A stretch of DNA of 64,000 nt from Deltaproteobacteria bacterium (GTDB lineage Bacteria; Desulfobacterota; Desulfobulbia; Desulfobulbales; Desulfurivibrionaceae). Below the pieces are notes generated by a model, which saw nothing but the letters and a program-made list of their open reading frames with translations, was not told the DNA's origin and did not search any database. The DNA is taken from the NCBI GenBank assembly GCA_013349295.1, contig DUZW01000011.1:1-64000 (forward strand), in the 5' to 3' direction. This document shows positions 1 to 64,000 of the stretch, in pieces. Numbering within the stretch: the stretch's first letter is position 1; each line of letters opens with the position of its first letter. The translations under genes and the position numbers were made by a program.

Positions 1-957
1 TCGGGCAAGACGGTGATCGCCCTGGCGGTGATTGCCAAACGACGCCAGCCGACCCTGGTGCTGGTCCACACCAAGGAATTGCTCTATCAGTGGGCGGAAC
101 GGGCGAGGACCTTTCTGGGCGTGGAAGCCGGTCTGATCGGCGACGGAAATTTCTCCCTCGCCCCCATCACCATCGCCATTGTCAACTCGGCCCGGAACAG
201 GCTTTCCGAACTGCCCGCCCATTTCGGCCAGCTCTGCGTGGACGAATGCCACAGGGTCCCGGCCTCGCTCTTCACCGAGGTCGTGACCGCCTTTGACTGC
301 CGATACCTGCTGGGCCTTTCCGCCACAGCCTTCCGCCGGGACGGCCTGACCAAGCTGATCTATATGTACCTCGGCGATCGGGCCTTCAAGGTGGAAAACC
401 TCGACCTGCACGAAAGCGGGGCCATACTCAAGCCGGAATTCATCCAGCGCGCCACGGAATTCCGCTATGTGTACCGGGGCAACTACCAAGCCCTGATGAA
501 GGCGCTCTGCGGGAACGCGGCAAGAAACCAGCTCATTGCCGCGGACATCCTCAAGGAACGGGCCTCCTCGCCGGGCACCATCCTGGTGGTCAGCGACCGG
601 GTCAAGCATTGCGAGGAACTGGCCGCACTCCTTAAAAAACAAGGGTGCCCGAGCGCGGTGCTCACCGGCAAGCTCCCGGCGGAACAGCGCGCCGCCCTGG
701 TTGATTCCATCCGCCAAGGAGAGGTCAAGGTGCTGATCTCAACCGTCCAGCTCATCGGCGAAGGTTTCGACTGCCCGGACCTTGCCACCCTGTTTCTCAC
801 CACACCGATCAAGTTCACCGGCCGACTTCTCCAAGTGGTGGGGAGGGTGTTGCGACCCGCCCACGACAAGCAGGCAAAAGTTTACGATTATATCGATCCG
901 GTGGGCGTGCTTTCCTCCTCGGCCCAGAGCCGCTGGCTCACCTTCCAGCAGGGATAG
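1..957 (+). CDS. SF2 DEAD/DEAH-type helicase (partial, 5' end outside window)
   Basis: This is the C-terminal part of a superfamily 2 ATP-dependent helicase of the XPB/RAD25 and type III restriction-subunit kind. The frame is open from base 1, and the first codons read SGKT, so the window starts inside Walker A. Downstream are the DECH Walker B box (near base 240), the SAT motif III (near base 322), a helicase C-terminal domain and the motif VI stretch QVVGRVLRP (near base 835). Such proteins translocate on nucleic acid using ATP, and are often repair or defence-associated. The N-terminal domain that would define its job lies outside the window. A short GC hairpin with a T-loop follows the stop and could be a weak terminator. 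Helicase identity is secure; the specific role is unknown. Confidence 0.88.
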   Translation, partial: SGKTVIALAVIAKRRQPTLVLVHTKELLYQWAERARTFLGVEAGLIGDGNFSLAPITIAIVNSARNRLSELPAHFGQLCVDECHRVPASLFTEVVTAFDCRYLLGLSATAFRRDGLTKLIYMYLGDRAFKVENLDLHESGAILKPEFIQRATEFRYVYRGNYQALMKALCGNAARNQLIAADILKERASSPGTILVVSDRVKHCEELAALLKKQGCPSAVLTGKLPAEQRAALVDSIRQGEVKVLISTVQLIGEGFDCPDLATLFLTTPIKFTGRLLQVVGRVLRPAHDKQAKVYDYIDPVGVLSSSAQSRWLTFQQG

Positions 958-1092
958 GGTGTTTTTTTCACCCTTTACAAATTCTTTTCCTCCGTGTTAG
1001 AAACATTTTTTTTACGGAAGGGACCTTTCCGGTTATTTGCCGGCGGGCCTCGGCAGCATGGCCAACCGTAACATCAGACATAAGGGCGGCGC

Positions 1093-1524
1093 ATGAAGGT
1101 AAAACAGCTGGAGATTGTTCTGGAAAAAAAATCGGGGCGATTGGCCGATGTCAGCCACACCATGGCGGAAAACGCCATCAACATCCGGGCGCTGTCACTC
1201 ACGGAAACCCCTGATTTCAGCATCCTCCGCCTGGTGGTGAACGATACCACCAAGGCCCAGCAGGTTCTCCAGGAAAACGGCTTCACCGTTCGTCTCACCG
1301 AAATACTGGCCGTGGGGGTGCCGGACAAGCCGGGGGCGCTCGACTGCATCCTCCAGGTAGCTCGCAAGGCCGGGCTCAACGTGGAATACATGTACGCCTT
1401 TACCAAGAAAAGCGGCGAATCCGGCATGCTTTTGTTCCGTTTCGACGATCAGGACGCAGCGATAACAGTCTTCTTGAAGGCGGGTTGCCGGTTGTTGAGC
1501 GACGACGAGGTCCACGCTCTGTAA
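1093..1524 (+). CDS. Tandem ACT-domain protein
   Basis: This 143-residue cytoplasmic protein is made almost entirely of two ACT domains (roughly residues 3-68 and 72-140), which are small ligand-binding modules that usually sense amino acids. The second domain contains GVPDKPGALDCILQVARKAG, a typical ACT beta-alpha start. Stand-alone tandem ACT proteins of this size are common in anaerobic Desulfobacterota and Firmicutes next to phenylacetate-CoA ligase or amino-acid enzymes. Here the next gene, 35 bases on, encodes an aminotransferase, so a regulatory link to amino-acid or 2-oxo-acid metabolism is likely but inferred. The start is the first ATG, after a GGGCGGCGC stretch with a weak ribosome site. 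Confidence 0.85.
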   Translation: MKVKQLEIVLEKKSGRLADVSHTMAENAINIRALSLTETPDFSILRLVVNDTTKAQQVLQENGFTVRLTEILAVGVPDKPGALDCILQVARKAGLNVEYMYAFTKKSGESGMLLFRFDDQDAAITVFLKAGCRLLSDDEVHAL

Positions 1525-1559
1525 GCAAACGATTCGAAGCGACGAAAAAGGATCCCCCC

Positions 1560-2738
1560 ATGGCTATCTCACAAAAAATGCTCGCCTTTGCGGAACGCTC
1601 TTCCTGGATTCGCAAGATGTTCGAGGAAGGCGCCCGGCTCAAGACCCAATACGGCGCGGACCAGGTGTGCGACTTCAGCCTCGGCAACCCGGACCTGCCG
1701 CCCCCCGCCCAATATCAAGAGGCGGTGCGCAAGGTGACTGCCGCGGAAACCTCAGGCAGCCACGGCTACATGGCAAACAACGGCTATCCCTTTGTCCGTG
1801 AGGCGGTGGCACGACAGATCGCGGTCGAGCAGGGGCTGACGATGGGCCAGGACGAAATCCTCATGACCGTAGGTGCGGCAGGGGGTATCAACGTAGTGAT
1901 GAAGGCTCTGCTCGATCCGGGCGATGAGGTCATCATCCTCGCCCCCTTCTTTGTCGAGTATAACTTCTATGTGGACAACCACGGCGGAGTCACCAAGATC
2001 GTCAACACCGCCGCGGATTTCAGCCTGGATCTCGCCGCCATTCAAGCCGCCATCAGCCCGAAAACCAAGGCGATCATCATCAACAGCCCCAACAACCCCA
2101 CCGGCCAGATCTATTCGGCCGCGGAGCTGTCCGGGCTGGCCGGGGTGCTCGCCGAGGCCCCGCAGACCATTTACCTTATCAGCGACGAACCATACCGCAA
2201 GATCGTCTACGACGGCCACACCGTGCCCAGTATCTTCAAGGCCTACCGCAACAGCCTGATCGTTTCCTCATACTCCAAGGATCTTTCCCTGCCGGGCGAA
2301 CGCATCGGCTACATCGCCGTGCACCCGGAGATCGACGGCAAATCCCAGCTCCTCGGAGCCATGACCCTGGCCAACCGGATTCTGGGTTTCGTCAATGCCC
2401 CGGCCCTGATGCAGCGGGTGGTGGCTGAACTTCAGGGGATCACGGTGGATTGCGGGATCTATGCCCGCCGCCGCGAGCTGTTCTGCCGGGTGCTGCGCGA
2501 GGCCGGCTACGAGTTTGTCCCGCCCAAGGGCGCCTTCTACATGTTTCCGAAATCGCCCATTGCCGATGACGCCAAATTTGTCGGGCTGCTGGCCGAGGAG
2601 AAGATCCTCGGCGTACCGGGCCGGGGTTTCGGGATGGAAGGGTATTTCCGCCTCGCCTTCTGCGTGGAGGATGCGGTGATCTCCCGCTCCGCCGAGGGCT
2701 TCAAAAAGGCCCTGGCCAAGGCCAAGGCTCTGGCCTGA
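1560..2738 (+). CDS. PLP-dependent aminotransferase (class I/II)
   Basis: Fold-type I pyridoxal-phosphate aminotransferase of 392 residues, the normal family length. Seen: NSPNNPTGQIY (the NPTG substrate and cofactor loop), SDEPYRKIVYDG (Asp and Tyr contacting PLP), and SSYSKDLSLPGERIGY, whose Lys near residue 240 should form the Schiff base, followed by the GERIGY segment. It transfers amino groups between amino acids and 2-oxo acids; the substrate cannot be read from sequence. I chose the ATG at 1560, 7 bases after AAAGGA, rather than the upstream in-frame start at 1485, because the extra 25 residues overlap the ACT gene and have no family counterpart. It is probably co-transcribed with the ACT-domain gene. 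Confidence 0.92.
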   Translation: MAISQKMLAFAERSSWIRKMFEEGARLKTQYGADQVCDFSLGNPDLPPPAQYQEAVRKVTAAETSGSHGYMANNGYPFVREAVARQIAVEQGLTMGQDEILMTVGAAGGINVVMKALLDPGDEVIILAPFFVEYNFYVDNHGGVTKIVNTAADFSLDLAAIQAAISPKTKAIIINSPNNPTGQIYSAAELSGLAGVLAEAPQTIYLISDEPYRKIVYDGHTVPSIFKAYRNSLIVSSYSKDLSLPGERIGYIAVHPEIDGKSQLLGAMTLANRILGFVNAPALMQRVVAELQGITVDCGIYARRRELFCRVLREAGYEFVPPKGAFYMFPKSPIADDAKFVGLLAEEKILGVPGRGFGMEGYFRLAFCVEDAVISRSAEGFKKALAKAKALA

Positions 2739-2765
2739 CTCAAGAATTAAACCGAGGGGTTACAC

Positions 2766-3476
2766 ATGGGAGACGCACTGGCGCTACTCGCCCTGCTGGT
2801 CGGGCTGGAACTGGTCCTGGGGGTTGACAACATCCTGGTCATCTCGATCTTTGTCGGCCGGCTGCCTGCGGAAAAACGCCACTCCGCCCGGCTGGCAGGG
2901 CTCGCCTTCGCCCTGATCGCCCGAATCGGCATGCTGGTCGCCCTCCTCGGCCTGACCAACCTCACCAACACCGTCCTGCTGGATTTTTCCGTCCGGGATC
3001 TGATCCTGATCTCCGGCGGATTGTTCCTGCTCTTTAAAGCGGTGAAAGAGATCCACCACACTGTCGAGGCCAAGGAGGAAGGGGCAGGGCCCGGCATGGT
3101 CATGGGCGGCTTTGCCGCGATCATCAGCCAGATCGTTCTGTTGGACATCGTCTTTTCCATCGACTCGGTGATCACCGCCATCGGCCTGACCAGCCAGGTC
3201 TGGATCATCATCAGCTCGGTCATCGTCTCCTTCGTGGCCATCCTCTTTTTTGCCGGCCCCATCGGCGACTTCATCCTCGAGCATCCGGCCATCAAGATTC
3301 TCGCCCTCTCCTTTCTAATCACCATCGGGGTGACCATCTTCATGGAAGGGCTGCACAAGCACGTGCCCAAGGGGTATATCTACCTGCCCATGGGTTTTGC
3401 CCTTTTGGTCGAGATCCTGCAGATGCGCTACGAGCACAACCGCAAAAAAATCCTTGGCGCCGAACAGGCATCGTAG
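2766..3476 (+). CDS. TerC-family integral membrane protein
   Basis: This 236-residue protein has about seven hydrophobic segments and belongs to the TerC/YkoY family of inner-membrane proteins, recently linked to metal (Mn2+) export and metalation of exported enzymes, and earlier to tellurium resistance. The diagnostic pieces are LELVLGVDNILVISIFVGRL near the N-terminus and the second half-repeat LLDIVFSIDSVITAIGL, both carrying the conserved acidic residues within membrane helices. The start follows GAGGGG with good spacing, 27 bases after the aminotransferase stop, so the genes may be co-transcribed. The exact ion is not visible from the sequence. Confidence 0.9.
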   Translation: MGDALALLALLVGLELVLGVDNILVISIFVGRLPAEKRHSARLAGLAFALIARIGMLVALLGLTNLTNTVLLDFSVRDLILISGGLFLLFKAVKEIHHTVEAKEEGAGPGMVMGGFAAIISQIVLLDIVFSIDSVITAIGLTSQVWIIISSVIVSFVAILFFAGPIGDFILEHPAIKILALSFLITIGVTIFMEGLHKHVPKGYIYLPMGFALLVEILQMRYEHNRKKILGAEQAS

Positions 3477-3871
3477 GCAAAAAACTCGGCTTTGGCCGCA
3501 GATTTTCAAAGCCGCAGGTATCATTCTCGCTCTGCGCCTGCAGACACTCCGGCATGACAGCATTCAGCCGGGGCACGCAATCCGGCCGGATGCAAAAAAA
3601 CAGACCGACCGCTTGCGAGTCAATCAGCCGCATGATCTGCGCATAATGCCCGAGAGGCAACAGGAAACCATCTGTTCCCTCCTTTCCGTATTTATGGATA
3701 TCCCGATATCTTTAACTCGCCGACTTACCAATGCGACAATTTGCCACATTTCCCCGACAAAACTTCCATGTTAGTTTTATCCTACATTGTGATACGAACA
3801 CCCTCTTGTCTACGGACATGGCGGTGTTTATTTGAGAGAAGTTGCTGTCTCACAAACATGAGGAGGTATCA
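3477..3871 (+). other. Intergenic region upstream of cytochrome gene
   Basis: About 395 bases with no supportable gene. It holds a perfect 8-bp inverted repeat with a 12-base loop (3487-3514) just after the TerC stop, without a T-tract, so it could be a weak terminator or an RNA-end stabiliser. The AT-richer part from 3700 to 3850 probably contains the cytochrome promoter, but I cannot name -35/-10 boxes with confidence. Confidence 0.4.
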
Positions 3872-4669
3872 ATGGGTATGGACGAGAAGATGGACGACAA
3901 AGGTGTATCCCGACGGCAGATGATAGTTGGGACCGGTGCTCTGGCGGCAAGCGCGGCCGTGGCCCACTTCGGTGGCCTGATTGGTTCGGCTCAAGCCGTT
4001 GGCTGTACCAGCGAAAAATGGCCGTGGCCCTACGTCAAGCTTGATCCCGCCACGACCGCTCAAATCGCCTATGAGGAGTGGTACCGCGTTTTCTGCGGCG
4101 CCGCGGTCATCAACAGTGTCTTTGGCCAGCTCCGGGAAAAGGTCGGCGAGCCCTACCAGTCCTTTCCTGCCGACGCCTTTGTGTTCCTTGAGGGCGGTCA
4201 GGTTGGCTGGGGAACGATCTGCGGCTCTCCCGCCGGCGCCAATCTCGTTGCAAACTGTATCATCGGCCCCCGTATTGCCGGAGATGCAGCGGGTCATCAC
4301 ATTGCGGAAGACATCATGCAGTTTTACTCCGAAGCCGCCATGCCTGTTTTCACCCCAAAAAATCCCAAGATCACCACCGAGCTGATCAAGACCACCAGCA
4401 ACTCTCCCCTTTGCCATATTTCCGTGGGCAAGTGGATGAAAGCCGCCAACAAGCCCATCGGCAGCCCCGAGCGCAAGGACCGTTGCGCCCGGGTTGCGGC
4501 CAGCACCGCCTATCATCTGGTTGTGCTGCTCAATGCTTGGAAGGACGGCAAATACGAAGCAAAAAGCACCCATGCTCCGGTGAAGGACTTCGGTATCACC
4601 GCCCAGATGAACTGCATGGAATGCCATGGCGCCGATATTCCCACCCCGCCGATGGCAGCAAAGAAATAA
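3872..4669 (+). CDS. Tat-exported split-Soret-type cytochrome c
   Basis: A 265-residue periplasmic protein with a twin-arginine signal (SRRQMIVGTGALAAS, then a hydrophobic stretch and AQA cleavage-like site near residue 42). The body has the C_GCAxxG_C_C-like pattern of split-Soret cytochromes: FCGAAVINSVFG, then GGQVGWGTICG and further Cys and Gly positions. A CMECH haem-binding motif lies near the C-terminus (Cys248 to His252). Known split-Soret cytochromes of sulfate reducers are dimeric redox proteins with haems at the subunit interface; I see only one canonical CxxCH here. AGGAGG five bases before ATG 3872 fixes the start and makes an upstream in-frame start at 3842 unlikely. The gene is monocistronic and followed by two hairpins. 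Confidence 0.8.
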   Translation: MGMDEKMDDKGVSRRQMIVGTGALAASAAVAHFGGLIGSAQAVGCTSEKWPWPYVKLDPATTAQIAYEEWYRVFCGAAVINSVFGQLREKVGEPYQSFPADAFVFLEGGQVGWGTICGSPAGANLVANCIIGPRIAGDAAGHHIAEDIMQFYSEAAMPVFTPKNPKITTELIKTTSNSPLCHISVGKWMKAANKPIGSPERKDRCARVAASTAYHLVVLLNAWKDGKYEAKSTHAPVKDFGITAQMNCMECHGADIPTPPMAAKK

Positions 4670-4677
4670 GGGCTTCA

Positions 4678-4721
4678 TTTTTTAAGGGAACCGGTGCCCC
4701 ATTACCGGCTCCCTTAAAAAA
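4678..4721. terminator. Long hairpin after cytochrome gene
   Basis: An inverted repeat of about 18 bp with one mismatch (T6-AAGGGAACCGGT against ACCGGCTCCCTT-A8) starts 8 bases after the cytochrome stop. The flanking T and A runs extend the stem, so it could act on either strand, but it lacks a separate U-tract. It is probably the first of two tandem terminators or an mRNA 3'-end stabiliser. Confidence 0.55.
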
Positions 4722-4745
4722 AATCCCATTTTGTTCCGAAGATAA

Positions 4746-4783
4746 AACGGCAACCTGCTTTCTTGCGGGTTGCCGTTTTTTTT
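4746..4783 (+). terminator. Rho-independent terminator
   Basis: AACGGCAACCTGC and GCGGGTTGCCGTT form a 13-bp stem with one mismatch and a TTTCTT loop, followed by eight T residues. This is a textbook intrinsic terminator for the cytochrome transcript. The bases between it and the next gene (4784-5026) show nothing recognisable. Confidence 0.9.
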
Positions 4784-5026
4784 GCAGTACCGAATACAGC
4801 ATCGGCTCCATCCGTCCAAATGCGAGAGGCAGGCGGCAGTGTAACCCAGGCCGTCATTTGTTCAACGCCGGGATCTTTGACCTTGCTTGCCCGTGCCGGG
4901 TCTACGGGAAACCGCCACTGGAATCAATTGCTTTTTTTTGATGGGAAATCCATAGACACTGTTTTAATCTGAGCTTGTTTCATTTCTCCTGTAAACAGAC
5001 CATAAACCATTCACCGTACCCGAACC

Positions 5027-7579
5027 ATGGGGACTTCCATGATAAAACTCCCCATCCATGAAGTCCTCCCGGAACTGCGGGCGCAGTTGTCCTGTCACGA
5101 GGCGGTAATTCTCAGCGCCCCGCCCGGCTCGGGCAAGACCACGGTGGCTCCCCTGGCCCTGCTTGATGAACCTTGGCTAGCAGGGCAGAGCATCTTGATG
5201 CTCGAACCACGCAGGCTTGCAGCCCGGCTGGCCGCAGCCTTCATGGCCGAACAACTGGGTGAGGAGGTCGGCCGGACCGTGGGCTACCGGGTCCGTTTTG
5301 AGTCGAAGATCTCAACCGCAACCCGAATCCAGGTGGTTACCGAGGGAGTACTCACCCGCCGGATGCAGGACGACCCAGAGCTGACAGGAGTGGGACTGAT
5401 CATCTTTGACGAGTTCCACGAACGCAGCCTGCAGGCAGATCTGGCCCTGGCCCTCTGTCTTGATGTAATGGCCGGCCTGCGGGAAGATCTCAAGATCCTG
5501 ATCATGTCCGCCACCCTGGATACCGATGCGGTCAGGCGACTGCTCGACAACGCTCCGGTGGTCATGGGCTCGGGCCAATCCTACCCCGTGGCTGTAGAAT
5601 ACTGCCGGACAGAACAACTGCTCCAGCCCCACCCCCGCGAAATCTCAAAGCAGATGGCTGCGGCCATTCACAAGGGTCTGCTTGAGCAGCCGGGCGACAT
5701 CCTGGCCTTTCTTCCCGGCGCCGCGGAGATTCGGATTACCCAAACGCTGCTGAGCGCTACGCTGTCCACTGAGAAAATCGCCATCCACCCCCTTTACGGC
5801 AATCTGAGCCTCGCCGCCCAGACCGCCGCAGTGCAACCGGACCGCACGGGGAGACGGCGCATCATCCTGGCCACGCCCATTGCCGAAACCAGCGTCACCA
5901 TCGAGGGCATCCATACCGTGGTGGACTGTGGCTGGAAACGAACTCCGAAATTCGATCCCAACAGCGGCCTAAGCCGTCTGACCACCCAGCGTATCTCCAG
6001 GGCCTCGGCCACCCAGCGCACCGGGCGCGCCGGACGCCTGGGCCCAGGCCACTGTTATCGCCTCTGGAACCTGGGGGAGGAACACGGCCTCAAACCCTTC
6101 GACCCGCCGGAAATCCTTGCCGCCGACCTGAGCCAACTGGTTCTCGACCTGGCCCGCTGGGGGGTGCATAACCCTGCCGACCTGCGCTGGCTTGATCCGC
6201 CTCCGGCAGGACATTTCGCCCAGGCGCAAACCGTCCTCGCGGCGCTCGGAGCGTTGGACCAGCAAGGCCGCATCACCTCCCTCGGTCGAAAAATGGCCGA
6301 ACTCCCGACCCACCCGCGCTTGGGGCACATGCTGCTTGAGGCTGCGAAACTTGGCGCAACCGCTCTGGCCTGCGACCTTGCCGCCCTTCTTTCCGAACGC
6401 GACATCATCAAGAGGAGGGAGCGTTCTGCGGATATCGAAGACCGCCTCCATGCCCTGGCAACATTCCGTAGCGATGGCCCGGCTGCCGCCAAATCACTGG
6501 ATGCGGACACCGACGGATGTCGCAGGGTGGAGCAGACCAGCAGACAGCTCCGGGATCATCTCCCCAAACCCGCCCGGCATAAAGCCGGTGATACATCCGT
6601 GCCAACGGCGAGCGCAGGCGAACTCCTGGCCCTGGCCTTCCCGGACAGGATCGCCCAACGGAGGGGTGATGGCAGGGGGCAATACAAGCTCACCTCCGGG
6701 CGCGGGGCGGTTCTTCCCGCCCACGACCGACTCGCCGCCCACGAATATTTGGCCGTGGCCGAACTGGACGCGGGCCGGATTCAAGGGCGAATCTTTCTCG
6801 CCGCCCCCCTGACCAAAGAATACCTGCTCTCTCAGTTCGCCCATCGGCTGGAACGGGAGGAAAAAGTGTACTGGGAAGAGCAAAGCGGTACGGTAAAGGG
6901 CCAGCGCCTCCTGCGCCTGGATGAACTCATCCTGGAAACAACCCCTCTGACAAAGCCCTCCTCCGAGGCGGTACTGGCCGCCCTGCTCTCCGGCATCCGC
7001 AGTCTTGGCCTTGAGTCCTTACCCTGGAACGACAAGGCCAGGGAGTTGCAGGCGCGACTGCAATGCATGCACATCTGGCAACCGGAAGCGGATTGGCCGG
7101 ATGTCTCGGATACCCACCTGCTTGAGAACCTTGACCTGTGGCTGCCCCCCTATCTCACCGGGATGCGGAGCCTGGAACATCTCAAAAAACTTGATCTGTG
7201 CGCTGTCCTCTCCGCCATGCTCGACTGGCGGCTGCAGAGCCGGCTGGAGCGGGAGGCCCCCACCCACCTCACGGTGCCCAGCGGCACCAGAATCCGGTTG
7301 CGCTACACCCCCGGCGAACCGCCGGTGCTGGCAGTGCGCCTGCAGGAGATGTTCGGGCTGGCCGACACCCCGAAGGTGTGCAACAACACGGTGCCGGTAC
7401 TGCTCCACCTCCTCTCCCCGGCCCAACGCCCCATGCAGATCACCCAAGATCTCCGCGGCTTCTGGGAAAACGCCTACCACGAAGTGAAAAAAGAGCTTAG
7501 AGGCCGCTATCCCAAACACCACTGGCCGGACGACCCTTGGCAGGCTCAGCCCACCAGCCGGATCAAACCCCGCAAATAG
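5027..7579 (+). CDS. hrpB: ATP-dependent helicase HrpB
   Basis: An 850-residue DEAH-box RNA-helicase-like protein of the HrpB family (usual length about 820-850). Motifs in order: Walker A PPGSGKTT (33-40), IIFDEFHERS (near 125-135, motif II as DEFH), MSATLD (motif III, near 163), the AETSVTIEGI segment, QRTGRAGRLGPG (motif VI, near 335), HA2 and the HrpB-specific C-terminal domain. HrpB helicases are thought to act in RNA metabolism or stress, but their substrates are poorly known. A second ATG at 5039, preceded by GGGGA, could be the true start and would remove only four residues. It stands alone between a terminator and the aldolase gene. Confidence 0.95.
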   Translation: MGTSMIKLPIHEVLPELRAQLSCHEAVILSAPPGSGKTTVAPLALLDEPWLAGQSILMLEPRRLAARLAAAFMAEQLGEEVGRTVGYRVRFESKISTATRIQVVTEGVLTRRMQDDPELTGVGLIIFDEFHERSLQADLALALCLDVMAGLREDLKILIMSATLDTDAVRRLLDNAPVVMGSGQSYPVAVEYCRTEQLLQPHPREISKQMAAAIHKGLLEQPGDILAFLPGAAEIRITQTLLSATLSTEKIAIHPLYGNLSLAAQTAAVQPDRTGRRRIILATPIAETSVTIEGIHTVVDCGWKRTPKFDPNSGLSRLTTQRISRASATQRTGRAGRLGPGHCYRLWNLGEEHGLKPFDPPEILAADLSQLVLDLARWGVHNPADLRWLDPPPAGHFAQAQTVLAALGALDQQGRITSLGRKMAELPTHPRLGHMLLEAAKLGATALACDLAALLSERDIIKRRERSADIEDRLHALATFRSDGPAAAKSLDADTDGCRRVEQTSRQLRDHLPKPARHKAGDTSVPTASAGELLALAFPDRIAQRRGDGRGQYKLTSGRGAVLPAHDRLAAHEYLAVAELDAGRIQGRIFLAAPLTKEYLLSQFAHRLEREEKVYWEEQSGTVKGQRLLRLDELILETTPLTKPSSEAVLAALLSGIRSLGLESLPWNDKARELQARLQCMHIWQPEADWPDVSDTHLLENLDLWLPPYLTGMRSLEHLKKLDLCAVLSAMLDWRLQSRLEREAPTHLTVPSGTRIRLRYTPGEPPVLAVRLQEMFGLADTPKVCNNTVPVLLHLLSPAQRPMQITQDLRGFWENAYHEVKKELRGRYPKHHWPDDPWQAQPTSRIKPRK

Positions 7580-7714
7580 ACAAAATTTTAATGTACCGGC
7601 AAGCACGCGAAATATCGGCCCGACAAACGGCAATCGCCTGCACTGCAAATCCTCCGTGCGCTTCGTGTTCTGCGTGGTACAATAACCCGGCGAAAAACCA
7701 AAAAGGAGCGAACC

Positions 7715-8344
7715 ATGGAGCTTGATGTTCCGGTAATCGGCATACTGCGGGGGGTTGAGGGCGATTTCTTCGGCGAGGTGATGCAGATCTCCTTTGCCGC
7801 CGGGCTCACGGCCATGGAAGTTACCATGAATACCCCGGGCGCCGAACAGATCGTCGCCGCATACCGCCCCGCCGTGCCCGAGGGTAAGCTGCTGGGCATG
7901 GGCACCATCCGCACTCTTGAGGAAGCCAGGCGGGCTGTGGGCGCAGGGGCCATGTTTCTCGTCACCCCCAACCTGGACACCCGGGTGATCGAGTATGCCA
8001 AGCAGGAAGGGGTTCCCATTGTCGCCGGGGCGCTGACCCCCACCGAGGTCTACACCGCCTGGTCAGCCGGGGCCGATCTGGTCAAGGTCTTTCCCTGCTC
8101 CGCCATGGGCGGCCCCCAATACATCAAGGATCTTTTAGGCCCCTTCGATCATATCCGCCTCGCTGCGGTGGGCGGGGTAAGCCTGGCCAATCTTGGGGAA
8201 TATTTTGCCGCAGGCGCGGCGGCGGTGGGGGTATCCACCAGCCTTTTCGGCGCCAAACCCCTGCGGGAGAAGAACCTTGCCCCGATCGGGCAAAACGTAA
8301 AAAATTTCATTGAGCATTGCCTGGCTGCAAAAGATCGGGTATGA
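7715..8344 (+). CDS. eda: KDPG/KHG aldolase family protein
   Basis: A 209-residue (beta/alpha)8 class I aldolase of the 2-dehydro-3-deoxy-phosphogluconate / 4-hydroxy-2-oxoglutarate aldolase family. These form a Schiff base to cleave 2-keto-3-deoxy sugars or acids into pyruvate plus an aldehyde. Visible motifs are PVIGILRG at the N-terminus, MEVTMNTP (catalytic Glu region), GMGTI, TPTEV and DLVKVFP with the Schiff-base Lys at residue 124. The start is supported by AAGGAGCG before ATG. No Entner-Doudoroff dehydratase lies nearby, so the physiological substrate is open. The symbol reflects the family, not a proven pathway. Confidence 0.88.
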   Translation: MELDVPVIGILRGVEGDFFGEVMQISFAAGLTAMEVTMNTPGAEQIVAAYRPAVPEGKLLGMGTIRTLEEARRAVGAGAMFLVTPNLDTRVIEYAKQEGVPIVAGALTPTEVYTAWSAGADLVKVFPCSAMGGPQYIKDLLGPFDHIRLAAVGGVSLANLGEYFAAGAAAVGVSTSLFGAKPLREKNLAPIGQNVKNFIEHCLAAKDRV

Positions 8345-8423
8345 TTCCTTGCTTTACTTGGTAAATTTGCGTCTTTTTGTAACTGTCCAACTCGGCACCC
8401 GAAAATAGCGCAACCTCCGAACC

Positions 8424-8529
8424 GTAACTGTTCAGCAGTGCCACAGATGCGCGACAGAGGGCTGAGAGCTATACATCGGTATGCGAACAGACCGATAACA
8501 AAGCAAATGTGGTGCTGCTGGACAGTTAC
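8424..8529. repeat. Dispersed structured repeat, copy A
   Basis: About 106 bases with long imperfect terminal inverted repeats: the left arm starts GTAACTGTTCAGCAG and the right arm is the complement of GTAACTGTCCAGCAG. The outer stem is about 27 bp, allowing G-U pairs and a few mismatches. Inside is an ATCGGT...ACCGAT hairpin with the loop ATGCGAACAG. Related copies lie at 26505, 50751 and 54870. It sits between the KDPG-type and HMGL-like aldolase genes. The bases from 8345 to 8423 show nothing else, except another GTAACTGTCCA direct repeat at about 8376. It could be a MITE or a structured RNA. Confidence 0.7.
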
Positions 8530-8554
8530 CGTCTTTTCCTAAGGAGACTTCCCC

Positions 8555-9500
8555 ATGTTCAGACCGGAAATTAAAGTTATTGACTGCACCGTCCGCGACG
8601 GTGGCTTGATGAACAAATGGCAGTTTGACGACAAATTCGTCCGCGCTGTCTATCAGGGGCTGAGCGAGGCCGGGGTCGATTACATGGAGATCGGCTACCT
8701 CAGCTCCGAATCCGCCTTTTGCCGCACCGAGGTCGGCCCCTGGAAATTCTGCGCCGAGGATGATCTGCTGCGCATCATCGGCGACAGCGAAAAAAAGATC
8801 AAATTCTCGGCCATGGCCGACATCGGCCGCATCGACTACAACGATATCCGCCCCAAAAAGGAGAGCGTGCTCGATATGGTGCGGGTGGCCTGCTATGTCC
8901 ACCAGATCGACAAGGCCATCGCCTTGGCCCACCATTGCCAGGACAAGGGCTACGAAACGACGATCAATCTGATGGCCGTATCCACCGTGGGTCCGCGGGA
9001 GCTGGAAGAAGGGCTGGACGATCTGGCGAAAAGCCGGGTGCCGATCATCTATCTGGTGGACAGCTTCGGCGCCTTCTACCAAGAGGACATCGAGGTGCTG
9101 GCCAAAATGTACATGGAGCGCCTGTCCGGCAAGACCATCGGCATCCATGCCCACAACAACCAGCAGCTGGCCTTTGCCAACACCATCTCTTCCGTGATCT
9201 GCGGGATCAACTATCTGGACGCCACCCTGTACGGCATGGGACGCGGCGCGGGCAACTGCCCCACGGAACTGCTGCTCTCCTTCCTCAAAAATCCCAAGTT
9301 CAATGTGCGCCCGCTCATCAAGGTCATCGAGGAGGAGATTCTCCCCTGGCGGGAGAAGATCGACTGGCTATTTCATCCCCTACATGGTCGGCGGAGTTAT
9401 GAACCAGCATCCAAAAGCGGCCATGGCCTGCATGGAATCCGACAAGAAAAATCAGATCACCGAATTTTACGACCAGATGACCAGCGCTGCTGCTATCTGA
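8555..9500 (+). pseudogene. HMGL-like (DRE-TIM) aldolase, 2-nt frameshift near 9366
   Basis: A protein of the HMG-CoA lyase / 4-hydroxy-2-oxovalerate aldolase superfamily. It starts with KVIDCTVRDGGLMN (divalent-metal Asp and DR motif) and continues with the barrel motifs YMEIGYLS, IYLVDSFGAF, IGIHAHNNQQLAF (HxH metal ligands) and GMGRGAGNCPTELLL. The frame from 8555 goes wrong after EKIDW (about base 9367). The expected family C-terminus, GYFIPYMVGGVMNQHPKAAM to DFYDQM-like TEFYDQMTSAAAI, continues in another frame to a TGA at 9500. Restoring two G residues in CTGG-CTAT would rejoin them. Either a real frameshift or an error in a G-run explains this. The start has AAGGAGA. A terminator follows, so the gene is a single unit. 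Confidence 0.8.
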
Positions 9501-9524
9501 TTCTTCTCACCCAGCTTTCCAAGC

Positions 9525-9557
9525 AAGGCAGATCCTTCCGGGGTCTGCCTTTTTTTA
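9525..9557 (+). terminator. Rho-independent terminator
   Basis: AGGCAGATCC pairs with GGGTCTGCCT (one G-T pair) around a short loop, followed by a run of seven or eight T. It lies 25 bases after the true stop of the aldolase at 9500, which supports reading the gene to that stop rather than to the out-of-frame stop at 9583. Confidence 0.9.
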
Positions 9558-9616
9558 TTGCTCATCCTCCTCCTGTTTCTTGATATAATGAAACAGACGC
9601 ACCACAGGAGGACACC

Positions 9617-10105
9617 ATGCATATATCAAGCGGACAACACTTTCCTTATCGATTCATCGCCCTTCTGGCGCTCTTCCTGGCAGTTGGCGCTTGCGGTCGT
9701 CCAGCCTACTTTTTCCGTGGGGATCTCCGTATCAACACGGCCCTGGAATCGAATCATCCCTTGCCTGGCTACACATATTACTACAGCGGCCCCGAGGATT
9801 TCCCCCTGGCCATCCTGGGAATCCGAACGGAATTCCGCCTAAAAAAAGAGTTTTGGATCCCGGTGGAACTGACAGAAAAGAAACTGCAGGATTGGATGCT
9901 GATCATCGACAACCCCCATCGCAGCCTGACAACCAGGTACCATGGCAAAGTGATCCGGACAGCGGAAGGAGAGGAGATCGGCATCTGGTACTCGCCCCAG
10001 GAATGGTCCACGGTACGAATGGGAACAGATGGGGAGGTCGCCATCGACACCCCGCCCAACACCCTTTATAAGAAAATCAGCGGCGACACCACCGGATTCC
10101 CTTAA
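9617..10105 (+). CDS. Putative lipoprotein of unknown function
   Basis: A 162-residue protein with a lipoprotein signal: a basic start, a hydrophobic FIALLALFLAVGAC and a lipobox Cys at about residue 26. It is therefore probably anchored to the inner or outer membrane after lipidation. The mature part is a small, tyrosine- and proline-containing domain with no family I recognise. AGGAGG at a good distance before ATG 9617 fixes the start. The gene follows a strong terminator and precedes the macro-domain gene by 23 bases, so the two may share a transcript. Confidence 0.75.
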   Translation: MHISSGQHFPYRFIALLALFLAVGACGRPAYFFRGDLRINTALESNHPLPGYTYYYSGPEDFPLAILGIRTEFRLKKEFWIPVELTEKKLQDWMLIIDNPHRSLTTRYHGKVIRTAEGEEIGIWYSPQEWSTVRMGTDGEVAIDTPPNTLYKKISGDTTGFP

Positions 10106-10128
10106 GCACCTGGCGGAAAAAGACAAAG

Positions 10129-10644
10129 ATGACAAACAACGGAATACAATTGACCGAAGAGGATATCACCGGGATCAAGGTGGATGCCATTGTGAATGCC
10201 GCGAACAACTCCCTGCGTGGCGGCGGCGGGGTTGACGGTGCCATCCACCGGAGCGCCGGCCCGGAACTGCTCGCGGAATGCCGGACCCTGGGCGGCTGCC
10301 CGACGGGGGAAGCACGGATCACCAGGGGCTACAACCTGCCCGCCGCCTGGGTCATCCACACGGTAGGCCCGGTCTGGCACGGCGGCACACAGGGAGAACC
10401 GGGGCTGCTGGCCCGCTGCTACCGCAGCTGTTTTTCCCTGGCCCAGGAACATGGGGTTAGAAATATTGCCTTTCCCGCGATCAGCACCGGGGTATATAGC
10501 TATCCAAAAGAAGAGGCCGCCCGCATTGCCGTTCAGGAGGCAAGGCGAGCCCTGGCGGAAAACAAAACCCTCGCCAAGATCCTCTTTGTCTGCTTTAACC
10601 AGGCAACAAAACTGGCGTACCAGAAGGCATTGGCAGAATTCTAA
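10129..10644 (+). CDS. Macro-domain protein (O-acetyl-ADP-ribose deacetylase type)
   Basis: A 171-residue single-domain macro protein like YmdB. Diagnostic are DAIVNAANNSLRGGGGVDGAI (ADP-ribose-binding loop 1 with the catalytic Asn and Asp), IHTVGPVWHGG and AFPAISTGVYSYP (loop 2, diphosphate-binding). Family members bind ADP-ribose and remove acetyl or ADP-ribosyl groups from metabolites and proteins. Length and motifs are complete. The gene converges with the S4-domain gene on the other strand, and their stops overlap by four bases. No NAD-consuming partner is adjacent, so the cellular target is unknown. Confidence 0.93.
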   Translation: MTNNGIQLTEEDITGIKVDAIVNAANNSLRGGGGVDGAIHRSAGPELLAECRTLGGCPTGEARITRGYNLPAAWVIHTVGPVWHGGTQGEPGLLARCYRSCFSLAQEHGVRNIAFPAISTGVYSYPKEEAARIAVQEARRALAENKTLAKILFVCFNQATKLAYQKALAEF

Positions 10645-10868
10645 TCACCCGCCTGCGCGACAACCTCCAGGATCTCCCCGGCAAACTCCACCAGATCTCC
10701 GGGGACAAGCTGACGGCCGCGGCGGGTTTCCACCTCGCCGTTGACCTTTGCCTCACCTTCCTGAATCCGGAGCTTTCCCTCGCCGCCGGTCTCAACCACC
10801 CCTGCCAGTTTAAGCAACTGGCCAAGCCGGATAACCCCTTCGCGCACTGCCACCTGCTGCCTGCCCAT
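10641..10868 (-). CDS. Small S4-domain RNA-binding protein
   Basis: A 75-residue stand-alone S4 domain of the YbcJ/YaaA kind: IRLGQLLKLAGVVETGGEGK, then EGEAKVNGEVETRRGRQLVPGD, the usual alpha-L RNA-binding pattern ending in VEFAGEILEV. Such proteins bind structured RNA, probably ribosomal. The size is typical and the start is the only good ATG, upstream of TACTTATT-poor sequence. The next gene upstream on the same strand is a cupin protein 17 bases away, so the two are probably co-transcribed. Confidence 0.88.
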   Translation of the reverse strand: MGRQQVAVREGVIRLGQLLKLAGVVETGGEGKLRIQEGEAKVNGEVETRRGRQLVPGDLVEFAGEILEVVAQAGD

Positions 10869-10885
10869 ACTATGTATTCCTCTTG

Positions 10886-11206
10886 TTAGAACGGCGGGGC
10901 GATGGTCACCAGAATCCGCAAATCGGTGTGTGCCCGAACGCCGTGGGGTTCACTGATATCGCAAAGCAGAAGATCCCCTGCCTGCGCCGGGATGGCCTGT
11001 TCATCCTTGCCGAGAAATTCCCCTGTTCCCTCAAGCACCTGAATGGAGAGCTGGCCTTCCACCTCATGGTAATGTACCGGAAAAACCTGCCCGGCGCTGA
11101 GATTGAAATTCAGGATCCTGAACCAGGGCGAATCGTGGATCAGCACCCTTTTCATATTCCGGCTGTCGAAAATCCTGGTCTCATCAAGGCTCTTTTTCTC
11201 CATCAT
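10886..11206 (-). CDS. Small cupin-domain protein
   Basis: A 106-residue single cupin beta-barrel. Cupin motif 1 appears as PVHYHEVEGQLSIQVLEGTG (two His and a Glu for metal binding) and motif 2 as PAQAGDLLLCDISEPHGVRA with a third His. The fold is used for sensing or small-molecule enzymes, and nothing in the sequence fixes the ligand. It lies directly upstream of the S4-domain gene on the same strand. The start is supported by GGGAGGTGCCGC on the minus strand just before the ATG pair. Confidence 0.85.
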   Translation of the reverse strand: MMEKKSLDETRIFDSRNMKRVLIHDSPWFRILNFNLSAGQVFPVHYHEVEGQLSIQVLEGTGEFLGKDEQAIPAQAGDLLLCDISEPHGVRAHTDLRILVTIAPPF

Positions 11207-11379
11207 TGCGGCACCTCCCGTGGGCAGATTGAATGTATCTCTTTGCGCCCATTATACGAGATCCGCGCCCTTTTTTCCTTGACCTGAATCAACGCTTACG
11301 AGATTTCCCATCGGGCAGGAGGCAGGGTTGCTTTACCGCCATCCCACACCACCGAACATGCACTTCCACCTCCAGGTGA

Positions 11380-11399
11380 GTGCGCCCGGCAGGGCGCAC
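11380..11399. terminator. Perfect GC hairpin
   Basis: GTGCGCCC and GGGCGCAC form a perfect 8-bp stem around GGCA, lying just beyond the bactofilin terminator. It has no clear T-tract on the minus strand, so it may be a back-up terminator. The rest of 11207-11379 shows nothing recognisable. Confidence 0.4.
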
Positions 11400-11401
11400 A
11401 T

Positions 11402-11433
11402 AAAAAAACCGCCATCCGAGATTCGCATGGCGG
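11402..11433 (-). terminator. Rho-independent terminator of the bactofilin gene
   Basis: Read on the minus strand, CCGCCAT and ATGGCGG form a stem around an 11-base loop, followed by seven T residues. It lies 30 bases after the bactofilin stop. Confidence 0.88.
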
Positions 11434-11462
11434 CGAGCAGACACAAGACGTTGGGCTGCTGA

Positions 11463-11927
11463 TTACTTAAGGGCAACACCCTTCTTTTTAGCCTGAGCCG
11501 GGAAGGAGGCCTCCTTGGTCCGCAACTCCCAATCCTCTTCGGAGGCTGCAGAGCCGGGCACCAGCCGTAACTCCTGACTCCGGGATTTGATCTCCCCGCT
11601 TAAGACAGCGCCGGATTCCACCGCCAAGTCCATGGTCTCGACCTTGCCTTCGATAAAGCCGCTTTTCACCACATAGAGCTTCTTGACATTGACCGTCCCC
11701 TCAACCCGACCGGAGCAGACAAAGGTACCGACAACAATGTCCCCGGTTATCGTTCCGGTTTCTCCAAGGATCAGATACTCACCGCGAATGTTTCCTTCGG
11801 CCTTGCCGTCAAGCCGAAGTTTTCCTTTGAAAGAGATATCACCGACCAGTTGCATATCCGCGCCGATTACGCTGGTAATCATCTCTGATTTTGTCTCTCC
11901 GATGCCATGCTTGTTAAAAAAACCCAT
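11463..11927 (-). CDS. Bactofilin (polymer-forming cytoskeletal protein)
   Basis: A 154-residue bactofilin. The central DUF583-type beta-helix (about residues 17-112) is recognisable from short repeats such as SVIGADMQLVGDISFKGKLR, LDGKAEGNIRGEYLILG and GRVEGTVNVKKLYV, with flexible N- and C-terminal tails. Bactofilins polymerise without nucleotides and position cell-wall enzymes. I chose ATG 11927, with AGGTGA just upstream, over a GTG three codons earlier. The next gene upstream on the same strand is an M23 peptidase, the classical bactofilin partner, so the pair probably acts in localised peptidoglycan remodelling and cell shape. Confidence 0.93.
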   Translation of the reverse strand: MGFFNKHGIGETKSEMITSVIGADMQLVGDISFKGKLRLDGKAEGNIRGEYLILGETGTITGDIVVGTFVCSGRVEGTVNVKKLYVVKSGFIEGKVETMDLAVESGAVLSGEIKSRSQELRLVPGSAASEEDWELRTKEASFPAQAKKKGVALK

Positions 11928-11989
11928 GCCGATCACCTAGTTCGGATTTTTTAAAAAAGTATCCTCTGGACGAAGAACCCGGCGCTGCA

Positions 11990-12880
11990 TCATCGGGTCC
12001 TTGCCGCAACCTGTTTCGACGACAACGCGGCAGTGCGGGAATTCACCTGAATAAATTTAACCGGATCGAGCAATTTGTTCCGATATTTGATTTCGTAATG
12101 CAGATGAGCACCCGTGCTTCTCCCCGAGTTGCCCACCAAGCCGATAACCTGCCCTCTGGCCACGGTATCACCCTGCTTGACAAAATCCTGCTGGAGATGA
12201 AGATAACTGGTCTGGAATCTGTTGCCGTGATCTATCTCAACAAAATGGCCATGACCGCTGTCATAGCCATTGGTGACGACCACCCCATCCGCCGGGGCAA
12301 CGATCTTGGTGCCGGGATTGTTTTTGATATCAACCCCGCTGTGAAAAGCAGGCTCCCCATTGATGGGATCAAGCCGTCCCCCAAACTGGGAGGTAATGGT
12401 GCCCCGAACAGGCGCCCCGAGAGGCACGGACTGGATGGTATCCAGATAATGGTCCACCTTCAGGGTGAGACCTTCATAAGAATCCTGCGGCAGCCGGGTA
12501 AAAGGACCACCCGCGCCCTTTCTGCTCTCATGCACCTCAAGCTTCACCCCCACCGAGGCGAGAATGGATTCGATAACCTGACTCTTGTGTTTGAGGTCGG
12601 CCAGGGCGGCGTTTAACTGGGCCTGCTGCTCATGCTCCTGCTTGGTGGTACGCTCCTGCATGCTGGCATTCAAGGCAATGGTTGAGGTCAATTGCTGTTG
12701 CATTTCCGCCATCTGCCGGTGCATGGCAAAGTTTTGCCCGGAAAAAAACCAGCCGACTCCGCTGCCGAGCACCAGAAAACAACAAACCCCGAGTGCAATC
12801 CTGATGGCGTTTCGGGATATGGCAAACGAGCGGATTACCCCCCGCTCGCCGGTAACGATAAAATGTATCTTTTTATCCAT
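11990..12880 (-). CDS. M23 (LytM) family peptidoglycan endopeptidase
   Basis: A 296-residue inner-membrane-anchored periplasmic protein: a short cytoplasmic start, one transmembrane helix (about residues 24-48), a coiled-coil stretch (about 50-110, rich in Gln and Glu), then a C-terminal M23 domain. Its zinc-site motifs are FHSGVDIKNN (HxxxD) and AHLHYEIKYRN (HxH). It should cleave cross-link peptides in the cell wall. The pairing with the downstream bactofilin gene, 62 bases away, suggests shape control. I chose ATG 12880, preceded by GAGGGGGCC, and the extra 15 residues from the more upstream ATG are not family-like. Confidence 0.92.
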   Translation of the reverse strand: MDKKIHFIVTGERGVIRSFAISRNAIRIALGVCCFLVLGSGVGWFFSGQNFAMHRQMAEMQQQLTSTIALNASMQERTTKQEHEQQAQLNAALADLKHKSQVIESILASVGVKLEVHESRKGAGGPFTRLPQDSYEGLTLKVDHYLDTIQSVPLGAPVRGTITSQFGGRLDPINGEPAFHSGVDIKNNPGTKIVAPADGVVVTNGYDSGHGHFVEIDHGNRFQTSYLHLQQDFVKQGDTVARGQVIGLVGNSGRSTGAHLHYEIKYRNKLLDPVKFIQVNSRTAALSSKQVAARTR

Positions 12881-13139
12881 GCAGCGAGGCCCCCTCTCGT
12901 ATGCAATCCGGCTGTAACACAGCACCGAACCCGCACAAATCGTCCCTAGTGCGTAAAACTATCTCCTCGGAAAAGAACGAAAATTTATCCTAAATTGTGA
13001 AAAGAGTACCAGGAATACAACGGGCAAACCAGATTTTTTTTGACCCCCTCCAAGAGAGTCCCCTGCAAACCGTTATCCCCCGGCATTGTGAACCGGTTAT
13101 TTTTTTTACGCGCCAAAAATCTCAGACAAGGGAAAGGTC
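12881..13139. other. Intergenic region, no gene seen
   Basis: This AT-rich stretch between the M23 peptidase start and the transposase remnant probably contains the promoter of the peptidase-bactofilin unit. An ATTTATCCTAAATTGTG block near 12990 is a plausible but unproven promoter area. No coding frame is convincing. Confidence 0.4.
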
Positions 13140-13267
13140 AAGCTCGTGGTCAATGAGGTGAGTCAGGGAGTATTCAAAGGTGCCAGCAGGATCTGCTTGG
13201 CGAAGTGGATGGGGATGAACTTGCCCTGGGCGCACGAGCACGGTGTGTTGCGGGATATTGCAGTCAT
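13140..13267 (-). pseudogene. Remnant of an IS1182-type transposase N-terminus
   Basis: On the minus strand an ATG at 13267 opens a short frame that reads GKFIPIHFAKQIL. After a one-base deletion (an expected second C in CTGC-TGGCACC) it continues as GTFEYSLTHLIDHELDLS in another frame. This order, an N-terminal segment followed by PGTFEYxLxxLxDHExDLS, is what I know from the start of IS1182-family transposases. Only about 40 codons remain, and the catalytic DDE region is absent. It lies immediately outside the last attC-like site, marking the edge of the accessory block. Confidence 0.6.
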
Positions 13268-13327
13268 TATACAATGAAAAGATGTGCTAATACAGGCCAA
13301 AGTACAATGAGTTGAGTTTTTCTACAG

Positions 13328-13401
13328 GCTCAACGCCAAGTTCACCGGCGGCAATGGAGCGCAGCGGAATTGCCGTCCGAGTGCAGCGCCTTGTTAAGTG
13401 C
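13328..13401 (-). repeat. attC-like integron recombination site 3
   Basis: A 74-base imperfect palindrome directly after the methyltransferase stop. Read on the minus strand it begins GCACTTAAC (R'' box, RYYYAAC fits as CTTAAC with preceding A) and ends GTTGAGC (R' box GTTRRRY). Between them the arms CGGACGGCAAT and ATTGCCGCCGG can pair. Gene, site and orientation match an integron cassette boundary. Confidence 0.75.
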
Positions 13402-13403
13402 TT

Positions 13404-14564
13404 TTATTTAGATTTAAGAGCGTGAAAAATTGATTGCCCAACCACTTTGCTGAGGTCAGAAGGAACAGCATTTCCAAGCTGGCGCATTACCTCCCCCCAT
13501 GCTCCTCGAAAAACAAAAGTGTCAGGGAATGTTTGAATTCTTGCGCTTTCACGAACTGTAAAGTAACGAACACTACCATCTTCAAAGCGAATCATGTTCT
13601 CGCCGCCAGGAACTCCGTGCCCACCGGCCTTTAATGCCTTAGATGGCTCATCTATATAACTGCCAGTATGCCCCGGATAGATTTTGGCGCCATCCTTAAA
13701 CTCATGATGATTATATAACTTAGCCTTTGGAGATTTCGGATCTGGTAGATCTGCTAGAGCATCTCGTACAGTTACCCACGGCTTATGCCGTGGCTCGAAC
13801 ATTCCATACTTGTTGTATAGCTTTTGAATCAAGCTCCGTTCTTTTTCACTTATTAATGGATAGTTAATTTTGTGCCGTGCCCAATATTGTTTTGTTATCC
13901 ATTTATCCCAAAGTAATGCATCCTCTGAATGTGTTGGCTCAGGGAATGTCCATTTGGCATTAATGTCAGAACGAAACCCAACAATAAAAACACGTTCCCT
14001 CTTCTGTGGCACGCCATAGTCAGCCGCATTGACTAAACGATAGACGACATTGTATTCAAGCTCAGTATGTTTATTTTGTGTGTGATAACGCTCAAGTCTT
14101 GCGCGGTGATCTTGCCAATTTTCCTTTGGATTTTTGAAAATTGACGGATACTGTAACTGTAAAACGATGTACTCAAAATATTCAAAAAAGCTCTTCCTTA
14201 GTAGTCCCTTCACATTTTCAAAGACAAACGCACGTGGTTTTTTTTCACGTATTGCGCGAACTGCCTCTGGAAACATATCCCTTGAGTCATTATATCCTTT
14301 TGCTTTACCACCCAAAGAAAATGGTTGGCACGGCGGGCCACCGGAAACGAGATCAATAGTTTCATTCACACTTAAATAGTCAAATTTTGTTACATCACCT
14401 TCGTAAAGCCCAGCTCCATAATTAAATATTTTGTTGGAGCGAATAGTCTGACAGGCATCTTCATTAAACTCGACGATCACTTTGGGTGAAAAGCCAGCTC
14501 CATGAAGGCCAATTGCCAAACCACCTGCCCCAGCAAAAAGCTCAATTGAATTTAGTTCTCGCAT
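13404..14564 (-). CDS. C5-cytosine DNA methyltransferase (Eco29kI-type M subunit)
   Basis: A 386-residue m5C methyltransferase with motif I LFAGAGGLAIGL (residues 9-20), motif IV SGGPPCQPFS with catalytic Cys79, motif VI ENVKG (116-120), motif VIII QKRERVF (near 193) and motif X GNAVPSDL near the C-terminus. The target-recognition region lies between VIII and IX. It methylates cytosine and should protect DNA from the endonuclease encoded 5 bases upstream. If the pair is Eco29kI-like, the target would be CCGCGG (inference from the endonuclease). Codon and base use are more AT-rich than in surrounding genes, consistent with acquisition as a gene cassette. Confidence 0.95.
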   Translation of the reverse strand: MRELNSIELFAGAGGLAIGLHGAGFSPKVIVEFNEDACQTIRSNKIFNYGAGLYEGDVTKFDYLSVNETIDLVSGGPPCQPFSLGGKAKGYNDSRDMFPEAVRAIREKKPRAFVFENVKGLLRKSFFEYFEYIVLQLQYPSIFKNPKENWQDHRARLERYHTQNKHTELEYNVVYRLVNAADYGVPQKRERVFIVGFRSDINAKWTFPEPTHSEDALLWDKWITKQYWARHKINYPLISEKERSLIQKLYNKYGMFEPRHKPWVTVRDALADLPDPKSPKAKLYNHHEFKDGAKIYPGHTGSYIDEPSKALKAGGHGVPGGENMIRFEDGSVRYFTVRESARIQTFPDTFVFRGAWGEVMRQLGNAVPSDLSKVVGQSIFHALKSK

Positions 14565-14569
14565 ATATT

Positions 14570-15229
14570 TTAAATTTCCTGTTTTGGCAGTTTGTACGCT
14601 TTGATCTTTTGTAAGATTACTTCTTTTTCTCGCGGCTGCCCAGTAAGTTGAGCTGCATAATACCGACCGTTATGGAGAGTATCCCATTCAGATGGGGCTT
14701 GATTGTATCTTCCAGCTCCGGGAGCGTTAATGCCAAAACCATCAATATATGAGTTCCACAATGGTCCGTATTGTCGTATTAAGTACGATTCCATAGCGCC
14801 GATCATGTCAGTGGCCCTGCCTTGTAGAATCATGAACCTACAAAGGAAGTCTTCATTCTTTAAATTCTCGGCCTGGTCAATACTTCGTAAGTGTTTCATT
14901 AGCCTTGATCTCAATGCAGTTCCATCTCCGCTTCTCAAACCCTGCCTTGTGCCAGATGGAACTGCCTTGCCAACATAGATAGGATGCATCGGGGGTAAAA
15001 TTCCTTGATAGCATGTCCCGTCAGTTACTTTGAGAAATAGCGCATAAACCCCGGCTCCATTAAATCTTGGTAAATTGTTGAGTTGGAAGTAAGGCGTTCC
15101 CTCAAAGAACTTAAAAGCCGGCTTTACGACAGCATCAATTTTTGTGTCTGAAATTTTTACTATGTGATTGTTTATATCAAACAAAGCAGCTCCCCTTAAG
15201 GTTTGCGCATATTCTGCGATTTTGAGCAC
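14570..15229 (-). CDS. Eco29kI-family GIY-YIG restriction endonuclease
   Basis: A 219-residue type II restriction enzyme. The GIY-YIG core is seen as GVYALFLK (Tyr62) and IYVGKAV (Tyr85), followed by Arg109, His113, Glu147 and Asn159. The spacing Arg-4-His, His-34-Glu, Glu-12-Asn equals that I recall for the active site of Eco29kI (Arg104, His108, Glu142, Asn154), whose length is 214. The predicted target is therefore CCGCGG. The start is a GTG lying within the R' box of the upstream attC-like site; no in-frame ATG precedes residue 81. The methyltransferase follows after 5 bases, so restriction and modification genes share one cassette in the same order as in the Eco29kI operon. Confidence 0.88.
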   Translation of the reverse strand: MLKIAEYAQTLRGAALFDINNHIVKISDTKIDAVVKPAFKFFEGTPYFQLNNLPRFNGAGVYALFLKVTDGTCYQGILPPMHPIYVGKAVPSGTRQGLRSGDGTALRSRLMKHLRSIDQAENLKNEDFLCRFMILQGRATDMIGAMESYLIRQYGPLWNSYIDGFGINAPGAGRYNQAPSEWDTLHNGRYYAAQLTGQPREKEVILQKIKAYKLPKQEI

Positions 15230-15295
15230 TTAACGACCGAGATAAGCGGAAAACTGGCCAGAGGCCGGGTTTTCCGCTTGATTGATTTGTTATGC
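15226..15295 (-). repeat. attC-like integron recombination site 2
   Basis: A 70-base site after the DUF4365 gene. On the minus strand it runs from GCATAAC to GTTAAGTGC, and the arms AAGCGGAAAACC and AGTTTTCCGCTT form a long stem around a CCTCTGG loop region. The ends fit the inverse-core and core pattern of attC sites (R' GTTAAGT fits GTTRRRY exactly). Confidence 0.82.
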
Positions 15296-15309
15296 ATGCC
15301 TAGCCTTTT

Positions 15310-16329
15310 TTAAAGGTCTGAGGTGCTTACTCCAAGTGATGATGGGATACTCCACTCGCGGCAAATTTCTTCAAACATTGCCCCTAAATTCTCTAACTGA
15401 TCCCATAGAATTCTTATTTCCATGAATGTACGAGTTTCTTTGCGTGTATAGAGCCGATTTGCGGAAAATGGAGTAGACCATGCATTCTCCTCTTCATCTT
15501 TGTCATCCTCTGCTCCCGTTTTAGAGTGGCTAAAGATTTGTGGGCGGCCTGAGTTGACAAGGTTTACAAGTTGTTCATGTGCTGTTCGCATTGGATACCA
15601 TAATGGTTCTTGAGTCCAAAAATCATATCGAAGAAGTATTTTGGCAAAATATTGAGCGGTTTCAATTAAAGACTCGTCATAAACATAATCTAGGCGACCT
15701 TTTTGATATGAAAATTTTTGAAATGCTGCATAAAATTTTGACCTTTTGGCATAAAACCTTAGAGCTCCAAGTGAATTTTTGTTTGCTGTTATTTCATTCT
15801 TAATAGGAACATATATCGTTTTATGTTTTTTATCAGAATAGTTTGGGTCATTTGGAAGTAAAATTTTGTCTATATAATCAGTTAAGCATACAAAAAAAAT
15901 TCTATTATTCGATACATCTACTAAAAAAAGTAAGACTGGAACTGCTGCGCCTATCCTTTGAACTGTTACAAGTTCTGGCGTGTCAATCTTGAAAACGGCA
16001 ACTTCTATTTCATGATTCTCAGAGGGTGAATGTAGCTTTTCAGAAACTGGTTTTATTTCGACATTGTAACGAGGTTTAACAGTTAGCTTTTGGGTTTTTA
16101 TTAATTCGCTACCTTTTACCTGAACAAATAAATGTTCTCCAAGAGTGTCATAGGTATCGACACCTTTATCTTTCGATTTTGTCTTTTCAAATAACTCTAC
16201 ATTTAGGTCTATACCGTAGTCAGGAACTAATTCCCTTATGCTCCATTCTTCGGGAAGCATGTTTTTAACTAATTTTACAGCTCTTTCTCCGATAATGTGA
16301 GCTGCAGGCTTTCTTTTAGTTCGGCTCAT
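15310..16329 (-). CDS. DUF4365 nuclease-like protein (cassette-borne)
   Basis: A 339-residue protein whose N-terminal 160 residues match the DUF4365 pattern: GERAVKLVKN, then VPDYGIDLNVELFE (Asp41 in GID) and HLFVQVKGSE (Gln70-x-Lys72). This looks like a PD-(D/E)XK nuclease core, D...(E/Q)xK. The C-terminal half is unrecognised, and no membrane segments are present. Proteins of this type are common in mobile and defence-rich regions, but biochemical roles are poorly described. ATG 16329 is chosen because the 27 codons further upstream run into the attC-like site. It lies between two attC-like sites as a single-gene cassette. Confidence 0.75.
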   Translation of the reverse strand: MSRTKRKPAAHIIGERAVKLVKNMLPEEWSIRELVPDYGIDLNVELFEKTKSKDKGVDTYDTLGEHLFVQVKGSELIKTQKLTVKPRYNVEIKPVSEKLHSPSENHEIEVAVFKIDTPELVTVQRIGAAVPVLLFLVDVSNNRIFFVCLTDYIDKILLPNDPNYSDKKHKTIYVPIKNEITANKNSLGALRFYAKRSKFYAAFQKFSYQKGRLDYVYDESLIETAQYFAKILLRYDFWTQEPLWYPMRTAHEQLVNLVNSGRPQIFSHSKTGAEDDKDEEENAWSTPFSANRLYTRKETRTFMEIRILWDQLENLGAMFEEICREWSIPSSLGVSTSDL

Positions 16330-16356
16330 TAATGTTCCCGCATGTAGAAATTTTTT

Positions 16357-16446
16357 GCATAACGTTTCCCATAACCAGCGGGCCACCAGAACTAGACCGT
16401 CAGGCCGCAAGCGTTCTTCCCGTCTGCGTTAATGGGCTGGTTAGGC
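16357..16446 (-). repeat. attC-like integron recombination site 1
   Basis: A 90-base imperfect palindrome overlapping the SIR2-like gene stop. On the minus strand it starts GCCTAAC (R'' box RYYYAAC), ends GTTATGC, and the arms CCCATTAACGCAGACGGG and the complement of CCCATAACCAGCGGG pair with a few unpaired bases. The extra unpaired bases on one arm are typical of attC. This is the clearest of the three sites. Confidence 0.85.
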
Positions 16447-17487
16447 TGATTCCACTGTTAAAAATTCATTCTCGCCAAGTTTTTCTTCTTCCATAACGAG
16501 GCTATCAACTAACTGTTGAACCTTAGGCCAATCCATATTCGGTTTAAACATATGAGTAGCTTTTGTAAATTTACACTCCATTGTGCGGTCAAACAATTCT
16601 ACAGTTGTGCGCCTTGGATGCTGCGCAAGACTGGACTCGAAAAAGCTTGAGTATATTTGATAATGGTGGGAGTGAATGAATTCTTTCCAGTTATCAACAA
16701 GTTCTTCTTCTGGACGGATGTCAATGAATTCAAAATCTTCAAGATTACGTTTATCTACTGTCCCCCAAGCTTCTTTCATCAGTGAAATTGCTTCAGAATC
16801 AGTTTTGGGGGCACTATACCCAAAAATGGTTACAAGATATGCTCGTTTTAAATTATTACGAATTGCTTTCCAGCTATCTTGTATATACGGGTCTTCGGTA
16901 TAATTCTTGTTGCGGATCGGATAGAGCAATCTGCCTGGGCGAAAATGTCTTCCACATTCAGGACATTTTGCATAAATTATCCCTCCGTATTTATGATCTC
17001 GACAGTAACCTACAAGCACATTCCCATGTAGAAAAGTGAGCAGCGGAAGATCTTTTGTTATTTTTGATGCTCGCTGGTAGGCTTGAAGCAGCAAGGGGTC
17101 CCAATTAAATGTGGCTATAAGATCTTTCTTCCTGAGAGACAGAAGGAGCATATCGTATATGTTGGGATCATCAGGTATCTCCAAGTCTGAAAAATACTCT
17201 CTGATCCTTTCATCAAGGAGCATTCTTATATTTTCACAATCGTCTCTTTCGTGAAGTTCTGTGTAAATATCTTCGAGGTTTATGCTATCGGTTTTTAATT
17301 TCGTATTGGCTATTACTTGGTTCATTCCAAGTTTTTCAATGAACCCCATCATAACGGATGACTTTTTGCCATTTTTGTCTCCGTCAGGGATTGAAGCTAT
17401 GGTTGCTCCAGCCCCAAGAATGACAACATGAGGCCGATTTTTCATGAGGAGCTGAAATTCATTAGCTTCTTCTGGGGTCATCGTCAT
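16441..17487 (-). CDS. SIR2-like NAD-binding protein (probable defence effector)
   Basis: A 348-residue protein of the SIR2-like fold. Seen: the nucleotide-binding loop HVVILGAGATIAS (GAGAT at 25-29), ATFNWDPLLLQAY with Asn128, LLTFLHGNV with the catalytic-type His154, a zinc-ribbon-like Cys162/His165...Cys175/Cys178 set, and VTIFGYSAPKTDSEA (near 219-232). In known SIR2-like antiphage proteins the equivalent Asn and His cleave NAD+ upon infection. Those residues are kept here, so NAD hydrolysis is a fair inference. It is the first gene of the cassette cluster, AT-rich, with its stop codon inside an attC-like site. No HerA, TIR or Argonaute partner is adjacent, so it may work alone. Confidence 0.8.
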   Translation of the reverse strand: MTMTPEEANEFQLLMKNRPHVVILGAGATIASIPDGDKNGKKSSVMMGFIEKLGMNQVIANTKLKTDSINLEDIYTELHERDDCENIRMLLDERIREYFSDLEIPDDPNIYDMLLLSLRKKDLIATFNWDPLLLQAYQRASKITKDLPLLTFLHGNVLVGYCRDHKYGGIIYAKCPECGRHFRPGRLLYPIRNKNYTEDPYIQDSWKAIRNNLKRAYLVTIFGYSAPKTDSEAISLMKEAWGTVDKRNLEDFEFIDIRPEEELVDNWKEFIHSHHYQIYSSFFESSLAQHPRRTTVELFDRTMECKFTKATHMFKPNMDWPKVQQLVDSLVMEEEKLGENEFLTVESA

Positions 17488-17504
17488 TGTATTTCTCTCT
17501 GAAG

Positions 17505-17600
17505 CCTAACTATATTATTATCTAGCGCGAGATAATATTGGCGGGGTATTATCCAGACCATGCTGCATACTTTTGCAAGCCTATCTTAGCGCTAGGCAGC
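17505..17600 (-). other. Possible degenerate attC or attI-like end of the cassette cluster
   Basis: Upstream of the SIR2-like gene the minus strand reads GTTAGGC (a perfect R' core GTTRRRY) just before the ribosome region. It is preceded by an ATTATCT...AGATAAT hairpin and, 90 bases away, GCCTAGC. The core is good, but the far half is weak, so this could be a decayed attC, an attI, or chance. No integrase gene follows in 17600-19800. Confidence 0.4.
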
Positions 17601-17771
17601 TTGTCCATAAAAAACGGGTATCATCCCCCATCCTGCTCCCCAACCTTATCCAGAAATAATCATTAGGCCCTTTCCACTGGTATTTTTTGCCCCTTGTCAC
17701 TTGGCTCGAAAGAGGCTATGCATATTTCTATATAGACACAGTTCTACTCCCCTCTTTTTTCACAAAAACCC

Positions 17772-18058
17772 ATGCGCAAAAAGCACCCTTCATCCCGACA
17801 AACAGCCCCTGTCACCAAAAAATCACAAAAACAAGCCGGGGCAGGGCACATTCGCAGGCTGACGGTCAGCGACGACTTGGGGGTGCTTTTCTCTTCCGGC
17901 CAGGAAAATGAACGGGTACAGAGCTTTGCCGGCGCGCTGGCCACCGGGATTCCCGCAGCCACCCTTGCCGACATCCTGACGGAAAAAGAGGAGCTGCCCA
18001 GCCCGGCCCTGCGGCGACCCATGCCGCTCTTTCTTTCCGGCAAGGAATTATGCCTGAC
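17772..18058 (+). pseudogene. Truncated paralogue of the Smr-domain protein N-terminus
   Basis: The frame from ATG 17772 is clearly homologous to the N-terminal region of the intact Smr gene at 18991. Both share MRK starts, a RxLTxxDDLGxLFS segment, SFAGALATxIPAxTLAxILT and EKEELPxPA. After about residue 85 the similarity ends, and the Smr domain (LDLHG) is missing where the toxin-antitoxin module begins. Upstream DNA (about 17680-17770) also resembles the region before 18991. It is a diverged relic rather than a fresh duplication. Confidence 0.7.
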
Positions 18059-18424
18059 TCATAAAAAGTGCCGATAATCAGTATTCAGCGCCTTGGCCAG
18101 AACTCTGGCCCGCTCCTTGCCGATGGAGCGCTTGCCGTTTTCCATCTCGGAGATATGGCGCTGGGGGATGCCGGTGAGTTCGGCCAGTTGCAGTTGGGTA
18201 AAACCCTCTCGAGTGCGGGCGCCCAGCAGGTTCACCGCCCATTCCGGTCGGTCGCCGAGGTGTTCGCGGAAAAACTCCTCGGCGGTGATGCTCCCCTCGC
18301 TCTGGTCATCGGGCTCGATGGACGACACATACCGTCTGATTCGTTCCACGTTGGCCGGATGGACCAGAAAATGCAGCGGCACCAGCCCTTTCTCAGTACG
18401 GCGCTTTTTCGTGTGTTCCTGCAT
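18059..18424 (-). CDS. HigA-type antitoxin with XRE helix-turn-helix
   Basis: A 121-residue antitoxin. The C-terminal XRE domain (about residues 65-121) contains FTQLQLAELTGIPQRHISEM followed by ENGKRSIGKERARVLAKALN, a standard helix-turn-helix. The N-terminal part is typical of HigA2-like antitoxins paired with RelE-fold toxins. It should bind and neutralise the toxin and repress the operon. ATG 18424 is preferred over more distal in-frame starts because it overlaps the toxin gene end by 32 bases, usual for coupled TA genes. The toxin gene comes first, as in higBA. Confidence 0.85.
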   Translation of the reverse strand: MQEHTKKRRTEKGLVPLHFLVHPANVERIRRYVSSIEPDDQSEGSITAEEFFREHLGDRPEWAVNLLGARTREGFTQLQLAELTGIPQRHISEMENGKRSIGKERARVLAKALNTDYRHFL

Positions 18425-18668
18425 AAATGATCTCCACGGTAACGGTGCTTTTGTCCTCTGTCCACACCGCGACATAGGTTGGCCTGCCCTTTTTAAGATG
18501 ACAGTGATGACCAAGACCTGGCAATTTCGAGTAGTTTGGCCAATCCCCGCGAACCGGCCCTGCCTGCCGGATGCTTGCCATCAGGTGATACAACGCGGCA
18601 AGCACTGGCCGGGGTAATTTCAATGCCTGCTTTTCGGCCTTACGGGTTATCGTCACTTTCCATTGCAT
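18393..18668 (-). CDS. RelE/HigB-fold toxin
   Basis: A 91-residue basic protein starting MQWKVTITRKAEKQALKLP, the usual first strand and helix of RelE/ParE-superfamily toxins, and ending with YVAVWTEDKSTVTVEIIYAG. Such toxins cleave mRNA on ribosomes. Its gene overlaps the antitoxin gene by 32 bases. A TATACC-N7-GGTATA inverted repeat lies directly upstream and is the likely operator. The module is wedged between a truncated and an intact Smr gene, which suggests a later insertion. Confidence 0.85.
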   Translation of the reverse strand: MQWKVTITRKAEKQALKLPRPVLAALYHLMASIRQAGPVRGDWPNYSKLPGLGHHCHLKKGRPTYVAVWTEDKSTVTVEIIYAGTHEKAPY

Positions 18669-18675
18669 AACTTAA

Positions 18676-18694
18676 TATACCTTTTATGGGTATA
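18676..18694 (-). promoter_or_regulatory. Probable operator/promoter of the toxin-antitoxin pair
   Basis: TATACC and GGTATA form a perfect 6-bp inverted repeat with a 7-base spacer, 8 bases upstream of the toxin start. The position and symmetry suit autoregulation by the XRE antitoxin; the TATATT overlap could be the -10 box. Confidence 0.55.
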
Positions 18695-18990
18695 AGTCAA
18701 GATGCGCTCCCGATTTTCCATCTGCCCAGTATCCCTGTCAGGATTCACAGTATTGCACCAGGCGGATTCCGGCAAGAAACAAAGGCATCATCAGTGGTTT
18801 TTCAAAGGTTCCCCAAGCGTTCGATCTCCCGCCATGGACAGAGCATACCTCCCCGCCTGAGACAAATAGTGCCCCAGGCCTCTCTTTGCCAGATTCTTTT
18901 TTGCCTCTTGTCTCTTCACAAAAAAAACGCTATGCATATCTCCAGACACACCATGTTTTCACCCGTCTCCTTTTTCCTTTGCAAAGATCC

Positions 18991-19530
18991 ATGCGCAAAC
19001 AGAACCGCTCGCCGCAACAGGCAGGCACCGCCGCCAAATATCCCCAAGCAAAACACGGGAAAACAGCCATCCGCAAACTGACGGCCGGCGACGACCTCGG
19101 CTTTCTCTTCTCCCAGGATCCGGAAGACTCCACCCCGCACAGCTTCGCCGGCGCCCTGGCAACCGCGATTCCCGCCACGACCCTTGCGGAAATTCTCACG
19201 GAAAAGGAAGAGCTGCCGACCCCGGCCCAATCGCTCCAGGCGGCGATACGCAACTCCCCCCCGCCCCAGGACAGGCTAGATCTCCATGGCTGCACTGGTC
19301 CCGAGGCGGAAATAAAGACGAAAAATTTCCTGACCCGAGCCCGGCGCAATCATCTGAAAACCGTCCTGATAATAACCGGCAAGGGGCTCCACTCTCCGGA
19401 AGGCTCGGTACTCAAAGACGTCATCGAGACCAGGCTCAAAATCATGAAAACCGACGGCTCGATCCTCGCTTATCTTTGGGAAAAGAAAGATCGGGAAAAA
19501 AGCGGGGCGTTGCTCGTTTATCTGCCCTGA
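18991..19530 (+). CDS. Smr-domain protein
   Basis: A 179-residue protein with a basic, low-complexity start, a middle region shared with the relic at 17772, and a C-terminal Smr domain (about residues 92-175). The Smr signature is RLDLHGCTGPEAEIKTKNFL and, later, IITGKGLHSPEGSVLKD. Smr domains are nucleases or RNA/DNA-binding domains linked to MutS2 and ribosome rescue; this short stand-alone form is common in proteobacteria. ATG 18991 matches the relic start; an upstream in-frame start at 18886 adds a doubtful leader. Two small genes follow on the same strand. Confidence 0.88.
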   Translation: MRKQNRSPQQAGTAAKYPQAKHGKTAIRKLTAGDDLGFLFSQDPEDSTPHSFAGALATAIPATTLAEILTEKEELPTPAQSLQAAIRNSPPPQDRLDLHGCTGPEAEIKTKNFLTRARRNHLKTVLIITGKGLHSPEGSVLKDVIETRLKIMKTDGSILAYLWEKKDREKSGALLVYLP

Positions 19531-19554
19531 AGCTCAAACAAAAGGATTCATACC

Positions 19555-19773
19555 ATGGCCCAAGATCAGGTCGCTGTTTTCATCCCCTTTCCCTTTGTGG
19601 TCGGCCAGAAAATTCACGTTGAAGCAGGCCCGCGCAGCGGCGACTGGCTGGTGATCGGGTTGAGCGAACGCAAGGTTCAACTCCGCTGCCCGGTTTCCGG
19701 CCGGGAGGTGGAGTGGGACCGGTTCTGTTATCTCAGCGAAACCCGCAAGCAGGAATGGCCCCTGCCCCACTGA
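19555..19773 (+). CDS. Small conserved-looking protein, unknown function
   Basis: A 72-residue protein, MAQDQVAVFIPFPFVVGQKI to a WDRFCYLSETRKQEWP tail. The start has AAAGGATT at a suitable distance from ATG. It follows the Smr gene by 24 bases, and the composition is normal for the neighbourhood, so I regard it as coding. A short beta-rich region with SGDWLVIGLSERKVQLRCP suggests a small barrel, but I know no family. Confidence 0.6.
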   Translation: MAQDQVAVFIPFPFVVGQKIHVEAGPRSGDWLVIGLSERKVQLRCPVSGREVEWDRFCYLSETRKQEWPLPH

Positions 19774-19884
19774 GATTTTCAATTCCTCCGCCCTTGACTT
19801 GGATGCAGCTCGAATTATATTCCCTCACAGCGGCCGGGCCTTGCTCCCGGCGGAACACACACCCAATACGCAACGAGGATACCC

Positions 19885-20733
19885 ATGGGAAACACGATAA
19901 AAACCGGCATGCTGATGGCAGCCCTCACCGCCCTCTTCATGGTAGCGGGCCAGGCCATGGGCGGGAACAGCGGCATGACCATGGCCCTGCTCATGGCCGT
20001 GGGGATGAATTTTTTCGCCTACTGGTTCAGCGACAAGCTGGCCCTGAAAATGGGCGGCGCCCGGGAGGTGGAGCAGAGCGAGGCGCCGGTGCTGCATAGT
20101 CTTGTTGCCGGACTTGCCGCGCGGGCCGAACTGCCCAAGCCCCGGGTCTATATCATTGACAGCGACACCCCCAACGCCTTTGCCACGGGCCGAAACCCCG
20201 AGCATGCAGCGGTGGCCGTCACCCGAGGGCTGATGTCCATCCTCAGCCGCGACGAACTGGAAGGCGTTCTCGCCCACGAACTGGCCCATATCAAGAATCG
20301 GGACATCCTGATAAGCTCCATGGCCGCAGTCATGGCCGGGGCCATCAGCACCCTTGCCACCATGACCCAATGGGCAATGCTTTTCGGCATGGGCCGCAAC
20401 TCCGATGACGAGGACAGCGGCGGCGGGATGATCGGCGCAATCCTGATGATGATCATCGCCCCCATTGGTGCGGCCCTGATCCAAATGGCCATTTCCCGCA
20501 GCCGCGAATACCTGGCCGATGCCACCGGCGCCAAAATCTGCGGCAGGCCTTCCTCCCTGGCCAACGCCCTCCAGCGCTTGGAAGATTCCAACCATCGTCT
20601 GCCCATGGATGTCAACCCGGCCACCGCCCAGATGTACATCGTCAACCCGCTCTCCGCCGGAGGGATCGCCAACCTGTTCAGCACCCATCCGCCCATGCAG
20701 GAACGGATCCGGCGGCTGCTGGCAGCCGGTTGA
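19885..20733 (+). CDS. htpX: Zinc metalloprotease HtpX
   Basis: A 282-residue membrane-bound M48 peptidase. The catalytic zinc motif is VLAHELAHIKNRD (HExxH near residues 130-134), with the third ligand in the SREYLADA segment. Two N-terminal hydrophobic helices and two more after the active site match the HtpX topology. HtpX degrades misfolded membrane proteins together with FtsH. The gene starts at ATG 19885 after ACGAGGATACCC and is followed by a HAD gene three bases later, so the two are probably co-transcribed. Length and all motifs are complete. Confidence 0.95.
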   Translation: MGNTIKTGMLMAALTALFMVAGQAMGGNSGMTMALLMAVGMNFFAYWFSDKLALKMGGAREVEQSEAPVLHSLVAGLAARAELPKPRVYIIDSDTPNAFATGRNPEHAAVAVTRGLMSILSRDELEGVLAHELAHIKNRDILISSMAAVMAGAISTLATMTQWAMLFGMGRNSDDEDSGGGMIGAILMMIIAPIGAALIQMAISRSREYLADATGAKICGRPSSLANALQRLEDSNHRLPMDVNPATAQMYIVNPLSAGGIANLFSTHPPMQERIRRLLAAG

Positions 20734-20736
20734 ACC

Positions 20737-21405
20737 ATGGGCCAGGACTCCGCCATAACCACCATCCTTTTCGATTATGGCGGAGTCCTGGCCGAAGAGG
20801 GCTTCACCCTCGGGCTTGCAGCCATAGCCGAGGAAAACGCCCTTGACCCGGAGCATTTTTTCCATACCGCCACCGAAACCATCTATACCTGCGGCTATGT
20901 AACCGGCAAGTCCAACGAGCAGACATACTGGCAGCTGCTCCGCAGCCGGACCGGAATCAAAGGCGAAGACCGGGCACTCACCGAAGCAATCCTCAGCCGT
21001 TTCATCCTGCGCCCCGGGATGCTTGGAGCGGTCCGCGCCCTCAGAGCACGGGGTTTGACCCCGGTCATTCTCAGCGATCAAACCGACTGGCTCGACCGCC
21101 TCAATGAGCGGCAGCCGTTTTTCCATGAATTTTCCCGAGTTTTCAACAGCTACCATCTCGGAAAAACCAAGCGCGAGCCAAGCCTGTTCACCGACGTCCT
21201 CACAACCCTCGGGGTCGCGCCGGAACACGCCCTTTTTGTCGATGACAACCAGGGCCACATCGCAAGAGCAGCCGCCCTCGGCCTGAAAACCCATCTCTTT
21301 CAGAGTGAGACGCTGTTTTTCACCGACCTTGCCCGGCACGGCCTCGGCCACATGCCGACGAAACAAGATGATGCACAAGGGACAACGCGCCGTGCTGGAT
21401 CATAA
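20737..21405 (+). CDS. HAD-superfamily hydrolase (subfamily IA)
   Basis: A 222-residue haloacid-dehalogenase-like phosphatase. Motif I is ILFDYGGVLAEEG near residue 8, so the second motif I position is Gly rather than Asp, as in many HAD-IA phosphohydrolase-like or epoxide-hydrolase-type proteins; motif II is ILSDQTDW and motif IV is LFVDDNQGHIARAAALG. The substrate is not predictable. It starts three bases after the HtpX stop, and its 3' end overlaps the next gene by 38 bases. The missing second motif I Asp is worth noting, because it weakens a simple phosphatase assignment. Confidence 0.88.
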   Translation: MGQDSAITTILFDYGGVLAEEGFTLGLAAIAEENALDPEHFFHTATETIYTCGYVTGKSNEQTYWQLLRSRTGIKGEDRALTEAILSRFILRPGMLGAVRALRARGLTPVILSDQTDWLDRLNERQPFFHEFSRVFNSYHLGKTKREPSLFTDVLTTLGVAPEHALFVDDNQGHIARAAALGLKTHLFQSETLFFTDLARHGLGHMPTKQDDAQGTTRRAGS

Positions 21406-21781
21406 AAAACTAGCAGTCATTCATATTGTCAAAAAGGAACTTGGGGTAAGCGACCAGGAGTACCGCGACATCATGGAAAAGGTGACGGGAGTCCGTTCGG
21501 CAAAAGATCTGGACGAGACGGGGTTCCAAAAACTCATGCGCTATTTTGCCCGGAGCACCCATTATCGCGCGCGCCGGGAGGGCATTACCTTCCGGCAGAG
21601 GATGTACATCAAGCATCTTGTGGAAGATCTCGCCTGGGATGAGACGCATTGCACCAATTTTCTGAAAAAATACTACAAGACCTCCGAACTGGGGACTCTT
21701 TCCAAAACGGAGGGCAGCAAGGTGATAGAATCATTGAAGCATATTCTGGCAGGACGAAAAAAGTGGGAAGGGGAACAATGA
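21368..21781 (+). CDS. Mu Gp16/GemA-like protein
   Basis: A 137-residue protein resembling the DUF1018 family (GemA/Gp16) of Mu-like phages: KLAVIHIVKKELGVSDQEYR, then KVTGVRSAKDLDETGFQKLM, and a second helical part with TFRQRMYIKHLVEDLAWDE. GemA modulates host gene expression in phage Mu. No other phage gene is nearby, so this is an orphan or domesticated copy, or one of the chromosomal proteins sharing the domain. The start (two adjacent ATGs at 21368/21371) lies within the HAD gene end, implying coupled translation. The next gene overlaps by ATGA. Confidence 0.75.
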   Translation: MMHKGQRAVLDHKKLAVIHIVKKELGVSDQEYRDIMEKVTGVRSAKDLDETGFQKLMRYFARSTHYRARREGITFRQRMYIKHLVEDLAWDETHCTNFLKKYYKTSELGTLSKTEGSKVIESLKHILAGRKKWEGEQ

Positions 21782-22128
21782 CAGCATTCAAAGACAACTG
21801 GGACCTGAGCATGGCCCTTGAGGTTATGAACAGTGAAACCGTGGACAGCAAGATTTGGAGCGAGGCGGTGAAATGGCTGCTTCTCTTTGGCCCGCCGCCG
21901 ATCAGGGAAATGATCAGCCAGGCCTCAAGCATGGCCACGGGCGAATTTTTCCCGGAGCTGGCCCCCATCGGCTACACCGAGCAGGGAGAACCGCTGTACG
22001 ACATCAAAAAACTTGCCGAAAGCTTAGGGATGAGCGAAGAAGAGGCCCTGGCCAAGATGGCGGAACTGGAGGCGGAACATAATATCCAGAGCCTGTATGA
22101 CCCGCCGGACGCGCATAAAATTCAGTAA
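21778..22128 (+). CDS. Conserved-looking protein of unknown function
   Basis: A 116-residue acidic, helix-rich protein without signal or membrane segments. ATG 21778 overlaps the GemA-like stop in an ATGA arrangement, which fixes the start and indicates translational coupling. A middle stretch, FGPPPIREMISQASSMATGE, and a C-terminal helix with KLAESLGMSEEEALAKMAEL are visible. I do not recognise a family. It may be functionally tied to the GemA-like gene. Its stop converges with the DoxX gene 7 bases away. Confidence 0.75.
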   Translation: MTAFKDNWDLSMALEVMNSETVDSKIWSEAVKWLLLFGPPPIREMISQASSMATGEFFPELAPIGYTEQGEPLYDIKKLAESLGMSEEEALAKMAELEAEHNIQSLYDPPDAHKIQ

Positions 22129-22135
22129 ACCGGAG

Positions 22136-22609
22136 CTAGAGAAGAATCCCGCCCCGACGTTTGTCCTTTGCCAGAACCCGGTCCAGGGACAGCATGCCCC
22201 CGCCCCGCAGAACAAGGGCCAGGGCAATCCCCAGCACCAGGAGATGATACTCATACCCCTCGCCCTGCTGCTGCCCGAACCAATTCATGAAAAAGCCATG
22301 CTGCAGATGATTCGTTTTCAGGCAAATGGCGATGGCCGTACCGATGGCCAGGGCCCAGACCCTTGTATACAGGCCGAGCACCAGCAACAGCGAACCGCAA
22401 ACCTCGGAGACCATCAGGAGAATAATGGCCCAGAGCGGAAAGCCCATGGCGGAAAAATCCGTGACCGTTGCGCCATAGCCAGGCCCGCCGAACCAGCCGA
22501 GAACCTTTTGCGCGCCATGGGGGAAAATCACCACCCCCAGAGCCAGGCGGATCAGAAGTTGAGCAGGGCTGTTATCAGTCGCAACCAAGGCTTTCACCAT
22601 CAGAGACAT
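22136..22609 (-). CDS. DoxX-family membrane protein
   Basis: A 157-residue protein with four hydrophobic segments. The family hallmarks are LIRLALGVVIFPHGAQKVLG at the N-terminus and the third and fourth helices with LVLGLYTRVWALAIGTAIAI. DoxX proteins are small integral membrane proteins associated with redox or thiol stress; the exact role is unclear. The start at 22609 follows CTTAGGAGATGTC on the minus strand (AGGAG), well placed. It is a single gene with convergent and divergent neighbours. Confidence 0.9.
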   Translation of the reverse strand: MSLMVKALVATDNSPAQLLIRLALGVVIFPHGAQKVLGWFGGPGYGATVTDFSAMGFPLWAIILLMVSEVCGSLLLVLGLYTRVWALAIGTAIAICLKTNHLQHGFFMNWFGQQQGEGYEYHLLVLGIALALVLRGGGMLSLDRVLAKDKRRGGILL

Positions 22610-22981
22610 CTCCTAAGAACCGGTTTCAAATGTATAATACCCCTGCTGCCTTCGGGAGAACAGTTCTCTCACGAGCCCGGACAATGCCAGAACTTGTTAA
22701 TATATCAATTTACCAACAAAATTTCCAGTTGAAAAACAGATACCCGCCTCGACAAACAAGGTTTTCTCATACAATGGGCATGGCGTTTTATTTTTTTTTC
22801 AGGTAATAATTAACAAGTTGCCAGGAAGGCCGGAAACACTGCGGATGGCATGTACCGTCAGAGCCATGGCGCCCCCTTTTCGGGACAGGAGTTTTTTTCA
22901 CATTTCCGCAGGAAAAAATCTTCATCAGCCGGTCAGTTGCTTTATTCCATAAGGTATACCGTGAACCACGAGGAGAGAACA
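22610..22981. other. Intergenic region between divergent genes
   Basis: About 370 bases between the DoxX gene and the pentapeptide lipoprotein gene. It contains AT-rich blocks (for example around 22690-22740 and 22790-22815) suited to promoters in both directions. I saw no conserved riboswitch core, repeat copy or tRNA. Confidence 0.4.
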
Positions 22982-23902
22982 GTGAACACTCAATTCCGTT
23001 ATTATTTCCCGCTCTTGACCATGCTTCTTTTTCTCATCGCCGGTTGCGGCACAAAAGAGGCGGGAAACGCCCCGGACACAGCGCCCGCTGGTGATGGAAC
23101 CAGAATCACCGGCGCGCAACTGATCGAGATCCTCTCCGACAACACTATTACCATGCACGAATACGGCGATACCGCAACCATCGAGATGTACGGCAACGGC
23201 AAAATGTACGCGGTGAAAAGCAAGACCGAGAAAAATGACGGGGTATGGTCAACGGATAACGACAGGCTTTGCCTCAAGTTCAAGCGCTGGGGCTTTGGCG
23301 ACGAGATCTGCTACGATGTGTTTCGCAAGGGCGAGGAATACAACCTGTACACGGCCAGCGGCATAAAATCGAGCTACTTCACCATAACACAAGGCCTCAA
23401 GCGCGGGCAGCCAGTCAAAAATGCGGCAAGCGCCAAAAAACAACCGAACAAGCGGTCCAGCGCCACCACCTCACCGGATGTGGTGGTGGAAGAACAGGTC
23501 GCACCGGTATCCACCCCCACAATCCAGGAGACTTACCAGACCTCCAACCCCCAAACGGCCAGCCGGGATCTGGGCATGATTTACCGGGGCATGAGCCAGA
23601 ACTGCCCCGGCTGTAATCTGCAGGGCGCCAATCTGGCCGAGGCCAGCCTGATGCGGGCCAATCTGGCAGGAGCCAATCTGACAAACGCCAACCTCGGCAA
23701 GGCCAACCTCAAATGGGCAAACCTGAAAGGCGCCAATCTGAGCAGCGCGGACCTCTCCGGGGCAAACCTGGCCGGAGCCGATCTGGCCGGAGCCAACCTT
23801 GAGCGGGCCGATCTGACCGGGGCAAACCTCGAACAGACCAATCTCCGGGGCGCCACAATCGAAGGCGCCATCGGCCTTGACCTGAAAAAGGCAATTCGCT
23901 AG
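22982..23902 (+). CDS. Pentapeptide-repeat lipoprotein
   Basis: A 306-residue exported lipoprotein. A signal with FLIAGC (lipobox Cys near residue 22) is followed by an N-terminal domain (about 40-140), a Pro/Thr-rich linker, and a C-terminal run of about 17 pentapeptides of the A(N/D)LxX type, from CNLQGANLAEASL to RGATIEGA. Such repeats fold as a right-handed square beta-helix. Role unknown; a cell-surface or periplasmic scaffold is likely. I chose GTG 22982, directly after GAGGAGAGAACA, because the longer frame has a non-signal leader. A hairpin terminator follows. Confidence 0.85.
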   Translation: MNTQFRYYFPLLTMLLFLIAGCGTKEAGNAPDTAPAGDGTRITGAQLIEILSDNTITMHEYGDTATIEMYGNGKMYAVKSKTEKNDGVWSTDNDRLCLKFKRWGFGDEICYDVFRKGEEYNLYTASGIKSSYFTITQGLKRGQPVKNAASAKKQPNKRSSATTSPDVVVEEQVAPVSTPTIQETYQTSNPQTASRDLGMIYRGMSQNCPGCNLQGANLAEASLMRANLAGANLTNANLGKANLKWANLKGANLSSADLSGANLAGADLAGANLERADLTGANLEQTNLRGATIEGAIGLDLKKAIR

Positions 23903-23920
23903 AGATCTGCATCCGCGGTA

Positions 23921-23960
23921 CGCGACCCGGCTTGGCCATAGCCGGATCGCGACCCTTTTT
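23921..23960 (+). terminator. Rho-independent terminator
   Basis: CGCGACCCGGCT pairs with AGCCGGATCGCG (one mismatched pair) around TGGCCAT, followed by ACCC and five T residues. It ends the pentapeptide-protein transcript. Confidence 0.75.
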
Positions 23961-24098
23961 CCTCTCGGCCGCTACGCTCGCCTGAGCCTTCACGAAAAAA
24001 ATGACGACTCAGGCGCCTTCCCTCCGGTTATATCGCCTTTTGCCGCTTCATTCCCTGCCTCCACTCGCACGACCCGACCTCTCGGGCCTTGGCCTTTT

Positions 24099-25757
24099 TC
24101 AGGGGGGAACAGACTTAACAATTCCAGGATTGCCCCCCTTCTCCTTCCGATGAGGCGCGTTCCATATCGAGCACTTGTGGGCATCGCAAAGAATGTCCAG
24201 CTGGGGGTTATAGAGCTCGGTATGGATATCCATGATCCCGAGGAGGGTATGAAACAGGTTGTCTTGAGAGAGCTCCCGGCCGGACTGTTGCCTGAGAATA
24301 CCCTTATCAACCTCAAATCTCGAACCAAACCACATGATGGCGGCAATGTGCTTCTGAGCCTCCGGAGCCAACAGATAGGGCAGACCATGCAGGTAAACCC
24401 CGAATTCGCCGAGGGATTCACCATGGTCGCTCATGTAGACCATCGCGGTTTGGAAGCGCTTGTCGTTCTGCTTGAGCAAGGCGATGACCTTGCTTAAAAA
24501 GTAGTCGGTGTACAGGATGGCGTTATCGTAGGCGTTGCCTATCTCCTCCTGGCTGCACTCGTCGAGCTGACTGGTCAGGCATGCCGGAGTAAAACGCTCA
24601 AATTCCTTGGGATACCTCTTGTAATAGGCCGGGCCATGGTTTCCCATCTGATGGAGAACAATCAGGATATCCCCACTCTTCCGCGCATCAATATAGTCCT
24701 GCAGACCGACCAACATGCCTTCATCCCGGCACTCCCCATCGCAAACCGTGTTTCTGGCCGGATCATGATAATCCTCATAGGGCACCCGCAGGGCCACTCC
24801 CTTGGAGTCCGAGTTGTTGTCCCGCCAGAGGACGTTGACCCCGGCCCTCTGGACGACATCAAGGATATTTTCCCTGGCTGCGGCCTTTTTGTTACTGAAT
24901 CCGTCACGGGTCAGATCGGAAAACATGCAAGGGACCGCAGTAGCGGTTGAGGTATCGCAGGACTGCACTTTGGGGTAAAAGATCACATCCTCCCGGCTCA
25001 GCAGGGGATTGGTCGCTCGCCCATAGCCATTCAACGAGAAACGATCAGCCCTGGCCGCCTCACCCACCACCAGGATAATCAGCTCCCGATCCTTGTCCGT
25101 ACGGGCAATCTTGGCATCGGTGCCGATGGCCTGGACCGTCACCGCGGAGGTGTTGATATTCTTTTTTATGTACTTATACACCGAATAAATGGCGTAGGTC
25201 GGATTGCTGTAAAAGCGCAGCTCCTCATGCTCCCGGAAGAAAGAAGCATAGAACCGGCTGAAGAGAAAAAGCGGAATCAGGATGAGAAGAAGAGAGATAC
25301 CAATCATTTTCAGCCGGGACAGGGTCGCCTGACGCAATGATTGCCGCTTAAGCGGAAGCAGACAAACCAGCAACGCCGGCACGACCCCGAGGAAAAACAG
25401 GTACAGAAACAACTTGAGGGAGAAGAGTTCCATGCTCTCCCGCAGATTGGTCTGCAGGATGTTTTGAACCATGATGTAATCGATGATCACGCTGTAGTTG
25501 TTCATAAAGTAACTGCTGCCCGCAGCCGACATGAGCAGGACGACCAAGAGCGGCTTGAGGGTAAAGCGTGAGGCGAGCAGACTCAGAAGCAAAGCGATAA
25601 CCCCGGTCAAGCCCAGGACCAGAGAGGCGAGGAAAAAGAGATTGCTTCCCTCGGCTAGCGGATAGACAGCGATAACGTTCTGAAAAAAAGTGACATTATT
25701 AAACAGAACCAAGAAGCTGGCCGCAGCCAGGATCAACTTGTTGGTGGTCAGTTGCAT
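24099..25757 (-). CDS. Lipid A phosphoethanolamine transferase (EptA/MCR family)
   Basis: A 552-residue inner-membrane enzyme with five N-terminal transmembrane helices (within residues 1-170) and a periplasmic sulfatase-fold domain. Seen: VVGEAARADRFSLNGYGRAT (Glu233 metal ligand), the SCDTSTATAVPCMFS stretch holding the nucleophilic Thr (residues 267-280), LIVLHQMGNHGPAYYKRYP and MVYMSDHGESLGE (Asp/His metal ligands), plus several Cys pairs. It transfers phosphoethanolamine from phosphatidylethanolamine to lipid A, lowering sensitivity to cationic peptides. The length matches EptA. No two-component regulator is adjacent. The last residues run past the conserved domain. Confidence 0.93.
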   Translation of the reverse strand: MQLTTNKLILAAASFLVLFNNVTFFQNVIAVYPLAEGSNLFFLASLVLGLTGVIALLLSLLASRFTLKPLLVVLLMSAAGSSYFMNNYSVIIDYIMVQNILQTNLRESMELFSLKLFLYLFFLGVVPALLVCLLPLKRQSLRQATLSRLKMIGISLLLILIPLFLFSRFYASFFREHEELRFYSNPTYAIYSVYKYIKKNINTSAVTVQAIGTDAKIARTDKDRELIILVVGEAARADRFSLNGYGRATNPLLSREDVIFYPKVQSCDTSTATAVPCMFSDLTRDGFSNKKAAARENILDVVQRAGVNVLWRDNNSDSKGVALRVPYEDYHDPARNTVCDGECRDEGMLVGLQDYIDARKSGDILIVLHQMGNHGPAYYKRYPKEFERFTPACLTSQLDECSQEEIGNAYDNAILYTDYFLSKVIALLKQNDKRFQTAMVYMSDHGESLGEFGVYLHGLPYLLAPEAQKHIAAIMWFGSRFEVDKGILRQQSGRELSQDNLFHTLLGIMDIHTELYNPQLDILCDAHKCSIWNAPHRKEKGGNPGIVKSVPP

Positions 25758-26198
25758 CGACAGGATTCCATGGGGAGAGGATGTTTTCAGGCAGACCGAT
25801 TCGGTCGGAGGCAGCAGGAGCGGGAAGGATTATATCATTTTTTCAACCGACCAGCCATGATTTTCCCCAAAGCATGGTCGGCAAGCGGCCTCGGCATTGG
25901 AGGATCAACCCTCTCCCCCCTCCTTGCGGGGCCTTACGCAATCCTGAGTGCAGCCTCGGGAATATGGTGGTCAGCGGTGTCTTGATTGGGACAGGGGCAA
26001 AGGGCTTTCGTGAGGACGGCGACTGACTCGGAAAACTTCCCTCGCAAGGTTGAGCGGAAAAATCCCTCCGGAACGACACCGTTGAATCACTCCACAACGC
26101 CACGGGGGGGGGGTCAAATGATTTGGCTTTGGCAGGCGATACGGAGACACCACAAATACCACAGGAAACGCTCCATGCCCGAGCCAGACCGACACCAT
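25758..26198. other. Intergenic region with a 10-G run
   Basis: About 440 bases without a convincing gene. It holds the probable promoter of the EptA-type gene and, at 26104-26113, a run of ten G residues. Short open frames here lack ribosome sites and family resemblance. Confidence 0.4.
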
Positions 26199-26456
26199 TC
26201 ACTTAGCGCGACGCACCGCCCGGGTCATGGCCGGCCACTGCCGCGGCAGCAAACAGAGAAAGGGGTAGAGCAGCCAGCGCATCCTGCCAAGACGGGCAAC
26301 GGTCACATCCTTGCAGCGACAGCAATCACAGGAAGCGGCAAGATCCTTTTCCTCGCCGAGCCATTGATGCTGGTAGACCAAAAATACATGGGAATTGACC
26401 TTGGCGCATTCCTCGCACAGCCACTGAACGGTTCCGTTTATCTGCCATTTCTGCAT
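26199..26456 (-). CDS. Small cysteine-rich protein, unknown function
   Basis: An 85-residue protein with zinc-binding-like cysteines: WLCEECAKVN (CxxC), then SCDCCRCKDVTV. The C-terminal half has a hydrophobic MRWLLYPFLCLLPRQWPAM stretch that could be a membrane anchor. AAAGGGA lies upstream of the ATG on the minus strand. The regular Cys pairs favour a real gene over chance; the function cannot be named. Confidence 0.5.
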   Translation of the reverse strand: MQKWQINGTVQWLCEECAKVNSHVFLVYQHQWLGEEKDLAASCDCCRCKDVTVARLGRMRWLLYPFLCLLPRQWPAMTRAVRRAK

Positions 26457-26504
26457 AAGGGAGTCCCTTTTTTATTCTTAATCGTTTGCTATCATTTCCA
26501 GAAC

Positions 26505-26646
26505 GCAACTATCCGGCAGGGCCGCGGAGGGCGTGTCAATTACCGGCAGAAATTCCCGACAAAAGACCTGCGAGCTATGCCGACCCATGCGAACAGGCCG
26601 CTGCCAAAGCAGACGCGGTAGAGATGCGGCGGGGCCGGGCAGTTAA
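26505..26646. repeat. Dispersed structured repeat, copy B
   Basis: About 142 bases, diverged. Shared parts with copies A, C and D include GTGTCAATTACCGGCAGAAAT (compare copy C), CCATGCGAACAGGCCG and AAGCAGACGCGGTAGAGATG. Its ends, CAACTATCCGG and the complement of TTAACTGCCCGG, are inverted. It lies between the Cys-rich gene and the small ORF at 26885. The surrounding 26457-26884 bases hold no other recognised feature. Confidence 0.6.
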
Positions 26647-26884
26647 TCCGGAACAACACCATGCCTATCGGTATCTTCTGTTTTTTCCTTTAATGTTTCA
26701 TTTTTTGAATTCGCGTTGTCGTGTTCGATCTCCCAGGTCGGGGACTTTACCCTAAATCAGTGTCCAAGAAAACAGGTGCCGCCTCAGGGCAGAAAAAAGT
26801 TAATATTCCTCCAGGGTTTCTGTTAAAATAAAGCATTGTATATTTGTCCATGAAGCAAAATGAGACATGCCACCGGGAGGCGCC

Positions 26885-27130
26885 ATGTTCCAGATAAACG
26901 AGATCATCAGCCCCATCCTCACCATTGTCTCGCTCTGTATTCCCTCCCTTTTGTTTGTCAAATTCGGAGTGATTCCGGCAGCCCAGTTTTTTCCCTGGAA
27001 GAATGAGTGCGTTGAAAATCTTTTTTCATGCATCTGGAACTCTTCAGCGCACCCTCCGTTAGATGCGTCCGAAAAAGCGGGTATCTTTTCATTAACTTTT
27101 ATGGAAGGCGATACCACTAAAAACAACTGA
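26885..27130 (+). CDS. Possible small protein with a hydrophobic segment
   Basis: An 81-residue frame starting MFQINEIISPILTIVSLCIP with a hydrophobic N-terminal half (a possible membrane helix or signal). GGGAGG sits 6 bases before the ATG, the main reason to list it. No family resemblance is apparent, and the C-terminal half looks non-coding. It may be a real small membrane protein or chance. Confidence 0.3.
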   Translation: MFQINEIISPILTIVSLCIPSLLFVKFGVIPAAQFFPWKNECVENLFSCIWNSSAHPPLDASEKAGIFSLTFMEGDTTKNN

Positions 27131-27215
27131 TGGCGCGAACGATTGGGGAACTGCTTTCGGCCGACCTCAATCTGGTTTCCAATCCGAAGTTATGCCTTCC
27201 GTGAGGTGATGCGCA

Positions 27216-30200
27216 ATGACGACTGATAGTGTTCCGGGCGGATCAAGTACAACAGTGAGCCTAGCCATTTCCGGATCAATCTACGGCGCGATTGATCCGG
27301 TTGACGTTTATAGCGGTGGAGCGGATGAGGATTGGTATCAGGTCTTCCTGACGGAAGGAACAACGTATCAGTTTTATCTTTCCTCCTTCTTTATCGATGG
27401 CATTCTGGCCCTCTATGATGCGGACAACGTTTTGCAAGCCTATGCCGATAACGGCCTGGATATCGGCGACCCGGAAAGCTTGTATTATACTCCGACGACT
27501 GGGGGTACTCATTATATCGCGGTGTCCGGTTACGGCGGGACAACGGGCAGCTTTCAGCTTGAGGCCATGGCCAACGTCAGCCAGACCGGCGACTTCGTCG
27601 TGGGCGCCGCTTCGACGAGCGCGTCCTTATCCGTGTCCGGCACGGTATGGGGTCACATCGACACTGCGGATAGCGCTGGCGGTTACGATGCCGATTGGTA
27701 CAGCGTTTACCTGAGCGCGGAAGTAACGTATCGTGTTGATCTAGTCAGCGATAGCACTCTGGACGGCATCCTGACTCTGTACGATACCGATGGCACGAAC
27801 ACGTTGACTGACGCGGATGCGTCTTATCAGGGTGGAAGTGAATACTTCTATTACTCTCCAACCACGACTGGCGATTATTACATCGCCGTTGACGGTTGGG
27901 GTGGCACTATCGGTGATTTCTGGTTGTCTGTTTTCCAGATATCCGGGGAAAACTCCTCAATCGACACGGTTGGGCAGACCCCCGACACCAGCGTCAGTGT
28001 GGCGGTCAATTCAAACGCACCGGTTCACGTTGCAGGCACCATCAACGACGGTCTGGATGCCGACTGGTATGCCGTGACGTTGGCAGCCAATACACAGTAT
28101 CAATTCGAGTTGGGCTCATCAAGCCTGGATGGTGTCTTGCAGCTTTATGACGTCCTGGGCAATCAACTTTTCTATATCGATAATAATTGGGCGGTTGGCC
28201 CTGAAAATCTTGTCTGCACGCCTGCGACCACCGGCACTTACTACATCGAGGTGTCTGGTTACGGCGGCTCGACGGGCGATTTCCTGCTCGATATTTATTC
28301 TTCGGCAGCTGTCAGTAATGTTGATGCAGTGGGGGATACTTGCCAAACTGCGGCGTCGGGGATGCTCGATATCCAGGGCGGTGCGATCCGCGGATTTGTG
28401 GATTCCGGGCTGGACGAAGACGTGTATTCGGTCGCGCTTGCCGCTAATACAACATATCTTTTTAATCTTTCATCAACCTCGCTCGATGGTACGCTGATCC
28501 TGTATGGAATCACCGGGGAGAGGTTGGAGTCCGCTGATTATGGTGGGACGGGCGACGAGGAGAATCTATATTTCACACCGGCCACCTCGGGCAACTATTG
28601 CATCAGTGTGGGCGGTTGGTCCAGTTCCACCGGCAGCTATGACTTGACCGCATCCGCTTTGGCGATAGCTGACGGTGAGGTCCCGGGGGATACAACTTCC
28701 ACCGAGAATTTGTGGGTGCCAGGCTTCATCGATAACCAAATTGATTTCGGCAATGATGAGGACTGGTTCAGCATCCGCTTAAATCAAGGCTCAAAATATA
28801 ATTTTGACCTATATTCAAACGACGGCATGCTGGATGGCATCTTGCAGATCTTCGATGCGAATGGCCTTCCCGTCTACGACCACTATGGCAACGGCTATGC
28901 GGACAATGGCTGGTACATTGGTGATGCCGAAAGCCTTCATTTTACTGCTCCCACGACGGGTGATTACTTTATCCAGGTTTCCGGATTTGGCGGAACGACC
29001 GGCAGTTATAGTCTTTATGCGGCGGAGGCATGGGATGGCTACCTGAATGTAACTTCTTACGACGACATCAAATGGGAGGTAATCGATTGGTGGAGTTGGG
29101 ATGATGCAACCTGGGCAGCCTATAGTGATCTAATTGCTTGGTCAGCTGTTGGGTGGGAAGAGCTTGCCGATTATTCCGCTCTGGAGTGGAACTATGTGGA
29201 TTGGGCGGAGTTCGACTACACGACCTACAACCTCTTAGAATATGAACAAATCGATTGGAACGAGCTGCTTGTGGATGACTGGTACGACATCGATTGGAAT
29301 TACATCGATGCCATCAGCCTGAATTGGAATCAACTGCAATATGAGTCTGAATATGACCCGACTGTAAATTACGATTTATTGACTGGCTGGGATATCGATT
29401 CCACAATCGCCGATGCTGCCGGAAATATTGGCAACGACAAAGTTGAAGGTGGAGTCGCCAATGACACCGCGTTGTTGGGTATGGGATTGGATTATTTCAT
29501 TGGCGGCTCAGGGGATGATTATGCCGATGGCGGTGGTGGAGCAGACTATCTGGCCGGTGGTGATGGCAACGACATTTTGAATGGCGGCCCCGGTCACGAC
29601 GCCATGGAAGGCGGATCGGGTAACGACACCTACTATGTCGACAGTTTGAATGACAGCGTCATCGAAACCGAGAGCGTGTCAAGCGCCCTGAATTTCCGGC
29701 TTGCCCTCAGCCTTGGCGGCAACATCGACAAGGTCATCGCCAGCATCAGCTACACCCTGGGCAACTCCCTCGAAAACCTCGACCTTGCCGCGGGAAGCGG
29801 GAATCTCACCGGCACCGGCAACGCACTGGCCAACGTCCTGACCGGCAATGAAGGCAATAACACTCTCACCGGCGGCGCGGGCAACGACAGCCTGAACGGC
29901 GGCGCAGGCATCGATATCGCCGCCTACAGCGGAAGCCGAGCCGGTTTCACTTTGGCCCAATCCGGCACAGGTTTTATTGTCACCGACTCCACGGGTATCG
30001 AAGGAGTTGATACGGTAACCAACATCGAACGCCTTGCCTTTGCCGACAGCAGGCTTGCCGTGGACGTTATCGACGGCAATGCGGGCACCACCGCCAAGAT
30101 CCTGGGCGCCGTGTTCGGTGAGGAATCCGTTGCGAATACGGCCTCCGTGGGCATCGGCTTGAGTTATCTCGACGGCGGCATGAGCTATGTTGATCTGATG

Positions 30201-30434
30201 TCGCTGGCCCTGAACGCAGCGGGCGCCACCACCAACACGGCAATAGTCGGTTTATTGTGGACCAACCTGTTCGGGAGCGCGCCTACCTCCGCGGAGGCTG
30301 CACCGTATGTCGCCATGCTGGAGAGCGGTTCTTTAAGTGCCGGAGCCTTGGGGGTGTTGGCGGCGGATACGGACTTGAACACCGCCAATATCAATTTGAC
30401 CGGATTGGCCCAGACTGGGATCGTGTATATTTAA
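27216..30434 (+). CDS. Giant RTX protein with five PPC-like domains and a Trp-rich repeat region
   Basis: A 1072-residue acidic secreted-type protein. Residues about 28-607 hold five copies of a bacterial pre-peptidase C-terminal (PPC)-like beta domain, each with DxDWYxVxL, SLDGxLxLYD and GxYxIxVSGYGGTTG. Residues about 608-728 form an unusual Trp/Asp/Tyr-rich region with IDWNEL, DIDWNYID and WEELADYSALEWNYVDW units. Then come RTX nonapeptides (GGSGDDYADGGGGADYLAGG) and a C-terminal module ending NTANINLTGLAQTGIVYI that is shared with the two later RTX proteins. Calcium-bound secretion through a type I system is the usual fate; no such exporter is in the window. GAGGTGATG precedes the ATG. 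Confidence 0.88.
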   Translation: MTTDSVPGGSSTTVSLAISGSIYGAIDPVDVYSGGADEDWYQVFLTEGTTYQFYLSSFFIDGILALYDADNVLQAYADNGLDIGDPESLYYTPTTGGTHYIAVSGYGGTTGSFQLEAMANVSQTGDFVVGAASTSASLSVSGTVWGHIDTADSAGGYDADWYSVYLSAEVTYRVDLVSDSTLDGILTLYDTDGTNTLTDADASYQGGSEYFYYSPTTTGDYYIAVDGWGGTIGDFWLSVFQISGENSSIDTVGQTPDTSVSVAVNSNAPVHVAGTINDGLDADWYAVTLAANTQYQFELGSSSLDGVLQLYDVLGNQLFYIDNNWAVGPENLVCTPATTGTYYIEVSGYGGSTGDFLLDIYSSAAVSNVDAVGDTCQTAASGMLDIQGGAIRGFVDSGLDEDVYSVALAANTTYLFNLSSTSLDGTLILYGITGERLESADYGGTGDEENLYFTPATSGNYCISVGGWSSSTGSYDLTASALAIADGEVPGDTTSTENLWVPGFIDNQIDFGNDEDWFSIRLNQGSKYNFDLYSNDGMLDGILQIFDANGLPVYDHYGNGYADNGWYIGDAESLHFTAPTTGDYFIQVSGFGGTTGSYSLYAAEAWDGYLNVTSYDDIKWEVIDWWSWDDATWAAYSDLIAWSAVGWEELADYSALEWNYVDWAEFDYTTYNLLEYEQIDWNELLVDDWYDIDWNYIDAISLNWNQLQYESEYDPTVNYDLLTGWDIDSTIADAAGNIGNDKVEGGVANDTALLGMGLDYFIGGSGDDYADGGGGADYLAGGDGNDILNGGPGHDAMEGGSGNDTYYVDSLNDSVIETESVSSALNFRLALSLGGNIDKVIASISYTLGNSLENLDLAAGSGNLTGTGNALANVLTGNEGNNTLTGGAGNDSLNGGAGIDIAAYSGSRAGFTLAQSGTGFIVTDSTGIEGVDTVTNIERLAFADSRLAVDVIDGNAGTTAKILGAVFGEESVANTASVGIGLSYLDGGMSYVDLMSLALNAAGATTNTAIVGLLWTNLFGSAPTSAEAAPYVAMLESGSLSAGALGVLAADTDLNTANINLTGLAQTGIVYI

Positions 30435-30445
30435 GAGGGGAAAAC

Positions 30446-32551
30446 ATGTCTATTTTGGGGGACACTACAGCTCCGGAAGTTACAAACATAATTCTCGTGG
30501 GCCCCAACACGATCGTTGTCGAGTTTTCGGGGAGCATCACCTGGATTCCGTATGGAACGCCTAGTGTCATCTTATTGAACGGCACAGGAACGGGTATCGT
30601 GACCGACGGCTTTCTTGCCGGCAACTTACTTACTCTTACCACATCTGTTTCGATTGCCCCGACCGACTGGCTGCTCATGATTGCCGGCGGCGATTTCGCG
30701 GATGCTTCCGGCAATGTCACCATATCCGGGATGAAATTAGCCTTCGGCGGCACCGGCGACAATACCATCGACTTGAGCGCTTCCACGACGGATGGTCTGC
30801 TGATTGTCGGCCACGATGGCAATGATACGCTGATCGGCGGAACGGCCGACGAGATTTTAGCCGGCGGACAGGGCGATGACATTCTTGATGGAGGGGCTGG
30901 TTTTGACATTGCTTACTACAATAGGGAACCTGCCGGGGTCACCGTCAACCTGGCGTTGACGACCCCGCAGCATACCGGTGGAATCGGCGGTTCTGGAGCC
31001 AGTGACCTTGACACCCTGCTCAACATAGAAGGTTTAAGCGGCAGCGAGTTCGACGACATCCTGATTGGCAACACGCTTGATAACCGTCTGTATGGGAACG
31101 GCGGCAACGACACCCTGGATGGCGGTGTGGGTTCGGACACGGCTTTTTATTCCGGAACTCGCTCGAACTACATCATTACCCAGTCCGGCAGCAATTACAT
31201 CGTCAGTGATATTGTTGGCACCAATGGAACCGACACCCTCACGAACATGGAACGTATCCAATTTTCGGATATAACCATTGTTGTGTCGGAGGGCGGCGAC
31301 GGCGACGACACCCTGGCCGGCGGCGATAACGATGATATCCTGACCGGCGGCGACGGCGACGACATCCTGACCGGCGGCGCAGGCGACGACATCCTGATCG
31401 GCGGCGCAGGTATCGATACCTTCAACGTGGATGCCGGTACGGATACCCTGGCGGATGCGGTGCCCGGAACGGATATCATCAATATCAGCAGCAATGCGAC
31501 GGCCGTGCAAAGTCTGACGGTTGCCTCTGCGAGCTACGCCACGAACACCACCAACAACGGCACGCTGGTGATCAACGCCCTGGCCTCGACCCCCTCCACG
31601 ATCACAGGGTCATCGGGTATCGACATCATTACCGGCAGCAGTGCAGGCGATACCCTGGCCGGCGGAGCGAACAATGACATCCTCAACGGCAATCTGGGTG
31701 CGGACGCCATGTCGGGAGGATTGGGCGACGACATCTACTATGTGGACAACGAAGGTGACAGCGTCATCGAAACCGAGAGCGGAGCGAGCAGTGCCCTCGG
31801 TTTAACACGGCTTGGCTTGAGCCTTGACAGCAACATCGACAAGGTCATCGCCAGCATCAGCTACACCCTGGGCAGCGCCCTCGAAAACCTCGACCTTGCC
31901 GCGGGAAGCGGGAATCTCACCGGCACAGGCAACGCACTGGCCAACGTCCTGACCGGCAATGAAGGCAACAATACGCTTACCGGCGGCGCGGGCAACGACA
32001 CCCTGGACGGCGGCGCGGGCATCGATATCGCCGCCTACAGCGGAAACCGGAGCAGCTTCAGTTTGGCCCGATCCGGCGCAAACCTTACGGTCACCGATTC
32101 GACCGGAGCCGAAGGCGTGGACACAACAACCAATATCGAGCGCCTTGACTTTAACGACAGCAGGCTGGCCGTGGACGTTATCGACGGCAATGCGGGCACC
32201 ACCGCCAAGATTCTGGGCGCCGTGTTCGGCAAAGATTCCGTCTCGAATACGGCCTACGTGGGCATCGGCTTGACGTATCTCGACGGCGGCATGAGCTATC
32301 AGGATCTCATGCTGCTGGCCTTGAACGCAAAACTCGGCACTGGTTTTTCCAATACCGATCTAGTCAATCTGCTGTACTATAATCTTGTCGACGTCCTGCC
32401 GTCCGCCGTTGACCTCGGCTACTGGACAGGAACGCTCACTTCGGGGCAGTTTACTCAAACTTCTTTGGCGGTAATGGCCGCAGACCATAGCTTGAACACC
32501 GCCAATATCAATTTGACCGGATTGGCCCAGACTGGGATCGTGTATACGTGA
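30446..32551 (+). CDS. RTX protein with the shared C-terminal module
   Basis: A 701-residue protein. The N-terminal ~110 residues (from DTTAPEVTNIILVGPNTIVV) look like an Ig-like or SwmB-type adhesive domain, followed by RTX repeats in two blocks, including TLAGGDNDDILTGGDGDDIL. The C-terminal 280 residues are nearly the same as in the protein at 36220. I chose ATG 30446 with AAGAGGGGAAAAC upstream; the frame open from 30257 overlaps the previous gene. It starts 11 bases after the upstream RTX stop, so the two are probably co-transcribed. It should be a secreted or surface protein. Confidence 0.86.
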   Translation: MSILGDTTAPEVTNIILVGPNTIVVEFSGSITWIPYGTPSVILLNGTGTGIVTDGFLAGNLLTLTTSVSIAPTDWLLMIAGGDFADASGNVTISGMKLAFGGTGDNTIDLSASTTDGLLIVGHDGNDTLIGGTADEILAGGQGDDILDGGAGFDIAYYNREPAGVTVNLALTTPQHTGGIGGSGASDLDTLLNIEGLSGSEFDDILIGNTLDNRLYGNGGNDTLDGGVGSDTAFYSGTRSNYIITQSGSNYIVSDIVGTNGTDTLTNMERIQFSDITIVVSEGGDGDDTLAGGDNDDILTGGDGDDILTGGAGDDILIGGAGIDTFNVDAGTDTLADAVPGTDIINISSNATAVQSLTVASASYATNTTNNGTLVINALASTPSTITGSSGIDIITGSSAGDTLAGGANNDILNGNLGADAMSGGLGDDIYYVDNEGDSVIETESGASSALGLTRLGLSLDSNIDKVIASISYTLGSALENLDLAAGSGNLTGTGNALANVLTGNEGNNTLTGGAGNDTLDGGAGIDIAAYSGNRSSFSLARSGANLTVTDSTGAEGVDTTTNIERLDFNDSRLAVDVIDGNAGTTAKILGAVFGKDSVSNTAYVGIGLTYLDGGMSYQDLMLLALNAKLGTGFSNTDLVNLLYYNLVDVLPSAVDLGYWTGTLTSGQFTQTSLAVMAADHSLNTANINLTGLAQTGIVYT

Positions 32552-32558
32552 CGACCCC
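31677..32558 (+). repeat. Near-identical duplicated segment, copy 1
   Basis: Bases 31677-32558 match 37409-38290 with only a handful of substitutions and no indel up to the stop codon. They encode the last RTX block and the C-terminal module of both RTX proteins. Gene conversion or recent duplication is implied. A diverged third version occupies about 29640-30434. Confidence 0.9.
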
Positions 32559-32668
32559 GCTCCAGGAGTTGCGGCCGGTTCAGCCCGGCGGAGTGAAGCG
32601 AAAAAAACATACTGACGGATATTCACATGTCGCAAATTCGACCAATCAATCTATTGGGGGATCCTGCT

Positions 32669-35600
32669 ATGAGCTGCTTCAGACGTGTTGCATGTAGCCC
32701 TGCTACTCAACTGGCCATCGCCGGAATTTTCGCCATTTGCGTTGCTCTCATGCCCTGCGCAGAAGCGAAAGCTGCAGCTGCGGCAGCCGAAATCGTCATG
32801 CTGATCGGCAAGGGTGACAGTCGGGAGAGTTCGGGTGCCGATTGGAAGCCGGCTGCGGTGAAACAAACGATCCAGGGCGGTTGGTTTGTCAGAACGCAGG
32901 CTAACAGCCAGATGGCCATTCTCATGACGAACAGGACACAGATCCGCTTGAACCAGAACAGTCAACTGCAGATCAAGCCGGCCGTTGAGTCCGCGCAAGG
33001 GGCTGAGGCAGTGCGTCTTAATTCCGGCAGGGCCTGGAGCCAAGCGCGTCCGAAGACGGCGCCTGAAGATCCTGCCAAATTTTCCAAATTGAAAATGGAG
33101 ACTCCATCCGCAACCATGTCCATTCGCGGTACGGACTGGGAGGTGGAAGTCTCCCCTGATGGCCGCACGCAATTGGTTGTGCTTTCCGGTCTCGTTTTCA
33201 TGGAAAACGAACAAGGCAGTGTTGAGGTCGGAAACGGTGAGGCCGCGGTCGCCGAGCAAGGCAAGGCTCCCGTCAAGCTCATCTTGCTCAACCCCGCAAA
33301 CCGCGTGCAGTGGGTCTCTTCCTGGAAGCCACAGCCCTCGCGCTGGGTCGGCAAGGATGATCGACGCTACACCACGGTGGTGCACACCATTGAAACCGGT
33401 GATTATGCGGCGGCTCTGCAGACATTGAAACCCATGGCCGGCCAGGATGCCGTTGCCGCAGTTCTCGCGGCGGATTTGCTGATTTTTCAGGGTGAAAACG
33501 ATGCGGCGGTAGCGCTGTTGCAAGCACACGTTGCCGATGGCAAGGCCGACCCGCAGGCGGCGGCCTTGCTCGCACGGGCCTGGGCGCGAACCGACCGTTT
33601 TCCCGAGGCGGAAAAGCTCCTTGACGCGACCATTGCCAATAACCCCGATCAGGTCGAGCTGCTGCTCGCCCGCGGCGAACTGGCGATACTCCAAGGCAAT
33701 GCCGAACAGGCGAGGCAGGCGTATAACGAAGTGTTGAGGATCGAGGCGAATCGTGCCGAGGCGTGGTACGGCCTGGGCCTTATCGAAAGTGAACGGGAAA
33801 ATGTCCGCGAGGCAAAAGAGTTTCTCAACAGCGCTCTCGCCGACAACCCGAAATTATCCAAAGCCTCGGCCGAACTCGCCTCGGTCGAGACCTTTGCCGG
33901 GGAGATCGATACCGCCGAAAAGTTGCTTGACGAGCTGCTGGCCCGGGAGCCCGATAACTATGTCGCCTTGACTGCACGGGGCATAAACCGACTCAAGGCC
34001 AAACGCACCAATGAGGCGCTCGACGATTTCCTGCGGGTGGGGTTGATAGAGCCGCGCTATGCCCGCGCCTGGTTATTTTCCGGTATCGCCTTTTACCAGC
34101 TCGGCGAGAGCGACCGTGCCCTGCAGGCATTCAAGCGGGCCGCCGCCCTCGATGTGCATGACCCCCTCCCGCATCTGTTGCAGAGCGTGGTGGAGGCGGA
34201 TGCCCTTGATTACGGCGCATCCGTCAAATCGGCGGGCGAGGCGCAGGAACGCATGCCGTACCTCAAATCGCTCAATCAGGTAGCCAACAACCAGAAGGGC
34301 AACGCAAATCTCGGCAGTTCCCTGGCCGGTTTCGGCATGGAAGAATGGGCGACATACTATGCGGACGAAGCGTATTCGCCGTATTGGGCCGGCAGCCACC
34401 TGTTTCGCGCCGACCGCTATACCGGAAAATTCAACAAGAATTCCGAGCTGCTCCAGGGATTTCTGTCGGACCCCACCGTATTCGGCGCCTCGAACCGGAA
34501 TTCATCCCTCGTCAATGTGCCGGGCCATTACGGCCGTATCGATGCGATGCTGGAGCGCACCAACTGGCAGCAAGCCGCGCTGATCGGTACAGTCAACGGC
34601 CAGACTGTTACACCCAACCCCTTTGCCTATTTCGTGAGCGGCGATCTTTCCACCGGGGATGCCCGCGATGACGGCAGTTCCGCGCACGGCGGAAATCTCA
34701 CCCTCGGACTCGGCATGAAGCCCCGCTATGATTTGGGTTTGTTTGGCTTTGCCACCGATACGGACATCACCACGGATCTGGAAACCGCGACTTTGCCCGA
34801 TGATTCCTTCAAGCAGAGGGAGAAACGCGGCGATATCGGCATCAATTACAAGAGGGCGCCGGAGAATCAGTTCTGGTTCAAGGTCGGCGACGGCAGGCAG
34901 CGGAATTCCGTGTCAGGATCCTATGTTTCGCAATCGGTTGCCGATTCGTTTAATAATGCCCTGGCCACCACGATTTTTACCCCAGCCGGCATCCTCGACG
35001 GGTTTGAGTCGGAAATCACCCAGGATGACATCCAGTTTCGCCACGCCTTTACCTCGGGATTGGCCCAGTGGGCGTGGGGAGCGGAGAAATCGCATCAAAC
35101 CAGGACCGGGCATCTTGTCACCACCTTTGCCCCGGCTCGTTTGAACATCGATGAACTCTATTCGGTAAAGGCTACGGATGCCTATGTCTCCGGACGCTAT
35201 CAGCTGCCGGGAAAATTTTCGGCCCAATTGGATCTTTTCTCGCAGCATGTGCGCACCGAGCGTAACGACTTGCAAACGCTTGATCTCCTTGCACCGCCGG
35301 CGGAGTTTGTCCTCGTATCCGATGCGCAGGAGCGGAATTACCACGAGGTCAATCCGCGCCTCGGCCTGAAATGGCAGCTCGGGGCAATGCAAAGCGTGCG
35401 TCTGGTCGGGCAGAAGTGGCGTCGTTCCGCTTCGGCCGGGACGTTGAGCGAGGTGGGCACCTTAGGCATTCAGGTGAATGACAAGCTGCCCACGGCCGGC
35501 GGCCTCTATGAGCGGGTGAGGCTCCAGTACGATGCGGAGGTAGAGAAGACCGCATTCTTCCAGGCATATCTCGATCACGAGCACATCGAGAACGGTCTCG

Positions 35601-36118
35601 GCGGGCAGCGCACCGCCATCACCGGGTTCGAGGTCACGCAACTGGAAAGTTTGCGCAATCGGCCCGAGGTCTTTTCGCCCAAGTCGGATCTTGAAAACAC
35701 GCCCGTTTTTATCGAGGGAACGGTTTCCACGGTCGGCCTGAGCGCCAACTTTCTTGTAAGCAAGCATCAGACACTTTCGGCAAGCTACCTTTTGCGTGAC
35801 AGCCGGCAAACCGGGGTGGATTCCGACCTTTTGATTCCCTATGTGCCGCATGATTATGTGCAGCTCGGCAGTCAATGGTCGTTGCCTGACCGCTGGCTGC
35901 TCGGGGTGAGTGCGGTGTATCGTAGTATGCGCTATCGCGACGACGCCAATCTTGATCCCATCGAGGCGGGTTGGTCTTTTGGTCTTACGGCCTATTGGGA
36001 GACAACGGATAAAAAATCGAGCATTCAGGCCATTGTCGATAATCTGTTGCTGGATTCGAACACGGCTGATACCCAAACGGATCCGCACATTGCCTTGCGG
36101 TATTCCTATCGATTCTGA
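32669..36118 (+). CDS. FecR-TPR outer-membrane beta-barrel protein
   Basis: An 1149-residue exported protein. It has a Sec-type signal (about 1-35, ending AEAKA), a FecR-like domain (about 45-190, with LNQNSQLQIKPA and TPSATMSIRGTDWEVEVSPDG), then a long TPR array (about 235-560, with AWYGLGLIESERENV and similar). The C-terminal ~550 residues show alternating beta-strand patterns and end in RYSYRF, with a terminal aromatic residue as in outer-membrane barrels. A fusion of these three in one chain is unusual. ATG 32669 follows GGGGGAT; an earlier ATG at 32627 adds 14 residues. The flanking genes are RTX proteins, so it may be their secretion or anchoring partner (inference). Confidence 0.85.
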   Translation: MSCFRRVACSPATQLAIAGIFAICVALMPCAEAKAAAAAAEIVMLIGKGDSRESSGADWKPAAVKQTIQGGWFVRTQANSQMAILMTNRTQIRLNQNSQLQIKPAVESAQGAEAVRLNSGRAWSQARPKTAPEDPAKFSKLKMETPSATMSIRGTDWEVEVSPDGRTQLVVLSGLVFMENEQGSVEVGNGEAAVAEQGKAPVKLILLNPANRVQWVSSWKPQPSRWVGKDDRRYTTVVHTIETGDYAAALQTLKPMAGQDAVAAVLAADLLIFQGENDAAVALLQAHVADGKADPQAAALLARAWARTDRFPEAEKLLDATIANNPDQVELLLARGELAILQGNAEQARQAYNEVLRIEANRAEAWYGLGLIESERENVREAKEFLNSALADNPKLSKASAELASVETFAGEIDTAEKLLDELLAREPDNYVALTARGINRLKAKRTNEALDDFLRVGLIEPRYARAWLFSGIAFYQLGESDRALQAFKRAAALDVHDPLPHLLQSVVEADALDYGASVKSAGEAQERMPYLKSLNQVANNQKGNANLGSSLAGFGMEEWATYYADEAYSPYWAGSHLFRADRYTGKFNKNSELLQGFLSDPTVFGASNRNSSLVNVPGHYGRIDAMLERTNWQQAALIGTVNGQTVTPNPFAYFVSGDLSTGDARDDGSSAHGGNLTLGLGMKPRYDLGLFGFATDTDITTDLETATLPDDSFKQREKRGDIGINYKRAPENQFWFKVGDGRQRNSVSGSYVSQSVADSFNNALATTIFTPAGILDGFESEITQDDIQFRHAFTSGLAQWAWGAEKSHQTRTGHLVTTFAPARLNIDELYSVKATDAYVSGRYQLPGKFSAQLDLFSQHVRTERNDLQTLDLLAPPAEFVLVSDAQERNYHEVNPRLGLKWQLGAMQSVRLVGQKWRRSASAGTLSEVGTLGIQVNDKLPTAGGLYERVRLQYDAEVEKTAFFQAYLDHEHIENGLGGQRTAITGFEVTQLESLRNRPEVFSPKSDLENTPVFIEGTVSTVGLSANFLVSKHQTLSASYLLRDSRQTGVDSDLLIPYVPHDYVQLGSQWSLPDRWLLGVSAVYRSMRYRDDANLDPIEAGWSFGLTAYWETTDKKSSIQAIVDNLLLDSNTADTQTDPHIALRYSYRF

Positions 36119-36219
36119 TGCAAGGGAAAAAACGGAATTGCCGATCCGGGAGTTGAAAAATTACAAAGACGGCCCCTCTTTGCAATCACGATAACTAATG
36201 AAATACGGAGGTTCGAAAA

Positions 36220-38283
36220 ATGGCAACTTTAATCAATGGACTTGGCGGTGTTGCCGGGTACGGAGAAAACGTACTGGAGAGAAACGACGACAGCTACGTC
36301 ACTAATGTTTCTCTCGCCTCTGCCTTCGGTGCGGGCGGACTCAACTTTTTCGGCACCAACTACACCGAAATAGCAATCAATAATAACGGCAACATCACCT
36401 TTGGCTCTGGAGGGCTGAGCACCTATACCCCGTTTGGTTTACAAAACTCCGATTATCCCATCATCGCCCCGTTTTTTGCCGATGTGGACACACGAGGAGC
36501 AGTAACCGCGCAAGGCACGAATCTCGTGTACTACGACTTCGATACCTCCGGGTACGGGACCCTCACCGTGACCTGGGATTATGTGGGATATTATTATCAA
36601 GCCGTCGATAAGCTGAATGCCTTCCAGCTTCAGTTGGTGGGCACCGGCGCGGGCAACTTTGATATAATTTTCCGCTACGAGGCGATCAACTGGACCACGG
36701 GCGATGCCAGCGACGGGTCGGCCGGGCTTGGCGGCACGGTCGCCCGGGCAGGGTACTCGTCCGGGTACAACGGTATTGCCTGGTACGAGATGCCGCAATC
36801 GGGCATTCAGAATCAGATGCTTGCCCTGGAAACAACACTGGGGAACACCGGGATGGCCGGGTACTACTATTTCAGTACCATCAGCGGCACGCCCGGCGAT
36901 GATGTTTTGAGCGGCGGCGCCACCGACAGCGACATTCTGGCAGGCGGCGCGGGAAATGACACTTTGTACGGCTACGGCGGAGATGACACCCTGGACGGAG
37001 GTCCGGGCGCCGATCATCTTTTCGGCGGCATTGGCAATGACCGATATATCGTGGATGATATTGGGGATCTGCTGACCGAGGAGGCGGATGAAGGCATCGA
37101 CACGGTGCAGGCCTCGATCAGCTTTGCCCTGGGCGATTACTTTGAAAATCTGGTGCTCACCGGCACGGCATCAATCAACGGCACCGGCAATGCACTGGAC
37201 AACATCCTGACCGGTAATTCGGGGGATAACACCCTGGACGGTTTGACCGGTTCGGATACGGTCTCTTATGAAAGTTATAATTACGGGCTCACCATCAACC
37301 TGTCGTTGACCACCGCGCAATCGCTCGACGGTCAGGACACCTTGCTCAACATTGAGAATTGCATCGGCACATTCCAAAACGACACCCTGCTCGGCAGCAG
37401 CGCCGCAAACATCCTCAACGGCAATCTGGGTGCGGACACCATGTCGGGAGGATTGGGCGACGACATCTACTATGTGGACAACGAAGGTGACAGCGTCATC
37501 GAAACCGAGAGCGGATCGAGCAGTGCCCTCGGTTTAACACGGCTTGGCTTGAGCCTTGACAGCAACATCGACAAGGTCATCGCCAGCATCAGCTACACCC
37601 TGGGCAGCGCCCTCGAAAACCTCGACCTTGCCGCGGGAAGCGGGAATCTCACCGGCACAGGCAACGCACTGGCCAACGTCCTGACCGGCAATGAAGGCAA
37701 CAATACGCTTACCGGCGGCGCGGGCAACGACACCCTGGACGGCGGCGCGGGCATCGATATCGCCGCCTACAGCGGAAACCGGAGCAGCTTCAGTTTGGCC
37801 CGATCCGGCGCAAACCTTACGGTCACCGATTCGACCGGAGCCGAAGGCGTGGACACAACAACCAATATCGAGCGCCTTGACTTTAACGACAGCAGGCTGG
37901 CCGTGGACGTTATCGACGGCAATGCGGGCACCACCGCCAAGATTCTGGGCGCCGTGTTCGGCAAAGATTCCGTCTCGAATACGGCCTACGTGGGCATCGG
38001 CTTGACGTATCTCGACGGCGGCATGAGCTATCAGGATCTCATGCTGCTGGCCTTGAACGCAAAACTCGGCACTGGTTTTTCCAATACCGATCTAGTCAAT
38101 CTGCTGTACTATAATCTTGTCGACGTCCTGCCGTCCGCCGTTGACCTCGGCTACTGGACAGGAACGCTCACTTCGGGGCAGTTTACTCAAACTTCTTTGG
38201 CGGTAATGGCCGCAGACCATAGCTTGAACACCGAAAATATCAATTTGACCGGATTGACCCAGACTGGGATCGTGTATACGTGA
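36220..38283 (+). CDS. Nidogen-like domain RTX protein
   Basis: A 687-residue protein. The N-terminal ~220 residues resemble a nidogen-like (NIDO) domain: AINNNGNITFGSG, APFFADVDTRG, and a YGTLTVTWDYVGYY and NAFQLQLVG pattern. RTX calcium-binding repeats (GGAGNDTLYGYGGDDTLDGG) follow, and then the shared C-terminal module, near-identical to the gene at 30446. AATACGGAGGTTCG upstream gives a good ribosome site. It is likely secreted and adhesive. A hairpin between this gene and the convergent cyclase gene ends transcription. Confidence 0.86.
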   Translation: MATLINGLGGVAGYGENVLERNDDSYVTNVSLASAFGAGGLNFFGTNYTEIAINNNGNITFGSGGLSTYTPFGLQNSDYPIIAPFFADVDTRGAVTAQGTNLVYYDFDTSGYGTLTVTWDYVGYYYQAVDKLNAFQLQLVGTGAGNFDIIFRYEAINWTTGDASDGSAGLGGTVARAGYSSGYNGIAWYEMPQSGIQNQMLALETTLGNTGMAGYYYFSTISGTPGDDVLSGGATDSDILAGGAGNDTLYGYGGDDTLDGGPGADHLFGGIGNDRYIVDDIGDLLTEEADEGIDTVQASISFALGDYFENLVLTGTASINGTGNALDNILTGNSGDNTLDGLTGSDTVSYESYNYGLTINLSLTTAQSLDGQDTLLNIENCIGTFQNDTLLGSSAANILNGNLGADTMSGGLGDDIYYVDNEGDSVIETESGSSSALGLTRLGLSLDSNIDKVIASISYTLGSALENLDLAAGSGNLTGTGNALANVLTGNEGNNTLTGGAGNDTLDGGAGIDIAAYSGNRSSFSLARSGANLTVTDSTGAEGVDTTTNIERLDFNDSRLAVDVIDGNAGTTAKILGAVFGKDSVSNTAYVGIGLTYLDGGMSYQDLMLLALNAKLGTGFSNTDLVNLLYYNLVDVLPSAVDLGYWTGTLTSGQFTQTSLAVMAADHSLNTENINLTGLTQTGIVYT

Positions 38284-38290
38284 CGACCCC
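37409..38290 (+). repeat. Near-identical duplicated segment, copy 2
   Basis: The second copy of the segment at 31677; see that entry for the comparison. The identity continues a few bases past the stop, then a short indel and a further short match, so the duplicated unit included the gene end. Confidence 0.9.
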
Positions 38291-38298
38291 CTCCAGGA

Positions 38299-38331
38299 GT
38301 TGCGGCGGAGGCATATCGTTTCCGCCGCAAC
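38299..38331. terminator. Bidirectional hairpin between convergent genes
   Basis: GTTGCGGCGGA and TCCGCCGCAAC form a perfect 11-bp stem with an 11-base loop, centred between the RTX stop (38283) and the cyclase stop (38333). It probably terminates or insulates both transcripts, although T-tracts are short. Confidence 0.65.
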
Positions 38332-38332
38332 G

Positions 38333-40324
38333 CTACAGCTTCTCCAGAGCGACTGAACCATCCCAATCCGGGGGCGGAGGCGATGACTCGCAGGCGCTGA
38401 TTTTTTTCTCGAACACTTCAATGAGGCTGTCATCGGGAGTCATATTGCGAATTTCCTGCCAGCCTGCGCGGGCGCTCCCCCAATCTTTCGCAAGATAGGC
38501 CGCCCAGGCGCGCTCTGTTGCCTCGGCAAGCGGTGCATCGTCGCATGGGGTGAACACATCCACCGGCACGTTTTTACCCTTGACCCGGACACGATCGATC
38601 TGCCGCAACGGGATGCGTTCCACCACGGCCGCCGCCGTGCTATGAGCCAACATAATCTTGGTGCCGTATGCCTTGTTTGCCCCTTCCAGGCGTGAGGCGA
38701 GATTCACCGTGTCGCCGATTGCCGTATAGTCGAAGCGCAGATCCGAACCCATGTTACCGACGATGGCCGGGCCGGAGTTGATGCCGATGCGCAGCTTCAG
38801 CACATCCACCCCGAGGGTACGGAACTGCGGCTGCAGATCGCGCATCGCTTCCTGCATGGCGATTGCCGATTGGACGGCGTGCAGCGCGTGTTCGGGATCA
38901 TCCAGCGGCGCCCCCCAGAATGCCATGATCGCGTCACCGATGAATTTATCCACCGTGCCTTCGTGCGCCATGATGATTCGGGTCATGGCGTTGAGATAGA
39001 GATTGATGACCGTGGCGACAGCATCGGCGGAAAGTTTCTCGGACAGGGTCGTGAAGCCCGCCAAATCAGAGAACAGGACGCTGATCTCTCGACGGTGGCC
39101 GCCGAGTTTCAGATGTTCCGGGTGGGCGATCATTTCCTCCACAACATCGGTGGAGACATATTTGGAAAAGGCCGAGCGGATTTCCATGGCCCGCCTTCGT
39201 TCGGTGAAATAGGAACCGGCGCTGGTGCTGAAAAAGGCGATTGCCAGAGCCAGCAAAGGCGTTGCCGTGGCCAGCAACAGGTTGAGCGAGACAAACAACC
39301 ATGCCGATACGCCAAGGGTCGCCCCGCCGATCACTACGACCACCAGGGTGCTTCGCAGCGGGGACCAAAAAAACAGCAGGGGCATGGCGAGGAACAATAC
39401 GCAGGAGATGGCCAGAATGTTCAGCCCCTGCGAGGCCGGGAGAATGGTCTGGCCCATCAGAGCGTTTTCGATCTGGGTGGCATGGATCTCCACGCCGGGA
39501 GTCAGAAGCCCGGTGGTCATCAGAAACGGGGTGGCAAAGGTGTCGGCTTGGGCCGCGCCCAGTTCCGGACTGGCACGCACATCCCGCCCCACAATGACAA
39601 TCTGGTCGAGAAAGAAATCAGGCGGGATGGAGGGATCGCCATTGAGCACCTGATAATAGGAAACGTAAGGAAAGGTGTGCGTGGGCCCGAGGTGTCGCAT
39701 CATCGCACCCGAAGGCACATAGGGCTCCTCGACGGAACCTGGACGGCTCCGGATAAGGGTGCGGATCGCCTCGCGCCAAAAGGCATCATCCGCCTCGGCC
39801 ATGCGCCGAGCGATGGTGTCCCCGTCCAGGCTCATTGTCGCCAAGCCGGTGGTTGCTCCGGCCAGGGTAAAGGTCGCGACAGGATCCATCCGCAGCCATT
39901 GCCGCGAGACATCGGTCTCGTGATAGACATTGTCGGCCGCGAGCATCACATTGCCGGCGGCGGCAATCGATCGGGCGAAGGCTTCGTCTTCCTCCGGCGA
40001 CCCTGGTTCGGGAAACAGCACATCGAAGGCGATTACCGCCGCTCCGGATTGCGCCAACCTGTCCACCAACTGCGCATGCATCGTGCGCGGCCAGGGCCAG
40101 CGCACCCCCAGTTGGGTGAAGGATGCTTCGTCAATACCGATTATCGTGATCGGCAGCGAGGATTTTTTGGGTGCAGTGAAAACCGAGAGAACATCGAAAA
40201 TTTTGAGTTCCATCGGCTGCCAGATCGGAGTGAACAACGCACCGACACTCAGTATCCATCCGGAGAGAACCGAAAAGAGCATGAGTTTCAAGGCCGGCAT
40301 ACGGTTTTGCAGGTTAAAGGGCAT
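38333..40324 (-). CDS. CHASE2-domain class III adenylate cyclase
   Basis: A 663-residue membrane cyclase. An N-terminal helix is followed by a periplasmic CHASE2 sensor (PITIIGIDEASFTQLGVRWP) and three further helices (about residues 315-395), then a class III nucleotidyl-cyclase domain. That domain has the metal Asp residues in FSDLAGFTTLS and DKFIGDAIMAFWGAP, and NLASRLEG. The Lys in DKFIGD and the Asp in FDYTAIGD correspond to the adenine-selecting pair, so cAMP is the likely product. The start at 40324 is a best guess: AGGA lies about 10 bases upstream; a GTG 14 codons earlier is possible. CHASE2 cyclases beside FecR genes are a recurring arrangement I know from other bacteria. Confidence 0.9.
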   Translation of the reverse strand: MPFNLQNRMPALKLMLFSVLSGWILSVGALFTPIWQPMELKIFDVLSVFTAPKKSSLPITIIGIDEASFTQLGVRWPWPRTMHAQLVDRLAQSGAAVIAFDVLFPEPGSPEEDEAFARSIAAAGNVMLAADNVYHETDVSRQWLRMDPVATFTLAGATTGLATMSLDGDTIARRMAEADDAFWREAIRTLIRSRPGSVEEPYVPSGAMMRHLGPTHTFPYVSYYQVLNGDPSIPPDFFLDQIVIVGRDVRASPELGAAQADTFATPFLMTTGLLTPGVEIHATQIENALMGQTILPASQGLNILAISCVLFLAMPLLFFWSPLRSTLVVVVIGGATLGVSAWLFVSLNLLLATATPLLALAIAFFSTSAGSYFTERRRAMEIRSAFSKYVSTDVVEEMIAHPEHLKLGGHRREISVLFSDLAGFTTLSEKLSADAVATVINLYLNAMTRIIMAHEGTVDKFIGDAIMAFWGAPLDDPEHALHAVQSAIAMQEAMRDLQPQFRTLGVDVLKLRIGINSGPAIVGNMGSDLRFDYTAIGDTVNLASRLEGANKAYGTKIMLAHSTAAAVVERIPLRQIDRVRVKGKNVPVDVFTPCDDAPLAEATERAWAAYLAKDWGSARAGWQEIRNMTPDDSLIEVFEKKISACESSPPPPDWDGSVALEKL

Positions 40325-40583
40325 TACCCGAGTGTCCTGAATTGTGTATAAACGGAAGTAGTCCACCTGTATGTGACAATGGTACCAGATTTCGAGGTGA
40401 CGGAGAAAGCAGGTTTTTTTTGTGACTCGGCGGGCTCCCGGTTAGGGAGGAGGCGCAATGATTGTCGGGTTCGGCGGAGTGTATTTCAATAACCTCGCGG
40501 CACTGGTCGCGCCGGCGGCCTTCCGGACCGACAACCCGGCAGCATGGCCGCCTGAAATCCCGCATCAAAAATGGGAGGCACGG
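40325..40583. other. Intergenic, promoter region of the cyclase
   Basis: No gene is convincing. It separates the start of the cyclase gene from the stop of the NlpC/P60 gene, both on the minus strand, and should hold the cyclase promoter. Confidence 0.4.
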
Positions 40584-41384
40584 TCAACTATCCTTGCCCA
40601 GATAGGTCCGCGCCCCCACATAACACCCGTCGAAATAACCGTTGCGCAGCGAGCTCTGCCGAATGACGTCCCCTTTTTTGGACGCATGAATGAAGTTGTC
40701 GTTTCCGGTATAGATCCCCACATGGGACACCTCGGAATCCCCGTTGGTCGCGAAAAAAACCAGATCCCCCGGAGCAAGATCTTCACGCCGCACCGGGCTT
40801 CCCGCTTGGAACTGCGCCCGGGAATTACGCGGCAGATTGAGACCGTTCAGTTTGTAAATGGTCATGGCCAATCCGCTGCAATCAAAACCCGTCTCCGCCG
40901 ACTCCCCGCCCCATTCGTAGGGAATACCGAGAAAGCCCTCCGCAGTACTCACCAGCATTTTCCGCAAGGCCCCGCCCCGATAATGGCGATATCGGACTGC
41001 GGCGAATTCGCCCGGCGCTACCACATAAAAAGCATCAATCACCCCGGATTTTCGTAATTGCACAGCCCGGGCTTGTGCTTCTTTTCTCGAAGGATAATCC
41101 CCGAACCGGACCTTATACAAGCCGCCGGCATGTCGATAATAATAGGCATCAAGTCCCAAGGCATCAAGCTTCCGCATGAGACGAACCGCGTTGTCCAAAT
41201 CGGCAAAGGCTCCGACCTGGATGGTATGGCCCAGCATGGCCAGTTCTTTTTCCGAGGCTGGTCGAGGCAAGGAGGCACCTTCCTGCCGGAACCCGCCGCA
41301 GCCGGTAAGACTGGCCAAGGCAAACACAAGTACAATCCACCTGGCCGGAATAAAACCTTGAGCTAGCCTTCCCTGCCCTGCCAT
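40584..41384 (-). CDS. SPOR-NlpC/P60 lipoprotein peptidase
   Basis: A 267-residue lipoprotein with the lipobox LTGC (Cys29). A SPOR domain (about 48-125, TIQVGAFADLDNAVRLMRKL) should bind denuded peptidoglycan glycan strands. An NlpC/P60 Cys-peptidase domain follows, with catalytic Cys in GFDCSGLAMTIYK, His in VSHVGIYTGND and a further His in FIHASKKGD. It should cut murein stem peptides at septal or damaged wall. ATG 41384 begins 2 bases after the upstream WYL regulator stop, so the two are coupled. An in-frame GTG two codons earlier overlaps that stop and is an alternative start. Confidence 0.9.
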   Translation of the reverse strand: MAGQGRLAQGFIPARWIVLVFALASLTGCGGFRQEGASLPRPASEKELAMLGHTIQVGAFADLDNAVRLMRKLDALGLDAYYYRHAGGLYKVRFGDYPSRKEAQARAVQLRKSGVIDAFYVVAPGEFAAVRYRHYRGGALRKMLVSTAEGFLGIPYEWGGESAETGFDCSGLAMTIYKLNGLNLPRNSRAQFQAGSPVRREDLAPGDLVFFATNGDSEVSHVGIYTGNDNFIHASKKGDVIRQSSLRNGYFDGCYVGARTYLGKDS

Positions 41385-41386
41385 GC

Positions 41387-42394
41387 TCACACGTTCACCC
41401 CCCTCTTGCCCTTGGAATAATCGGCCAGAGCGGCCGCAAGTTCCTTTTGCACCGACTCGATCAGCTCCCTTGGGGCAAGCACCTTCGCCCCACTCCCCCA
41501 AGAAAGTACCCAGCGCTTGACCTCGTAAAGATGCCGGGCCGGAAAACCAAGTACCACGCTCCCATCTTTTTTCCGAACCACGGTCTGCCGGGGATGCCAT
41601 TCCCGCTCAAGAACATACGGGGCATGCTCCCTGGAAAACCGGACCTTCACCAAGACCTCGTGCTCCCCGCTGAAAATACCGAACTGTGAACCACCATAGC
41701 GCGCATGGTCAAATCCCTCGGGCACGGAAAACCTTTCCGCAAGAAGCAGAGCCGCTTCGATCCTGGACATGGCGAAGGTTACGATCGCCTCGCGCCGATG
41801 GCAATGACCGATGAGGTACCACTCCCCCTGATAACGCACCAGATGATAAGGGTCAACCCGCCGCTCCGTGCATTCTCGCCCGCCTGGTTTGCGGTAGGAA
41901 ATGGCCAGCGTCCGGTTTTTACTCAAGCCTGCCGACACCGCTTCCCACACCTCCGGCTCCAGCCTGGTTTGCTGCTCGGGAATCACCGAGAGTTTATCCT
42001 CCACCCAGGCTGGATGAATGGAGACCTTATCGGGCAAAGACTCCTCTATTTTCCGGAACACCTTCTGGAGCTTGCGGTATACGGGGGTATCTTCATGCAG
42101 ACGCAAGGCTTTTTCCGCGATGCAGATGGCGAACAGATCGCTCTCATTCAGACTCAGCGCGGGCAGGGCGTAATTTTCCTCGGTGTAATAATAACCACGG
42201 TTCGCGGCATCGTAGGCGATGGGCGCATCCCGCTGAGCCCGCAGATAATCGATATCGCGCAGGATACTCTTGGCGCTCACCTCGTATTCGGCTGCCATGG
42301 AACGACAATTCGCCATGATCCCGCTCCGCATCCCCTCGCGGATCTTGCGGTCTATGAACAGCAGCCGTAAAAGCTGGGTTTTGTCTTTTGCCAT
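41387..42394 (-). CDS. WYL-domain transcriptional regulator
   Basis: A 335-residue regulator with an N-terminal winged helix-turn-helix (about 5-65, ILRDIDYLRAQRDAPIAYD) and a central WYL domain (about 150-220, with LAISYRKPGGRECTERRVDP and YLIGHCHRREAIVTFAMSRI) plus a C-terminal WCX-like part. WYL proteins sense ligands or nucleic acid and often control DNA repair or antiphage systems. A 10-bp inverted repeat at 42416-42440 lies just upstream of its start, so it is probably autoregulated. The ribosome site is weak. Its stop nearly abuts the NlpC gene. Confidence 0.9.
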   Translation of the reverse strand: MAKDKTQLLRLLFIDRKIREGMRSGIMANCRSMAAEYEVSAKSILRDIDYLRAQRDAPIAYDAANRGYYYTEENYALPALSLNESDLFAICIAEKALRLHEDTPVYRKLQKVFRKIEESLPDKVSIHPAWVEDKLSVIPEQQTRLEPEVWEAVSAGLSKNRTLAISYRKPGGRECTERRVDPYHLVRYQGEWYLIGHCHRREAIVTFAMSRIEAALLLAERFSVPEGFDHARYGGSQFGIFSGEHEVLVKVRFSREHAPYVLEREWHPRQTVVRKKDGSVVLGFPARHLYEVKRWVLSWGSGAKVLAPRELIESVQKELAAALADYSKGKRGVNV

Positions 42395-42415
42395 ATTTTT
42401 TCAAAAAAAATTTAC

Positions 42416-42440
42416 AGGTGGGACATCATTTGTCCTACCT
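42416..42440 (-). promoter_or_regulatory. Probable operator of the WYL regulator
   Basis: AGGTGGGACA and TGTCCTACCT form an inverted repeat (9 of 10 pairs match) with a 5-base spacer, 22 bases upstream of the WYL start. The position and symmetry suggest binding of the WYL dimer itself. Confidence 0.6.
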
Positions 42441-42974
42441 GCCATGATAGGCTCACTCCAGAAGAAAACACAACTCAACTTTTTATTATAATCGCAAAAA
42501 ACACGGTTACAACGGCTGCCGCCGTGCAACCATTGCAGTTTGCGTTACGGACATGTGGGCTTTCTCATTAGTTACGAACCCATCAACTCTTCAACCGGAG
42601 GAAAACAATGTTTCACAAAGAACAAGGATTCAAACACGGATTTTTCACCGCACTCAACCGGTGTGTCACAACATCTTTCTTCACCGCGCCGCTTGAAGCA
42701 AAACAAAATGAAAAAAAACAGCTAATTTTGAAGATAGCCCCAGGAATAACAAAAAATATTGCCAGGGAAAGGTATCTTGCCATCCCTACCTTCATCCGGC
42801 AAGGCAAAACCTTGGGACTGTAAGACGAGAGGCCGAGAGCATCCGGCCTCCCCCTTATCCCCTGGCGATGAGCAACCTTCTTGCTCCCCACCGACCCTTA
42901 GCGTATACTATCAGTGTAAAGTCCATAATCCGCTCTGAAACCTTAACGCCCAAGGCCTTCAGCCCGAGCCTGCC
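42441..42974. other. Intergenic region with a possible small ORF
   Basis: Between the WYL operator and the HD-GYP gene. The plus strand holds a 71-codon frame at 42608-42823 with GGAGG six bases before its ATG, but it has no family resemblance. It also contains the promoters for both neighbours. Nothing else is recognisable. Confidence 0.4.
42608..42823 (+). CDS. Possible small basic protein
   Basis: A 71-residue basic frame, MFHKEQGFKHGFFTALNRC at the start, preceded by an excellent GGAGGAAAACA ribosome site. The composition is Lys-rich and more AT-rich than neighbours. I know no family. The strong ribosome site is the only support, so this is tentative. Confidence 0.35.
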   Translation: MFHKEQGFKHGFFTALNRCVTTSFFTAPLEAKQNEKKQLILKIAPGITKNIARERYLAIPTFIRQGKTLGL

Positions 42975-44204
42975 ATGATCAAGAAGGTTCCCATCGAAGA
43001 ACTCCAGCCCGGTATGCATATCGAGCGTTTTGACTGCAACTGGCTGGACCATCCCTTTATCTTCAACCGGAAAAAGATAAAGGGCCAAGGTGAGATAGAT
43101 CGCCTTAAAACCTGGGGCGTCACCCATGTCTACATCGAAGATGGACAGCAGCCTGAGTCCGCCCCAGCCATAATTGAGCAGGCCAGACCCACGCCGCCCG
43201 TGAAGTTCGAGCACATTATCACCCCGCAAAGCGCACGGGTTGACCGCGAACTCAAACATATCCCGATCCGCCATGAGATCGTCCGGGCCAAAAAAGTACG
43301 GCAGCGGGCTACGCTGGCGGCAAAGAACATCCTGGCAGCCGTGCAGTCCGGCAAAGAAATCCAGATCGGAGAGGCCAAGGCGGTCGTCGGTGAGCTGGAC
43401 AATTCCATCTGCCACAACAAGGATGCGCTTTTCCTGCTCATGCGATTACGCAACAAGGATGAATACACCTTCAACCATTCGGTGAGCGTAGGCGTACTGC
43501 TTCTGGCTTTCTGCCGGGCCATGAATTTTGACGAAGAAACGACCAGAACCATCGGGCTGGGAGGGCTGCTGCACGATGTGGGCAAGATGGCCGTGCCAAT
43601 GAATATCCTTAATAAACCAGGCGCCCTCAACGAGGAGGAATTTAAAAAAATCCAACAACATGTAATCCTTTGTCGGGAAATCCTGGCCTCTACCCACAAC
43701 ATTTCCCTGCCCGTAGCCCAGATTGCCACGGAACACCATGAACGATTCGACGGCACCGGCTATCCCCAGGGCCTTAGCGGGGAGGCCATCAGCTTGGGCG
43801 GGCAAATGGCCTCTATTACCGATGTATTCGACGCCCTCTCCTCTGACCGCTGTTATCGCAACGGCATCGACCAGGTCGAAGTACTGCGCAAACTCTATGG
43901 CTGGAGCCACAGCCATTTCAACGAAGGGCTGGTACACCGCTTTATCCGCTGCATCGGCGTTTATCCGGCAGGCACCCTGGTTCAGTTGGAAAGCGGCATG
44001 CTCGGGGTAGTGGTGGAATCGACGGACAACCTGCTGCGCCCCGTGGTTCGGCTCATTTATGATACCAGACATGATTGGGCGGTCCACCAGAAGGACATCG
44101 ATCTTTCCAAGCCCCATGGCAAGGGCGGCGAGGATCGCATCATCAGCTATGAATCCCCCAAACGCTGGCGGATCAACCCTCTCAAGGTGCTCGGCCTCGT
44201 CTGA
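42975..44204 (+). CDS. HD-GYP domain c-di-GMP phosphodiesterase
   Basis: A 409-residue cytoplasmic protein with an N-terminal DUF3391 domain (about 1-130, KVPIEELQPGMHIERFDC) and a C-terminal HD-GYP domain. The HD motif is LLHDVGKMAVP (His200-Asp201), further ligands are in EHHERFDGTGYPQGL, which includes GYP (about residue 262). The family degrades c-di-GMP to pGpG or GMP. All metal ligands look present. The start is the ATG at 42975. It is followed by a small Cys-containing gene, an opposing PilZ gene and, 3 kb later, a GGDEF-EAL gene, so this is a c-di-GMP-rich neighbourhood. Confidence 0.94.
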   Translation: MIKKVPIEELQPGMHIERFDCNWLDHPFIFNRKKIKGQGEIDRLKTWGVTHVYIEDGQQPESAPAIIEQARPTPPVKFEHIITPQSARVDRELKHIPIRHEIVRAKKVRQRATLAAKNILAAVQSGKEIQIGEAKAVVGELDNSICHNKDALFLLMRLRNKDEYTFNHSVSVGVLLLAFCRAMNFDEETTRTIGLGGLLHDVGKMAVPMNILNKPGALNEEEFKKIQQHVILCREILASTHNISLPVAQIATEHHERFDGTGYPQGLSGEAISLGGQMASITDVFDALSSDRCYRNGIDQVEVLRKLYGWSHSHFNEGLVHRFIRCIGVYPAGTLVQLESGMLGVVVESTDNLLRPVVRLIYDTRHDWAVHQKDIDLSKPHGKGGEDRIISYESPKRWRINPLKVLGLV

Positions 44205-44346
44205 CTTCCCGGCAGAATACCTACTTTCCCTTATTGCGGTTTACCGACTTCCCCCCATATATTTCTTCTTCCAGCTCGGGTACAGTGCCCAAAATTCAAC
44301 CCCACGCGCCGCCAGCATTAAGCAAATAAGCAAAGAGGAAACCCCG

Positions 44347-44697
44347 ATGAAGCAATGTCATCTTGCAAAACAGTGCGTTTTCTTCGCTGTTCGCGACGAG
44401 GGGAAGGAGATGCACGAGTATTTCACAGGGCTCTATTGCTTTGGGAATTTTAACGAGTGCGCACGCTACAAAGTCGCGTTGGCCATGGGGCAAGACCTGG
44501 TGCCGGACGATATCTTCCCAAACGAAGATGCTTTTCTCAGCGTTTTCGCCTGGGCCACGAATCAGGAGGGAATCCCGATCAGCAAGCCCTGTCGCCCTTG
44601 CCGCTCTGGCCGGAGATTGCCAGTTTCGACGCCAGAAAAGACCGCAGCATCTTCCGGCCATCTTCCGACAACCCGTCAAACTCGCAGCCGACGCTGA
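44347..44697 (+). CDS. Small conserved-type Cys-containing protein overlapping pilZ-type gene
   Basis: A 116-residue frame after AAGAGGAAACCCCG. The first ~78 residues, with CHLAKQCVFFAVRD, YFTGLYCFGNFNECARY and VPDDIFPNEDAF, look like a family common in Desulfobacterota that has spaced Cys and a CARY motif. The last ~38 residues read through the end of the convergent PilZ gene on the other strand and look like antisense coding, so the natural stop may have been lost or the overlap is real. The role is unknown. Confidence 0.55.
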   Translation: MKQCHLAKQCVFFAVRDEGKEMHEYFTGLYCFGNFNECARYKVALAMGQDLVPDDIFPNEDAFLSVFAWATNQEGIPISKPCRPCRSGRRLPVSTPEKTAASSGHLPTTRQTRSRR

Positions 44698-44995
44698 TAT
44701 TACTCACCATCGGGTGGTCCAGCACCCAGCGGACCGTGAGCGGAATGGCCTTATTGCAGACAACCTCATCCCCTTTGCTGAGCCGGGCAAGAACGAGCTG
44801 GCGCCCAATCTCCAGGGAATTCCACTCCTCCCGTTTCAAGGTAAACTGCAACCCCCCGAGGCTCAGATCAAGAACCGGAGCGGAAAAGGAAAACCGCCCG
44901 AAATCGGGAAAAACGAAGACCCCGCAGATATTTTCCCCTGGAGAAAAATACACCCGCGCTTCTTTTCTTTGCTCATGAAACCCACCAGCCATCAT
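44579..44995 (-). CDS. PilZ-domain protein (c-di-GMP receptor)
   Basis: A 138-residue PilZ domain: the RxxxR-type motif in QRKEARVYFSPGE near residue 9, the DxSxxG motif as LDLSLGGLQF, then beta-barrel strands with AIPLTVRWVLDHPM and VGCEFDGL. It should bind c-di-GMP and change partner activity. ATG 44995 follows AAGGGGAAG; a longer frame from 45100 lacks family support for its first 35 residues. It overlaps the 3' end of the preceding plus-strand gene. The nearby HD-GYP and GGDEF-EAL genes could set its ligand level. Confidence 0.88.
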   Translation of the reverse strand: MMAGGFHEQRKEARVYFSPGENICGVFVFPDFGRFSFSAPVLDLSLGGLQFTLKREEWNSLEIGRQLVLARLSKGDEVVCNKAIPLTVRWVLDHPMVSNISVGCEFDGLSEDGRKMLRSFLASKLAISGQSGKGDRAC

Positions 44996-45199
44996 CTTCC
45001 CCTTGTACCCCCAAGCAAGTACACCTGCCAACCCCTGATCATAATTGCCGATTATCCCGGCTGCTTTAATTTTTATATCTGGGGATACTTCTTTTGGCAA
45101 GCCCTACCTCACACCCATGGTCTTAGGAATTGACAAATCACGAGGCCGCGGCTATCAGTTAACAACATCCATTCCGTGAACATTGACAAGGTACTGCCC

Positions 45200-45466
45200 A
45201 TGCCCATAATCATTGAAAAACTCTCCCCCCTGAAACGCGAAGCCCTGCGCCTGAACGAATGGCCGATCTGGCAGTGTGCCCCCTCGGTCTTTCCCTGGCA
45301 TTATGACCAGGAAGAATCCTGTTATATCCTGGAAGGCGAGATCACCGTCACCTCCGCCGACCAAACCGTGCACATCGTTCCCGACGATTACGTGACCTTC
45401 CCCAAGGGTTTGGATTGCCAGTGGCAGGTACATACCGCGGTTCGCAAGCATTACCTATTCCGTTGA
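45200..45466 (+). CDS. Cupin-domain protein
   Basis: An 88-residue single cupin of the EutQ-like/DUF861 kind: IIIEKLSPLKREALRLNEWP, then FPWHYDQEESCYILEGEITV and DDYVTFPKGLDCQWQVHTAVR. Ligand unknown. ATG 45200 with AAGGTAC upstream aligns with the family start; an earlier GTG at 45176 adds 8 residues. The phosphotransferase gene begins close behind, so they are likely co-transcribed. Confidence 0.85.
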   Translation: MPIIIEKLSPLKREALRLNEWPIWQCAPSVFPWHYDQEESCYILEGEITVTSADQTVHIVPDDYVTFPKGLDCQWQVHTAVRKHYLFR

Positions 45467-45489
45467 GCGGACTTTTCCGGCAATCTTCC

Positions 45490-46587
45490 GTGACCGATCT
45501 TTCCGCCCTCGCCCGCCAATTCGCCTTCCCCGGAGAGATCCTCTCCGTACGCGAGTATGGAAGCGGCAATGTGAACGACACCTATCTGGTTCGGGCCACA
45601 GCCGGCCAGACCATTCCTGCCTTCATCCTGCAGCGCCTTAATCCCGGAGTATTCCCTGAACCGGAAAAGATCATGCACAACCTCCGGGTTCTCGACAACC
45701 ATGTCCGCCCAAAACTCCCGGCATATCCAAATCGACGCTGGGAGCTGCCGACCATCATCCCCACCCGGACCGGAGCAGATTATTACCATGATCGCGATGG
45801 CGCTCTCTGGCGGGCGCAGTCCTTTATCGCCGACACAGAATGTTTTAGCTCCATCAAAAGCGAATCCCAGGCCAAAGAGGCAGGACGAGCCCTGGGATTT
45901 TTTCATGTCCTGATCCATGACCTGCCCGTGCATCTGCTTCATGATACCCTGCCCGGTTTCCACGTCACCCCCGACTATCTGGCCGGATATGAGGCCCTCG
46001 CCGCAACGCCCCCCCGGCCCGATCCGTCGGAAGATGCACTTTTCTGCCACCGTTTCATTGCAGAGAGAAAAGAGACGGGGGGGGTGCTCGAAGCCGCGCG
46101 GGCACGGAAAGAGCTGCTGCCATGCCCGATCCATGGAGATCCGAAGCCGGCCAACATCCTCTTTGCCGGCAATACCGGCCAGGCCGTCAGCCTCATTGAT
46201 CTGGACACCGTCAAGCCCGGCCTGCTCCATTACGACATCGGCGATTGCCTCCGCTCCTGCTGCAATCCGGCGGGAGAAAACGCCCCCCTGGCCGAAATCT
46301 CGTTCAACCTTTCTTACTGTGCCGCCATTCTTCAGGGATACCTGCCCCAGGTTTCGCCGTTTTTTTCCCCTTTTGACTATCACTATATCTACGACGCCGT
46401 CCGACTCATTGCCTTTGAGCTTGGCCTGCGCTTTTTCAGCGACCATCTGGCCGGCGATGTCTATTTCAAAATCAGAAAACCGGGGCAGAATCTGAAGCGA
46501 GCAATGGTCCAATTCGCCCTCTGCCGGAGCATCGAGGCACAGGAGACGGAGATCAGAAAAATAGTTCGGGACTCAACACAACCATGA
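45490..46587 (+). CDS. APH-family small-molecule kinase
   Basis: A 365-residue kinase of the aminoglycoside-phosphotransferase/choline-kinase fold. Catalytic loop IHGDPKPANILF is near residue 213-224 with the Asp and Asn, followed by VSLIDLDTVKPG, the metal-binding DxD equivalent. The N-terminal LVRATAGQTIPAFILQRLN region would bind ATP. The overall shape resembles N-acetylhexosamine 1-kinase-like proteins, but the substrate is undefined. The GTG start 45490 is uncertain because no strong ribosome site precedes it; a TTG at 45463 is another option. The DOMON-like gene overlaps the stop by ATGA. Confidence 0.85.
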   Translation: MTDLSALARQFAFPGEILSVREYGSGNVNDTYLVRATAGQTIPAFILQRLNPGVFPEPEKIMHNLRVLDNHVRPKLPAYPNRRWELPTIIPTRTGADYYHDRDGALWRAQSFIADTECFSSIKSESQAKEAGRALGFFHVLIHDLPVHLLHDTLPGFHVTPDYLAGYEALAATPPRPDPSEDALFCHRFIAERKETGGVLEAARARKELLPCPIHGDPKPANILFAGNTGQAVSLIDLDTVKPGLLHYDIGDCLRSCCNPAGENAPLAEISFNLSYCAAILQGYLPQVSPFFSPFDYHYIYDAVRLIAFELGLRFFSDHLAGDVYFKIRKPGQNLKRAMVQFALCRSIEAQETEIRKIVRDSTQP

Positions 46588-47111
46588 CCCCCTTCAGCCT
46601 GCACCCCTTTCCCGGCCAGAACTCCGGCGGGGTGAACATCCACGGCGCCATCGAACGCACAAACCGGGCCATTCTGCTTTCCTTTCTGCTGCAAGGAAAC
46701 CTGTGCGATCTCGTCCTGCCCACGGCGGCTGAGCCGAAACGGTGCGACAACCTCTGGCAATCCACCTGCCTGGAGTTGTTCTGGGCTGAAGAAGGGGGAA
46801 AAAACTACTGGGAATTGAATCTTGCCCCGACCGGGGACTGGAATGTCTACGCCTTTACTGATTATCGAACAGGAATGCATCAGGAAGACCGCGTTGCCGG
46901 GCCGCTTACCGAAACACACCGCACGGAGGACAGCTTTTCCTTAACCGGCGAACTGAAAATCACCAATCTCCATGGCGGCCATACTCCCCTCAGGGTCGGC
47001 ATCAGCGCCGTTCTCCAGCATCGGAATAACCGCCTGAGCTATTGGGCCCTTGCCCACCCGGAAGAAAAACCCGATTTCCATGCACCCCGAACCTTTCTTC
47101 TCCAATTGTGA
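46584..47111 (+). CDS. DOMON-like domain protein
   Basis: A 175-residue beta-rich protein. CDNLWQSTCLELFWAEEGGK and YWELNLAPTGDWNVYAFTDY match DOMON-like cellulose/carbohydrate-binding-type domains that bind haem or sugars. No signal peptide is evident. The ATG overlaps the kinase stop (ATGA), so the two are translationally coupled. The function is unknown; coupling with a sugar-kinase-like gene suggests a carbohydrate-related role (inference). Confidence 0.85.
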   Translation: MTPFSLHPFPGQNSGGVNIHGAIERTNRAILLSFLLQGNLCDLVLPTAAEPKRCDNLWQSTCLELFWAEEGGKNYWELNLAPTGDWNVYAFTDYRTGMHQEDRVAGPLTETHRTEDSFSLTGELKITNLHGGHTPLRVGISAVLQHRNNRLSYWALAHPEEKPDFHAPRTFLLQL

Positions 47112-47430
47112 TTTCACCCGGCTTAACACCCTGGACGATGCAGATGCCCTTGAGCAGAATACTCTCCAACTTCGACTCGAACTTTCACCGAGACTGCAAG
47201 CAAACCGCGCCTTGCCGCCACTCAAGCATTTTTTTCTGCCGCCTTTTTACTTGTTCTTTCCACCAACCGGATTACTATATTTTGGCAACGCTGATTTGCA
47301 TGTCTAAACTTTCTTCGGTCGTCGCATTTTTCTTCCGGCTTGGACAATTGCCGACCGCGCCGGTGCGGAAGCACCCTTCCTGGCTACCGGAACAGCCAGA
47401 AAAAGCCACCAACCGGGACATGCCCAATAG
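47112..47430 (+). other. Intergenic region, no gene seen
   Basis: About 320 bases before the GGDEF-EAL gene. No repeat copy, riboswitch core or supported ORF is visible; AT-rich stretches near 47270-47300 may hold its promoter. Confidence 0.4.
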
Positions 47431-49047
47431 ATGATCCAACATATTTTTTCCATTTTCATGATCGTTGTCGGCATCACCCTGCTGATCAGCGCCCTGCATC
47501 CGGTTTATCTGATCCGTCATTTCGACAAGGAAAACCGCACCGGCTGGAACACCCTGTTCACCCTCATCCATTTTTTCATCCTCGGCTACACCACCTTCTG
47601 CTATTTCCTTTTCCGCCCCCAGATCACCTTCGGTGATTTTGTCGTCGCCCTCATCCTTTTCGGCGGCAGCATCTTTGTGGTTATCGTTGTCCGCCTGAGC
47701 CGCTCCGCCATTGACAATATCAACAGGATCGCCGCTCTGGAACGACACAACGCCCTCCACGACGATCTCACCGGCTTGCCCAACCGAACCCTTCTGCTTG
47801 AACGCATCAACCAGTTGATCCTGCGTGCCAAACGAGACTTGCACCCGCTGGCGATTCTGGTCATGGACCTGAACCGCTTCAAGGAAATAAACGACGCGCT
47901 GGGCCATCACTACGGCGACTTCCTCCTGCAAAAGGTAGCGGAACGGCTGCAAGAGGTCATCCGCGAGTCCGACACCCTGGCCCGCTTAGGCGGCGACGAG
48001 TTTTCCGTGGCCTTGCACGCGGACGCTGAACAGGCCACGGTCGTTTCCAAAAAAATTACCGAGGCCCTGCAACAGCCCTTCATCATTGAGGGACACAGCC
48101 TCGACATCGGCATCAGTATCGGTATCGCCATCTACCCGACGCATGGAAACGATTGCGACACCCTGCTCCAACATGCCGATGTCGCAATGTACTCGGCCAA
48201 GAAAACCGAAACCCACTACGCGCTGTACAACGCTTCCCAGGACCAGTTCACCCTCAACCGCCTGATGCTGCTGACCGATCTCCGCGAAGCGATCCGGAAG
48301 AAAGAATCCCTCTTTCTCCATTTTCAACCCAAGATCGACCTCAAGAAAAACAGGGTTCACGGGGTGGAAGCGCTGCTCCGCTGGAACCATCCGGAATTGG
48401 GCATGATCCCGCCGGATCAATTCATCCCGCTGACGGAACAGGGGGGCATCATTCGTTCCTTAAGCAATTGGGTTCTCCGTGCCGCGCTGGCACAGCAGGC
48501 AGCATGGCGCGACGCAGGGCTCGAGCTGTCCGTTTCCGTCAACCTCTCGATCAAGGATCTGCAGGATCTCTCCGTTCCCTTAATAATCAAGGATTTACTC
48601 AAGGAATATCAACTGGATCCATCCGCTCTGATGCTGGAAATCACCGAAACCAGCATGATGCTCGATCCGGACCGGACCTACGAAGTTATCTCAAACCTCC
48701 ACGCCCTTGGCGTGCAGCTATCCATCGATGATTTCGGCACCGGCTATTCATCACTGGCCTATCTCAAGCAGCTGCCCGCCGAAGAACTGAAGATCGACAA
48801 ATCATTTGTCAGAAACATGCTCAAGGAGGACAATGACGAAGTCATTGTCCGGGCCACCATCGATCTGGCCAAAAACCTGGGTCTTGACGTAATCGCCGAA
48901 GGCGTCGAATCGGCCGAGATATTGACGCGCCTTCGGGAACTGAATTGCGACTTGGCGCAGGGGTTTTACATCTGCAAGCCCCTGCCGGCAAAAGAATTTG
49001 AAGAATGGCTGAAGATTTGCCCCTACAGGGCTCCGGGCTCTCCGTGA
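47431..49047 (+). CDS. Membrane GGDEF-EAL protein
   Basis: A 538-residue protein with three N-terminal hydrophobic helices (about 1-90), a GGDEF domain (about 105-265) and an EAL domain (about 285-530). The cyclase motif GGDEF is intact (187-191) and is preceded by the RESD inhibition site (178-181). The EAL motif is intact (EAL at 313-315), as are the DDFGTGYSSL and AEGVE segments. It could both make and break c-di-GMP, with feedback control at the I-site. No periplasmic sensor domain is apparent. The start is ATG 47431. Confidence 0.94.
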   Translation: MIQHIFSIFMIVVGITLLISALHPVYLIRHFDKENRTGWNTLFTLIHFFILGYTTFCYFLFRPQITFGDFVVALILFGGSIFVVIVVRLSRSAIDNINRIAALERHNALHDDLTGLPNRTLLLERINQLILRAKRDLHPLAILVMDLNRFKEINDALGHHYGDFLLQKVAERLQEVIRESDTLARLGGDEFSVALHADAEQATVVSKKITEALQQPFIIEGHSLDIGISIGIAIYPTHGNDCDTLLQHADVAMYSAKKTETHYALYNASQDQFTLNRLMLLTDLREAIRKKESLFLHFQPKIDLKKNRVHGVEALLRWNHPELGMIPPDQFIPLTEQGGIIRSLSNWVLRAALAQQAAWRDAGLELSVSVNLSIKDLQDLSVPLIIKDLLKEYQLDPSALMLEITETSMMLDPDRTYEVISNLHALGVQLSIDDFGTGYSSLAYLKQLPAEELKIDKSFVRNMLKEDNDEVIVRATIDLAKNLGLDVIAEGVESAEILTRLRELNCDLAQGFYICKPLPAKEFEEWLKICPYRAPGSP

Positions 49048-49228
49048 CCGGTTGCCAAGCCGCCGAAAAGCTCTTTATCGCCGATGATGAATAATCGAGA
49101 AAATCCCGCAAAAAACTTGCTATCCGTCCGCCTGATATATTTTAATCTGATTACCAAGCAACTTTCAGCCGGCACATTTGGCCTCATGGCAAGCACATCC
49201 CGTTGACACGCAGGGAGCAGCCAGCACA

Positions 49229-50656
49229 GTGAAAAAAGAGATTCCGCAAACCATTGGCCGTTACCGCATTATCCGACAAATCGGCCAGGGCGCCATGGGC
49301 GAGGTCTATCTTGCCCACGACGAACTCATCCACCGCAAGATCGCCATCAAGTGCATGCGGGTCGACCGTTACAAGAACGAACAAAAACGACAAAAAGCCG
49401 TCGAATCCCTTCTCCACGAAGCCCGCATTGTCGGCAACCTGAACCACAGCCATATCACTGCGATATACGATATCGGGGAGCACGACGGCGCGACCTACAT
49501 TGTCATGGAGTATATCGAGGGCAAAAACATCAAGGAGCTGATTCGCGACAAGGCCGCCTTTTCCCTCCGGGAAAAACTCAACCTCATCGCCATGGTGGCC
49601 CGCGCCCTCCATTTCGCCCATAAACGGGGCATCCTCCATCGGGATATCAAGCCGGCCAACATCATGATCTTAAAGCAGAGTCGGCTGCCCAAGATCACTG
49701 ACTTCGGGATTGCCCGGGTTCTGGATGCCGCTTCCTTCGGCAACATCGAAAGCAGCATCGACGAGGAGGGATTGATTGCCGGCACCCCCTTGTATATGTC
49801 GCCGGAACAAATCCGCGGCGAAGCGCTGGACACGCGCAGCGACATATTTTCCCTTGGGGTTCTCGCCTATGAATGGTTGAGCGGGGAAAAACCCTTTCAG
49901 GGAAAAGACCTCAATGCCCGGCTCAACTCAGTGCTCACAGACAGCCCGAAACCGCTCGGCGATTTTCCCGGGATCGACTCAGAACTCAACAGCATCATCA
50001 TGCGAGCCTTGAGCAAACCCAGGGTCGATCGCTACCCGAACGCCGATGCGTTCGGCGACATACTGGAATTGTACCTCAACTCCCTGGAGAAGAAAAAAAC
50101 CGGAGAAAAAACAGAATTCTCCTTTGATAAAAAGGAGATCGTCGAACGACTGAGGCAACGTTACCTCTTTTTTTCCGACTTCAGCGAAGAGGAACTGTAC
50201 GAGCTGTTTCGCGCCTCCAGAAAGGAGGAGTTTGCCATGGGTGACTATCTTATCTGCGAAGGCACCTCGGGCACCAAGATGTATATGATCATTTCCGGTG
50301 CGGTTATCGTGCTCACAGAAACCGAAGGAAAGCGGGTGGAGCTTGAAACCCTGGGAGAGGGCAGCTGTGTCGGCGAGATGTCGATGATCGACCACATGCC
50401 GCGCTCCGCCTCGGTGGTGGCCTTCAAAAAAACCGTGGCCCTGGTCTTGAATGAAACGGTTCTCCGCCATAACAACCCGAAGCTCTGCCTCAAGCTCTAC
50501 CGGAACCTGGCCACCACCCTGTCCGAGCGGTTGCGGTCCAGCGAGGCCAAGTATCTGGACCTGCTGGCCAACAGCAATGCCAGGGGGAAGGAAATGAGCA
50601 TGGACCCCTTCGGATTGAATTCAGTACCGTTCTCCAGCATGGAGATACCCGACTGA
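49229..50656 (+). CDS. Ser/Thr protein kinase with cyclic-nucleotide-binding domain
   Basis: A 475-residue soluble kinase. The Hanks-type domain has IGQGAMGEVYLA (18-29), IAIKCM with Lys41, HRDIKPANI (Asp139), DFGIAR (158-163) and GTPLYMSPEQI. After about residue 335 a cNMP-binding beta-barrel follows, with EEFAMGDYLICEGTSGTKMY, GEMSMIDHMPRSASVVA (the GEMS...R phosphate-binding cassette pattern) and a C-terminal helix. It is likely switched by cAMP or cGMP. A CHASE2 adenylate cyclase lies 9 kb upstream. GTG 49229 is chosen; a TTG at 49178 would add 17 residues. No transmembrane helix is seen. Confidence 0.92.
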   Translation: MKKEIPQTIGRYRIIRQIGQGAMGEVYLAHDELIHRKIAIKCMRVDRYKNEQKRQKAVESLLHEARIVGNLNHSHITAIYDIGEHDGATYIVMEYIEGKNIKELIRDKAAFSLREKLNLIAMVARALHFAHKRGILHRDIKPANIMILKQSRLPKITDFGIARVLDAASFGNIESSIDEEGLIAGTPLYMSPEQIRGEALDTRSDIFSLGVLAYEWLSGEKPFQGKDLNARLNSVLTDSPKPLGDFPGIDSELNSIIMRALSKPRVDRYPNADAFGDILELYLNSLEKKKTGEKTEFSFDKKEIVERLRQRYLFFSDFSEEELYELFRASRKEEFAMGDYLICEGTSGTKMYMIISGAVIVLTETEGKRVELETLGEGSCVGEMSMIDHMPRSASVVAFKKTVALVLNETVLRHNNPKLCLKLYRNLATTLSERLRSSEAKYLDLLANSNARGKEMSMDPFGLNSVPFSSMEIPD

Positions 50657-50750
50657 GCGCCTGGGCTCAGGCCCACCGATGAATAGACCGGAATCTCTCA
50701 AGCCCCCAGACTTCTCTTCTCCGGACATACCCACACCTCAAACACTGAGA

Positions 50751-50884
50751 GTTAAACATTCAGCAGTGCCGCAGATGCGCGTGTCAATTGTCGGCAGAAA
50801 TGCCGACAAAGAGATCGGTTCGCCATACTCCAGTATGCGAACCGACCGATGAGAAAGCAGATGCGGTGCAGCTGGACGTTTACA
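50751..50884. repeat. Dispersed structured repeat, copy C
   Basis: About 134 bases and the best-folded copy. The outer arms AAACATTCAGCAGTGCCGCA and the complement of GTTTACGTCCAGC-type sequence pair. Inside are two perfect hairpins: TTGTCGGCA-GAAA-TGCCGACAA, and TCGGTTCG with CATAC-TCCA-GTATG and CGAACCGA (one bulged C). It ends within 2 bases of the minus-strand stop at 50886, between converging kinase and methyltransferase genes. Confidence 0.8.
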
Positions 50885-50885
50885 C

Positions 50886-52031
50886 TCAATACATCTCGTA
50901 TTTGGCCAACACCCCATCCAGCCCGCCGTTACTGAGCGGTTTCTTCCAGGCGGGCTTGAGGCCGATCTTCTTCACCAGCTCCCGGTCGCCGAAATAGAGA
51001 TACGCCGTTGAGCCGGTGCATTTATGTTTAAGAAAACTGCCCAGCTCCCCCACCAGGGCGGCGGCCTCCGCCTGGGCGCCCAACCGGACCCCGTAGGGCG
51101 GATTTGAGACGATGACCGCATCGCTGATCGGCTCAAGCTCCTGGAAACGGCTGGTGTGCACCGGGACCTCTTTGCCGTAGGGCAGCTGGCCGAGGTTGAT
51201 CCGCGCCGCCCGCACCGCCAGTTTCCCGGCGTCGCTGCCCGTAATCAGCCCTTCAGGCAGAGCGCGAATCTGAGCATCCGCCTCGCTCTTGACCCTTCGC
51301 CAGGCCTCGGGCTCAAAATCGGGCATGCGCATAAAACCGAAACTCTCCCGCAGGTAGGCGGCAGGAACCCGGCAATACCGCATCAACCCCTCGCAAAGCA
51401 GGGTGCCGGAGCCGCACATCGGGTCGATCAACCTGCGCTCGCCATCCCATTGAGTCAGGTCGAGGATCGCCGCGGCCAGGGATTCCTGCATGGGCGCTTC
51501 CACCGCCTCCTGCCGGTAGCCGCGCCGGTGCAGGGAGGCGCCCGAGGCATCGAGACTGATCACAGCCGTGTTTTTATGGATATGGAGGTTGAAAACCAGA
51601 TCGGGATTGCGCTTGTCCACATTGGGCCGGGCGCCGAATTTCTCCTGAAACTGATCGACGATGGCGTCCTTGAGGCAGAGCGAGGCGTACTGGGAATGGG
51701 TGATCTTGCTGTCGCTCACCGTGGCGGTGATGACAAAGGTCTGCTCCCGGTCGAACAGCTCCACCCAGGGGATGGTCAGCGCGGTCTTATAAAGATACTT
51801 GGTGCTGTGGCAGTCGAAATGGAGCAGTGGGGCCAGGACGCGGGTGCAGAGCCGGGTCTGGTAGACGATCCTGTACAAAACCTCGGGGGTGGCGGTGAAA
51901 TACACACCCCGGTACACCGGATTGACCTGGGTCGCGCCTAAGCCCGCAAGTTCACGCTCGGCAAGGGGCTCGACATTCTCCGCGACCTGGGCGAAGTAGC
52001 TGCTGTTCTTCTGATAGATAAAGGAGTCCAC
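50886..52031 (-). CDS. THUMP-domain class I rRNA methyltransferase (RlmL-N/YcbY-like)
   Basis: A 381-residue methyltransferase. An N-terminal THUMP RNA-binding domain (about 5-155) with VAENVEPLAERELAGLGATQ is followed by a Rossmann-like methyltransferase with DPMCGSGTLLCEGLM (SAM-binding motif I) and ...IVSNPPYGVRLG (motif IV NPPY). Such enzymes make m2G in 23S rRNA. I chose GTG 52031, seven bases after GAGGT; further N-terminal extension is possible. Repeat copy C lies directly after its stop. Confidence 0.9.
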   Translation of the reverse strand: MDSFIYQKNSSYFAQVAENVEPLAERELAGLGATQVNPVYRGVYFTATPEVLYRIVYQTRLCTRVLAPLLHFDCHSTKYLYKTALTIPWVELFDREQTFVITATVSDSKITHSQYASLCLKDAIVDQFQEKFGARPNVDKRNPDLVFNLHIHKNTAVISLDASGASLHRRGYRQEAVEAPMQESLAAAILDLTQWDGERRLIDPMCGSGTLLCEGLMRYCRVPAAYLRESFGFMRMPDFEPEAWRRVKSEADAQIRALPEGLITGSDAGKLAVRAARINLGQLPYGKEVPVHTSRFQELEPISDAVIVSNPPYGVRLGAQAEAAALVGELGSFLKHKCTGSTAYLYFGDRELVKKIGLKPAWKKPLSNGGLDGVLAKYEMY

Positions 52032-52334
52032 TCCACGACCTCGCAACACAAAATTTGACTTCAGAGCAAGAGACACACGCCCCCCACCGACCGATCCACC
52101 GATCGTACACCGGAATACCCGGAAACGCTACAGACAAGGCATCCATCCTGCTCTTTGCCACACCGGCGCCCATGCTCAGGCAAGCCTGATATTTACAACT
52201 CGCCCCTGATATGCAATAGTTACAATACGCTCCGCAACCAAGATCTCCTGCTCCGGATCACCCCAAGGTTTACTCACGGAGACCGGCATGATTCGGGGAC
52301 GTTCCCCGGCAACCTTTCAGCAGGCAACCCCGTG

Positions 52335-54539
52335 CATACAAAAAAAACTGATTTCACATTGGACGCCTCGGCCAGCGAACTCTATGCCCAACTCTCGGGC
52401 ATTGACACAACCCCGAGGATTCTCGCCCAGCCCCCCCTGGAATCCTCTCTCCTCGACTTGCTTGGCGCGGAAGAAAAATGGCTTGACCGCAACCGCCTCA
52501 TCCTGGTCGAGATCTGCCGGTCGCTCGCGAACATCCTGCACAAAAACCGCCGCTCCTCTCCAGACCACGACGATGTTCAAGCCAACGCCCTGTGGACGGC
52601 CATAAAAAAACTCTCCGGCTACCCGCATTTTGACGGAATCATCTCGATCCGCTACCGGGGTTGCGGCTTTCCCGGTCAAGGCGCGGGGCAGGAGCAATGC
52701 GATTACGAGGTCGCTGCCGGCAATCTCCTGCTGGACCTGCAGGTCGCGGAAATCATGGCCAAACGAATGGCGGGCCAACCAGGCTCCGCCTTGCCCGGCC
52801 AATTGCTCGCGGCCTTCAAGGGATTCAGCACTCAGAACATCAACCACATCTATCTGGACAGCAAGGTCGGCAACGAAGAAGACAAAACCCGCCTTATAGA
52901 CTCCCTGCGTGCATTGACCCGGTATTTCCGAGAGGCCGACCAGGAGTCGTCAGACTTCATCATCCGGGATGAGTACAATCTCCCCAATCCCAACCTCACG
53001 CTGCTGGCGGCGATGAACAAAGTCAAACCGGCGGCAATCCAAAAGCTGGTCCAGGAAATTTCCCCCATGCTCTTCGGCCCTGAGCCCAAAGAGGCGCTGG
53101 CCACCTTTCCCACGGTATTCAACGCCATCTTTGCTTTCCCAAAACTCAACGCCCAGCTGGCCAAGCCCGCCATAGAGATCAATAATATCCAACGCCTCAC
53201 CCCGGAACAAACCGGAGCCACCGACAATCGGAACCAGGCCATGCTCTCACGCATGGTCATCGCCGGCTATGGTGAAAATCCACGCCAGGTGGCAGAGGTT
53301 CTTGCCAGCGTCAGCAGCGATGGCTACCAAAACATCTACATGGGTTCCCTGCAAAAGCGCCTTTCCCTGGCCACCGATCTTCTCAACAAAATCGAAAATA
53401 CGCCCCAGCCCGAAAAGGTGCACCAGGAGGCGTTGCACAATCTCGAAAGCGGCCTGGAGATGGTTTCAGATGAGCTGTATGAGACCTTGGACATTTTCGC
53501 TCCCCAGGATCAGAGCACAACGAAACCCGGGCAAGACTGGACGCTCCATAAGGACATCTTCTCCCTGCTCAGCTTTTTCAAACGCCGCTCAGTGATCAAA
53601 AAGAAGATGCGCGATATGGTCTGCGGCCAGGTTGGATTCGAAGCCCAGGATTACGCAGTCATTGCCAAAAATTTCAAGATCACCGACACCCAGGCCGCCC
53701 ATCTCGTCCACCTGCTCAACAGCTGCTTTGACCAGAACGGCCGCTTCCGCAGAAGCGTCTTTGCAAAAAACATCCCCGAGTTTGTCCAGTACGAGACCAA
53801 GGTCTTTGAATTTCTCTGGCATTACCTGAAGGAGCTTGTCTCCAGGGAGGACAGGGTTTCCTTCCTGAACTCCCTGCAACTCCTGATTGCCCAGCTCGAC
53901 AGACCATCGGAGGCGCTGAAGATCCTGCTGCGCGATGTTTTCTGCCAACCGCACAGGGTGGGATTTTCCGACCGCAATGGGCTGCTGCTTGCCAACATCC
54001 TCATCCGCACTTACAATCAGGAGCTTGGCAGCCATATCGAACTCACGCCGGAAGAAGTGCTCCAAGTCAAAAGAGGACTCGACCAGGATATGCTCTCTCA
54101 AGCCTTGGCCTTTCTCGGGGAAGAGCAGGAAGATCTCTTCCGCAAGCTCCGGACCATCCATGAGGAACTGCAGAAAACCCTGAACAGGGAATCCGGCGGC
54201 GGGAGCATCCCCCTGCATTATCTCTTGACGCTGGAGCGGGAGCTGATCATCTTTCTCGCCTTGGTGGGCGGGCCGATCTCCCACAAGATTCTCCTCGGGG
54301 TGGTCAAGGAATACGGCAACCCCGATTCCAGAATCTACGCTTCCCTTGCCGGGCCCGAAGAGGCCAAGGGCTTTCTTCAGCTGCTCCAGGTCGCGGTGCG
54401 CGGCCTGAAACGATTTGCCGGGAGGGAAGATCTGCTGCTGTTTACGATTCTCAACGACCGGGAAGCCCGTTTCCTCGCCCTCTGGGACGACGAACCCCAT
54501 GCCGCCCTGGTCAAACGGGTCATGGATTGGATGCGTTGA
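52335..54539 (+). CDS. Large helix-rich protein, unknown function
   Basis: A 734-residue (from GTG 52335) cytoplasmic protein that is mainly alpha-helical. It has no signal or membrane segment and no catalytic motif I recognise. Landmarks include RYRGCGFPGQGAGQEQCDYE near residue 115, a KKRSVIKK-like basic area and long helices with KVHQEALHNLESGLEMV. The frame stays open upstream to 52155, but the extra 60 residues are unconvincing. The start remains uncertain because only AGCAGGCAAC precedes the GTG. It is divergent from the methyltransferase gene, and its 734-790 residue size suggests a lineage-specific gene. Confidence 0.75.
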   Translation, partial: HTKKTDFTLDASASELYAQLSGIDTTPRILAQPPLESSLLDLLGAEEKWLDRNRLILVEICRSLANILHKNRRSSPDHDDVQANALWTAIKKLSGYPHFDGIISIRYRGCGFPGQGAGQEQCDYEVAAGNLLLDLQVAEIMAKRMAGQPGSALPGQLLAAFKGFSTQNINHIYLDSKVGNEEDKTRLIDSLRALTRYFREADQESSDFIIRDEYNLPNPNLTLLAAMNKVKPAAIQKLVQEISPMLFGPEPKEALATFPTVFNAIFAFPKLNAQLAKPAIEINNIQRLTPEQTGATDNRNQAMLSRMVIAGYGENPRQVAEVLASVSSDGYQNIYMGSLQKRLSLATDLLNKIENTPQPEKVHQEALHNLESGLEMVSDELYETLDIFAPQDQSTTKPGQDWTLHKDIFSLLSFFKRRSVIKKKMRDMVCGQVGFEAQDYAVIAKNFKITDTQAAHLVHLLNSCFDQNGRFRRSVFAKNIPEFVQYETKVFEFLWHYLKELVSREDRVSFLNSLQLLIAQLDRPSEALKILLRDVFCQPHRVGFSDRNGLLLANILIRTYNQELGSHIELTPEEVLQVKRGLDQDMLSQALAFLGEEQEDLFRKLRTIHEELQKTLNRESGGGSIPLHYLLTLERELIIFLALVGGPISHKILLGVVKEYGNPDSRIYASLAGPEEAKGFLQLLQVAVRGLKRFAGREDLLLFTILNDREARFLALWDDEPHAALVKRVMDWMR

Positions 54540-54655
54540 AGTCGCCCATTCCCCCGTCGCTCCCGTGCCGATTTCTTTTCTTGCAATCGAGAGAAAGACC
54601 GGGTAACTCTGGCTGCAACAACCAGTTAACGGAATCCATACCCGGAGAAAACACC

Positions 54656-54862
54656 ATGACCTTCGACTCATTTGAACAGGCCTTGCATGCCTGCATGACC
54701 GCATCTCCAGGCAGCGACGAGCAGGAAGCCGCCCTGATTTACTGCCTGGATAACGCCCCACCCGAACTCAAGGACAAAATCGCCGATGCCCTGGCAAATT
54801 TCCACCAGGAACGGAAGCAGAGCGACGGCTGCGGATGCGGCTGCAATCACGGCCACGACTGA
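54656..54862 (+). CDS. Small protein with CGCGCNHGHD metal-binding tail
   Basis: A 68-residue acidic protein starting MTFDSFEQALHACMTASPGS and ending SDGCGCGCNHGHD, a Cys/His cluster suited to metal binding. CCCGGAGAAAACACC before the ATG gives a good ribosome site. A longer open frame upstream to 54527 lacks such a site. Its role is unknown; a metal chaperone or buffering peptide is possible (inference). Repeat copy D starts 8 bases after the stop. Confidence 0.7.
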   Translation: MTFDSFEQALHACMTASPGSDEQEAALIYCLDNAPPELKDKIADALANFHQERKQSDGCGCGCNHGHD

Positions 54863-54869
54863 GGTTGCA

Positions 54870-55004
54870 GTAACCAGAGGGAGGACACCTCCCGAACCAG
54901 CGAGCACGAGATGCCGCAGAGGCACAAAAGAGACCTGCTTGCTATACACCGGACATGCGAGCAGGCCGATGACAAAGCAAAGGCGGTGTCATGTGGTCGC
55001 TTAC
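54870..55004. repeat. Dispersed structured repeat, copy D
   Basis: About 135 bases, starting GTAACCAGAGGGAGGACACC and ending with the complement of GTAAGCGACCACATGACACC. The internal part, GCTATACACCGGACATGCGA and GCAGGCCGATGACAAAGCAA, matches copies A and C. It ends one base before the minus-strand msrAB stop at 55006, the same placement as copy C next to its gene. Confidence 0.7.
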
Positions 55005-55005
55005 G

Positions 55006-56070
55006 CTATTTCTTCTGAAAAAGCGTAAGAAACTCGCCGTAACCTTCTTGTTCCAGCTCCGCCACGGGGATAAAACGCAGGGACGCGGAATTGATACAGT
55101 AACGCAATCCCGTGGGCGGCGGGCCATCGGCAAAGACATGCCCGAGATGCGAATTGCCTTCCCGGCTGCGCACCTCGGTCCGCGTCGTGAAAAATTTCCG
55201 ATCTTCACGCTCAACGACTCTTTCCGGGGCCAGCGGCCTGGTGAAGCTCGGCCAGCCCGTGCCCGAGTCAAACTTGTCAAACGAGCTGAACAACGGCTCG
55301 CCGGAAACAATATCCACGTAGATCCCTGCCCGCTTGTTCTCCGAGAATTCGTTGTGAAAAGCCGGCTCGGTGTCTTCCTCCTGGGTGACCCGGTACTGCA
55401 GGGGAGTGAGACGCTTGCGCAATTCCGACTCGCTCCATTTTTTTGCAGTCCGCTCCCCATCCCCCCAGATCTTCGCCAGAAATTTATCCCTGCCGGAACC
55501 GCCACGGTAGATGCGATAGCGGATGGGTTTTTTCTTGTAATAATCCTGATGGTACTCTTCCGCCGGGAAAAAAGTCGTTGCCGGAATGATCGGCGTCACC
55601 AGAGGCTTGGCAAAAACCTTGCGCATGGCCAGTTCTTTTCTGGATTTCTCCGCCAGCTGCTTCTGCTCCTCGTCACGATAAAAAATCGCCGAGGTATAGG
55701 CGTGGCCCCGATCCACAAACTGGCCGCCGCCGTCGGTGGGATCAATCTGGCGCCAGAAGATCTCCAGCAGTTTCGTATAGCTTACCCTGTCCGGATCATA
55801 AACGATCTCAATCGCCTCAATATGCCCGCCGGCGACATAGTTTCCGTAGGTGGGGTTTGAGGTTCTCCCCCCGATGTAGCCGGAGGTGACCGAAAATACA
55901 CCATCCAGCTGCTCAAAGGGCTTTTCCATACACCAGAAACAACCCCCGGCAAAGATCGCCTTTTTCCCTTTCTCCGCCGCCCCGGCCACCGACGCACTCA
56001 ACAGGCTCACCAGCGCAAAACCCAGCAGAAGAAGAGACGCGTTCAGCACCATCGGCCCGATCATCTTCAT
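55006..56070 (-). CDS. msrAB: Exported bifunctional methionine sulfoxide reductase MsrA-MsrB
   Basis: A 354-residue fusion. Residues 1-32 look like a Sec signal ([20 protein letters not shown]). The MsrA domain has [20 protein letters not shown] (catalytic Cys44), and the MsrB domain has [12 protein letters not shown] and [13 protein letters not shown] (Cys325). It repairs both (S)- and (R)-sulfoxides of methionine in envelope proteins. AGAGGTGGACGC precedes ATG 56070. The usual zinc CxxC pair of MsrB is not visible, as in many proteobacterial fusions. A neighbouring KatG gene suggests this region serves oxidative stress. Confidence 0.93.
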
Positions 56071-56121
56071 GCGTCCACCTCTCTGGTTATTTCTTTCCGA
56101 TTTACCAAACCATAAGCACGA

Positions 56122-56919
56122 TCACAGAAAAACCGAGCCCAATGGTTCCTCGGCCAGGAATCCATCCAACTCCTCCTGGTCGTAAAAGGCGCGTTCAAAG
56201 AAAAGTCCCTGGCTTGGAGCGGTGTAAGCTTTCAGCACCACCGGCTCCTCCAGAAAATGGGCCACCTCGGCCACGGTGAGCTGCCCCTTGCCAACCTCGG
56301 CCAGCACCCCGACTATGCGGCGCACCATCTTCCAGAGAAAATGCGAACCCACGATGCGAAACAAGATGAGATCCTCCGTTTCCGCAATCTGGGCCTTGCT
56401 TACCATGACCAGAGGGGATTTCTTCTTGATCGCCTGGCGGTCGGTAAAAGAGGTGAAGTCGTGCATCCCCACCAGGGTGGTCGCCGCCTCCTGCATGAAT
56501 CCGGCATGGAGCGGCTCCGGGATCTGCCAGACATAATCCCGGCAAAGCGCGGTTTTGCGTTTGGCAATCTGGTAGAGATAGCTGCGGCCGATACAATTAT
56601 GCCGGGCATGGAAGCGCGCCCCGGCCCGTTTGCACTCCAGGATGGCGATATCCTTCGGCAGGAGTTCGTTCAGCCGCTGGCCAATTTCCTTAGGGCTGAG
56701 CTCGGTCTGCGCCTCCAGATGGGCGACAAACCTCAAGCCATGCACCCCGGCATCGGTGCGGCCGCTGCCCTGCACATCCGCCTCGCCCTCGAAAAGTTCG
56801 GCTGCCGCCTTGAGCAGGCTGCCCTGGATACTTTTGGCGTCGTCCTGCTTCTGCCAGCCGCTGTAACGGCCGCCGTCAAACTCCAAGGCCAGCTTGAATC
56901 GTTTTGAATGTGCATGCAT
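56122..56919 (-). CDS. truA: tRNA pseudouridine(38-40) synthase TruA
   Basis: A 265-residue synthase that isomerises uridines 38-40 in tRNA anticodon arms. The catalytic motif GSGRTDAGVHG contains Asp56; FARHNCIGRSYLYQI and FTSFTDRQAIKKKSP are further family segments. The length is typical. It starts at ATG 56919, 52 bases upstream of the msrAB start (same strand), so co-transcription is possible. The MFS gene lies upstream. Confidence 0.95.
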   Translation of the reverse strand: MHAHSKRFKLALEFDGGRYSGWQKQDDAKSIQGSLLKAAAELFEGEADVQGSGRTDAGVHGLRFVAHLEAQTELSPKEIGQRLNELLPKDIAILECKRAGARFHARHNCIGRSYLYQIAKRKTALCRDYVWQIPEPLHAGFMQEAATTLVGMHDFTSFTDRQAIKKKSPLVMVSKAQIAETEDLILFRIVGSHFLWKMVRRIVGVLAEVGKGQLTVAEVAHFLEEPVVLKAYTAPSQGLFFERAFYDQEELDGFLAEEPLGSVFL

Positions 56920-56973
56920 GATGATGGTTTCCTTGGTAAATCATTTTAAAAAATTAATACCGCAGCCTTCGCA

Positions 56974-58143
56974 TTATTCACTCCCCTGCCACCCCACCGC
57001 CTGCCGCCGCGTGGCACTGAATCCGATAAAGGCGAAGCTTGCCGCGACAAAACAGAGGACAAAAAGGCCGCTCCCCATAAAGGAGGCGCCATAGCCCCAT
57101 TCCCGGTTCAAACTGCCGGAGACCACGGCGGCAAGAAAGGTGGCCAGGGTGCGAACGCCGTAGAGCAACCCGGAATTGCCGCCCAGTCTTCCCGAGGGGA
57201 AAAGCAGCGCCACCAGAACCCCCAGCTCCAGCAGGGCAACGGTATCGCCCAGATTGTGGAGCAGACGGATAACCACCAAGCTGCGAATGCCGACCGCCAG
57301 CGGGGTCAGCATCTGAAACAGCGCGGAAAAGGCCATGCCCCCGAGAAAAAAGAGAAACACCGATTTCCGTTTGTCGTGATACCGGCCAACCAGGGGAACA
57401 GCCAAGGCCATCCACAACCCCATGCAGGCAAAGACCATCCCTATCTGCCGGGGGAGAAGGCCGAATTTTTCTCTGAGCAGCAGGGAAAAGGAGGTCTGTT
57501 CCACCCCGAAATGGGTGCCCAGGACAAAAAGACAGGCGATCAGCAGCAGGGGCTTGAACCGGAAAACATCCCCGCTGTATTCCTTAAAGGAAAAGACAAT
57601 GGGCTCATAATCCACCAGAAACAGGGAGAGCAGAAAGATCGCCCCGGCGCCGGCCACGGCCAGGGAAAACAACAGAGTGGGCGAGGCCAGCATCACCAGG
57701 CCGCCGACCAGGGGGCCGAGGCCAAAGCCCAGGTAGGTGCTCAGCTGATAGGTCGCCACCCTCCTCCCCCGCTGGATCTGCCCAAAATGTTTAAGATAGA
57801 GGGACTCGCTCACCACCACCAGGGCCGCGCTTCCCAGCCCCCCGACACAAACCGCCGCCAGAATCCAACCAAAGGAACGGGCGGTCAGGAGAGCAGCAAA
57901 ATATCCTGCGTAGAGCAGCGCGCCCAAGAGCATGGTCCGCTTGGGCGAAAATACATCGGAGAACATCCCCAACGGCAGCATCAGCGCCATGGAAGAGAGG
58001 GAAAAAAGGCCGATGGCCATGCCGATCTGCACGTCGCTCAAGCCATAGCCCTTGAGAAGCAGGGGCAGATAGGCCAGCACCAGCCAATGTGTGAAGTAGA
58101 TAAGAAACCGGATGGTAATGGACAGCAGAATCTGGCGGCGCAT
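56974..58143 (-). CDS. MFS transporter
   Basis: A 389-residue major-facilitator protein with about 12 hydrophobic segments: LLSITIRFLIYFTHWLVLAY at the start, the loop 2-3 motif GMFSDVFSPKRTMLLGALLY, and a central loop. It resembles YajR/AraJ-like drug or small-molecule exporters, but the substrate is unknown. ATG 58143 follows AGGAACCTCCC; the longer open frame to 58326 is non-family leader and overlaps the hairpin between this gene and katG. Confidence 0.9.
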   Translation of the reverse strand: MRRQILLSITIRFLIYFTHWLVLAYLPLLLKGYGLSDVQIGMAIGLFSLSSMALMLPLGMFSDVFSPKRTMLLGALLYAGYFAALLTARSFGWILAAVCVGGLGSAALVVVSESLYLKHFGQIQRGRRVATYQLSTYLGFGLGPLVGGLVMLASPTLLFSLAVAGAGAIFLLSLFLVDYEPIVFSFKEYSGDVFRFKPLLLIACLFVLGTHFGVEQTSFSLLLREKFGLLPRQIGMVFACMGLWMALAVPLVGRYHDKRKSVFLFFLGGMAFSALFQMLTPLAVGIRSLVVIRLLHNLGDTVALLELGVLVALLFPSGRLGGNSGLLYGVRTLATFLAAVVSGSLNREWGYGASFMGSGLFVLCFVAASFAFIGFSATRRQAVGWQGSE

Positions 58144-58308
58144 GGGAGGTTCCTGGTAAACGGAGTCGATCCTCCCTTCTAGCACGGTTCTGGAAAAGAG
58201 GCAATGCGAGTTGTGCGGACACGCCGGCTGCTGCCCTGACGCCCGCGCTCCAGGATATTGTTCTGCCCCTTGCTGTGATGCGTGGAAACAGCCCCGGAAA
58301 AGATCGCT

Positions 58309-58342
58309 CCGGTTCAGCGGCGGCATGCCACCGCTGAACCGG
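58309..58342 (-). terminator. Hairpin after katG
   Basis: CCGGTTCAGCGG and CCGCTGAACCGG form a perfect 12-bp stem with a 10-base loop, downstream of the katG stop on the minus strand and followed there by AGCGATCTTTT. It is a plausible terminator of the katG transcript. Confidence 0.7.
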
Positions 58343-58391
58343 AGGTCGGCTTACTGTTTTTTCCCCCAATCAGGCAGACCTTTCTGCACGA

Positions 58392-60611
<2,220 letters not shown>

Positions 60612-60767
60612 TTATATCCAATGCACCCGGCAAGATGACTCATCCCGAATGCCAATCATTATCTCTTTCTTTTTCCGGGAACATCCCCTGTAAAAAACTG
60701 TCTGCGGAAAATGTTGCTCCCTTTGTTTGAATGAGAATATCAGTTTACTCAACACGACACAAGTAGA

Positions 60768-60782
60768 TAGTAATTATTACTA
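60768..60782. promoter_or_regulatory. PerR/Fur-like palindromic box
   Basis: TAGTAATTATTACTA is a perfect 7-1-7 inverted repeat, the geometry of PerR boxes (consensus TTATAATNATTATAA). It lies in the katG upstream region. Control of katG by a peroxide-sensing Fur-family repressor is inferred; no regulator gene is in the window. Confidence 0.6.
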
Positions 60783-60885
60783 TAAATAAATGTTTGCATC
60801 GTACCCGCCGGGAAATATTCTTCCCAACCAGGATTACGACCCGAAATGCACACCCTGTCAACTCACTGATTTTTTGTGTTTATTA

Positions 60886-60921
60886 TGGCAATGTCGACCC
60901 GATGTCGGGTCGACATTGCCA
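60886..60921. repeat. 36-base perfect palindrome
   Basis: TGGCAATGTCGACCCGA is followed by TG and its exact reverse complement, a 17-bp perfect stem. It contains two GTCGAC sites. There is no T-tract, so it is not a standard terminator; it may be a cruciform, a protein site, or a solitary insertion relic. Confidence 0.85.
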
Positions 60922-61039
60922 CGGATACGCCCCATGTCGGCTGGAAAAAATACACCAACCCTCCTAATGTGAAAGCGAAAATAGCGGCATGCACCATCGT
61001 ACCACAGCCAACAAAGTTTATTCTCATTAAGGAGGGAAT

Positions 61040-61528
61040 ATGCTCAAACGAACCCTGCTCGCAACATGTGTCGGAATGTTACTGCTCAGCCAAAACGCCC
61101 TGGCCGGGGACGCCGCCCAAAACGGCGCCTTGGGCGGCGCGGCCGGAGGCGCCCTTCTCGGTCAGGCCATCGGCCGCAACACCAAGAGCACCCTGATCGG
61201 CACCGCCATCGGCGGCGTACTCGGCTACATGGTCGGCAACGAGATGGAGAAATACCCAAGCCAAACGGTCAGGGTATACTCGCCGCCGCCCAGGGTGATT
61301 CACCGGTACGAAGATGATTATGAAGATCGGGTGGTGTATGAAAGACCGGTAGTATACGAAAGGCCGGTGGTGTACGAAAGAGCGGTGGTGTATTGCCCCC
61401 CGGAAAGGGTGGTCAGAGAAACGGTGATTATAAATCGTGGCTGGGATGAGCCGCACCGCGGGAGGCATCACAGAAGAGGCTGGGATCATGACCGGCATGC
61501 AGGCCGCTACAACAGGGACCGGGATTAA
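61040..61528 (+). CDS. Glycine-zipper envelope protein
   Basis: A 162-residue exported protein: a signal (1-22, ending ALAGD), a glycine-zipper domain (about 26-72) with GALGGAAGGALLGQAIGRNT and IGTAIGGVLGYMVGNEME, then a basic, low-complexity tail with three VVYERP-type hexamers and a His/Arg-rich end. Glycine-zipper proteins insert into or associate with the outer membrane. GGAGGG precedes ATG 61040. The role is unknown. A hairpin terminator follows at 61588. Confidence 0.85.
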   Translation: MLKRTLLATCVGMLLLSQNALAGDAAQNGALGGAAGGALLGQAIGRNTKSTLIGTAIGGVLGYMVGNEMEKYPSQTVRVYSPPPRVIHRYEDDYEDRVVYERPVVYERPVVYERAVVYCPPERVVRETVIINRGWDEPHRGRHHRRGWDHDRHAGRYNRDRD

Positions 61529-61587
61529 TCAATAGTACCTCCGATCATCTTCCACGCATCATCTCTGAACAAAAACAAGTAAGACCA

Positions 61588-61620
61588 CAGGCGGCTTCTC
61601 CATGCGGAGAAAGCCGCCTG
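61588..61620. terminator. Hairpin between convergent genes
   Basis: CAGGCGGCTT-CTCC and GGAG-AAAGCCGCCTG form a long stem with one bulged A around ATGC, between the glycine-zipper gene and the SulP stop. T-tracts are weak, but the placement suits a shared terminator. Confidence 0.65.
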
Positions 61621-61624
61621 TATG

Positions 61625-63307
61625 TTATTCAGGGTTGCCCCCCTGCTCCGCCAAAATCTTCCTGGCCCCGGCCAGGGCGTCATCGATATGGGTGTAGATA
61701 TTTTCCGGTCCGATTTTTTCGCTGAACCGATTGCGGTCAAGGGAGGCCCGAAGCTGTACCCGGACCCCGGAGAGAAGCAGGGCCGTGCCGTCCTTACGGG
61801 TCTTGACCAGCAACTCCTCCAAGGCCTGCTGCGCCGTGGCGTCGATGGTCAAAATATGGCGCATCCGCAGGATCAACACCTTGGCCGGATTTTTGACGAT
61901 ACTCAGGGTATCCTTGAACTGGGTGACCGCCCCAAAGAAAAACGGCCCGTAGATCTCGAACACCTCAACCCCCTTGGGCACCTCGCGGGTGGCGATGGCC
62001 AAGGCATCCTCCTTGGTGTATTCCTCGTTGAGTTCGCTGGTGATGTTGCGCACCTCGGTGACCTGGGCCATGCGGTTCATGAAGAGCAGGGCGGAGAGGA
62101 CGATGCCGGTCTGGATGGCCACGGTCAGATCGACAAAAACCGTGAGGAAAAAAGTGCTGAGCATCACCAGGATATCCGACTTGGAGGCGCGAAACAGTTT
62201 GACGAAATGACGCCACTCGCTCATGTGAAAGGCGACCACCAGCAGGATCGCGGCCAGGGTGGGCATGGGGATGAGTACGGCCCAGCGGCCGAAGAGCAGC
62301 AGGATCAGAAGCAGAGTGACGGCATGGACCATGCCGGCCACCGGGGTACGGCCGCCGTTCTTGATGTTGGTCGCGGTCCGGGCGATGGCGCCGGTGGCCG
62401 GAATCCCGCCGAAAAAAGGCGAGGCGATGTTGGCAACCCCCTGGGCCACCAGCTCCATGTTGGAGCGGTGGCGCATGCCGGTCATGCCGTCGGCCACCAC
62501 CGCGGAGAGCAGCGACTCGATGGCGCCCAGCAGGGCGATGGTCAGGGCGGGGGAGATCAGCTGCGGCAACATACCCCAGTCAAGGTGGGGCAGCCGCGGC
62601 ATGGGCAGCATGCCGGGCACACTGCCGAACTGCGAGCCGATGGTCTCCACCGGCAGAGCAAGAAAGTGGACCAAACCGGTGGAGATGAAGATGGCGATGA
62701 TGGAGCCGGGCACCTTTCTGGTCAGTTTGCCCCAGAAGATGATGATCAGCAGCGAGAGGAAGCCAACCACCAGGGCCGAGGGATTCAGGGTATCGGCATG
62801 ACGGGCGTAATCGAGAATCTTGTGGACAAACTCGCCGGAGAGCGCGGGAATAGTCAGCCCGAAGAAGTCCTTGATCTGGGTGGTGGCGATGATCAGGGCG
62901 ATGCCGCTGGTGAAGCCCACGGTCATGGGATAAGGGATGAACTTGATCACCGCCCCCATCCGGGCCAGCCCCATACCCACCAGCATCACCCCTGCCATCA
63001 GGGTGGCCATGGCAAGGCCGTCGTAGCCGAACTTGCCGACAATCCCGAAAATCACCACAATGAAGGCGCCGGTGGGTCCGCCGATCTGCACCCGGCTGCC
63101 GCTTAGAAACGAGATGAGAAAGCCTGCAATAATAGCGGTGAAGATCCCCTGCTCGGGCTTGACCCCCGAGGCAATGGCAAAGGCAATGGCAAGAGGCAGG
63201 GCGACAATGCCGACCAGGAATCCGGCCATGATCTCCTTGCCCAGCTGCTTACGGTCGCAACCATCCTTAAGACAGGAAAAAAACTCCGGAACCAGACGGG
63301 TGCTCAT
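61625..63307 (-). CDS. SulP-family anion transporter with STAS domain
   Basis: A 560-residue SLC26/SulP transporter. About 11-14 transmembrane segments lie in residues 25-430, with MAGFLVGIVALPLAIAFAIA, GGPTGAFIVVIFGIVGKFG and the SulP signature-like GFTSGIALIIATTQIKDF. The C-terminal STAS domain (about 440-560) has VFEIYGPFFFGAVTQFKD. It should move sulfate, bicarbonate or related anions, with the STAS part regulating. In a sulfur-metabolising anaerobe sulfate uptake is attractive but unproven. The start is ATG 63307. The 63308-63559 gap shows no gene. Confidence 0.93.
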   Translation of the reverse strand: MSTRLVPEFFSCLKDGCDRKQLGKEIMAGFLVGIVALPLAIAFAIASGVKPEQGIFTAIIAGFLISFLSGSRVQIGGPTGAFIVVIFGIVGKFGYDGLAMATLMAGVMLVGMGLARMGAVIKFIPYPMTVGFTSGIALIIATTQIKDFFGLTIPALSGEFVHKILDYARHADTLNPSALVVGFLSLLIIIFWGKLTRKVPGSIIAIFISTGLVHFLALPVETIGSQFGSVPGMLPMPRLPHLDWGMLPQLISPALTIALLGAIESLLSAVVADGMTGMRHRSNMELVAQGVANIASPFFGGIPATGAIARTATNIKNGGRTPVAGMVHAVTLLLILLLFGRWAVLIPMPTLAAILLVVAFHMSEWRHFVKLFRASKSDILVMLSTFFLTVFVDLTVAIQTGIVLSALLFMNRMAQVTEVRNITSELNEEYTKEDALAIATREVPKGVEVFEIYGPFFFGAVTQFKDTLSIVKNPAKVLILRMRHILTIDATAQQALEELLVKTRKDGTALLLSGVRVQLRASLDRNRFSEKIGPENIYTHIDDALAGARKILAEQGGNPE

Positions 63308-63559
63308 CGGATAATTCCCTCCAAAATACTTTTCAGTATCGCCGGGTAGATATCAGATGGTCGAGGAGCTTTACGCGAGGGGGACAGGCGCAGGGTAAAG
63401 ACGGGGCCAGGTGATAGGTACCCGACGGACAACAATTGCCATACACGTCAGGCAGAAGATGACAGGATTCCATCCTACCATAGGGGTTTATACATAGAAA
63501 AAGCTGTTTCACTTTGCAAGAAAAAATTCAGCCCTATCCATGTTTTTTTCAAAAATGGA

Positions 63560-64000
63560 TCAGACCAAGCCGCGCTGAAAATTGAAGGTCGTGGTTTCCG
63601 GCAGGGAGTGGTCCGAAGCAAGGGCGGCCAGCACCTGCTTACCCTTGGAAGAGAAAGCCCCGCAATGGCTCAGATCAACAATGATCCGGGGACACCCCAT
63701 GGACTTGAGTGGTCCGAGATGGCCCAGCAGGGAAAAATCCTGCTCCGCCAGTACCTCGGTAAGATTATTGCTCTGGGTAAGGCGATACCCCTCGCCCCCT
63801 TCCGCCCGCAGCACCGAACCGGGCCGCACCCCACGAACCGGGATGCGGGAAAGCATCACCGGCAGCGGGCCATAGACCGTAGTCGCCAAGGAGGGCAGAT
63901 GAAGCCCCCTGCAAAAGAGTTCCTGCAGGTTTTTGCGGTCGTCCTCCAGATTGGTAATGAGTTCCCCAAGCCCCAACTCCTGCCAGGCAAGGGCGGCCTG
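63560..64000 (-). CDS. U32-peptidase-like protein, C-terminal part (runs off window)
   Basis: This frame is open to the window edge, so about 147 C-terminal residues are seen. The pattern RGVRPGSVLRAEGGEGYRL, then FSLLGHLGPLKSMGCPRIIV and DLSHCGAFSSKGKQVLAAL, resembles the C-terminal region of U32 peptidase-family (RlhA/YdcP-type) proteins, which take part in tRNA/rRNA hydroxylation. The catalytic part lies outside. The assignment is tentative. Confidence 0.55.
   Translation of the reverse strand, partial: QAALAWQELGLGELITNLEDDRKNLQELFCRGLHLPSLATTVYGPLPVMLSRIPVRGVRPGSVLRAEGGEGYRLTQSNNLTEVLAEQDFSLLGHLGPLKSMGCPRIIVDLSHCGAFSSKGKQVLAALASDHSLPETTTFNFQRGLV

What the first reader, a model, noticed from the sequence alone, without database searches (positions are those of the whole stretch)
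14570..15229. Cassette-borne Eco29kI-type endonuclease with conserved active-site spacing
Residues Arg109, His113, Glu147 and Asn159 keep the 4-34-12 spacing of the Eco29kI active site, and the protein has near-identical length. Its methyltransferase is 5 bases downstream inside the same attC-bounded unit. Restriction pairs packed as one two-gene cassette are uncommon, and the gene order means the nuclease precedes its protection.
Basis: partly seen in the sequence, partly recalled or inferred. Interest (0 to 1): 0.6.

Follow-up and report, generated by a model that had tools for sequence, protein, structure and literature searches.

The report
Eco29kI-type restriction system as integron cassette
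This is a real two-gene DNA-cutting and DNA-protecting system related to Eco29kI, packed as one movable integron cassette; a 98%-identical copy sits in a Zetaproteobacterium with the match ending at the cassette's own recombination points, so the unit has travelled between distant bacteria, but each ingredient was already known.

Summary
On the minus strand a GIY-YIG nuclease of the Eco29kI family is followed 5 bp later by a C5-cytosine methyltransferase, inside one attC-bounded unit (13334-15233). All six Eco29kI catalytic residues align, with the 4-34-12 spacing. Corrections: the GTG start lies in the recombination core of the preceding attC; a conserved TTG at 15184 (204 aa) is better supported. 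Nuclease-before-methylase order is normal for Eco29kI. Type II restriction genes in integrons are already reported. The unit is the third of three cassettes with no integrase on this contig, in a 4.6-kb block that sister species lack; an intact integron lies elsewhere in the genome. A Zetaproteobacterial genome carries the same cassette (97.7% over 1907 bp), from core site to core site, first in its array beside intI/attI; dN/dS is about 0.13. Eight members form a well-supported clade, five of them cassettes, all with the TTG start. Three near-identical Mu-like phage contigs carry a related methyltransferase without the nuclease, followed by a truncated attC. Most likely a working CCGCGG-specific restriction-modification cassette spread horizontally as a unit; activity, specificity and expression are untested. 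New member of a known kind.

The parts
13334..15233 (-). complete two-gene integron cassette, from TT of the 5' core G|TTAAGT (15234/15233) to the G of the closing attC core (13334), 1900 bp
   Evidence: 5' R' GTTAAGT is the exact reverse complement of the closing R'' ACTTAAC; a 97.7% identical copy in L007 begins at the first core and ends at the second
14570..15184 (-).
   Evidence: PF09517 E 8.7e-49; 3MX1 E 3e-41; six catalytic residues aligned; TTG conserved in window plus seven relatives
13404..14564 (-). C5-cytosine methyltransferase, 386 aa, 54% identical to M.Eco29kI
   Evidence: PF00145 E 7.8e-62; PADLOC MTase_II E 5.2e-149; alignment incl. target-recognition region
13328..13399 (-). 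attC closing the restriction-modification cassette (72 bp; R'' ACTTAAC, R' GTTGAGC)
   Evidence: same attC in L007 4831-4902; a 94% identical attC-like stretch on a Geoalkalibacter plasmid
15228..15295 (-). attC of the upstream DUF4365 cassette; supplies the 5' core of the restriction-modification cassette
15310..16329 (-). upstream cassette gene, DUF4365 domain, 339 aa
   Evidence: PF14280 E 2.2e-13
16357..16446 (-). attC of the first cassette
16441..17487 (-). first cassette gene, 348 aa, no significant family match
13107..17682 (.). block holding the three cassettes, absent from the M23-peptidase/smr intergenic of ten sister species

Best explanation
A functional Eco29kI-type (type II, GIY-YIG nuclease plus m5C methyltransferase) restriction-modification system that moves as a single two-gene integron cassette. 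Shown by sequence: family membership, intact catalytic residues, exact cassette ends, the same cassette in a Zetaproteobacterium at the attI position, foreign base composition, insertion absent from sister species, purifying selection on both genes. Inferred: the nuclease cuts CCGCGG and the methyltransferase protects it; both are translated from one R-M message, with the conserved TTG start restraining nuclease translation relative to the ATG-started methyltransferase; the cassette spreads by integrase-mediated attC recombination and is kept because it restricts phages and/or because its loss is punished.
For: family and active site; methyltransferase and its recognition region align with M.Eco29kI; three attC sites, only 3 of 225 ORF ends pass; 97.7% identical cassette in L007 starting and ending at the G|TT cores, beside intI/attI; intact intI and attC array elsewhere in the same genome; block absent from ten sister species; dN/dS 0.13 and 0.12; G+C 0.43 against 0.55-0.57 in flanks; 8-member clade at 99/98 support, five members being cassettes; TTG start with Shine-Dalgarno-like stretch in all eight.
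Against: No integrase or attI beside this array, so present mobility and expression are uncertain; promoter-like sites are no more frequent than chance. No depletion of CCGCGG clear of chance. 42% REase identity to Eco29kI does not prove the same target. Three of the eight clade members show no attC, so the clade is not exclusively cassette-borne. The Zetaproteobacterial genome is metagenome-assembled.
Confidence: 0.82

Rival explanations
1. The cassette is a stranded, silent passenger: intact genes without a promoter in a cluster of attC sites lacking an integrase (CALIN), kept by chance since a recent insertion.
For: No intI on this contig, nearest on C7; cassettes usually depend on an upstream promoter; promoter scan not above chance.
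Against: Both genes are intact in both copies with dN/dS about 0.13, though that reflects the joint history of the two copies; restriction and toxin-antitoxin cassettes often carry their own promoters (own knowledge).
Confidence: 0.3
2. The system is retained mainly as an addiction module that stabilises the cassette array, as toxin-antitoxin cassettes do, rather than as phage defence.
For: Plasmid-borne Eco29kI causes post-segregational killing (PMC11324026).
Against: Only three cassettes here; the same study shows strong phage protection by Eco29kI; phage contigs carrying an orphan relative of the methyltransferase point to restriction pressure.
Confidence: 0.2
3. The nuclease has a different specificity from Eco29kI.
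For: 42% identity, 4-residue deletion between the two catalytic tyrosines relative to Eco29kI.
Against: Methyltransferase region YPGHTGSYIDxPSKxLKAGxHGVPGGENMIR shared with M.Eco29kI.
Confidence: 0.15

Closest known systems
Eco29kI restriction-modification system (plasmid pECO29, NC_001537)
   Same: Nuclease family, six catalytic residues, R-before-M order with near-touching ORFs, related m5C methyltransferase (42% and 54% identity)
   Different: Here an integron cassette, REase 10 aa shorter with a TTG start, 5-bp gap instead of overlapping stop/start; plasmid-borne and without attC in pECO29
Integron-borne anti-phage and restriction cassettes (Darracq 2025, Kieffer 2025, Getz 2025 as cited in PMC12409362 and PMC12444791; Vaisvila 2001 as cited in PMC12707154)
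   Same: Small one- or two-gene defence cassette bounded by attC
   Different: Eco29kI-type pair; near-identical cassette in a Zetaproteobacterium and in the window's genome; located in a CALIN away from the host's own integron
MTase-carrying CALINs in phages (PMC9892861)
   Same: Methyltransferase next to attC in phage genomes, as in L115-L117
   Different: L115-L117 hold only one truncated attC and a methyltransferase of this specific clade

Membership tests
Eco29kI family of GIY-YIG restriction endonucleases | PF09517 domain above its gathering score | tested here: met
   165.9 bits against cut-off 30.8
Eco29kI family of GIY-YIG restriction endonucleases | catalytic Y49, Y76, R104, H108, E142, N154 | tested here: met
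   all six aligned, spacing 4-34-12
Eco29kI family of GIY-YIG restriction endonucleases | adjacent C5-cytosine methyltransferase, R before M | tested here: met
   order as in pECO29
Eco29kI family of GIY-YIG restriction endonucleases | cleavage of CCGCGG | not testable with these tools
   needs enzyme; site counts give no signal
integron gene cassette | attC with folded stem and RYYYAAC/GTTRRRY cores closing the unit | tested here: met
integron gene cassette | 5' core complementary to closing R'' (same circular molecule) | tested here: met
   GTTAAGT / ACTTAAC
integron gene cassette | same unit found elsewhere with sequence identity ending at the recombination points | tested here: met
   L007, 1907-bp match from core to core
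complete integron at this locus | intI and attI adjacent to the array | tested here: not met
   no intI on C11; intact one on C7; upstream flank unlike own or L007 attI

The most novel reading that the evidence does not exclude
One lineage of Eco29kI-type systems has adapted to life as an integron cassette (short nuclease, weak TTG nuclease start in every member, R-M message), has spread as an exact unit between phyla, and has drawn a phage answer in the form of a captured orphan methyltransferase.
Probability: 0.4. Interest if true: 0.55.

Novelty: new member of a known kind. Interest (0 to 1): 0.36.

Why it matters
It gives a clean example of a defence system moving between distant bacteria as one integron cassette with both recombination ends visible, and a test case for how a toxic nuclease gene placed before its own antidote can be tolerated by a new host. 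It does not change the picture of what integrons carry.

Tried and rejected
An attC covariance model from 12 sites had no consensus pairs and was not used; a scripted core-plus-hairpin test with ORF-end controls was used instead. An attC-like hit next to L050 was inspected and rejected as chance. Upstream flank of the array compared with the host's and the Zetaproteobacterial attI: no similarity. Search for the cassette DNA in 58 relatives: no other copy, mainly attC fragments plus weak matches to a distant relative of the system. Promoter scan not informative. The structure paper of Eco29kI and the 2011 regulation paper are not in the library. An exact integrase-mediated insertion of the phage methyltransferase at a secondary site was considered and rejected: an otherwise 99.6% identical phage contig without it (L121) shows a 102-bp stretch replaced, not a clean insertion.

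Full report
What is there. On the minus strand, ORF 14570-15229 matches the Pfam family RE_Eco29kI (165.9 bits, cut-off 30.8) and the solved Eco29kI structures (E 3e-41). Aligned with the nuclease of pECO29 (L040), all six residues that make up the Eco29kI active site (Y49, Y76, R104, H108, E142, N154; PMC1952068) are present in the same columns, and the spacing R-H-E-N of 4, 34 and 12 is exact. The downstream ORF 13404-14564 is a C5-cytosine methyltransferase (PF00145 E 7.8e-62; PADLOC MTase_II E 5.2e-149), 54% identical to M.Eco29kI, with the stretch YPGHTGSYIDxPSKxLKAGxHGVPGGENMIR in common. The intergenic gap is 5 bp.

Start codon. The window and all seven close relatives (L007-L013) have a TTG codon at the aligned position with a Shine-Dalgarno-like stretch before it, and four relatives have in-frame stops upstream of it. 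The more distant L014, L015 and L017 seem to use ATG. I take 15184-14570 (204 aa) as the gene; Eco29kI has 214 aa. A weak nuclease start in front of an ATG-started methyltransferase would favour the protective enzyme; this is inference.

Cassette. attC sites close three consecutive units on the minus strand (16357-16446, 15228-15295, 13328-13399). With one fixed test (core sequences plus symmetric hairpin just after a stop codon) exactly these three pass among 225 ORF ends in the window. The 5' core GTTAAGT and closing R'' ACTTAAC are exact reverse complements, as expected if one circular cassette inserted. The unit is 13334-15233, 1900 bp.

Same cassette elsewhere. L007, a Zetaproteobacterial metagenome-assembled genome (PFXG01000057.1), carries it at 97.7% identity over 1907 bp; the match begins at GTTAAGT and ends at the closing CGTT. 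There it is the first cassette, directly beside a divergent integron integrase gene and further attC-bounded units. Differences are mostly silent: dN/dS 0.135 (nuclease) and 0.118 (methyltransferase). G+C of the cassette is 0.43 against 0.55-0.57 in the flanks.

Place in the host. In ten sister species the M23-peptidase gene and the smr gene are divergent neighbours; their intergenic aligns to window 12.8-13.1 kb and then to 17683 onward. The block 13107-17682 is therefore an insertion. No integrase lies on this contig; an intact one with its own attC array, and a group II intron RT further along, is on contig C7. The array is thus a cluster of attC sites lacking an integrase.

Family context. 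Trees of the nuclease and of the methyltransferase both give an eight-member clade (99/98 and 100/99 support) of the window, L007 Zetaproteobacteria, L008 Pseudomonas, L009 Gammaproteobacteria, L010 Methylococcaceae, L011 Marinomonas, L012 Vibrio and L013 Photobacterium. A closing attC with the complementary 5' core is present in the window, L007, L009 and L011; in L012 the closing site lies at the contig end and was accepted with weaker cores plus a Vibrio-type attC upstream seen by eye. A short integrase remnant lies upstream of the Marinomonas cassette. L008, L010 and L013 show none. Outside the clade no convincing attC was found, with short flanks in some loci. R-before-M is the rule in the branch with Eco29kI, M-before-R in the other branch and most viral members.

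Phage relatives. Three near-identical IMG/VR contigs with genes I read as Mu-like portal and head genes carry a methyltransferase 76% identical to the window's, without nuclease, followed by an attC of this type lacking its last core. A fourth contig, 99.5-99.6% identical on both sides, lacks it: 102 bp there stand in place of 1243 bp. This looks like capture of the protective half by a phage; function is inferred.

How it most likely works. Unmodified CCGCGG in entering DNA is cut by the GIY-YIG nuclease; the methyltransferase modifies the host's sites. Evidence for CCGCGG is homology only; site counts in the window are unremarkable (29 against 34.9 expected). Expression of the third cassette in an integrase-less array is the weakest link: no promoter stands out. 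Eco29kI itself is controlled by a separate methyltransferase promoter and antisense promoters within the system (PMC12707154), which may hold here but was not shown.

Known or new. Integrons are described as stores of anti-phage systems; type II restriction genes occur in them and are shorter there, and systems of more than two genes are absent (PMC12409362); restriction-modification cassettes are reported in Xanthomonas (PMC12444791); methyltransferase genes in phage attC clusters are reported (PMC9892861). So this is a new member of a known kind, with good evidence for movement as a unit.

Noticed in passing
L115-L117 (3001-4167) and L121: Mu-like phage contigs carry an orphan methyltransferase of this clade plus a truncated attC; a near-identical contig (L121) lacks it, with 102 bp in place of 1243 bp. 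Possible anti-restriction gene.
   Followed up: partly
window 17683-18010 and 18886-19530: A diverged partial copy of the smr gene start (69% nt) sits upstream of the complete smr gene, with an HTH gene and a short RelE-like ORF (toxin-antitoxin-like, by eye) between them.
   Followed up: partly
window 13107-13278: Open stretch on the plus strand at the left edge of the inserted block that reads like a transposase C-terminus (KGKVKLVVNEVSQGVFKGASRICLAKWMGMNLPWAHEHGVLRDIAVIIQ); no Pfam match.
   Followed up: partly
L037 (own genome C7:98400-107422): The host's intact integron: intI, at least four attC sites, an HNH-like cassette gene (by eye), and a group II intron with reverse transcriptase about 2 kb or more beyond the last attC found.
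   Followed up: partly
window 15310-17487: The two upstream cassettes encode a DUF4365 protein and a 348-aa protein with a GAGAT motif reminiscent of SIR2-like proteins but no family match; possible further defence cassettes.
   Followed up: partly
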